Source: Acidobacteriota bacterium
GTDB taxonomy: Bacteria; Acidobacteriota; Blastocatellia; Pyrinomonadales; Pyrinomonadaceae
Assembly: GCA_003222845.1 (NCBI GenBank)
Contig: QHXG01000244.1
Location: 1 to 34,000 of the forward strand
Length of the DNA stretch: 34,000 nucleotides
Reading direction: 5' to 3'
In this document: positions 1 through 34,000 of the stretch, one piece after another
Position numbering within the stretch: the first letter of the stretch is position 1
How the letters are laid out: the number at the start of each line of letters is the position of its first letter
Notes under the pieces: generated by a model
The model's input: the letters and a program-made list of their open reading frames with translations, nothing else
Database searches by the model: none
What the model was told of the DNA's origin: nothing
Translations under genes and position numbers: made by a program

Positions 1-18
1 AGCCTCCTTCAGGAGGCT
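1..18. repeat. Short palindrome (REP-like hairpin)
   Basis: AGCCTCC and GGAGGCT are perfect 7-bp arms around a TTCA loop. The pattern resembles the GCTCC-TTTA-GGAGC palindromes at 20.6 kb, so it is probably a member of the same dispersed family. It is at the window edge and may continue to the left. Confidence 0.5.
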
Positions 19-126
19 TCCAGCGACTAGGAGAACTGAGATGTCCCACGTATTCATCAACTCTATTATCACTTCACATGGGCGACACATTCGCGGGAGC
101 CATTAGTTGATCGAGAATTCCGTTTT

Positions 127-146
127 CCCAGGCGTAAACGCCTGGG
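127..146. repeat. Palindrome downstream of the permease gene
   Basis: CCCAGGCG and CGCCTGGG form perfect 8-bp arms around TAAA, 16 nt past the permease stop. On the minus strand the hairpin is followed by AAAACG rather than a U tract, so a classical rho-independent terminator is unlikely. It could still act as a 3' mRNA-stabilising hairpin or be a dispersed repeat. Bases 1-161 hold nothing else convincing. Confidence 0.6.
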
Positions 147-161
147 CAGTGGAAAAGAAGA

Positions 162-1502
162 TCACTTTTCATTACGATTCTTTGCTGGCTGGAGACTGTA
201 CCGCACGAATCGGTAGGTCAGATAGATTAACAAACCTACGGTCGCGGCAATTGCAGCCTGAATCGCCTCCCGCAGAGTGCTGTTCGCCAAGAGCCAGACC
301 GAAAGAGCAAGCGCCGCAACTGCGATTACTGGTCCACCGCGAACTTTGAAAATAGCCGCCGGCACGCTCCCTTTCCGTCGCAAAACCGGCAACGCCGCAC
401 AGGTCACCGCATAAGTAACCAGCCGCGCGATGGCGCTGATCGTTAGCGCCGCCACGAACGAACTCTTGAGAGTTACCACCAGCATCACTGCAGCGGTAAT
501 CACGATCGAAATATGAGGAGTAAAGAATCTTCGGTTAACCTGAGCGAGAAACGAAGGCAACTGTTTTCTTTCGGCGATCGCAAAAGGGATGCGCGAGCCT
601 GAAAGCACCAGGATGTTCAGATTGCCGGCAATAGAGATCATCGCGCCGGCGGAGATGAGCACGCCCCCGGCCGTGCCCATGAATCTCTGGCCTGCATCAG
701 CCAGCGGCTTCGTCGATTTTGCCAACTCCGGCAACGTGCCGATGCATACCACCTGAATCAAAATGTAAGTGCCGGCGACCACCGCCGTGGCAATCAGCAG
801 AGCCCGTGGCAGATGCTTTTGCGGATCGCGAATCTCGCCCGCGGGAATCGTGGCCATCTCAAATCCGGTGAAGGCGTAAAGCAGCAACAGCACCGATTGC
901 GAGAAGGCGCCGGTTGCCGGACGCGCACCCAAAGCAAACGCATGCGGATTAAGAAAGAAAAGGCCAACCGCAACAAAAGCGAGCATCGGCAGGAGCTTGC
1001 CGATGGTGAATAAGTCGCTGGCAATTGCCGCTTGTCGCACCCCTATAACGTTGACTGCGGTAAGCACCAGCACGACCAGGACAATCATAATCGCGCGCGG
1101 AACCGCGTTGTTAGCTGCCGGCCAGAAATAAGCGAGGTAACTGACCATCAAGTTACAATTCGCCGCGAATGCCGTCAGACGCGCCAACCAGCTTAGCCAG
1201 CCAACCTCGAATGCGATAGTTGGACCAAAGGCCGCGCGCGCGTAAGTGTAAGGGCCGCCGGTTTCGTCAAAGCGGCTACCCACCTCCGCGAAGCAAAGGA
1301 TGATCAGCAGCACGACAAACGCGCAGGCGACGAAAGCAATCAAACTGTACGAGCCAATCAGCGAATAAGTCTTGGCAGGTAAGCCGAAAATGCCGGCGCC
1401 GATGATGCCATTGATAGCGACGGCGACCAGGTCCCACTTTCGTATGCCACGCAGCAGGCCTTCTTCCGAAGTTTTTTGCATTCCGTCTTGAGATTGAATC
1501 AC
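162..1502 (-). CDS. APC-family amino acid permease
   Basis: Predicted inner-membrane transporter that takes up or exchanges amino acids; the substrate cannot be told from sequence. The 446-residue length and about 12 hydrophobic segments fit the amino acid-polyamine-organocation superfamily. TM1 contains the glycine-rich unwound motif GIIGAGIFGLP (about residues 33-43). GGPYTYARAAFG follows TM2, and FTGFEMATIPAGEIRDP matches the conserved GFE...AGE..dP region after TM6. The ORF start is GTG at 1502; ATG at 1481 (MQKTSEEG) is an equally plausible start and neither has a strong Shine-Dalgarno. The gene lies 213 nt downstream of the kinase-AAA-TPR gene on the same strand, with a repeat-rich gap, so co-transcription is possible but not shown. 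Confidence 0.9.
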   Translation of the reverse strand: MIQSQDGMQKTSEEGLLRGIRKWDLVAVAINGIIGAGIFGLPAKTYSLIGSYSLIAFVACAFVVLLIILCFAEVGSRFDETGGPYTYARAAFGPTIAFEVGWLSWLARLTAFAANCNLMVSYLAYFWPAANNAVPRAIMIVLVVLVLTAVNVIGVRQAAIASDLFTIGKLLPMLAFVAVGLFFLNPHAFALGARPATGAFSQSVLLLLYAFTGFEMATIPAGEIRDPQKHLPRALLIATAVVAGTYILIQVVCIGTLPELAKSTKPLADAGQRFMGTAGGVLISAGAMISIAGNLNILVLSGSRIPFAIAERKQLPSFLAQVNRRFFTPHISIVITAAVMLVVTLKSSFVAALTISAIARLVTYAVTCAALPVLRRKGSVPAAIFKVRGGPVIAVAALALSVWLLANSTLREAIQAAIAATVGLLIYLTYRFVRYSLQPAKNRNEK

Positions 1503-1610
1503 CGGACTAGCGGTTCTTGCAGTTCGTCACCTCAACATTGAGCGGCCATACGCAAGTGCCATTGGGCACGAAATATTCATAGCCACAAGCTCCATTTGAT
1601 TTCCCTTCGA

Positions 1611-1702
1611 GCCCGTTTACGGGCGACAGAAAACATGGCGCTCCTGAAATCTCTTCGTTGGACCTTAGTTCTATAAATATTCCGCCGCTACGCGGCTGGG
1701 AC
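1611..1702. repeat. Dispersed palindromic repeats between permease and kinase
   Basis: Two elements are visible: GCCCG-TTTA-CGGGC (1611-1624), and TATAAATATTCC followed by GCCGCTACGCGGC (about 1672-1697). The second matches the architecture of elements at 20.72 kb (TATAAACATTTC + ACGCC-TAAC-GGCGT) and 24.74-24.78 kb (ACAAATATTTCGCGCC on the minus strand). GCTCCTGAAAT at 1640-1650 resembles another half of that family. The 65-aa ORF track entry here is probably just translated repeat. Confidence 0.65.
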
Positions 1703-1715
1703 AAAGGCGAAATGC

Positions 1716-4700
1716 TTAGTTAGCCGTGGTACCGCGATCTGCGCTTTCTTCCGCTCCGTCTAATACTTCCTTGACAGCGGCAGAATTGAGGAAGGTTTGG
1801 CGCAGTGTGTCATCATCGGTATTGTCGGCGATTGATTTCACGATTGCGGCTGCATGAGAAAACGCCTCGCGCGCAGATGATGTGTCACCCAATTGCGAGC
1901 GTAGCCTACCAAGCGCGGCATGAGTTTTCCACGCCACCAGCGGCGCGGGATACTCACGCAGCACTTCCAGTGCAATGTTGAGTTCCGCTTCTGCTTCGGC
2001 TCGGTCATCGCAAGCCATTGTGATTTCCGCGAGCAGCTTGTGGGCGACGGCCATGTATTTCCGGGCCTCATAATGCGTGGCCACGTCGAGCAGACGGTTG
2101 GCATACTCTCTGGCTTGAGCGAGATCGCCCTGGGCCAGCCAATGTTCGCACGTTCCCGCCTGAAGACGAATGTTGTAGCGCCAGCGAAACCAGGCATCGC
2201 GCTCGAAAATTGATTCGGCTTCGTGGAACCTCAAGAGAGTTTCTTCGCTCTTGCCTGTGTGATCGAAATCTATGCCGAGGTTTATCAGTGAATTCGCTTC
2301 CGCCTCCAGCACATGATGTTCCCGGCCTACTTCGAGGCCTTGTTGGTCGTATTGAACCGCGTGCTCGAAATCCTGTAGTTCGCGATGAATCCAGCCGATA
2401 CAGTTCGGCAGCCGCGGATACCAGAAACGATCGCCATTGCGCTGGGCCATGTTAATTCCTTCGTTCAGCGTCTTAAGGGCTTCCGAGATACGACCCAGAT
2501 TCCCCCGAGTTAAGCCGAGCGCGAAGAGCGATAGCAGCACGAGAAATCCGTCTCGCATTGCGGCGGCTAGTCTGTTGGCTTCGACCAAAACTTTTTCCGC
2601 AGTCTCGTACTCCGTTTGAAAGAAATGAAGTAAGCCACGCCAACCTAAGCCGCTGACCAACACTGGCTGGTGATCAATCGACCTGGCGATCTGGATAGCT
2701 TCATCGAGGGTCGCTTGAGCTTCCGCCAACTCGCCATAACAAATATGCTTCAGTCCGATAAGCTGCATGGTCTCCACCCGCAGCGATTCGCTCTGGGCGC
2801 GCTCGGCCACGGCCAGGGCTTCTTCGGCGCGCTCGGCCATTTCTGTCAGTCGATGACCATAAAAAAGAGTCAGAGTCAGCGCGTTGAGCGCCGCAGACTC
2901 CATCGCCGGATCATGCATGGCCTGCGCCTGCTGCAGCATGGAACCATAGTCCTCGACTGCCTCATTGAACCGGCTCAGAGCGAGGTTAACTCCCCCGCGC
3001 TTTTGAAAGACGGTCAACTTCTTTTTCGTCTGGTCCTCAGCCGCGAGCTTTTCCACGAGTTCCAGCGCGCGACTGTAATGCTTCTCAGCCTCGTCGTTGG
3101 CGTAGAGCTGAGCCGCGTTGTCTCCTGCCTGGACGAGGTATTCGGTGGCCCGCTCGAAGTCCCGTCCGCGCTCGAAGTGCATAGCGAGCTGGGCGGCGAT
3201 CCGCGGCGCCTGCTTGCCGTAATGCTGGAGCAACTCCTCTCCTGCCTGCCGATGAAGCAGGATGCGCCGCTTGCTCACCAGATCTCCATAAAGCACGTTT
3301 TGATAGAGCGCGTGCGCAAAACGATATCGCGTGGCCAAAGCACCATCGGGCAACTCTTCTTCCTCGCGCGTTTCAATCAGCCGGGTGATCTTGTCCAGTC
3401 GATCAAGCTGCTCCTCCAGATCCAGTTCATCCATGCCGAGCAGTCTGGCAAGAACTGTCGAAGTAAACTCCTCGCCTTCAATGCTGGCGTACTGAAGCGC
3501 GCGCCGGTCTTGTTCGGCGAGGGCCTCGATCTTCTTACGGATCATGCTGCGCACGCTTTCCGGCATCTCCAGATCCATTTCCGAAATGGGGCGCATTAAC
3601 GTCCAGTGCTCATTTGCTTTGGCAATATCACCGCGCTCACTTAGAAACTGGACCAAACTAGTGGCAAATAAGGGATGCCCTTCGGTCTTGCGCTGAATGA
3701 GTGCGGGAAGCTCGCGGGGAAAATCATTCGGCGAGAAGCGCAGATCGAGATAACTGGCCACGTGTTCGTAACTCAGCGAACCAAGTGCAATCTCTTCACA
3801 TAGCTTGTGCGACTGCATTTCCAGCTTGTAGCTTTTGAGTGGATGACCGCTGCGCTCAACATCCTCCGGACGGAATGTGCCGATCACTAAGAGACGTTGT
3901 GTGCCCACGCGTTGGCAGAGATGGCGCAGCAGGTCGATGCTCGAGGGATCGGCCCAGTGAATATCTTCAAGCAGTATTACCAAAGGATTATTCGCTGCCA
4001 ACGTTCCGAGAGCATCACCCATTTCGCGCAGCATTCGTTCCTTGGTGGCGCCGATTGTCTCGCGCTGCAAACTCTCCAACGATCCGGTTGAAACAAACGC
4101 GGCGGGAAGTTGTAAACACCAGGTCGGCGCATACGTCCTCAGTATGGCTGCCACTCGCTCGCGACCGGGACCAGCAAGCAAAGCTCCGACGGCATCAAGG
4201 AACGGCAGGTAAGCTTCGCCGGTACCATATTGCTCTACACAGCGTCCGCGACTTACGAGCAGGCCGGGATACTGCTGCCGAGCACGGCGCATAAATTCAT
4301 CGGACAGTGAACTCTTTCCAATTCCCGGTTCGCCGGTAATGAAAACGACCCGGCCGGACCCTCCGATTGTTTGCTGCAAGAGTCCGGCAAGCTTCCTGAT
4401 TTCGGGCTCGCGACCTACGAACTCTTCCGGCTCGGCTTCAGCTTGAGTTGCTTCCACTCCCAGGGCGAAGCCCGCGAGGCTATCGGTCGACACGCCACGC
4501 AAAACTCTCAGAGATTCGGCCAGCTCAGACGGCGACGAATATCGTCGTTCTCTATCCTTTGCCAGTGCCCGTTCTACGATCAAATCAAACTCTAAGGGCA
4601 GACCCGGCCTAACAGCACTCGGCGGTGTTGGATTAACAGTAGCGATGCTGTGCATTATTGAAAGCAAACTAGCTCCCGTGAATGGCAACCGACCCGTCGC

Positions 4701-5351
4701 CGCTTCGTAAAGCACCACGCCCAGAGAGTAAATGTCCGTGCGGGGATCCAAGGGCTCGCCGCGCGTCTGCTCGGGCGACATGTAAGATATCGTTCCCACA
4801 ACCTGGCCGGCATCAGTCAAATCTGCAACCATGGTCGCCGCTTCTTTATCGATTTCGCTGGGAAGAGTCTGAACAATCTTGGCGAGGCCGAAGTCAAGTA
4901 CTTTGACCTGTCCGCGCGGGCCAATCAGGATGTTTGCGGGCTTAATGTCGCGATGGATCAAATTGATGTTATGTGCGGCAGCGAGCGCTTCACACACTTG
5001 GGAGCCCAGATCGAGGACCTGCAAAAGGTCTAGAGGACCGCGATCCAGTCTACCCCTCAGCGACTCACCTCCAATGTACTCAGAGACGATGAAGTCGAGC
5101 CCATCGCTTTCTTCAATCGCATGAATCGTAATGATGTTCGGATGATTCAGCGCTGAGGCCGAACGCGCCTCGCGCAGAAAGCGCTGTCTGGCCTTCTCGT
5201 CAGTGGGACCGCCGGGAGGCAGAAGCTTGATCGCCACCTGCCGGCCTAACTTTAAATCCTCAGCCTTGTAAACCTCGCCCATCGCACCCTGGCCAATCTT
5301 TTCAAGAATCCTATAGTGTGCGAGCGTCTGTCCGGTGTGCAGCGAACTCAT
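1716..5351 (-). CDS. Ser/Thr protein kinase fused to AAA ATPase and TPR array
   Basis: Cytoplasmic signalling protein of 1211 residues; no membrane segment is seen. The N-terminal Hanks-type kinase is complete: glycine loop GQGAMGEVY (about 20-28), VAIK Lys42, HRDIKPAN (133-140), DFGLAK (153-158) and GTISYMSPEQ (187-196). FVGRE at about 311 opens an AAA_16/NACHT-like ATPase with Walker A GEPGIGKSS (about 340-348) and a Walker B-like LVILLEDIHWAD. The last 500 or so residues are helical TPR repeats (for example DNAAQLYANDEAEKHYSRAL). The combination resembles STAND-type regulators in which ATP binding and TPR sensing control the output. ATG is preceded by GAGG at suitable spacing and by a good promoter. 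The target and the signal are unknown; proximity to murE is suggestive only. Confidence 0.93.
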   Translation of the reverse strand: MSSLHTGQTLAHYRILEKIGQGAMGEVYKAEDLKLGRQVAIKLLPPGGPTDEKARQRFLREARSASALNHPNIITIHAIEESDGLDFIVSEYIGGESLRGRLDRGPLDLLQVLDLGSQVCEALAAAHNINLIHRDIKPANILIGPRGQVKVLDFGLAKIVQTLPSEIDKEAATMVADLTDAGQVVGTISYMSPEQTRGEPLDPRTDIYSLGVVLYEAATGRLPFTGASLLSIMHSIATVNPTPPSAVRPGLPLEFDLIVERALAKDRERRYSSPSELAESLRVLRGVSTDSLAGFALGVEATQAEAEPEEFVGREPEIRKLAGLLQQTIGGSGRVVFITGEPGIGKSSLSDEFMRRARQQYPGLLVSRGRCVEQYGTGEAYLPFLDAVGALLAGPGRERVAAILRTYAPTWCLQLPAAFVSTGSLESLQRETIGATKERMLREMGDALGTLAANNPLVILLEDIHWADPSSIDLLRHLCQRVGTQRLLVIGTFRPEDVERSGHPLKSYKLEMQSHKLCEEIALGSLSYEHVASYLDLRFSPNDFPRELPALIQRKTEGHPLFATSLVQFLSERGDIAKANEHWTLMRPISEMDLEMPESVRSMIRKKIEALAEQDRRALQYASIEGEEFTSTVLARLLGMDELDLEEQLDRLDKITRLIETREEEELPDGALATRYRFAHALYQNVLYGDLVSKRRILLHRQAGEELLQHYGKQAPRIAAQLAMHFERGRDFERATEYLVQAGDNAAQLYANDEAEKHYSRALELVEKLAAEDQTKKKLTVFQKRGGVNLALSRFNEAVEDYGSMLQQAQAMHDPAMESAALNALTLTLFYGHRLTEMAERAEEALAVAERAQSESLRVETMQLIGLKHICYGELAEAQATLDEAIQIARSIDHQPVLVSGLGWRGLLHFFQTEYETAEKVLVEANRLAAAMRDGFLVLLSLFALGLTRGNLGRISEALKTLNEGINMAQRNGDRFWYPRLPNCIGWIHRELQDFEHAVQYDQQGLEVGREHHVLEAEANSLINLGIDFDHTGKSEETLLRFHEAESIFERDAWFRWRYNIRLQAGTCEHWLAQGDLAQAREYANRLLDVATHYEARKYMAVAHKLLAEITMACDDRAEAEAELNIALEVLREYPAPLVAWKTHAALGRLRSQLGDTSSAREAFSHAAAIVKSIADNTDDDTLRQTFLNSAAVKEVLDGAEESADRGTTAN

Positions 5352-5405
5352 GGCAATGCCTCGTTAGATCGAAGTGGAGGACAAATGGTAACTGGACGCA
5401 GCGAA

Positions 5406-5434
5406 ATAATAGACTTCTCATAACGCAACATCAA
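5406..5434 (-). promoter_or_regulatory. Sigma70-type promoter for the kinase-AAA-TPR gene
   Basis: On the minus strand, TTGATG (5429-5434) and TATTAT (5406-5411) are separated by exactly 17 nt, close to the -35/-10 consensus. Transcription would start near 5399, giving a leader of about 48 nt that ends with GAGG just before the ATG at 5351. The promoter sits between murE and the kinase gene, so the kinase can be transcribed independently of murE. Confidence 0.65.
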
Positions 5435-5460
5435 GCTTTTTTCAAGACTTTAATAGCGGA

Positions 5461-6999
5461 TCAGTTCAGCGCTTCGCGGGCAACTTCCTTGTCGTCGAAA
5501 TGAAATACCTCGCGGCCGATGATTTGATAATCCTCATGCCCTTTGCCGGCGATTAGAACCAGGTCGTCAGGGTGCGCCTGGGCGATGGCGTGATGGATTG
5601 CTTTGCGGCGATCGGCGATCTTTTCGTAAGGCTTTCCGGTTTTCTGAATCCCCCCTTCGGCGTCGGCGAGAATCTGATTTGGATCTTCAGTGCGCGGATT
5701 GTCGGAAGTAAGAATAACAACGTCGCTCAACGAACCTGCTGCCTCACCCATCGGCGCGCGCTTCGAGCGATCGCGATCGCCACCACAACCAAAGACAGTA
5801 ATGATTCTTCCTTTGGTTACATCGCGCGCCGTGCGCAATACGTTCAGTAGCGCGTCATCGCTGTGCGCGTAATCAACAACTACTGCGAAATCACCATCGT
5901 GAGGCACGCGCTCAAATCGTCCTGGCGCGCCAGTGCACTTCTCCAATGCCTTAGTTATCACGTCCAGGCTGTAACCGAGCGCCAATCCGCTCGCCACGGC
6001 TGCCAGCGTGTTGTAAACGTGAGGTGGGCCAACCAGCGGTGAATGAAACTCGATCTCGCCGACGGGCGTGTGCAAGCGAAAACGCAGACCGGCCAGAGAG
6101 AATTCAAGGTCGCGGGCCGTGATGTCGGCATCTGATTTCACGGCATAACGAACTACGTGCAGTCCTTCGTTCTTAAGACGATCCGCAAGCTCAACTCCGT
6201 GCGGATCGTCAACATTGATGACTGAAGTTTTCGGTCGCGATCCCAGGCGACCATCGAACAAACGCTGCTTGGCATACCAGTAGTTCTCCATCGTCTTGTG
6301 ATAGTCGAGATGGTCGCGCGTGAGATTCGTGAACACGGCCACCCCGTACTCCAACTCATCGCACCGATGAAAATCCATCGCCTGCGAGGAGCATTCCATT
6401 ACGGCCGTCTGGCAACCGATCTCGACGGCTTGGCGCAACAGACGCTGCATATCAGTCGCCTCCGGCGTCGTGCGGCCGGCCTTATTGCGTTCGTTGCCGA
6501 GTCGATATTCCACTGTTCCGGTCATGGCAACCGGTTCGCCGGCTGCCTCGGGAATCGAAGCGACGAGATAAGCAGTTGTAGTCTTGCCGTTAGTTCCGGT
6601 GATACCGACCAGATTCAACTCACGCGCAGGATGATGATGGACTTCGGCGGCGGCCAGGGCCATCGCGCGGCGAACATTCTCCACTTGAATCCAGGCGCCA
6701 GTAAAATTTGCCGGTCTTTCGAGTTCTGAGATGACGCCGGCCGCGCCCTGTTGCATCACTTGAGGAATGAACTTGTGCGCGTCAAACAATTCGCCGCGGA
6801 CGGCGACGAATAGACTTCCTTCGCGTGCCTGTCGCGAATCATGAGAAACATCGACGACCGGGGCATTTGCTTCTCCCGTTAGCACTCCGCCAGTAACCCG
6901 TGCAATCTCAGCGAGCGTCACCCGTTGTTGTGCTTTCGTTTCCACCTTTGTGGCAGTCTGCCAGACCTCCCGCCGTTTGGCGAAATCGAAAATGAGCAT
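5461..6999 (-). CDS. murE: UDP-MurNAc-L-Ala-D-Glu:meso-diaminopimelate ligase
   Basis: Cytoplasmic peptidoglycan precursor enzyme that adds meso-diaminopimelate to UDP-MurNAc-L-Ala-D-Glu using ATP. The 512-residue length is normal. Visible motifs are the P-loop GITGTNGKTTT (about 133-142), TTPEATDM, MECSSQAMD, TNLTRDHLDYH, the KQRLF lysine (about 244) that is carbamylated in the family, DYAHSDDAL, and DNPRTEDP (about 433). DNPR is the classical signature for meso-DAP rather than lysine. The true start is uncertain: ATG at 6999 lacks a Shine-Dalgarno, and internal GTG codons before residue 28 (VETKAQQ, VTLAEIA) are possible. It is oddly placed outside a visible dcw (murF/mraY/murD) cluster, lying between a small secreted protein gene and a Ser/Thr kinase gene. 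Confidence 0.96.
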   Translation of the reverse strand: MLIFDFAKRREVWQTATKVETKAQQRVTLAEIARVTGGVLTGEANAPVVDVSHDSRQAREGSLFVAVRGELFDAHKFIPQVMQQGAAGVISELERPANFTGAWIQVENVRRAMALAAAEVHHHPARELNLVGITGTNGKTTTAYLVASIPEAAGEPVAMTGTVEYRLGNERNKAGRTTPEATDMQRLLRQAVEIGCQTAVMECSSQAMDFHRCDELEYGVAVFTNLTRDHLDYHKTMENYWYAKQRLFDGRLGSRPKTSVINVDDPHGVELADRLKNEGLHVVRYAVKSDADITARDLEFSLAGLRFRLHTPVGEIEFHSPLVGPPHVYNTLAAVASGLALGYSLDVITKALEKCTGAPGRFERVPHDGDFAVVVDYAHSDDALLNVLRTARDVTKGRIITVFGCGGDRDRSKRAPMGEAAGSLSDVVILTSDNPRTEDPNQILADAEGGIQKTGKPYEKIADRRKAIHHAIAQAHPDDLVLIAGKGHEDYQIIGREVFHFDDKEVAREALN

Positions 7000-7060
7000 T
7001 CGACGGCGTCGTCGCGACTATGGCTTCGCAGCGTCGCCGTCGTAGTTGTGACTCGCGCAG

Positions 7061-7390
7061 CTATTTGTAAGTGATATGAATTTCCGCTTTGGGGTCAATT
7101 GCACTGGCGCCGCCACAATGGTTTGGATCGGAGCTGTCGTACAGAGTGGTGTTACCCGAGAGCACCCAAACCCTGGTTATGTGGGCGGCACTCTTCTTGT
7201 GTTTGTACTTGCCGTATTGGTCGTGAACCCCGAGACAGTCGATTCCGTGATTCGTCCCGCATTGAATCTCCAACGAGCCACCCTTGATGATGATGTCGTC
7301 GCCGGGGACTTGTGGTGGCCGGCTCGCAAGCGTGAAGGCGGCGAGGGCCAGCACGCAACTAGCCGCAATTGGAATTAGTAACCTACGCAT
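7061..7390 (-). CDS. Small secreted hypothetical protein
   Basis: A 109-residue product is obtained if translation starts at the ATG at 7390, which has an ideal AAGGAG 8 nt upstream. The longer ORF-track start (7462) is therefore rejected. MRRLLIPIAASCVLALAAFTLA is a typical Sec signal peptide. The mature part is short, with three cysteines (EIQC, GIDC, NHCGG) and basic KYKHKK. I do not recognise a family. It lies 61 nt upstream of murE and downstream of the kinase-TPR gene on the same strand. An exported envelope or periplasmic role is inferred only from the signal peptide. Confidence 0.75.
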   Translation of the reverse strand: MRRLLIPIAASCVLALAAFTLASRPPQVPGDDIIIKGGSLEIQCGTNHGIDCLGVHDQYGKYKHKKSAAHITRVWVLSGNTTLYDSSDPNHCGGASAIDPKAEIHITYK

Positions 7391-7465
7391 TGTTTTTCTC
7401 CTTAATTTTAGGGGGTCAAGAACTGTCGCGAGACGGAAAGAACCCGCGCCCGCGCGAAACATGCC

Positions 7466-7494
7466 TCATAAAAAAACAAGTATCATCCAATCAA
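7466..7494 (-). promoter_or_regulatory. Possible promoter for the small secreted protein
   Basis: On the minus strand TTGATT (7489-7494) and TTATGA (7466-7471) are spaced 17 nt apart in an AT-rich stretch, after the kinase-TPR stop and about 75 nt before the ATG at 7390. The -10 box is a weak match, so this is tentative. Confidence 0.33.
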
Positions 7495-7513
7495 CTGGAT
7501 TAGATTTGAGAGA

Positions 7514-10500
7514 TCACTTCGCTGAATGTGTTACCCCGTCAAGCTGTTTTCGCAACCGCTGAATGTCCGGACGATTGAGGAAGGCGCCATAGTTGTCCTT
7601 GCCCCAACGCGGTTCAAGTTTGGCCAGCAAATCGTTTGCTCGCAGAGCATACTCTTGTGCCTTGGTTTTGTCGCCTAACTTTTCACTAGCCACGGCTGCG
7701 TTTGCCAGGGCGCGCCATTCCGACGCCTGCTGACCAAGCCGGGCAAACACTTCCTGCGCCTGCAACGCGTTAGCGGATGCACCTTGAAAATCGCCAGCGA
7801 GGAGCATCGCCTCGGCGAGCGCAAGTTGTGCCTTGGCCGATTGCCATGAATCGTTTAGTTGCTTAGCCAGATCAAGGGCCTGCGCGCATTTTCCCTTGCC
7901 GGCCGCGGCGGCTCCCCCGTATGCCATAGCCAAACCCAAAATGCGCGTCGCGTTCATCTGGGTTTCGGGAAAATCGGCGCCGACCGTCGCCAACAACTTC
8001 TCCGCCTTACCCCTGGCGTCCGCGAAGTGCTCCTGACTCAAGTCGATCTCAGCAGCAATCAGCTTGCTTTCCAGCGACAAACGCTTGATTTCACCGCCCG
8101 GTTTGTCAGCGATGGCCACCGCCCGATTGAGCGGCTCTGCGACTTCACCGAAGCGGCCCAAACGGCCCAGCACGTAGGCACGCTCGAGCAGGTTGTAACC
8201 TATGCTGCGCTGAATACCAAGCGAGTTGTAAATCACGTCTGCCTGCGCAAGATGATCGAGCGCCTCGGCAAATTTCTCTTCTCGCGCCAGTGTCGAGCCG
8301 AGTTCCGCGTGGCCGAGCGCGATTTGCGATTGGTCATTCGATTCCTGACCCATCTTCAACAACCGCTCCTGGGCAGCTTCCGCGGCCGAATAATCGCCTT
8401 TCCGAATATTTGCGCGCGCCAGCAAAGCCAGACAGGAAGAGGTTTCGGATCGATAACCGCCTTGCTGGTAAAAATTGAGCGCGGACTGGATATACTGAAC
8501 AGCCTCTTCCGGGTTCTTTTGGTGCAAACGCAAATTCGCCAACGAGACCCGGACTCTCGCTTCGTTGCTTCTGGCCTTGTTCCTTTGCGCTGATTCAAAA
8601 GCCTGCCCCAGGTACTTCTCTGCCTCCGTGTATTCGCCTTTGATCAAAAATGCGTTGCCGAGATCGATCAAGGCCTGGGTGCTGACGTTCTCCATGCCAT
8701 TCTTCTGGGCCAGGTCAACAGCTTCGCGAGCATATTCAGTTGCGCGAGCCATTTCGCCCATGTCAGCGGTCAGGCTACTCAATTGCCGGAGCGCTTTGAC
8801 CTCTTGCCCCTTGATGTCATTGACCCGCGCCAGACTCAGAGCTTGTTCCAGGCGCACCTTGGCATCCGCCAGCTTGCCGAGTTGGTTGAACAACGCACCG
8901 CGCTGGTAGTTGACTTCCGTTCGTCCCTCAAGATTACCCATTGCCTGATAGATCGCTTCAGCTTTATCGAACGAGTTGGACGCGTTCAGCAAATCTTTTT
9001 GTCGCCCATACAGAATACCCAGGCGCAAAAATGCTGTCGCATATTGTGGATTTCGGTTCGCCGCTTCTGTATAGACTTCGATCGCCTTCTTCAGGTCTTC
9101 GTTCTTCTCGTAAGCGCGTCCAAGATCGACCAGGACGCTCGGCTTCTCAGCGTCGGACGATTGTTTTGCGAGTGCGGCATAAGATTCGATCGCTGCCGGG
9201 AAGTCGTGACGCACCGTGGCTGAAATTGCGTCAACATAAAGCGCGTCGGCTGTTGGCAGCAGCGAGCGATCGCTGGCCAGCGACGTTACGCGGAGCAATT
9301 CATCCTTTGCTCTGTCTGCATAGTCCAACTCGATCAAGCTTTCCGCCAACCGCGCATGCGCCAGAACATACCTGTCGTCAATCGCAATTGCGCGCTCGAG
9401 CGCTTTGCTCGCTTGATAAAAGGCGCCATCGCGCACCGCGTTGGTTCCGACGTCGTACCAGTGCTGAGCTTCCGCGCCGGGAACGTGCAACCTCGGACGC
9501 CACCATCGCCAAACAATCGCCGTTGCCACGATGACGGCCACGACACCGACCAGGATGTACCAAACAGGCACGCGTGGTCGGACCAGCATCCGCGAGAGAT
9601 TTGTGAAGGTCGTCTGGCGAACTGAGGACGTAATCGATCTTGGGTGGATTAGCGTAATTCCCAGGTCGTCCTGCAAGGCGTCACGAACCGCGCGCAGATC
9701 AGCTATGAGGTCGTCGGTAGATTGATATCTGTTGGCGGGGTCCTTCGCCAACGTCTTAAGAATGATGGAATCCAGTTCCGGCGGCAGCGCGGGATTAATC
9801 TTCGACGGAGGCGGAGGCTCAACATGAATAACATTTGCAGCGATCTCAATCAGGCTCGTTCCGGGAAATGCCGGTTGGCCGGTAACACACTCATAGAACA
9901 CGCCGCCAAGCCCGAACAGATCGCTGCGTGCGTCAACCTGGCCGCCCATAGCCTGCTCGGGTGAAAGATACGCCGGCGTACCAACCATAGCACCGCTGCG
10001 CGTCTGCATAGCCAACAGCGTACGCGCTTCGGGCTCGGATGCGTGAATCTGATCATCGTTGAGTTGTTTGGCAAGGCCGAAGTCCAGCACCTTCACCTGG
10101 CCGCCCTCGTTGATCATGATGTTCGTCGGCTTGATGTCGCGATGAACAATCCCACGCGCGTGAGCCTCTTGTAGGGCCAACGCGACCGCTTCGATGATCT
10201 CCAACACTCGCTCCACTGTCATTTGACCTTTGCGCATCATTCTGCTGAGCGTGTGGCCCCGGATCAGTTCCATGACCAGAAAAGGGCGTCCCTCGCTGGT
10301 CTCGCCATAGTCGTACACCGTAGCAATGTGCGGGTTGCTCAACTCGGAAACAGCCCGTGCCTCGCGCAAAAAACGCGCGCGATAATCGCGTTCGTTTGAT
10401 TCCAGCATCGGAAACTTGATCGCCACGCGTCGGCCCAGGCTCGTATCCTCAGCCAGGTAGACTTCGCCCATGCCTCCCTTTGCGAGGCGGTCGAGAATAC

Positions 10501-10528
10501 GGTAATGGGAAACAACTTGCCCGATCAT
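7514..10528 (-). CDS. Membrane Ser/Thr protein kinase with TPR domain
   Basis: Predicted inner-membrane kinase of 1004 residues. The kinase domain (about 10-285) is intact: GGMGEVY glycine loop, VAIK Lys38, HRDIKPTN (129-136), DFGLAK (149-154) and GTPAYLSPEQ (183-192). A single membrane helix (PVWYILVGVVAVIVATAIVW, about 321-340) is followed by about 650 residues of TPR repeats, for example AIEVYTEAANRNPQYATAFLRLGILYG and ATEYAREAVDLAQKNG. The topology predicts a cytoplasmic kinase and a TPR sensor or scaffold on the far side, in place of the PASTA domains of PknB. ATG is at 10528 without a strong Shine-Dalgarno. The small secreted protein and murE follow on the same strand. Substrates are unknown. 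Confidence 0.93.
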   Translation of the reverse strand: MIGQVVSHYRILDRLAKGGMGEVYLAEDTSLGRRVAIKFPMLESNERDYRARFLREARAVSELSNPHIATVYDYGETSEGRPFLVMELIRGHTLSRMMRKGQMTVERVLEIIEAVALALQEAHARGIVHRDIKPTNIMINEGGQVKVLDFGLAKQLNDDQIHASEPEARTLLAMQTRSGAMVGTPAYLSPEQAMGGQVDARSDLFGLGGVFYECVTGQPAFPGTSLIEIAANVIHVEPPPPSKINPALPPELDSIILKTLAKDPANRYQSTDDLIADLRAVRDALQDDLGITLIHPRSITSSVRQTTFTNLSRMLVRPRVPVWYILVGVVAVIVATAIVWRWWRPRLHVPGAEAQHWYDVGTNAVRDGAFYQASKALERAIAIDDRYVLAHARLAESLIELDYADRAKDELLRVTSLASDRSLLPTADALYVDAISATVRHDFPAAIESYAALAKQSSDAEKPSVLVDLGRAYEKNEDLKKAIEVYTEAANRNPQYATAFLRLGILYGRQKDLLNASNSFDKAEAIYQAMGNLEGRTEVNYQRGALFNQLGKLADAKVRLEQALSLARVNDIKGQEVKALRQLSSLTADMGEMARATEYAREAVDLAQKNGMENVSTQALIDLGNAFLIKGEYTEAEKYLGQAFESAQRNKARSNEARVRVSLANLRLHQKNPEEAVQYIQSALNFYQQGGYRSETSSCLALLARANIRKGDYSAAEAAQERLLKMGQESNDQSQIALGHAELGSTLAREEKFAEALDHLAQADVIYNSLGIQRSIGYNLLERAYVLGRLGRFGEVAEPLNRAVAIADKPGGEIKRLSLESKLIAAEIDLSQEHFADARGKAEKLLATVGADFPETQMNATRILGLAMAYGGAAAAGKGKCAQALDLAKQLNDSWQSAKAQLALAEAMLLAGDFQGASANALQAQEVFARLGQQASEWRALANAAVASEKLGDKTKAQEYALRANDLLAKLEPRWGKDNYGAFLNRPDIQRLRKQLDGVTHSAK

Positions 10529-10855
10529 CGGACTCGAATCAGCGTTAGTTTGAAGAAAATAATTTGCTTAATCAGATGTTAAGGCCGGGCGTTCAGAGAA
10601 GATCGCAGACATCGTTACGTACGGACCTTTAATCGAGCCGCATACTACGCCAAAGCCAAAAGCATTTCAATTCCTTTAGCAGAGTGAGCCAACTCATGCT
10701 GAGGTTACATATTAGCAGCCATCACTTCCGCCAGAAGACTTGCTCGAGCTTCGCCTGTTCCTGGGCCCGCGATGGTGTGGATCAGTCTGGACAGGATTGA
10801 GAGCCAGCGTTTACGATGCAGCGTCTGTAAATTTCTGTGAGAGGCGTGAAATCTC
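10529..10855. other. Divergent intergenic region, 327 nt
   Basis: Lies between the minus-strand kinase-TPR gene and the plus-strand amidohydrolase gene, so it must hold promoters for both. I find no pair of boxes good enough to call. GAGAGG at 10839-10844, 11 nt before the ATG at 10856, is a plausible ribosome binding site for the amidohydrolase. No conserved gene is seen. The minus-strand ORF 10705-11349 crosses it but looks like an antisense shadow of the amidohydrolase. Confidence 0.6.
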
Positions 10856-12547
10856 ATGGCTGCTAGAATTTCAGTGGTTTCGCTACTGACGCTGACGAGT
10901 TTGCTGGCGCTGTCAACGGTTTTCAGCGCGGCGCCTGCATACGATCTAATCATAAAGAACGGCCGCGTTGTCGATGGCTCAGGCCGGCACGGTTTCAAAG
11001 CCGACGTCGCGATCAAAGGCAATCGCATCGCTCGCATCGGCAACCTGCGCGGTGCGAAAGCAAAACGCGAAATTGATGCGCGCGGACAAATCGTCGCGCC
11101 CGGCTTCATAGACATGCTGGGACAATCGGAAACGTTCGTGCTGATCGATCCGCGCGCGATGAGCAAGGTGATGATGGGCGTCACGACCGAGATAACCGGC
11201 GAGGGCGAATCGATCGCGCCCGTCAATGATCGCATCCTCAAAGAACAGGAAGACTTCAATCGACGCTTTAATCTGACGGTCGATTGGCGCACGCTCGACG
11301 AATACTTCAAGCGGCTCGGAAAGCAGGGCGCGGGGGTGAACCTCGGCACCTTTGTCGGCGCGACGCAGGTGCGTGAATACGTGATCGGTTATGACGATCG
11401 TCCCCCGACCGCGGCCGAGTTAGAACAAATGAAGCAGTTGGTTGCCGAGGCAATGAAAGACGGCGCGCTCGGTGTTTCAACCTCCCTACAGTACGTGCCG
11501 GCGCGGTTTGCGAAGACTGATGAGATTGTCGAACTCGCGAAAGTCGCGCATCAATACGGCGGCATTTACATCTCGCACCAACGGAGCGAAGCCAACGCGA
11601 TCGATGATTCGATGAAAGAAGTTTTCGAGATCGCGCGCCGCGCGCATATTCCCGCGGAAATCTGGCATTTCAAAACCGCGTACCAGAAAAACTGGGGACG
11701 TATGCCCGAAATGCTCCGCCGCATCGAGGCCGCTCGACGGCAAGGATTGAAGATTACGGCGGACGTTTATCCGTACGTCGCGGGCAGTACGTCACTTAGT
11801 GCATGTTTGCCGCCATGGGCGCTTGCAGGTGGCACGGATCGAATGATCGCGCGCTTGAAAGATCCGGCAACGCGCGCACGTCTGAAGCAAGAGATCGCCG
11901 CCGATTCGAACGCTTGGGAGAATATCTACCTTGGCAGCGGCGGTCCCAGCGGGATCTTAATCGGCTCGGTGGTGAATCGAGACTTGGAAAGTTCGCAGGG
12001 AAAGCGACTATCGGAGATTGCTACCGCTCAAAACAAAGATCCACTTGACGCTCTATTTGATTTCATCATCGCCGACCGCGGCCAGACCGGCGCGATCTTC
12101 TTTATGATGAGCGAAGCCGACATGAACGCCGCGCTGAAGTCTCCTTTAGTCAGCATCTGCACCGACAGCAGCGCGCGCGCCACGGATGGCCCCTTGGCCG
12201 GATCGAAATCGCATCCCCGCGGCTGGGGCACCTATCCACGTATTCTCGGGCACTATGTGCGCGACCTACACTTAATGCCGCTGGAACTCGCGATTCACAA
12301 GATGACGGGCTTGCCCGCATCGAATGTTGGTTTGAAACAGCGAGGGCTTATTCGCGAAGGTTACTTTGCCGATATCACCATCTTCGATCCAAAGACGGTG
12401 ATCGATCGCGCAACCTTCGAAGAGCCGAACCAATATCCGGTCGGGATAAACTTCGTCATCGTCAACGGACAGATCGAGGTTGATAACGCTCAGCGCACGC
12501 CCGCACTGGCCGGGCGAGTGCTGCGGGGGCCAGGATATCGGCAATAG
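10856..12547 (+). CDS. Secreted D-aminoacylase-like amidohydrolase
   Basis: A 563-residue member of the N-acyl-D-amino-acid deacylase branch of the amidohydrolase superfamily. An N-terminal signal peptide (about 1-26, ending SAAPA) suggests export. The fold is indicated by DLIIKNGRVVDGSG, the APGFID strand, VGATQVREYV, GALGVSTSLQYVP, YISHQRSE (His241), IWHFKTAYQKNWG (His271), ADVYPY, ACLPPWALAGG and CTDSS (Asp437). The C-terminal GLIREGYFADITIFDP is the typical composite-domain return. The normal HxH metal motif after GFID is replaced by MLGQ, and the Cys region (usually NCG) reads TGEGES. Metal content and chemistry may therefore differ from classical D-aminoacylase. It is monocistronic, convergent with the DUF4159 gene, and is the only plus-strand gene in the first 28 kb. 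Confidence 0.88.
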   Translation: MAARISVVSLLTLTSLLALSTVFSAAPAYDLIIKNGRVVDGSGRHGFKADVAIKGNRIARIGNLRGAKAKREIDARGQIVAPGFIDMLGQSETFVLIDPRAMSKVMMGVTTEITGEGESIAPVNDRILKEQEDFNRRFNLTVDWRTLDEYFKRLGKQGAGVNLGTFVGATQVREYVIGYDDRPPTAAELEQMKQLVAEAMKDGALGVSTSLQYVPARFAKTDEIVELAKVAHQYGGIYISHQRSEANAIDDSMKEVFEIARRAHIPAEIWHFKTAYQKNWGRMPEMLRRIEAARRQGLKITADVYPYVAGSTSLSACLPPWALAGGTDRMIARLKDPATRARLKQEIAADSNAWENIYLGSGGPSGILIGSVVNRDLESSQGKRLSEIATAQNKDPLDALFDFIIADRGQTGAIFFMMSEADMNAALKSPLVSICTDSSARATDGPLAGSKSHPRGWGTYPRILGHYVRDLHLMPLELAIHKMTGLPASNVGLKQRGLIREGYFADITIFDPKTVIDRATFEEPNQYPVGINFVIVNGQIEVDNAQRTPALAGRVLRGPGYRQ

Positions 12548-12601
12548 CTATGGGCGCTCGACTCCTGCGCCGCCGGCTGTTCGGCCCTCTTGAGCATTTT
12601 C

Positions 12602-12621
12602 AAGACCCTTAAAGGGGTCTT
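12602..12621. terminator. Hairpin between convergent genes
   Basis: AAGACCC and GGGTCTT form perfect 7-bp arms with a 6-nt loop, 55 nt past the amidohydrolase stop and about 90 nt past the convergent DUF4159 stop. There is no U tract on either side, so it is at best a weak or factor-assisted bidirectional terminator. Confidence 0.4.
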
Positions 12622-12713
12622 AACCTGATCGCACCTCCACGGATTAACCAATAAAAATGGGGGTGGCAGCCATCACAGTGATCAACGTAAGGGTACAGTA
12701 AAAGGAATACCGC

Positions 12714-13574
12714 TCAATGGCTCATCGCGTAGATGATCACATTGATGGCGCTCTTATAAGCATGCAAGCCGTACTTCGCGGGATAGCGCGGGTCGTTGAT
12801 CCACTCCCACGCGTCACCCATATCGGTGTTGAAGGAGATGAAGCACACCAGCCGGCCATTCTCGTCCTCGACTCCCATACGATGCGGGACCGTGCCGCCT
12901 TTCTCTGAGGTCTGGCCGCGCAGGGCATTGAAAATATTCGGCACCTGCAGAGTTTCGTCGATGTCGAGATACGAATGAAAGATCGGATGCGAGAGCGGTA
13001 ATTCCTTGATCTGGCGATTGGGCCAGACCTTATGAAGCTGCGTCTCGAGATTGGCGATCTCATAGACGCCCCAGAAATCATCGAAGTACATGAAGCCGCC
13101 ACGCGCGACATATTCGCGCAAACGCGCGGCCTGTTCATCTGAGAGGTCGAGAAAGCCGGGCTCGACGAAGTAGATGATCGGATAGTCGAAGAGGCGATCG
13201 TCCATGATCGGAATTTGGTCAGGGCGCGCGGCGATCTTCAAATTCGTGCCGGCCCATTCGCGCAGACCTACGATTAAATTGTTGTCGGCTTCGGGATAGT
13301 CCGTCGCCCAACTATTTCGTCGTCGATAACCATAACCGTAATTCGGCGAGTCATAGATCGTGCGGATAAATGTAAACTCGCCGTAAGAAGGCCCGGTCGC
13401 TACGGGCCTCACCAAGGTAGGGCGCTGGCGGAAGCTGCGATAGTCATCAAAAGGGTTCTGCGCGAGCGTGGGAACCAGGAGCAGCAACAGCACGAGCATG
13501 CTGATGCCGAATCGTCGACCTTTTATGTGCGATCGGCGTCGCGATTTGTCATTTGACAATAAAGCGTTCGTCAT
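12714..13574 (-). CDS. Exported DUF4159-family protein
   Basis: The product is about 286 residues from the ATG at 13574 (MTNALLSNDK). The longer ORF start at 13613 is rejected because its first 13 codons lie largely in palindromic repeat sequence. A basic stretch (RRRSHIKGRR) followed by FGISMLVLLLLLVPTLAQ looks like a signal peptide or membrane anchor. YGEFTFIRTIYDSP, IIYFVEPGFLDLSDEQAARLREYVARGG, FMYFDDFWG and the NDPRYPAKYGL tail match DUF4159, a glutamine-amidotransferase-like fold probably without catalysis. It is the last gene of the MoxR/VWA series, about 235 nt after the DUF4175-like gene, with a repeat cluster between. DUF4159 commonly neighbours MoxR, DUF58 and VWA genes; its biochemical role is unknown. 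Confidence 0.85.
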   Translation of the reverse strand: MTNALLSNDKSRRRSHIKGRRFGISMLVLLLLLVPTLAQNPFDDYRSFRQRPTLVRPVATGPSYGEFTFIRTIYDSPNYGYGYRRRNSWATDYPEADNNLIVGLREWAGTNLKIAARPDQIPIMDDRLFDYPIIYFVEPGFLDLSDEQAARLREYVARGGFMYFDDFWGVYEIANLETQLHKVWPNRQIKELPLSHPIFHSYLDIDETLQVPNIFNALRGQTSEKGGTVPHRMGVEDENGRLVCFISFNTDMGDAWEWINDPRYPAKYGLHAYKSAINVIIYAMSH

Positions 13575-13588
13575 TTGTGGATTTCGTT

Positions 13589-13781
13589 CATCGCATAGCG
13601 ATGAGATGGGCACTAGCCGTGGGCTTTAGCCCACGGAGCGTTGTCGCATCGAATCGCCATCGCGTAGCGACGGTTGAAAATCATCCGTCGCAAGTCAATC
13701 GTCGCTACGCGACGACCCCGATCTGATCCACCTAACCGTGGGTTGAAACCCACGGCTAAAGTCATGCGGCGCTACGCGCCG
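13589..13781. repeat. Cluster of REP-like palindromes
   Basis: Successive perfect or near-perfect palindromes are CATCGC-ATA-GCGATG (13589-13603), CCGTGGGC-TTTA-GCCCACGG (13617-13636), CGCGTAGCGACG and GTCGCTACGCGACG inverted copies (about 13661 and 13701), CCGTGGG-TTGAAA-CCCACGG (13736-13755) and CGGCGC-TAC-GCGCCG (13767-13781). CCGTGGG-type and CGCTACGCG-type units alternate. The cluster fills the DUF4175/DUF4159 gap and supplies the false upstream start of the DUF4159 ORF. Confidence 0.85.
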
Positions 13782-13809
13782 AACGCAACAACTCACGAAT
13801 GAAGAATGA

Positions 13810-16800
13810 TCACTGCTTCCGTCCACCTCCCGACAACCGCCGATAATATTCCTCAACTGCCTTGCGATAGCGTTCAGGCGCGGCGCCTTCATCATGCAAG
13901 CGTAGATTCGTCCGGCCCGCCTGATTCTGTGCCTGCCGGCTCAATTGCAATTCCAGTTGACGCAGTGGATCGATCACGCTGTCCTTAAGCTGAGCAGCCG
14001 TTTGAATGTCATGGCCGGTCCCGACCTCAGTCAGCCGCCGCAGTTGGTCGATGGCCCGATCGAGATAAGGACCACTGGTGCCGCCCAATTGTTGCCGCAG
14101 CTTTTGCGCATCGTTCAGTCGCTGGCGCAATTCGGAATTCAACTGGCGGTCATCCCAGCCGCCATATCCGCCGCCGCGGTCATAACTCCCACCTTGACGA
14201 CCATCTCCCGAATTCGATCCATTGTCAGAATTTCCCTGCTGGCCCTGTTGCCCACGCTGCCCGCCCTGCTGTTGTCCTGACTGTCCCTGCTGTCCCTGCT
14301 GTTGGCCCTGTTGCTGGCCACGTTGTTGACCTTGCGAGTTGCCATTACGTCTGGCCGCGTTTTCATCCAGGCGCCGGCGTAACGAATCAACGTTATCGGC
14401 GAGTTGTCGCGTTCGATCGAGCGCCTCTTCGGCGTTATTGCCCGATTGGCCCGCGCCTTGTTCCGCCGACTGCAAACGCTCGGAAAGATTGTTAAGGCTG
14501 CGCTCAACGGCGCGTTCGTTGGCCCGCGCGCCTTCGAGATTGTTGCCGTTCAGGGCCTGCTTGCCTTCGCGAATTCGCTCCGCGATCCGATCACGCGCCA
14601 TGCCTTCGGCCGCGTCATTCAATTGCCGCGCGGTCCGCTGCTGTCCGCCGCCCATCGCACGCGCAGACTGTTCGATGTCCTGCTGCAAGCCGCTCACCGC
14701 ATCAGCCAGAGCATCCTTGCGCTCGGCCAGTTGCTCGCGCGCTCGCTGCGAGTTCGCGTCCTGCCCACCACGGCGCGCAAGGTTCTCTACATCTTTGGCG
14801 ATTTCACGCTGCCGCGACGCCGCCTGCGCCGCACGTTGACGCAAGTCACTGATTTGCTTCTGACGACCCGAAGCGCCTGATTGTCCGCCGGACTGACCGT
14901 TCATTTGTTGCAGACGGGTCTGCGCTTCGCGCAAGCGATCGAGGGCGCGCTCGTTCTGCGCGATCGATTCGCTGGAATTCCCACGCGATGATGCCTGCGC
15001 CTTCTGCATCTGGTCGGCAGTTTGATTGAGCTGGCGGCTCAACTCCTGCATCTGCGCGTCGCGACGTTCGCGCGAAAGCCGTTCAAGTTCGCGTGCGGCA
15101 CGACGCGTCTCATCAATTAACTCCTGCTGTTGCCTTTGGTTCCCGCCGCTGGATCCGCTTTGATTACGCGGGCCCTGCAGGCGTCGTCGTTGCTCCTCAA
15201 GGGCTTGCTCCTGACGACGCGCCAACTCTTCAAGCCGGCGCTCGGCTTCAGACTTCTGTTGTTGTGCTTGCTGCCGCTGCTGCCGCTGGACTGTCTCGTA
15301 CTGGTTCTTCATCTTATCGAGTTCCAGCTCGAACAAGCCGGCCAGTTCCTGCTGCTGGCGCTGGCTACTTTGGCCACCACCGCCATTTGCATTCTGATTA
15401 CCAAACGCGACCTGTACCTGACGGAAGATTGCATCAGCCGCCAAAAGCTTTTGCAGCGCCCGTTGTTCGGGCGGCAGTGCGTCGCGGCCAGACTCGTTTC
15501 GCAGCGGCGGCGGCGCGCCTTTCATTTCTTCGGCGGCCTGTTTCAGATCGCTGGCCATCTCAGCCATTTCCTTCTGGCCTTCTAATTCGTCGGGCAGCCG
15601 CCGTCCCATCCGATCCAGAAACTCGAGGGTGTCGGTCCGCAGCTTCTCCTGGCCAGCGGCGACCGCCTCGTATCCGTCTTTGCGCTCTTGCGGTGTGTAC
15701 TTATCGCTTTCGCGAATCAACTTATGCGTCGCCGCGATCAAATCTTTCTGCCTTCGCGAGAGCGCGTTCTGATCTTGATCGCCTTGCTGCCCGGCACCAC
15801 CGCCGCCTTGCTGCTGCGATTGGCGATATTCCATCTCAAACGGTTTCACTTCGATGAAGTAAATGTCGCTGGTCGTTTCGCTGTTGGCATCGCGCGCTTT
15901 CGCGTAATAGGAAATGAAATCGCCGGGCTTCAAATTAAATTCTTCGAGAAAGAAAGTGTGGGTCGCGGTCAACGTACGGGCAGATTCCCGCGTCAATTCC
16001 TGAAGATTCACCTTTTTTTCGTCGCCGCCGTTGACTGAAAAATACAAATCCATCCCGACCACGCCGTAATCGTCTTCAGCGCGCGCCTGGGTGAATACCT
16101 CCTCCAGATTGGTAGCCTTGCGGTCGCGCCCGGGTCGCTCGAACGAGACGGTAGGCGGTAGATCTTCGAGCACGCTCACGTCGTACTCGTTCGACCCGCG
16201 ATAAGTTTCGCCGTCGACGCTCACCAGTTCGATGTAATAGCTGGTCTCGCCGGAGACGGTCAGATCCCCGACCCAATCCTGACCGTTCGCGCGCATGTCG
16301 ATCTTCTTGCCGTTGGCCAGCACGATGCGCGCGGCGCGGACTTTGCCAGACAGCCGCGCAGTGATGGTCGCAACGGTGCCTTTCAGCGCCGCGATGTCAC
16401 CGCCATCTTCGGTGGTCTTGGAAGGCAGGTGAGAAAAGCTCGGAAAGTTCAGCGTCACGTCGAGTTGCTTGACGTAGGGCAAATCGACGACCGTGAGTTT
16501 GTAAGTATCTGAGCGAACTCCGTTGCTCTCGACGAAGTACTCAATGGAATCTTGAATATTGAATATCGAATATCGATAGTCTGTCTTAGCCTTGGCCGGC
16601 TCCATCGCCTGACCCTTCCAGTCATCCTTCGATCCGACAGGTCGCCAATAGATCGAAACAATCTGCGCATCGAAGTTAACCAACGTCGCGAGCACGTCCT
16701 GATCGGAACTCCTCGGTACGCGCGCGGACCCGGGCTTGACCCTGATGCTCATCGCGCTGGTTGAGGCGGCGAGCGTTTTCGGCATGACCAATTGCGCCAC

Positions 16801-17331
16801 GCCTTCTGAGATTTCGCGTGGGCCCCACCTCAGCACGCCCGCGAGGATTATTAAACTGGCAACCGTTGCGCCACCGTACAACAATAGACGCGATCGCCGA
16901 ATCACCTTGCCGAGACTCAACCTGCCGGCAAGCTGATTGGCGTCGGCTTCGAGCCGTTCCAGAATGGCTTTCGAGATATTAGGATCGCGTTCTGGTGATG
17001 AACATTCGATCGCCGTCACTAATCGATCTTCGGCAACCGGATGGTGTTCCTCAATCAATCGCGCGAGGCGCGTGTCGGTGATTCGTTTCCACAGCGGCCG
17101 GACCAGCGCGAGACACAGGGTCGTTAAAAAAGTTATGAGTGCCCCGAGACGCAGAAACATAAGTGCATTATCGTTGTGGCGATAACGATGCGCTGCCCAC
17201 CCCGTTAACAGCAGGATAGCTGCGCCGGCAGCCAAAACGATCGCCAGACCGCGCAGAGCCATGAGCAGGCGGCGGCGCGCACGCAAGCGACTCAGCAGAT
17301 TTCCAAGGTTGTTTCGGTCGGGATAAATCAT
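13810..17331 (-). CDS. DUF4175-like membrane protein with Q-rich coiled coil
   Basis: 1173 residues. The N-terminus has two membrane helices (about 24-46 and 58-78) and a third near 150-170 (LLLYGGATVASLIILAGVL). A beta-rich extracytoplasmic part with Ig-like stretches follows (VTLNFPSFSH, GTVATITARLSGKV, DDYGVVGMDLYFSVNGG, FISYYAKARDAN). From about residue 510 the chain becomes a very long Gln/Arg/Glu-rich coiled coil (QRQQRQQAQQQKSEAERRLEEL, LRQRAAQAASRQREIA), interrupted near 1010-1060 by a Gly/Gln/Ser low-complexity tract. The C-terminus (RYRKAVEEYYRRLSGGGRKQ) is typical of DUF4175-type proteins in MoxR clusters. A structural or scaffolding envelope role is inferred. ATG at 17331 has only a distant GGGAG. 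It follows the BatA-like gene by 97 nt. Confidence 0.82.
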   Translation of the reverse strand: MIYPDRNNLGNLLSRLRARRRLLMALRGLAIVLAAGAAILLLTGWAAHRYRHNDNALMFLRLGALITFLTTLCLALVRPLWKRITDTRLARLIEEHHPVAEDRLVTAIECSSPERDPNISKAILERLEADANQLAGRLSLGKVIRRSRLLLYGGATVASLIILAGVLRWGPREISEGVAQLVMPKTLAASTSAMSIRVKPGSARVPRSSDQDVLATLVNFDAQIVSIYWRPVGSKDDWKGQAMEPAKAKTDYRYSIFNIQDSIEYFVESNGVRSDTYKLTVVDLPYVKQLDVTLNFPSFSHLPSKTTEDGGDIAALKGTVATITARLSGKVRAARIVLANGKKIDMRANGQDWVGDLTVSGETSYYIELVSVDGETYRGSNEYDVSVLEDLPPTVSFERPGRDRKATNLEEVFTQARAEDDYGVVGMDLYFSVNGGDEKKVNLQELTRESARTLTATHTFFLEEFNLKPGDFISYYAKARDANSETTSDIYFIEVKPFEMEYRQSQQQGGGGAGQQGDQDQNALSRRQKDLIAATHKLIRESDKYTPQERKDGYEAVAAGQEKLRTDTLEFLDRMGRRLPDELEGQKEMAEMASDLKQAAEEMKGAPPPLRNESGRDALPPEQRALQKLLAADAIFRQVQVAFGNQNANGGGGQSSQRQQQELAGLFELELDKMKNQYETVQRQQRQQAQQQKSEAERRLEELARRQEQALEEQRRRLQGPRNQSGSSGGNQRQQQELIDETRRAARELERLSRERRDAQMQELSRQLNQTADQMQKAQASSRGNSSESIAQNERALDRLREAQTRLQQMNGQSGGQSGASGRQKQISDLRQRAAQAASRQREIAKDVENLARRGGQDANSQRAREQLAERKDALADAVSGLQQDIEQSARAMGGGQQRTARQLNDAAEGMARDRIAERIREGKQALNGNNLEGARANERAVERSLNNLSERLQSAEQGAGQSGNNAEEALDRTRQLADNVDSLRRRLDENAARRNGNSQGQQRGQQQGQQQGQQGQSGQQQGGQRGQQGQQGNSDNGSNSGDGRQGGSYDRGGGYGGWDDRQLNSELRQRLNDAQKLRQQLGGTSGPYLDRAIDQLRRLTEVGTGHDIQTAAQLKDSVIDPLRQLELQLSRQAQNQAGRTNLRLHDEGAAPERYRKAVEEYYRRLSGGGRKQ
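14215..14340. repeat. Low-complexity tract coding for a Gly/Gln-rich segment
   Basis: Imperfect tandem CTGTTG/CTGTCC-type units, read on the minus strand as GGQQ/GQQG codons, encode RGQQQGQQQGQQGQSG and similar. Slipped-strand length change is plausible between strains and would stay in frame in 3-nt steps. Confidence 0.7.
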
Positions 17332-17384
17332 TGGCTTTAGAAGATACTCCCGCGAACCTTTTCAGCCAAACCTTTTCGAACGTG

Positions 17385-17403
17385 GCATGGGCGTCTCGCC
17401 CGT
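17385..17403. repeat. REP-like palindrome between VWA and DUF4175 genes
   Basis: CATGGGCG-TCT-CGCCCGTG forms 8 pairs with one G-T wobble, in the 97-nt gap between two cotranscribed genes. It differs in sequence from the other palindrome families in this window. Confidence 0.6.
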
Positions 17404-17428
17404 GGACACGCGCAAAATTGCGGGCCAC

Positions 17429-19477
17429 TCAGCCCACCATTTTCGCTACTTTTATTCGTTGGGCCAGCAATGACTCAGTAATCAGCAGCAGCAGCGCCAA
17501 AAACAATAAGGGCCACCAGACCTTTTGCCGATTCTCGATCTCTTCATTGGTGAAACTTCGGTTCGCTTCGCGTCCTTCGGCTTTTCCCGATCCGCCAGTC
17601 ACGCCGCTGATAAATGCGCCAAAATCAAGCTTCGTAAAGTCGCCTTCCGCGGCATTTAAATCCACCGCGGCGAAATCAGGCCGCACTTGATAGCGCAAAC
17701 GATAAAATCCCGGTTGCCGCCCGGTAACCAGCAAATCGCCCGCGGCCGTCAGACGGTTATCGGTCAACCGGGTGCCATCAGGAGAATCGACCGCGGGCGC
17801 ATCGCCTTTCGCATCTTTGGCGACTCGGAAGGTCTGGCCCAACAAGTACCAGGATCCCGCTTCGCGACTCCCAAGGTAACGAATCATCTGATGCACGAGC
17901 GGCAAGTAAACCGGCGTCAACGGTAAATCGTTCCAACTCGTTCCGAGTGACGACGTGAACAATAAGACTCGCCCCTTGCCGGTACTGGCTTCGATCAGAG
18001 CGGGACTGCCGTCTTCATATCGCGCCAGCACACTCGCGTTAGGTTTTGGTTGGGCCCGCAGATGTCCGAACACGCGGGCCGCAGCGAGCCGTCCGCTATC
18101 CCGAAAGACTTCAAAAATCGGATGATCAAATTTGATATCGGTAATCGCCAGGCCCTCGCCGGCTTTGGTTTGCACGGCCTCGCCAAAAGTTGCAGGCAAA
18201 ATGTCAGGCAAAGATTGATTGAGACTATTCGCATCCGTATGTGGTCCCGTAGAAACGATCAACTGTCCGCCATTCTCAACAAACTTCTTCAGGCTGGCTG
18301 CCAACGCCGACGACAAAGGACCCGAGTCGTTAAGAATTACCAGAGCATTTTCAGCGACCCCGGAAGGATCGGCGGCGCCGGCGGTCTTTACGGTGAAGGC
18401 GAAAGGCAGCGCGTCGTTTAGGTTTAGCGCGCTTTGCAGATAAAAGCTGTCGCTGCGACCGCGCGCGGCGCTTTCGACAATCAGGGCTTTGGCCGGGGCT
18501 TCGCGGCGAATCGTGAAATAGAATTTGTTGTCCGGAGTGAAGTCGTTCGACGCGACTTCGATGACGCACCGATTGGCGCCTTCAGTCAGATTGAATCCGG
18601 TAAACTCAACGACTTTCGTCTCGCGCGAATTCAGGCTTACCTCGTGCTTTTCGACCGTCTGATCGTTGATTTGCAGATCAACCGCCAGCCGATCGCGCGG
18701 CGTATCGCTGTAATTACTGATCTGAACCGACAGGTTCTCGAGATATTTTTGACCGAAGACGACACCGTGCGCATCGACGCTGGACACTGCGACATTGGCG
18801 GGCGGATTGTTTCCGCCTACATCAAACGTCTGGAGCTGAATGTCGCTGCTGAGTTTGAAAGAGGCATTGCCCTGGTTCCAACCACTGGCCTGAAAATCTG
18901 AAATCAGCGCCACTCGTTTCCTGCCGTCGATTTTCAACTCGCCCAGGAGCGATTCAGCGCCTCGCAATGCCTGTGCGTAATCCGTGGCTTCCCAACCCGC
19001 CGTTAAACTTTTCAAAATCGATCGCAGTTGAGTCTTGTCGGCAGTAAAGCGACTGGCCACTTCGTAGCGATTTCCAAAGGTCAGCAGTGCCAGACGCTCG
19101 CCGCCCGGCGCCTCATCGATGATTGACCCAGCGCGTTGCACAGCACTGGCGAACATCTGTTCGCGGCGCATGCTTAGAGAGGAATCGATCAGAATGACAG
19201 TGCCTCCCGCTGCGCCACTATCTTTCGCTGCGCTGCGGCGCGTGAAAAATGGACGAGTGAACGCGATCACGATGAGCAGAATCGCCAGGCAACGCAGGAT
19301 AAGCAGCAGCAGGTTGCGAAAGGTGCGGCGACGAATCGTGCGTTGCGGCACCTGGCGCACAAAGGTCAGCGCCGGAAACTCGATTCTGCGCGCGCGCGTG
19401 CGCCGCACGAGATGCACCAGTATCGGCGCGCCGATCGCGGCGATACCCAACCAGAAAAGTGGATTAAGGAACCACAT
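17429..19477 (-). CDS. BatA-like membrane protein with VWA domain
   Basis: About 682 residues. The N-terminus WFLNPLFWLGIAAIGAPILVHLVRR matches the BatA/aerotolerance-regulator N-terminal domain, with a second helix at about 57-78 (LLLLILRCLAILLIVIAF). A von Willebrand A domain follows, with MIDAS DSSLSM at about 100-105 (a DxSxS metal site) and RVALISDFQASGWNQ. The middle is a beta-rich region (VSLNSRETKVVEFTGFNL) and a GATase-like segment (GGQLIVSTGPHTDANSL). The C-terminus has a last helix, WWPLLFLALLLLITESLLA. The ORF track begins at TTG 19483; ATG 19477 two codons later is preferred. The 5' end abuts a heptamer repeat, which leaves no clear Shine-Dalgarno. It is part of the MoxR series, directly after the DUF58 gene. 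Confidence 0.87.
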   Translation of the reverse strand: MWFLNPLFWLGIAAIGAPILVHLVRRTRARRIEFPALTFVRQVPQRTIRRRTFRNLLLLILRCLAILLIVIAFTRPFFTRRSAAKDSGAAGGTVILIDSSLSMRREQMFASAVQRAGSIIDEAPGGERLALLTFGNRYEVASRFTADKTQLRSILKSLTAGWEATDYAQALRGAESLLGELKIDGRKRVALISDFQASGWNQGNASFKLSSDIQLQTFDVGGNNPPANVAVSSVDAHGVVFGQKYLENLSVQISNYSDTPRDRLAVDLQINDQTVEKHEVSLNSRETKVVEFTGFNLTEGANRCVIEVASNDFTPDNKFYFTIRREAPAKALIVESAARGRSDSFYLQSALNLNDALPFAFTVKTAGAADPSGVAENALVILNDSGPLSSALAASLKKFVENGGQLIVSTGPHTDANSLNQSLPDILPATFGEAVQTKAGEGLAITDIKFDHPIFEVFRDSGRLAAARVFGHLRAQPKPNASVLARYEDGSPALIEASTGKGRVLLFTSSLGTSWNDLPLTPVYLPLVHQMIRYLGSREAGSWYLLGQTFRVAKDAKGDAPAVDSPDGTRLTDNRLTAAGDLLVTGRQPGFYRLRYQVRPDFAAVDLNAAEGDFTKLDFGAFISGVTGGSGKAEGREANRSFTNEEIENRQKVWWPLLFLALLLLITESLLAQRIKVAKMVG

Positions 19478-19486
19478 GATCAATTT

Positions 19487-19604
19487 GTCAGTTGTCAGTT
19501 GTCAGTGGTCAGTTGTTATTTTGTTGGAGTTTTAGATTTTAGATAAGCTCTAAATTCTAAGCCCTAAGCTCTAATCAACTGACAACTGACCACTGACAAC
19601 TGAC
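19487..19604. repeat. Heptamer-periodic inverted repeat element
   Basis: Left side: four tandem 7-mers GTCAGTT, GTCAGTT, GTCAGTG, GTCAGTT (19487-19514). Right side: AACTGAC, AACTGAC, CACTGAC, AACTGAC (19577-19604), an inverted copy shifted by one unit. This gives perfect 23-bp inverted arms at 19494-19516 and 19582-19604. The interior is also in 7-mers: TTTTAGA twice (19530-19543), and CTAAATT, CTAAGCC, CTAAGCT, CTAATCA (19550-19576). The element fills the DUF58/BatA gap and its last base is the first base of the DUF58 stop triplet. Confidence 0.9.
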
Positions 19605-20563
19605 TACTTCTCCACTCGCCGTGACAGGAACGAAAACAGCGCGTAATCCAAAGGCTGATCGGTCGTGATCAATTCATAATCGACCCGGTTGGCGGCCGCG
19701 CAGCGGCGCATCTCGTCAAGGTGCTCGCGCAGGCGCGCGCGATAACCATTCATCACCACGTCCGGCAACACCGGCATCTGCTCATTGGTTTCTGAATCCT
19801 CCAGCAGCAGGATGGGGTCGTCAAAGTCGAACTCGATTTCGTTGTTGTCGAGCACGTGAAAAGCCATCAGGTCGTGTCCGCGAAAACGCAAATGCTGAAA
19901 GGCCGATTGCAGACGCTCAGATTGATCGTAGAAATCCGAGACGAGCACGACGATACCGCGGCGCGTGAGTATCTCGGCCAATTCGTGCAGCGATTCAGCC
20001 AGCCGCGTCTCGCCGCCGGCTTCAAGCAAGGAAAGTTGGCCAAAGATCGTGCGCAGGTGGCCGGTCCGGCTGCGCGCCGGCACATGGGTGTGAACATGCT
20101 CGTCAAACGCGACGAGCCCAACCGCATCCTGCTGGCGATTCAAAAGGTAAGCCAGGGACGCGGCCAGAAATTTCGCATAGGTGAGTTTCGAAACTCTGCC
20201 AGCTTGCGCATATCGCATCGACGCGCTGGTGTCGATCAGCAGATGACACTGCGTGTTCGTGTCCGCGCGATATTTCTTGATGAAGTAGCGATCCGTGCGC
20301 GCGAGCAACCGCCAGTCGAGATAACGCAAATCATCGCCGGGATTGTATTGACGATATTCGGTGAATTCGGTCGAGAAGCCTGTAAAGGTAGAGCGATGCA
20401 GCCCGGACATGAATCCCTCGACCACGGCGCGCGCCAGGAGTTCGAGGGAGCCAATGCGTGCGAGCACCTCTGGATCGAGAAAGCGTGCGGGTCCTGGAGA
20501 GGAAACAGGCGCAGACCTAGCGGATGAAATGGTCGGTGCCGGTGTTTTCTTTCTCCAAAGCAT
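19604..20563 (-). CDS. DUF58 domain protein
   Basis: About 319 residues from ATG 20563 (MLWRKKTPAP). The ORF-track start at 20587 is a GTG inside a palindromic repeat arm; neither start has a visible Shine-Dalgarno. The family core is clear: FSTEFTEYRQYNPGDDLRY with LDWRLLARTDRYFIKKY, then a VWA-like fold with LLIDTSASM (MIDAS DTSAS), AVGLVAFDEHV, GGETRLAESLHEL and GIVVLVSDFYD. No membrane helix is present, so it is probably cytoplasmic or membrane-associated. DUF58 proteins almost always sit directly after MoxR, as here (271 nt, the gap being filled by repeats), and are thought to be partners or clients of the MoxR ATPase. Confidence 0.9.
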   Translation of the reverse strand: MLWRKKTPAPTISSARSAPVSSPGPARFLDPEVLARIGSLELLARAVVEGFMSGLHRSTFTGFSTEFTEYRQYNPGDDLRYLDWRLLARTDRYFIKKYRADTNTQCHLLIDTSASMRYAQAGRVSKLTYAKFLAASLAYLLNRQQDAVGLVAFDEHVHTHVPARSRTGHLRTIFGQLSLLEAGGETRLAESLHELAEILTRRGIVVLVSDFYDQSERLQSAFQHLRFRGHDLMAFHVLDNNEIEFDFDDPILLLEDSETNEQMPVLPDVVMNGYRARLREHLDEMRRCAAANRVDYELITTDQPLDYALFSFLSRRVEK

Positions 20564-20582
20564 GTTCGTAAAAATCGATGCC

Positions 20583-20749
20583 TTCACTCCGTCAGGAGTG
20601 AAATGTTTATAGAGGGTCGACTATCTCCAACTGTCTCAAGCTCCTTTAGGAGCGAAATCAATCCCGCACTGAAATATATTTCGCTCCTGACGGAGCTGGA
20701 ATTCTTTCGGGTACGTTATCTATAAACATTTCACGCCTAACGGCGTGAA
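20583..20749. repeat. Nested inverted palindrome element
   Basis: Four palindromes are arranged symmetrically: TTCACTCC-GTCA-GGAGTGAA (20583-20602), GCTCC-TTTA-GGAGC (20640-20653), GCTCC-TGAC-GGAGC (20683-20696) and TTCACGCC-TAAC-GGCGTGAA (20730-20749). The outer pair carry GTGAAATGTTTATAG on one side and its exact reverse complement CTATAAACATTTCAC on the other; the inner pair carry GCGAAAT and ATTTCGC. The whole is therefore one composite inverted repeat, typical of a REPIN or MITE. It lies between the MoxR and DUF58 genes. Confidence 0.88.
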
Positions 20750-20822
20750 CGTCAGATCGCTGCGTCCCACAACCGGCCTAACTATCGTCGCGTGGCCCTC
20801 CCTGACGGTCGGGCTTCTGACA

Positions 20823-20852
20823 CCCGGTCGCTGCCGCTCCCGGTACTGACAA
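20823..20852. repeat. Dispersed repeat copy (CCGGTCGCTgCCGCTC type)
   Basis: CCGGTCGCTGCCGCTCCCGG followed by TACTGACA is almost identical to the sequence at 30123-30151. The copies lie 9.3 kb apart in unrelated intergenic contexts, so this is a dispersed repeat. Just upstream, GGCCCTCCCTGACGGTCGGGCT has weaker dyad symmetry. Confidence 0.65.
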
Positions 20853-20858
20853 CAATCC

Positions 20859-21878
20859 TCACAAGCCGCTCTTCGGCTCGGGCACTGCTTCGATCAATTG
20901 CTTAATGACTTGATCAGAATCGACCTTTTCCGCCTCAGCCTGAAAATTCAAAAGAACGCGATGCCGCAGCACCGCTGGTGCGACAGCGCGCACGTCTTCG
21001 CAGGAAACGTTGTAGCGGCCGCGCAGGATCGCGCGTGCTTTGCCGCCCAGGATCAAGAACTGCGACGCGCGCAACGATGCGCCCCACGTCACCCATTGGT
21101 TAACGAAGTCGGGCGCCGACGGCGTGGCAGGACGGCTGGCGCTGACCAGCCGCACCGCGTAACGCGCCACGGTGTCGGCGGCCGGCACTTGCTTAACCAG
21201 CTTCTGAAACGCGACGATCTCATCCGCCGACATGACCGTTTTGAAATCCAGGTCCTGAGGTGAAGTCGTCTGCTTGACCACCGAGACTTCCTCTTCTTCC
21301 GGCAAGTAGCCAATCTTCACATTGAACATGAACCGATCGAGCTGCGCTTCGGGCAACGGATAAGTCCCTTCCATCTCGATTGGATTCTGGGTCGCCAGCA
21401 CAAAGAAAGGCCGCGGCAGTTCATAACTCATTCCCTGCACTGTGACCCGACCCTCCTGCATGGCTTCCAGCAGCGCGGCTTGCGTTTTGGGCGGCGTGCG
21501 GTTGATTTCGTCGGCCAGCACAATGTTCGCGAACAGCGGCCCGCGAATGAATTGCATGGCGCGATGACCGGTCGCGCGATCCTCCTCGATGATCTCAGTG
21601 CCGGTAATGTCCGCCGGCATCAAGTCGGGCGTGAACTGAATCCGTTTGAACGAGAGGTCGAGCACACTCGCAACAGTTCGCACCAGCAAGGTCTTGGCGA
21701 GACCGGGAACGCCGGTGATGATTGAATGACCGCCGACGAACAACGACAGCAGAACCTGTTCCACCACGTCGTCCTGGCCGATGATTGCTTTCCGGATCTC
21801 TCGCAGCAGCGATTCGCGCGCGGAACTTAGCTTGTCCAACAACTGTTCGTCGTTAATTACGGATTCTTCAATCGCCAT
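20859..21878 (-). CDS. MoxR-family AAA+ ATPase
   Basis: 339-residue cytoplasmic AAA+ ATPase of the MoxR/RavA-like group. Visible motifs are Walker A GVPGLAKT (56-63), FTPDLMPADITGTEI, Walker B IVLADEINRTPPKTQAALLEAMQE (about 119-142) and the sensor region FVLATQNPIEMEGTYPLPEAQLDRFMF. The lid domain contains the TWGASLRASQFLI and KARAILRGRYNVSCEDV blocks conserved in MoxR. ATG 21878 has TTGAGGACG just upstream, the best Shine-Dalgarno in this cluster. MoxR ATPases act with VWA-domain partners as chaperones for assembling or activating envelope and metalloenzyme complexes. DUF58 and VWA genes follow immediately, supporting that role here. Target unknown. Confidence 0.95.
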   Translation of the reverse strand: MAIEESVINDEQLLDKLSSARESLLREIRKAIIGQDDVVEQVLLSLFVGGHSIITGVPGLAKTLLVRTVASVLDLSFKRIQFTPDLMPADITGTEIIEEDRATGHRAMQFIRGPLFANIVLADEINRTPPKTQAALLEAMQEGRVTVQGMSYELPRPFFVLATQNPIEMEGTYPLPEAQLDRFMFNVKIGYLPEEEEVSVVKQTTSPQDLDFKTVMSADEIVAFQKLVKQVPAADTVARYAVRLVSASRPATPSAPDFVNQWVTWGASLRASQFLILGGKARAILRGRYNVSCEDVRAVAPAVLRHRVLLNFQAEAEKVDSDQVIKQLIEAVPEPKSGL

Positions 21879-21908
21879 TTGTCGTCCTCAAAAGATTCTG
21901 ACTAGTTC

Positions 21909-22081
21909 ATCTCCCTTCTCCCATTGGGAGCAGGGTCGGGGTTGAGGGCCTGCTCGACAATCAACCCGAGATTCTTTTTTCTTCGAGCGATTCTGCCGCA
22001 GAATCGCTCGAAGAAAAGAGGTATCTAGGCCGCTAACCCGGTAGGCCCTCACCCTAACCCTCTCCCACAGGGAGAGGGACC
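21909..22081. repeat. REPIN-like element with 41-nt perfect palindrome
   Basis: A left arm (about 21909-21952, CTCCCTTCTCCCATTGGGAG then GGGTTGAGGGCCTG) and a right arm (about 22042-22081, TAGGCCCTCACCCTAACCC then TCTCCCACAGGGAGAGGGA) are diverged inverted copies of one repeat. Between them, 21977-22017 is a perfect palindrome with 19-bp arms (TTTTCTTCGAGCGATTCTG) and a CCG loop. A single related copy lies at about 30050-30081. The long hairpin is preceded, not followed, by T residues on each strand, so it is not a standard terminator. The element fills the gap between the TPR-peptidase and MoxR genes. Confidence 0.85.
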
Positions 22082-22083
22082 TT

Positions 22084-24783
22084 TTACTGTCCCACGATCT
22101 TCAACAACAACTCTTGTGCTTTCTCGTAACTCGGCGCGGCTTCCAACGCGCGCAACACCGCGTGCTTTGCTTCAGGCTGTTTTCCCAAAAGGTGATACGC
22201 GGTCGCCAGATTGTAATTCGCTTCCGCCACGTTTGGTGGATCCAAAGCCAGCGTCACCTGAAACTCTGATAATGCCTGCGCATATTGTTTCTCTTCGAGG
22301 CTGAGCCGTCCGGCTTCAGTGTGCGCAGCATACTCGAAAGGATTGACGTAGAAGCTGAGACGCAAAGCCTCGAGCGCGCCCGCTCGATCGCCCATCTTTG
22401 CTCGTAGACTCGCCGAGGCCTTGAGCGTCGGCAGGCTGTTCTGATCGTACTTGACGTGCGCAGCTATCGCTTCGGCAGCTTGCTTGTAGTCACCTTTCTT
22501 TTCGAAAATCTCCGCCAGGGCGTCGTATGCATTGCCCTCGCCGGTATAATACGGAAACAGTTCGATGGCGCGCCTGAAATGCATCACCGCATTGTCGATA
22601 TCGTCTTTGGCGCGAAACAGCTGCCCGGCTCGCAGGTGCAGAGCGAAAGTGTCTTCGGTCGCCAGCATCTTCACCACGTCATCCTTCGTCAACGAAGCGG
22701 CAACATTGAGTTCGGTCTTTAGCGCCTCCTGCAGCGGATGTGTCTTCGCTGCGACGTAGTCCTTGAAAGCGCGGTCAAAATCGCTCTCAGTTAACTTTAG
22801 TACTCGCTCGAGAACGTCCGCTGTCTGTGCCTTATCACGATAAAAGGCCAGCATGTGCAGGATTGCGTCGAAGCCAAAACGCTCGGCGATAAACTCGCAA
22901 ACTTGCGAAGCCTGAAAGTAGGCGACGGTGAGATCTTCGGGACCGTGCGGACGTGAGAACGCACCGTCAAGATCGGCGATCTTATGCCATCGGCCGGAAG
23001 CGAAGGAACTCAGCAGCATGGGATTCCAGTCGTCGCCCCAGCCGGGGCGCGCTCTTCGCTCTTCGTAAACCGACAAGCCTTCAGAGAACCAACGCGGAAT
23101 CCGGTAGTCGGTCATCTGCAAAGTGATCACGTGCGTGTATTCATGCCAAAGCGTACTGCCCCAGTTGAATTCGCCGGTGGGCCGCGCAGATGGCGAATCT
23201 GCGGCAATGACCTGGCCAAAGCAAACTCCGAGAGCGCCGAGACCTGGTAGCCCCAACGTGCGCACCGCAAAGTCTTCATGGTTGGGAAACAGCTCTATTG
23301 TGATCGGTCCCTTGGGTGTGAAATGGTACTTCGCAATCAATTTGCTCGCCGCCTCATCGAGCAAGTCAGCGGCGTAAGGCGTAACTACGTCGCTTTCCTT
23401 TGCGTCGACCTTGATCAAAAATGCTTCATGTTTCGTCGCGCGATAATCTTTCATCGCGTCCAGCAGGTCGAGCGTATTCTTGGCCCAGAGGTTGTACGGA
23501 TCGCCCTGGAATGATTTCTCGACTTCGGCGCGCCCCTCATTCATTTGGCCCATACGCAACAGAGCCATGCCCAAATCCAAGTGAGCTGACCATAGGCGCG
23601 GAGAGATTTCGATTGCTCTCTTGGCGAAGGCCGCGGCCTCAGCAGTGCGACGCGTTATAGTCGCGTAATGAGACAGCACTCTGAAGATCAGGCCATAACG
23701 CCGATTGATCGCGAGGGTCGCCGTGACCTCAGGCTCAAAGTCCCGGTCCTGCAGGTAGAGCATCGCCGCCTTTACGGCATGCGCATCGAGCGAGCGCGGA
23801 TTGATCTTGAAAGCTCTTTCAAGGTCAGCCGTAGCTTCGGCGTAATCGCGCTCTTCTAATTCCAAGCCGGCTTTGAACGTTAGCGCCCCAACCAGGTTGG
23901 GATTGATCGCCAACGCGCGCGTAAGCGCCGCGAATGTTTCTTCCCCGCCGTCGATTCGTTTGTTCTGCGCCAGGCCCACCAGGCCGCGCGCGCTGTTGGG
24001 ATTGATTTGCAACGCATCCTGAAAGTACTGAGCAGCGTCGCCGTAGCTGTATTTTTCATTGAAGAGTTCACCGGCGCCCAGTTGCGCATCGATGTAATTA
24101 GCATCGGCGGCGATCGCATCACGATAGACGTCGTTCGCATCGTGAAATCTTTCGAGATGGACCAACGCTCGCGCTACACTTGTCAGTTCAGCAGCGCCGT
24201 CCGGCTGCTTCTCCTTATAGTAAGCAACCAGCGCTTCGAAGATTGGATGAGCACGGTCCTCCTGACCGGTGAGTTCAAGAATTTCGGCGCGGCGCAGATC
24301 GCTTGCGAGTTTGTCAGCCGGAGCTTTGCCGGCGTCCGTCGCAGCATGTTCGAACTCACTGATTGCCTCGGCGTAACGACCCGTAGAGGCAAACACTTCG
24401 GCCAGTTGATGGCGCACGCCGGCAGCACTCGGATTCTTGATAAGGTACTTTTTCGAAGCGGCCTCGGCTTCCGCGTAACGCCCGGTTTCCAGGTAAGCGC
24501 GGAGCAGACCGGTTTCAGCTTCGGTGTCCCCAGCATTCGTGCCTAGTCGCGAGGTTAAAAGTCTGATGGCGTTTTCATATTCACCCTTTTTCAGTTCTGC
24601 GGCGCCAGGAAGTTCCACAGCTTGGGATTGAGCGAGCATTCGCGGCGACGACACCCAAACCGAGATGAACGAGACCAGAAGGAGAAGACCGCACGCCCAA
24701 CAACGACCGCCGGCAATTTCGCCGCCAAAAGTTTTTCGGTTCGCAGCGCCGTCAGGCGCGAAATATTTGTAGTTACGATTCAC
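22084..24783 (-). CDS. Exported TPR protein with gluzincin (peptidase MA-like) domain
   Basis: 899 residues. A hydrophobic segment CGLLLLVSFISVWVSS (about 31-46) ending MLAQSQA resembles a signal peptide with an unusually long N-region. TPR repeats fill about 58-440. A zinc metallopeptidase domain follows, with LWHEYTH (HExxH at 547-551) and a downstream glutamate in RWFSEGLSVYEE (about Glu568), the gluzincin arrangement seen in peptidase MA-like domains. More TPRs fill the C-terminus (about 700-899). The start is GTG 24783, and the first 17 or so codons coincide with a dispersed palindromic repeat; no other start upstream of the hydrophobic segment is visible. It follows the caspase-like gene by 41 nt, so the two are very likely cotranscribed. 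Substrate unknown. Confidence 0.87.
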   Translation of the reverse strand: MNRNYKYFAPDGAANRKTFGGEIAGGRCWACGLLLLVSFISVWVSSPRMLAQSQAVELPGAAELKKGEYENAIRLLTSRLGTNAGDTEAETGLLRAYLETGRYAEAEAASKKYLIKNPSAAGVRHQLAEVFASTGRYAEAISEFEHAATDAGKAPADKLASDLRRAEILELTGQEDRAHPIFEALVAYYKEKQPDGAAELTSVARALVHLERFHDANDVYRDAIAADANYIDAQLGAGELFNEKYSYGDAAQYFQDALQINPNSARGLVGLAQNKRIDGGEETFAALTRALAINPNLVGALTFKAGLELEERDYAEATADLERAFKINPRSLDAHAVKAAMLYLQDRDFEPEVTATLAINRRYGLIFRVLSHYATITRRTAEAAAFAKRAIEISPRLWSAHLDLGMALLRMGQMNEGRAEVEKSFQGDPYNLWAKNTLDLLDAMKDYRATKHEAFLIKVDAKESDVVTPYAADLLDEAASKLIAKYHFTPKGPITIELFPNHEDFAVRTLGLPGLGALGVCFGQVIAADSPSARPTGEFNWGSTLWHEYTHVITLQMTDYRIPRWFSEGLSVYEERRARPGWGDDWNPMLLSSFASGRWHKIADLDGAFSRPHGPEDLTVAYFQASQVCEFIAERFGFDAILHMLAFYRDKAQTADVLERVLKLTESDFDRAFKDYVAAKTHPLQEALKTELNVAASLTKDDVVKMLATEDTFALHLRAGQLFRAKDDIDNAVMHFRRAIELFPYYTGEGNAYDALAEIFEKKGDYKQAAEAIAAHVKYDQNSLPTLKASASLRAKMGDRAGALEALRLSFYVNPFEYAAHTEAGRLSLEEKQYAQALSEFQVTLALDPPNVAEANYNLATAYHLLGKQPEAKHAVLRALEAAPSYEKAQELLLKIVGQ
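24737..24780. repeat. Palindromic repeat overlapping the TPR-peptidase 5' end
   Basis: On the minus strand ACAAATATTTCGCGCC-TGAC-GGCGCTGCGAA parallels the element at 20721-20749 (TATAAACATTTCACGCC-TAAC-GGCGTGAA) and the one at 1672-1697. It begins only about three codons after the GTG start, so repeat sequence encodes roughly residues 5-17 of the peptidase. Confidence 0.7.
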
Positions 24784-24824
24784 AGAAATATTTTCTTGAG
24801 AATTCCATACCGATCAAATCCCTG

Positions 24825-25988
24825 CTACTCCGTCGCTGGTACCGCTCCTTGTTTGATCGCGCGATTCACCTTTGCCAGTTCAATGAAAAGTCTTTCGAGT
24901 TCTGCTTCATACGCCGCTTCCGGCATACTGCTCTTACGCCCAATCAATTGCGCAATCTCGCCTTCGAGGCGCGTCCGATCGCGCCTGAGCTTGGCTATGG
25001 CCACGTTGGCTGCCGCCTGCTCCACGCTCAACGAATCGATGTACGTCGCGCGCGCCATTAACCCGTCCCCGCCTTCCATCTTTTGATGGCCAACGCCGTC
25101 ACCATTGTCTTCCAGCAAAGCATGTTCAGTCGCGAGCCGGCCCGCGCGCGTGTAGAACTCGGCGGTGAGCCGATTGGCATAATTGAATGCCTCGAGCACA
25201 GAGATGTGACCGTCCTGATCCGCATCGGCGTCGCTGGCTGACAGTGCCGCGACAAAGTATTCGGCGAATCGGGTCGCGTTGCTTTCCTGACCGTTGCGTG
25301 TCGCAGTCACGATGATTCGTCCCTTCGCCGCGAGTGGTTTGATGAATTCACCGCTGGCGCTGGCCATGTTGAAAACCACGATTCGCTGCGTGGGCAGAGC
25401 GGAGAGCAGGGCGTTGTATTCGGCCGCGGAAAGATCCGGCCCTACCAGATTGAATTTTGCTTCCTTGTCGAAAGACCCATGGCCAATCAGAAAAACAAAG
25501 AGCAAACTGTCAGCGTTGAGTTCAGTCCGCAGCGACGCGAATACCTTCTTAACTTCTTCCGCCGTGGCCGGTGCCTCGCCGGCATCGACAGGTTTTTCCG
25601 TTAACAGCTTCACGTGATTCCTTGCAAAACCAAAGCGCCCCCACAACGTGCCCCGCAACGCCGCGGTCCATTGCTGGAATTGTTTTGCATAAGCCGGCTC
25701 ACCGCTGGCGCCGGCGATGATGACGGCGTACTTGCTACGATCGACGGCGGCGGATTTTGATTGAGGCGTAGATGCGCCGTTTTGATTTGATTGCGCGAAG
25801 ACGCCAAACGCGCTCGTGCCAAACAATGTGAGAAAGGCAAGCAACGACCCGAGCCAGCGAAGCTGGCGAAAGCATAAAGCCTGGGGCGTGAGCCCCAGGT
25901 AACTCCACCGGTCACGATAATTCAGCCCGCGTAGCGGGCGACAGCCGTTCACCGTCGTTGCAATCTTGTTTAGTGTAATCCCCGGCAT
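24825..25988 (-). CDS. Secreted caspase/legumain-like protein with EF-hand loop
   Basis: 387 residues by the ORF-track start. A hydrophobic segment WLGSLLAFLTLFGTSAFGVFAQ (about 45-66) is the signal peptide. The domain resembles the caspase-hemoglobinase fold (clan CD): YAVIIAGASGE, SLLFVFLIGHGS with the catalytic-type His170, then RIVVFNMASASGEF where legumain-type enzymes have EACESGS. The expected nucleophile Cys is Ser210 here. VTATRNGQESNATRFAEYF follows, then a canonical EF-hand loop DADQDGHISVLE (255-266), then a C-terminal coiled coil (VAIAKLRRDRTRLEGEIAQL). Residues 1-48 are largely encoded by dispersed repeat DNA; the true start may be ATG 25988 or a TTG near 25844. It could be an inactive scaffold or a Ser-variant hydrolase. 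It lies 41 nt before the TPR-peptidase gene. Confidence 0.8.
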   Translation of the reverse strand: MPGITLNKIATTVNGCRPLRGLNYRDRWSYLGLTPQALCFRQLRWLGSLLAFLTLFGTSAFGVFAQSNQNGASTPQSKSAAVDRSKYAVIIAGASGEPAYAKQFQQWTAALRGTLWGRFGFARNHVKLLTEKPVDAGEAPATAEEVKKVFASLRTELNADSLLFVFLIGHGSFDKEAKFNLVGPDLSAAEYNALLSALPTQRIVVFNMASASGEFIKPLAAKGRIIVTATRNGQESNATRFAEYFVAALSASDADADQDGHISVLEAFNYANRLTAEFYTRAGRLATEHALLEDNGDGVGHQKMEGGDGLMARATYIDSLSVEQAAANVAIAKLRRDRTRLEGEIAQLIGRKSSMPEAAYEAELERLFIELAKVNRAIKQGAVPATE

Positions 25989-26115
25989 TCTCAGAAATTG
26001 TGTCCGTCGATCCGCTGTCGCCCGCTTCGCGGGCTCAATTCTCTCTTGCGATGGCTATCCTGGGGTTCCGCTTCGCTCCACCCCAGGCTCTATGCTGTCG
26101 CCCGCTTCGCGGGCT
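25860..26115. repeat. Composite inverted repeat covering the caspase-like 5' end
   Basis: Palindromes are CCTGGGGC-GTGA-GCCCCAGG (25880-25899), GCCCGC-GTA-GCGGGC (25925-25939), a 22-bp exact direct repeat at 26014-26035 and 26094-26115 (containing GTCGCCCGCTTCGCGGGC), and CCTGGGGT...ACCCCAGG (26059-26087). The segment 25860-25899 is an imperfect inverted copy of 26059-26115: both contain GCGAAGC, AGCATA and AGCCTGGGG in the same order. The inner GCCCGC unit is also an inverted copy of the 22-mer with one mismatch. The element spans the signal-peptide N-region of the caspase-like gene and the gap upstream. Confidence 0.87.
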
Positions 26116-26140
26116 TTGACTCCGAATAACCACCGAACAT

Positions 26141-28609
26141 TCACGCTAATCCTTCACGCTTCCGTAAGAACCATTCGGCGCTCAACAAGCCAACGATCAA
26201 AAAGAAATTTATCGGCATGTCCCACAGATCTTTGGTGATACGTTCTGAATAAGGCGTCTTGCGATACGTCAAATCATCCAGCAAAGAGTGCAGGTCGCTG
26301 AGTTGGTAGTACTTCCCGCCGGTTTCCGCGGCGATGCGCTTTAACAAACCAGGGTTCTGCTCGGCACCGTAAAACTCGCGATTGAGATCACTTACCAGCA
26401 TATTCGATTTTGCGCTGACTTGTCCGAGACTGCTGCTGTTTGCGATGAGTTCGATGCCGTGCTGACCCAATTCGTCGGCTTTGAATTCGCCGGTGTAGAC
26501 GTTCGCATCGTTGATGCTCGTGAACTTTAAAGGCACATCCAGGGTCGCGCCCGAAGGCTTCGTGATGCGGGCGGTTGCGCGCGCGTCGTTGACCGGGTTG
26601 AAGTGTTTGTCACGAATGTCCGCGACCACGCTCACGGTGTCATCCATCACATAAACATCCTGTTGAGCGCCAACTTCAATCTGCTTCGGCGTCCCACTCA
26701 CCAAATAGCGCAGCATCTGCCGCCAGAACGTTTCGTGTGCGTTACTCTTCGAATCCATCCGCATCCGCCAGCGCCAGGTATCGGTCGCCGTAAGTGCTAA
26801 CGTCTGGCCACGTCCATACTTTTGTTGGCCCAGTAACGGCACCGCCGGCGATGATGCACCCACGCGCTTTGCTTCCAGCAGCAACGTCGCGCCGGGTTTC
26901 ACGGTCTTCAAAATTTCGGAAATAGAAACTGGCGGTAGATCATTCCAGGTCTTTTGACTGACTGATCGATCTTCATTCAGACGCGTGATCGGATGCTCCT
27001 GGCCCGCGCCGGTAAGTTGCGCTTTGTAAACCGGAGCGTACGATTCAGCGTCATCCACCTTGTGCCCCTCGAGCGCGAGCGGCAGCAAATCATCAATCAG
27101 CGTGCCCTTATATTTTCCACCGTCAAAAGAGAAGCGTCCGCCGAGCGCTAACAGTCCACCACCCCGGCGCGCGACGAAAGCTTCGATATTGCGGAGTTGT
27201 TCGGTCGTAAAGAAACTCGCTTCGACGCTGCCGAGAACCAAGCCGTCGTAAGCAAAGAGTTCCTCCTCGGTTTTGGGAAATCCGGCGACCAGTTCCTGTT
27301 CGCCACCAATTCCCTGCCGGTAGAATTTATTTTCACCCGTGCGCTGAAGCGATACGATGGTGATGTTCTTCTCAGTGAGACTCAGCGATTCGCGAATCTT
27401 GCCCAGCTCCCAACGCGGTTCGCCCTCAACATGCAGGATTCGCATAGGCCCTTCAATCACTTCGACGAGCGCGTCCTGTCGGTTGTTGTCGATCGTGACT
27501 TCGCCATCGAGCGGCGTGATTTCAACTGTGTAGCGATGGAAGCCGGGCGTGGAAGGCACAATTTCAAGCTTGACTGCCTGCGTATCACTGCCGCGCAAAT
27601 TGAACACTTCAGTCTTGATCGCGCGTCCATCTTCTCGCACGTTCAGCAAAACTTTCGTCGCGCCGTAGCCGCTGAGGCTGACAAACGCATCAATGTTAGC
27701 TCTCGATCCGACCAACACTCGGCGCGGTACATTTATTCGACTCAACTCCGCGTCCAGAGGACGCGACGTGTCACCTACGCCTATGGTAAACACCGGCACA
27801 TCGCGCGCGCGCAATTCTCTCAGCGTGGCGTCAAGGTCACGCGATACATTCGCAGCACCATCTGTGGCAAGGATCACCGCTGAAAGCGGCATCCCCGAGG
27901 ATCGTTTCGCGATTTCATCGAGTGCGCCGGTGATGTCGGTGGTGCGGCCTTCACCATAGAGAGTGTTCCCATCTGCGACGCTGGTCACCTCGCCCGAGAA
28001 GCCATAGAGGTTGGTCTTAAACTTGTCTTCCAGGTCCGTCAGAAAAGAATTCTTGCCGGCGCTGGGCGGCGCGAGCAGCATTTGTTTTGCATACGCGAGT
28101 CGCGTCAATCGTCCGGGCGTGTCCTGAAGTTTCATGCTGAGTGAGTCGTCAATCGCCAACGCTACATAACTGCTACGTGGCACGACCGACGAGACGACAA
28201 CGACGGGCTTCAAGAGCATGAACACAACCAGCCCGATCAGTGCCGTGCGCAGAGCAGCGAGAATGACAGTGGTGTGCCTCTTTATGCGGAATCGTGGCCG
28301 AATATAGACGAAATGGATAAAGCCGCCGAGCAGGATGGTGAGGAGAATGATCAGCCACCATCGCGGACGCAAATCGAACCCGAACCGGCCATTACTGAAA
28401 ACGGCCCGCTCATGTCCGAACAGCAACCGCGCGAGAGTTCCCATGAAAAGCATCAGCATTATAGTTCCAGCCAAAGCGCCACTAAGGTTAAAGTTTGTTA
28501 ACTCTAAGACGCATCCGAAGCGCCATTCAGTTACCTCAAAGATCGGCCTTTGAATCCAAAAGCCTTTTTGTAGGTTCCGCGATCTATTAAGACCGGCACA
28601 CGGCGACAT
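26141..28609 (-). CDS. Membrane VWA protein with glutamine-amidotransferase-like domain
   Basis: 822 residues by the ORF-track start. Membrane helices lie at about 48-64, 83-100 and 115-133, and a last one sits near the C-terminus (INFFLIVGLLSAEWFLRKRE). The VWA domain has MIDAS AIDDSLSM (Asp154, Ser156, Ser158) and LSAVILATDGAANVSRD. A beta-rich middle (STPGFHRYTVEITPLDGEVTIDNN) leads to a class I GATase-like segment: MRILHVEGEPRWELGKIR, FAYDGLVLGSV, NIEAFVARRGGGLLALGG. No catalytic Cys is apparent, as is usual in these cluster proteins. The first 50 residues show no family features, so ATG 28459 (MLMLFMG, with GGA upstream) is a serious alternative start. It is the first gene of the MoxR series, directly downstream of tRNA-Ser. 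Confidence 0.87.
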   Translation of the reverse strand: MSPCAGLNRSRNLQKGFWIQRPIFEVTEWRFGCVLELTNFNLSGALAGTIMLMLFMGTLARLLFGHERAVFSNGRFGFDLRPRWWLIILLTILLGGFIHFVYIRPRFRIKRHTTVILAALRTALIGLVVFMLLKPVVVVSSVVPRSSYVALAIDDSLSMKLQDTPGRLTRLAYAKQMLLAPPSAGKNSFLTDLEDKFKTNLYGFSGEVTSVADGNTLYGEGRTTDITGALDEIAKRSSGMPLSAVILATDGAANVSRDLDATLRELRARDVPVFTIGVGDTSRPLDAELSRINVPRRVLVGSRANIDAFVSLSGYGATKVLLNVREDGRAIKTEVFNLRGSDTQAVKLEIVPSTPGFHRYTVEITPLDGEVTIDNNRQDALVEVIEGPMRILHVEGEPRWELGKIRESLSLTEKNITIVSLQRTGENKFYRQGIGGEQELVAGFPKTEEELFAYDGLVLGSVEASFFTTEQLRNIEAFVARRGGGLLALGGRFSFDGGKYKGTLIDDLLPLALEGHKVDDAESYAPVYKAQLTGAGQEHPITRLNEDRSVSQKTWNDLPPVSISEILKTVKPGATLLLEAKRVGASSPAVPLLGQQKYGRGQTLALTATDTWRWRMRMDSKSNAHETFWRQMLRYLVSGTPKQIEVGAQQDVYVMDDTVSVVADIRDKHFNPVNDARATARITKPSGATLDVPLKFTSINDANVYTGEFKADELGQHGIELIANSSSLGQVSAKSNMLVSDLNREFYGAEQNPGLLKRIAAETGGKYYQLSDLHSLLDDLTYRKTPYSERITKDLWDMPINFFLIVGLLSAEWFLRKREGLA

Positions 28610-28652
28610 ATTGAGTGGATAGCGAAGGTGAGCGGAGAAACTTCTAAATAAA

Positions 28653-28738
28653 TGGCGGAGGGGACAGGACTCGAACCTGCAAGCCCTTGCGGGCGGCGGT
28701 TTTCAAGACCGCTGCATTACCAATTATGCTACCCCTCC
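28653..28738 (-). tRNA. tRNA-Ser (anticodon UGA)
   Basis: On the minus strand a full class II tRNA can be folded. The acceptor stem is GGAGGGG/CCCCTCC, the D arm GCAT-AATTGGTA-ATGC, and the anticodon arm GCGGT-CTTGAAA-ACCGC with TGA at 28703-28705. A variable arm GCCC-GCAA-GGGC marks serine, and the T arm is GCAGG-TTCGAGT-CCTGT. Discriminator G is followed by an encoded CCA (28653-28655). The body is 83 nt. It reads UCA and probably other UCN codons. Confidence 0.96.
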
Positions 28739-28754
28739 GGATGATTGGCACTCG

Positions 28755-28783
28755 ATGATAGCTTACACGTTGACGTGGCTCAA
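28755..28783 (-). promoter_or_regulatory. Promoter for tRNA-Ser
   Basis: On the minus strand TTGAGC (28778-28783) and TATCAT (28755-28760) are exactly 17 nt apart and end 16 nt before the tRNA 5' end. This is ideal placement for a sigma70-type tRNA promoter. No terminator is seen between the tRNA and the VWA gene that starts 44 nt further on, so read-through into the MoxR series is possible. Confidence 0.65.
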
Positions 28784-28816
28784 CTTCGCAGATGTTTTCC
28801 GCGACCCGGCTTTTGC

Positions 28817-28846
28817 TTGTCGGACGTCGAACTATCTGAGTATACT
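28817..28846 (+). promoter_or_regulatory. Promoter for the PrsW-like gene
   Basis: TTGTCG (28817-28822) and TATACT (28841-28846) are separated by 18 nt, upstream of the ATG at 28889. The predicted leader is about 35 nt. It is divergent from the tRNA-Ser promoter, with the two -35 boxes about 33 nt apart. Confidence 0.6.
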
Positions 28847-28888
28847 GCGCGAGAGTTCTCGATAAGGGCGATCGTTTCTTAACCCCAG

Positions 28889-30046
28889 ATGAACAATGCC
28901 TTCACGCCTAACGCTGGTTTTCAGCCCCCTCAGTATATTCGGCCTTCCGGACATCAAAGCGCTCTCAAGATAATTCTGGCAGTCTTTGCCGTGATGTTCG
29001 CGGCGCTGTTGGGCCTGGTCGTGCTGTTGCTGATTGGCGCTGAAACCGGTCCAGTGGAACTGATTATCGGTTTGATCTGCGCTACCTTGCCGGTGCCTAT
29101 CTATGTGATGCTGATGCTTTGGATCGATCGGTATGAAGCTGAGCCGCTTTGGATGCTGGCCACGGCTTTCTTCTGGGGCGCGCTGGTCGCCGTGTTTGTC
29201 GCCTTTATCTTCAATACGAGCTTGTCAATCATTGCGGCGGTCGCCACGCACAATGCGCAAGTCGGCGAAGCCTTTGGCGCGGTGATCTCGGCGCCGATTG
29301 TCGAGGAAAGCTCCAAGGCGCTTATTCTGCTCATCCTCTTTCTGTGGAAGAAAGATGAATTCGACGGCATCGTCGACGGTATCGTTTATGCGGGGATGGT
29401 CGGACTTGGTTTTGCGATGACGGAGAACGTGCTTTATTACGGCCGGGCCGTGCAAGGCGGACTGGAAGGCTTAACCTTCATCTTTATTCTGCGCGGAATG
29501 GCTGCGCCGTTTTCTCATCCGCTGTTCACCAGCATGACCGGAATAGGATTAGGCTGGTCCCGACAATCCAACAATGGTTTTGTGAAGGTAGTAGCTCCGG
29601 TGGTTGGCTTCATGCTGGCGATCTTAATGCACGCGACCTGGAACGGCTCGGCGGTTTTCGGTGGCGGCGTCGGATTCTTCGTGGCTTACTTTGTGATCAT
29701 GGGGCCGGCATTCATCATCACTCTGATGGTCATTTTCTTTTCGCTGCGCCGCGAAGGCCGCATCGTGCAACAGTTTCTCTATCCTGACTATCAGCGGGGA
29801 TTCTTTGATCCAGATGAGTACGAAAGGCTTTGCACGATTCATGGCCGCATGGGCATGTCATGGAACGTTTTAATGAACCAGGGCTTTTCCATGTGGCGCA
29901 CCCGGATGCGCTGTAATCAGCTTGCCAGCGAACTGGCGTTTCATCGCAGCCGTGTCGCGCGCGGACTCGGGCGCGATCCGCAGCAGGCGCAACAGCGCGA
30001 GAATGAATATTTATCGATGCTGCATGAGCTGCGGCGTACGGTCTGA
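28889..30046 (+). CDS. PrsW-family membrane metalloprotease
   Basis: 385-residue polytopic inner-membrane protein with about eight hydrophobic segments. PrsW (M82) proteases cleave membrane substrates such as anti-sigma factors; relatives resemble the CAAX-protease (Abi) group. Visible family motifs are VPIYVMLMLWIDRYEAEP (about 69-86), APIVEESSKA with the Glu-Glu pair at 139-140, VYAGMVGLGFAMTENVLYY (Glu179-Asn180), PFSHPLFTSMTGIGLG and ILMHATWN. The paired glutamates and the two histidines are the expected metal ligands, so the enzyme looks active. A soluble basic tail follows (about 300-385, RCNQLASELAFHRSRVARGL). No close Shine-Dalgarno is seen. It is monocistronic; the downstream MBL gene has its own upstream region. 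The substrate is unknown and no sigma/anti-sigma gene lies nearby. Confidence 0.9.
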   Translation: MNNAFTPNAGFQPPQYIRPSGHQSALKIILAVFAVMFAALLGLVVLLLIGAETGPVELIIGLICATLPVPIYVMLMLWIDRYEAEPLWMLATAFFWGALVAVFVAFIFNTSLSIIAAVATHNAQVGEAFGAVISAPIVEESSKALILLILFLWKKDEFDGIVDGIVYAGMVGLGFAMTENVLYYGRAVQGGLEGLTFIFILRGMAAPFSHPLFTSMTGIGLGWSRQSNNGFVKVVAPVVGFMLAILMHATWNGSAVFGGGVGFFVAYFVIMGPAFIITLMVIFFSLRREGRIVQQFLYPDYQRGFFDPDEYERLCTIHGRMGMSWNVLMNQGFSMWRTRMRCNQLASELAFHRSRVARGLGRDPQQAQQRENEYLSMLHELRRTV

Positions 30047-30049
30047 GCT

Positions 30050-30213
30050 CCCTCACCTTTTGGGAGAGGGCCTGGGTGAGGATTTAGATGATATTAGCTT
30101 TATGCTGAGTTGCGCGTAGGATCCGGTCGCTACCGCTCGCGGTTCTGACACGACGCTGATTGATGGCCGCGATAGCGTAGCTCTCACTTCTAATTGGAGC
30201 CCCAAAGTGAGAG
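30050..30213. repeat. Intergenic cluster of dispersed repeats
   Basis: The gap between the PrsW and MBL genes holds three elements. CTCCCTCACCTTTTGGGAGAG (about 30050-30070), followed by GGGCCTGGGTGAGGA, resembles the REPIN arms at 21.9-22.1 kb. CCGGTCGCTACCGCTCGCGG followed by TTCTGACAC (30123-30151) is a near-copy of 20823-20852. CTCTCACTT (30181-30189) and AAGTGAGAG (30205-30213) are perfect 9-bp inverted arms. A TATACT at 30254-30259 could be the -10 box for the MBL gene, but no convincing -35 is seen. Confidence 0.65.
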
Positions 30214-30300
30214 GGGGGAGACGGAAAGTTCTCGCCGACCGGCGCGGGATGACTTATACTTGGGGTGCTTTGGATCGAGTCTAGACAAAGAAAACGACAC

Positions 30301-31077
30301 TTGCAGATTGAACTCTTACCCAGCTCGTTCGATGCCGACGGGCGCGCCAGCGCCGCGCAACGTCTAACTTGCTTTCTGATCGACAACCGCGTCAGCGTCG
30401 ATGCCGGGAGCATCGGTATCGCCCTCAGTGAAGATCAGCGCCGTACGGTCCGCGATGTGATCGTGACGCATCCTCACATGGATCACATCGCAAGCTTGCC
30501 AATCTTTGTCGACGATCTGTTTGGCGAACTGAAAGAGCCCATACGCATTCATGCTACCTCGCAAATCATCGGGTTGTTGGAGCGCGACGTTTTTAACGAC
30601 AGTGTCTATCCTCGGTTTGCGGCATTAAGCAATGTGCACGGACGAGTGATGGAATACGTGCCCTTCGAGATCGGCAAGCAATTCAAAGCTGCCCATCTAA
30701 GTGTGACGGCGGTCCCGGTCAATCACATTGTCCCGACTGTTGGCCTGCTGGTTTCTGACGGTGATTCGACGATCGCTTTCAGTTCTGACACCGCCGAGAC
30801 GGAAGAGTTTTGGACCATGATTAATCGTGCGCAACGTCTCGACGCGTTATTTATTGAAGCTTCTTTTCCTAACTCAATGCGACCCCTCGCGGAAGCATCG
30901 AAGCACCTCACGCCGGCGATGCTCAGGGATGAATTGACCAAGTTAAATCACAACGGCATGGATATTCTCGCCGTGCATATCAAGCCGGCTTATCGAGACA
31001 CTGTAATCAATGAATTAAAGAATTTGGCAATCGACAAACTGACGGTAATGGAAGCCGGGCGCGTTTATGAGTGGTGA
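30301..31077 (+). CDS. MBL-fold phosphodiesterase-like metallohydrolase
   Basis: About 258 residues from the TTG at 30301 (LQIELLPSSFDADGRA), where the conserved fold begins. The ORF-track start is GTG 30265, which would almost coincide with the transcription start if TATACT at 30254 is the -10 box. The metallo-beta-lactamase motif is THPHMDHIASLP (THxHxDH). Other probable metal ligands are VNHIVPTVG, SSDTAETEEFW (Asp) and AVHIKP (His). FLIDNRVSVDAGSIG and the THPHMDH layout resemble class II 3',5'-cyclic-nucleotide phosphodiesterases. A cytoplasmic cyclic-nucleotide or related phosphodiester hydrolase is likely, but substrate cannot be settled from sequence. It is convergent with the AbiEii-like toxin gene, with 6 nt between the ends. 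Confidence 0.82.
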   Translation: MQIELLPSSFDADGRASAAQRLTCFLIDNRVSVDAGSIGIALSEDQRRTVRDVIVTHPHMDHIASLPIFVDDLFGELKEPIRIHATSQIIGLLERDVFNDSVYPRFAALSNVHGRVMEYVPFEIGKQFKAAHLSVTAVPVNHIVPTVGLLVSDGDSTIAFSSDTAETEEFWTMINRAQRLDALFIEASFPNSMRPLAEASKHLTPAMLRDELTKLNHNGMDILAVHIKPAYRDTVINELKNLAIDKLTVMEAGRVYEW

Positions 31078-31083
31078 AGATAG

Positions 31084-31734
31084 CTACTCAAGCACTTCAG
31101 CGCGGAGTGTTTCAGCCTGTTGCGAGAAAAACTCTTTCAGATCTTCAATAGACAGCGGAAGAATCATTTTTGGTAAAGCCGAAACTCGATTTACTTTCAT
31201 CAACTCGCTGCCCAGAAATACTGGATCGAGACGGACTCCAAACTTTTCTGCAACGCCGTCCCGCAGGCGGGGAAGCCGATACTTGGGAAGCAGGAAGTAC
31301 AGATCCACAAAATCTTTAGGATCAAAGCGGTCAGTAATCGTCATCAGCTTGTTCACTGCAATATCAAACTCGCCGTCAACGAGTGCTGTTCCCGATTGCC
31401 GCACCGGTTCCAATTGGCGGAAAGGGTAGCGGGTAAATTCCACCTTTAGTTCCTCGCCGTCATGAGTGAAGAAGAATTGACGCCGGTCATGAAGACGCGA
31501 ATAGCGCAGGCCGTCGGCATTCAAAACCGTTCGTAATCCGCCGGCAATTCTTTGCACCGTCGTCGTTGGAAAGTCTTGCTCGGAGAAGAAATCGAGATCG
31601 TCGGAAGCTCGATGGTTTAGATAATAAGCTGCGAGCGCCGTTCCTCCACTGAGATAAAAGTGCGCCGCGTCCGGCTGAGCAAATACATACTCAATCGTCG
31701 CTTTCTGCCAATCTCTTAAGATTTCTTTCCCCAT
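31084..31734 (-). CDS. AbiEii-type nucleotidyltransferase toxin
   Basis: 216 residues with the hallmark FYLSGGTALAAYYLNHR followed by ASDDLDFFSE, the AbiEii/AbiGii nucleotidyltransferase core: a GG...(hG[GS]) motif followed by the two metal-binding aspartates. DGEFDIAVNKLMTITDRFDPKDFVDLYFLL is the second conserved block. In type IV systems such proteins transfer nucleotides to target RNA (tRNA in studied relatives) and can abort phage infection. The start ATG 31734 overlaps the upstream small gene by 19 nt in another frame, so the two are translationally coupled. This supports a toxin-antitoxin pair. Confidence 0.87.
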   Translation of the reverse strand: MGKEILRDWQKATIEYVFAQPDAAHFYLSGGTALAAYYLNHRASDDLDFFSEQDFPTTTVQRIAGGLRTVLNADGLRYSRLHDRRQFFFTHDGEELKVEFTRYPFRQLEPVRQSGTALVDGEFDIAVNKLMTITDRFDPKDFVDLYFLLPKYRLPRLRDGVAEKFGVRLDPVFLGSELMKVNRVSALPKMILPLSIEDLKEFFSQQAETLRAEVLE

Positions 31735-31916
31735 AGCAGCAGTTCCAAAAACGCGCGTCGATCATCGGGTATCTTGAGCGTTGGCAAGTGGCGCTCCAGA
31801 GAATCGCGGGACAATTTCTCGTTTCCAAGTCCATAATTAATAAGACGCTCAAGTCGCCAGCGTTCGTCCGCTGTGGCCTGCTTTTCGTATTCGCTAGCGG
31901 CGTAATCCCAACTCAT
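31716..31916 (-). CDS. Small putative antitoxin paired with AbiEii-type toxin
   Basis: 66 residues (MSWDYAASEYEKQATADERW...LLWGKKS), mostly helical and charged. It is not the usual long AbiEi wHTH antitoxin and no DNA-binding motif is evident. It overlaps the toxin start by 19 nt. Position, size and coupling make it the likely antitoxin or partner, by analogy with small proteins that often precede this nucleotidyltransferase family. Two inverted repeats lie upstream and could be operators. Confidence 0.72.
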   Translation of the reverse strand: MSWDYAASEYEKQATADERWRLERLINYGLGNEKLSRDSLERHLPTLKIPDDRRAFLELLLWGKKS

Positions 31917-31934
31917 AGTTTCACTTTAGACTTT

Positions 31935-31999
31935 GTGGCGGGTTTTTGCCACTCCCTCGAGCGGCGATCTTTGGTGAGCGAAGTGACTTGATATCAAGT
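31935..31999. promoter_or_regulatory. Candidate operator palindromes upstream of the toxin-antitoxin pair
   Basis: GTGGC (31935-31939) and GCCAC (31948-31952) flank an 8-nt spacer, 19 nt before the antitoxin ATG. ACTTGATATCAAGT (31986-31999) is a perfect 14-nt palindrome 70 nt upstream. Either could bind a repressor. Autoregulation is known for several toxin-antitoxin modules, but this antitoxin shows no HTH, so this is speculative. Confidence 0.35.
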
Positions 32000-32005
32000 T
32001 CAACC

Positions 32006-32024
32006 ACCCGCTGCCGCGGCGGGT
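32006..32024 (-). terminator. Hairpin downstream of the cupredoxin gene
   Basis: ACCCGC and GCGGGT arms with a GC-rich 7-nt centre lie within 25 nt after the stop of the cupredoxin gene on the minus strand. No U tract follows (GGTTGAAC), so termination would be inefficient or factor-dependent. Confidence 0.35.
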
Positions 32025-32028
32025 CCGA

Positions 32029-34000
32029 CTAAGGTCCGAAGCGTTGTCGGTACTCAGCGGACGTAATGAAGGCCTTTACCATCTCGGCAGCCACAAAGTT
32101 GCCGTTGAATTGGTTCAGCTTGTTCAGCCAAAACTCGTAGCCGGTATAGTCTGCGTCCTGCGGATCGTTTGGGTTTCGTCGCAGATAACCAAAGAACTGC
32201 ATCAACACGAACGCGCGGTTAAATTCCTGGCTGTTCAGAGTCGCATTCTCTGCCACGTCGCGCAGCGCTCGCGCCCGCGCCGCTGCGTCGCCGGTGTTCG
32301 TGGCGGAACCGAACTCACCGATAGCAGTTGCGAGATCCGTCGATGAAGGCGTCACCCCAGCGTTGCTGAACAACTGATTCACAAATTGCGTCGGCGGCAT
32401 CGTTGTCGGAAATGCGGTCGTGAATCGAGAGCGTTGCGCGAACGCCAACGCGAAAGCCTGTTTGTTATTCTCCAGCACAGTCTCCCAACCTGGCTGGCCC
32501 ACTACTACTCCCTGGCCAATTTCCTGCGTGTCAGGCAAAAACTCGTTGAAGCGCACGATCGGAACCGGAAGCTGATGCGCCCCGCCGAGCGTAGACGTGC
32601 CGCTCGCGCTGCTGTAAGCCGCCTTGTACATGCGCTCGACCAGATAACCGGTCTGCTGAAATTCAATCGACAGAAAGTACGCTGCTGAGACGTTGATTCG
32701 TTTCAGTTGAATGCATGCCTGATCGCTGCCGCAGGAAGTAATCTCGTTGGTCCAAAATGCGAGCCCGCCAGAGTCAGGTAATCGATTCAGAAAGTCATAA
32801 TAGTGCTCAGTCACAAAGAAGCCGGGTTGGTCAATCGGATTCGCGCCGATGCTGGGGTCATTGTCAGTGATCGTCACCGTCGCCGTTGATGGACTGCCCA
32901 GAGATGCGCCCGTTGGATTGCTGAGACTGACATTGAAAGTCTCTGGCCCTTCCTGATACGAGTCATTGATGATGAGGATCGCGATCGCCTTGGAAGTCTC
33001 ACCGGCGGCAAATTTAAGCGTTCCGAGCGTGATTATGTAGTCGCAGCGCGAGGACGCAAATCCATTGACAACATTGCAGGCCTGCGAGCCGGCGCCATCG
33101 CTGGTGGCATAATTCACACTTGCAATACCACTCAAGTCACCCGATCGAGTAATCGTAACGGTAACTAGCTGCTCGGCTTCGCCCACGTTGTAGCTTGCGG
33201 AACTGAATTGAAGAATGCTCGCCGCAGGCGTTGGAGTCGGCGTTGGGGTAGCCGATGAACCCGCCTGGACGATCACCGTGCCCGTCATGCCGTCGGCACA
33301 ATGTGGAGTGCAAAAGTAATTAAACGTTCCGGCTGAGTTGAAGACGTGAGTATATATTTCTCCGGACGCTGCATTAGGTGCAAAGCTACAGTTGGTATCA
33401 CCCGGCGAACAGAACCGGTTGTCAGCCCCGCACGATGATCCGCTTACTACATTGTGTCCGTCAGATAAAAAAGTCCAACGCACGCTGTCGCCTACGTTGA
33501 TGACAACGACGTTAGGAGAAAAGTTCTTTTGTCCCTGCACACCAACCGCTACATCCACTGTTTGCGTCATCGGAGTTGGTGATGGAGTTGGCGTGGCGGT
33601 TGGCGTCGGTGTTGGTGTTGGAGTCGGGGTGGGACTTGCGCCTCCCTGCACAATGATGGTGCCCCTCATACCTTCGAAGCAATGCGGACTGCAGAAGTAG
33701 GGAAAACTTCCCGCCGTGTTGAAGGTGTGGGTATAGGTAGTTCCCATTCCTCCGTTCCCGTTGTTCCCGCAGTTTGTATTGTTCGGCCAGCAGAATCGGT
33801 TGTCAGGCGTGCATGATGGTCCGCTTACAACATCGTGGCCCACCGAGGCGAATGTCCAGCGAACTGTATCGCCGACATTGATGCTTACCGGGTCGGGCGC
33901 GAAACTGTTTTGGCCGTTCGGACCGACAGTAATATCAACTGTTTGCGCCGCCGGCACGAGTGGGACATTGGTTCGACTTCGCGAAGTTCCTGACAGTGAA
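32029..34000 (-). CDS. Secreted two-cupredoxin / Calx-beta / DUF4214 protein (5' partial)
   Basis: The frame stays open from 33957 to the window edge, so the ORF-track start (a GTG inside SRTNVPLVPAAQTV) is probably internal and the signal peptide lies beyond 34000. Residues are numbered from that GTG. Cupredoxin 1 has type 1 copper ligands His41 (VGHDVVS) and Cys89-x2-His92-x4-Met97 (FCSPHCFEGM). Cupredoxin 2 has His168, Cys216, His219 and Met224. Each domain also has four extra cysteines in the same places (for example SCTPDNRFCWPNNTNC). (TP)n linkers separate the domains. A Calx-beta domain follows (about 235-345, YQEGPETFNVSLSNPTGA, VTITDNDP), then DUF4214-like segments (FVTEHYYDFLNRLPDSGGLAFW; FGYLRRNPNDPQDADYTGYEFW). 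Surface electron-transfer or copper-binding adhesin-like roles are inferred. Confidence 0.87.
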   Translation of the reverse strand, partial: SLSGTSRSRTNVPLVPAAQTVDITVGPNGQNSFAPDPVSINVGDTVRWTFASVGHDVVSGPSCTPDNRFCWPNNTNCGNNGNGGMGTTYTHTFNTAGSFPYFCSPHCFEGMRGTIIVQGGASPTPTPTPTPTPTATPTPSPTPMTQTVDVAVGVQGQKNFSPNVVVINVGDSVRWTFLSDGHNVVSGSSCGADNRFCSPGDTNCSFAPNAASGEIYTHVFNSAGTFNYFCTPHCADGMTGTVIVQAGSSATPTPTPTPAASILQFSSASYNVGEAEQLVTVTITRSGDLSGIASVNYATSDGAGSQACNVVNGFASSRCDYIITLGTLKFAAGETSKAIAILIINDSYQEGPETFNVSLSNPTGASLGSPSTATVTITDNDPSIGANPIDQPGFFVTEHYYDFLNRLPDSGGLAFWTNEITSCGSDQACIQLKRINVSAAYFLSIEFQQTGYLVERMYKAAYSSASGTSTLGGAHQLPVPIVRFNEFLPDTQEIGQGVVVGQPGWETVLENNKQAFALAFAQRSRFTTAFPTTMPPTQFVNQLFSNAGVTPSSTDLATAIGEFGSATNTGDAAARARALRDVAENATLNSQEFNRAFVLMQFFGYLRRNPNDPQDADYTGYEFWLNKLNQFNGNFVAAEMVKAFITSAEYRQRFGP
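33571..33635. repeat. Thr-Pro linker microsatellite
   Basis: GGAGTTGGTGATGGAGTTGG and similar 6-nt units (GTTGGN/GTCGGN), read on the minus strand as ACN-CCN codons, encode the (TP)n linker between the two cupredoxin domains. A shorter tract at about 33224-33251 encodes the second linker. Hexamer slippage would change linker length in frame. Confidence 0.75.

Follow-up and report, generated by a model that had tools for sequence, protein, structure and literature searches.

Gene cluster and features of the pseudo-caspase

The window, i.e., the whole stretch of 34,000 nucleotides analysed here, encodes on its minus strand a gene cluster in the order VWA/GATase1-like membrane protein, pseudo-caspase, TPR-HExxH protein, MoxR, DUF58, BatA, DUF4175 and DUF4159 (Table 1). 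A PrsW-family intramembrane protease (28889-30046; PF13367, E=2e-52) is encoded upstream of the cluster in divergent orientation. The pseudo-caspase contains the motifs LIGHGS with His170, FNMASASGEF (Met208-Ala209-Ser210-Ala211-Ser212-Gly213) and the EF-hand loop DADQDGHISVLE. All three had been reported in the earlier sequence-only reading; they are present in the ORF, and they are not a product of chance, since among 163 homologues His170 (161/162), Ser212 (160/163) and the first and last EF-hand positions, Asp1 (160/163) and Glu12 (158/163), are kept.

Table 1. Coordinates of the cluster genes and of the pseudo-caspase features within the window.
Feature	Position	Strand	Remarks
VWA (MIDAS DDSLS)/GATase1-like membrane protein	26141..28609	(-)	immediately upstream of pseudo-caspase
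Pseudo-caspase ORF	24825..25988	(-)	387 aa; ATG at 25988 is an uncertain start
Signal-peptide-like segment RQLRWLGSLLAFLTLFGTSAFGVFAQ, about residues 41-66	25791..25868	(-)	hydropathy and sequence reading
His170 (LIGHGS), position of the catalytic-dyad His	25479..25481	(-)	kept in 161/162 homologues
Ser210, nucleophile position, Cys in active relatives	25359..25361	(-)	profile and homologue alignments
Ser212, Ser of the caspase C-x-S-G motif, near-invariant	25353..25355	(-)	160/163 homologues
EF-hand loop DADQDGHISVLE, residues 255-266	25191..25226	(-)	predicted between two helices
Second conserved acidic/Gly motif EDNGDGVGH, residues 293-301	25086..25112	(-)	Asp294 157/159; upstream Glu288 158/158
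TPR protein with Peptidase_MA_2 domain, intact HExxH (HEYTH)	22084..24783	(-)	41 nt downstream of pseudo-caspase
MoxR AAA+ ATPase	20859..21878	(-)	PF07726 E=1.8e-62
DUF58/VWA protein	19604..20587	(-)	PF01882 E=3e-44; MIDAS DTSAS
BatA-type VWA membrane protein	17429..19483	(-)	PF07584 and PF13519; MIDAS DSSLS
DUF4175 membrane protein	13810..17331	(-)	PF13779 E=5e-8
DUF4159 protein	12714..13613	(-)	PF13709 E=4e-41

A hydropathy peak at residues 46-64 lies ahead of the conserved domain, and the pseudo-caspase is predicted to be secreted, with the signal peptide leading to the periplasm or the outer face. The sole cysteines of the ORF, Cys16 and Cys39, both lie upstream of the signal-peptide core, so that the predicted mature protein is devoid of Cys. 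The ORF shares its 5' end with a palindromic DNA repeat (25845-26115) that is dispersed over the genome in about 20 copies. Residues 1 to about 48 are therefore encoded by the repeat, which makes the true start uncertain. The repeat may have inserted at the start of the gene.

The genome yields 45 matches to TIGR03436, a VWA model specific to Acidobacteria, about 32 of which exceed the cut-off that none of 14 control genomes passes, so an acidobacterial source is very probable. Homologues were collected from Planctomycetota (about 300 genomes) and from the phylum of the window, probably Acidobacteriota (up to 400 genomes), resulting in 163 distinct proteins distributed across both phyla. Among the viral contigs scanned no relative was found, and among the genome contigs scanned L024 was the sole one.

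Fold, nucleophile position and EF-hand loop

The fold was proposed to be that of clan CD (caspase/legumain), and this assignment is well supported by profile comparisons and by modelling. The window protein reaches 22.7-22.8 bits against the Pfam C13 family PF01650, the gathering cut-off of which is 22.8, and PF01650 matches were obtained for 27 of 84 diverse family members, with one relative at 30.8 bits. For PF00656 (Peptidase C14) there was no match in the window protein and a weak one in a single member of the 84. The family profile was found to align with plant metacaspase-4 (E=5e-6) over a stretch that stops at the catalytic His-Gly, and hhalign of this profile to 33 caspase domains of the same class gave E=2e-16, a value that applies to a one-to-one profile comparison and not to a database search. 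The AlphaFold model was built on an alignment of two rows and is of low confidence (pLDDT 58, pTM 0.52); its top Foldseek matches in the PDB are metacaspases, legumains, GPI8 and MALT1, with probabilities up to 1.00. A profile built from planctomycete-type members alone found no PDB relative, and a C13 search of the window's phylum at E<=1e-10 recovered neither bona fide C13 peptidases nor the controls. The catalytic His that follows the third core strand (HG) is present in 161 of 162 homologues.

Read by eye, the nucleophile motif leaves its register ambiguous: in most planctomycete members the sequence is NC-A-S-A-S-G, and its Cys stands two positions ahead of Ser210. The alignments place Ser210 at the nucleophile position, as had been suggested from the window protein itself. 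The hhalign comparison with the 33 caspases is gapless here and pairs Ser210 with the Cys of DACxSG. The planctomycete homologue L257 (NPCHSGGF) aligns over 48 residues without gaps and places its Cys opposite Ser210 with a BLOSUM62 score of 92, the next register scoring 11; for a second planctomycete homologue, L250 (SACGSDGF), the gapless alignment likewise places Cys at 210 (58 versus 18). A third homologue, L258 (NSCYSGGF), has its Cys at 210 in the multiple alignment; a simple gapless scan missed the motif register, and its assignment is the least secure of the three. Met208 as nucleophile position, for which the Cys of the planctomycete motif NCASASGPF had made it a candidate, was ruled out by the caspase profile alignment and by L257 and L250; its variable column lies two residues ahead of the nucleophile. 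The nucleophilic Cys of an active clan CD peptidase is thus absent from the window protein, which has Ser at position 210 and no Cys in its mature part. Some members (L074, L086, L093, L100, L119, L122, L170 and L178) carry a Cys one residue past the nucleophile position (e.g., NATSCSGG), possibly a shifted nucleophile or a coincidence.

The EF-hand loop of the earlier reading, which follows the active-site strand, was borne out by its conservation across the homologues. The window protein has the ligands at positions 1, 3, 5, 9 and 12 together with Gly6 and predicted flanking helices, which in the weak model (pLDDT 58) span residues 158-172 and 186-203 in model numbering. Position 1 (Asp255) is kept in 160/163 and the Glu at position 12 in 158/163 homologues, and 154/163 show the canonical ligand pattern at all tested positions, Gly6 aside. 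A comparable loop, ADLDGDRQILLQEW, occupies the same place in at least one of the genome's caspases, so that the EF-hand loop was probably inherited from the caspase lineage. From this pattern the pseudo-caspase is predicted to bind Ca2+, and the conserved motif EDNGDGVGH may constitute a second Ca2+ site.

Variation at residue 210 and the fate of the catalytic site

Residue 210 is Ser in 124 of the 163 homologues, Ala in ten, Glu in nine, Pro in eight, Gly in four, Asn in three, Cys in three and Thr in two. The three Cys-bearing proteins are all divergent planctomycete homologues. In the 36 proteins with Ala, Glu, Pro, Gly, Asn or Thr the remainder of the protein and the operon are intact. 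Ser is the commonest residue at a position for which conservation of Ser or Cys had been in question, although it is not conserved family-wide. A quick maximum-likelihood tree requires no fewer than 23 switches between Ser and another residue, 12 of which are forced by strongly supported branches. With the root placed on two Cys-bearing outgroup rows, parsimony reconstructs Cys as the earliest state, followed by Ser at the base of all other members; this root is provisional, as the outgroup rows are long-branched. L257 (7684-9048) possesses the canonical HC dyad (CHSG), the EF-hand loop and an additional N-terminal domain and is a candidate for an active relative. It apparently lies outside a MoxR-type cluster within the DNA fetched, while L250 lies inside one.

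The nine members with Glu at 210 (L054, L055, L065, L067, L069-L071, L073 and L080) are related, and all of them show the cluster arrangement in which the pseudo-caspase is last. Two of these genomes (L054/L079; L067/L098) hold a second copy of the cluster in which Ser is kept.

The most conserved columns of the family are Glu288 (158/158), His170 (161/162), Asp185 (160/162) and Ser212 (160/163), while residues 208-211 vary. This pattern would be in line with a redeployed site, in which His170, Ser212, Asp185 and Glu288 would form a new ligand-binding, metal-binding or catalytic site that does not depend on residue 210 and is coupled to the Ca2+ loop. However, the conserved residues may be structural, and the model is too poor for distances, so that we regard this explanation as rather unlikely, if the strongest of the alternatives.

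Less likely still is a Ser-variant hydrolase, in which His170 would activate Ser210 to yield a serine peptidase or esterase in those lineages that keep the Ser. The near-invariant His170 and the prevalence of Ser at 210 are in accordance with this, and within the class to which the window belongs every homologue has Ser210 (27/27; 31 of 225 core columns are invariant there), which leaves room for a local function of Ser210 in this class. However, the residues replacing Ser in the 36 homologues arose repeatedly in operons of one type, Ser210 comes only 64th when the 292 columns are ordered by conservation, and clan CD enzymes normally lose their activity when the Cys is changed to Ser. Given the variability of residue 210 with its repeated Ser/non-Ser changes, a Ser enzyme is unlikely across the family, and the suggestion of a Ser-variant enzyme is not supported as a family-wide reading.

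Proposed role in the envelope and relation to known systems

Neighbourhood counts are based on 94 loci, each of at least 9 kb, from the phylum of the window. The VWA/GATase1-like gene was found in 89 of them, in two cluster arrangements, and in nearly all it adjoins the pseudo-caspase on the same strand; BatA was present in 80, DUF58 in 79 and MoxR in 62 loci, the last count being limited by the length of DNA fetched. Planctomycetota show the order DUF58-BatA-DUF4175-VWA/GATase1-pseudo-caspase, and most planctomycete loci contain the VWA/GATase1-like gene. In a set of 60 relatives, pseudo-caspase and VWA/GATase1-like gene occurred together in 17 of 18 carrier genomes versus none of 42 others (Fisher p=5e-14), and in the single exception the locus ends at a contig edge. 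The six genomes of the same genus (G001-G006) had neither the pseudo-caspase nor its partner above the thresholds used, indicating that the pair is patchy at genus level, with probable gain or loss as a unit. The pairing with MoxR suggested at the outset thus holds as a maintained link to the MoxR/VWA cluster, but the closest gene partner is not MoxR itself: this place falls to the VWA/GATase1-like membrane protein, an obligate-looking partner of the pseudo-caspase.

That the pseudo-caspase instead acts as effector or regulator of an anti-invader system of the MoxR-vWA ternary type (Kaur et al., 2020) is very unlikely: MoxR, VWA and caspase-like proteins do occur together here, inactive caspases are reported from such systems (PMC7159879) and the protein has weak similarity to NCBIfam EACC1-type caspases, but PADLOC gave no match for eight cluster proteins, the conserved partners are BatA, DUF58, DUF4175 and DUF4159 proteins, and the cluster resembles a stable envelope operon, not a variable-effector locus. 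No VMAP, iSTAND, FtsH or beta-propeller third component was found among the Pfam matches of the cluster, in which MoxR and VWA are present, and the cluster MoxR matches bpMoxR weakly relative to AAA_3.

The protein is probably an exported EF-hand pseudo-protease of clan CD that belongs to an envelope MoxR/VWA complex as a subunit without catalytic activity; the loss of the catalytic Cys and the single membrane-protein gene that almost always adjoins it both point to a non-cutting part of such a machine. More tentatively, though still as a serious possibility, the family may be an exported Ca2+-binding pseudo-caspase family of two phyla that forms an obligate subunit of an envelope VWA/GATase1-like/MoxR machine, its clan CD fold, with His and without nucleophile, being repurposed as a calcium-gated binding module. 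The pseudo-caspase would descend from a His-Cys peptidase and, having lost the Cys, would not cut substrates. Its signal peptide would deliver it to the periplasm or outer face, where Ca2+ bound by the EF-hand could stabilise the former substrate cleft or switch its conformation, and it would serve the VWA/GATase1-like protein as a subunit, either structural or peptide-binding. The MoxR ATPase, together with its VWA partners, would be required to assemble or mature this putative envelope complex. Should the system involve proteolysis, the TPR-HExxH protein, whose gene lies 41 nt downstream, would be a better candidate than the pseudo-caspase; with its HEYTH motif intact, it is a plausible active protease of the cluster. 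A point against the non-catalytic reading is the near-invariant His170, which would be unusual if the site does nothing.

The closest Pfam family is C13 (legumain/haemoglobinase, PF01650), with which the family has in common the fold, the His-Gly motif and a CxSG-type region; it differs in that nearly all members lack the nucleophilic Cys and in the addition of the EF-hand loop and a C-terminal helical hairpin. To the C14 caspases, orthocaspases and metacaspases (PF00656) it is linked by profile homology to the 33 same-class caspases and by the metacaspases as best PDB matches; unlike the pseudo-caspase family, the 33 caspases keep both His and Cys. We know of no caspase-like subunit among the bat genes of the described Bat/MoxR clusters. 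The Bat (Bacteroides aerotolerance)/MoxR clusters likewise combine MoxR with BatA-like VWA membrane proteins in a proposed periplasmic complex, and their function was described as elusive and possibly periplasmic (PMC3557215). The MoxR-vWA ternary systems also contain MoxR, VWA and often inactive caspase domains, in these conflict systems fused to VWA proteins (Kaur et al., 2020, PMC7159879), whereas here a separate protein, predicted to be exported, is encoded beside BatA-type membrane genes, and no third component was identified. Pseudo-orthocaspases with YS or YN pairs were reported to belong by 90% to Alphaproteobacteria and Cyanobacteria, and neither Acidobacteria nor Planctomycetes are named in the main text on them (PMC6426788). 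The YS proteins have Ser in place of the catalytic Cys and are presumed to be non-proteolytic, as here, but the present family keeps the His (HS, HA, HE, HP and others). The T. brucei MCA4, a pseudopeptidase according to a citation in PMC4357240, is likewise presumed to be non-proteolytic and also differs in that our family keeps the His. Of the planctomycete metacaspases in an earlier survey, only 64% had the dyad intact (PMC3501461). In the open-access literature no paper on the pseudo-caspase family or its operon was found.

Bacterial pseudo-caspases have so far come mostly from cyanobacteria and alphaproteobacteria; the family described here keeps its His, has one membrane partner and spans two phyla. 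Its divergent Cys-bearing relatives make the loss of catalysis traceable and testable, and the family offers a concrete handle on the MoxR/Bat envelope clusters.
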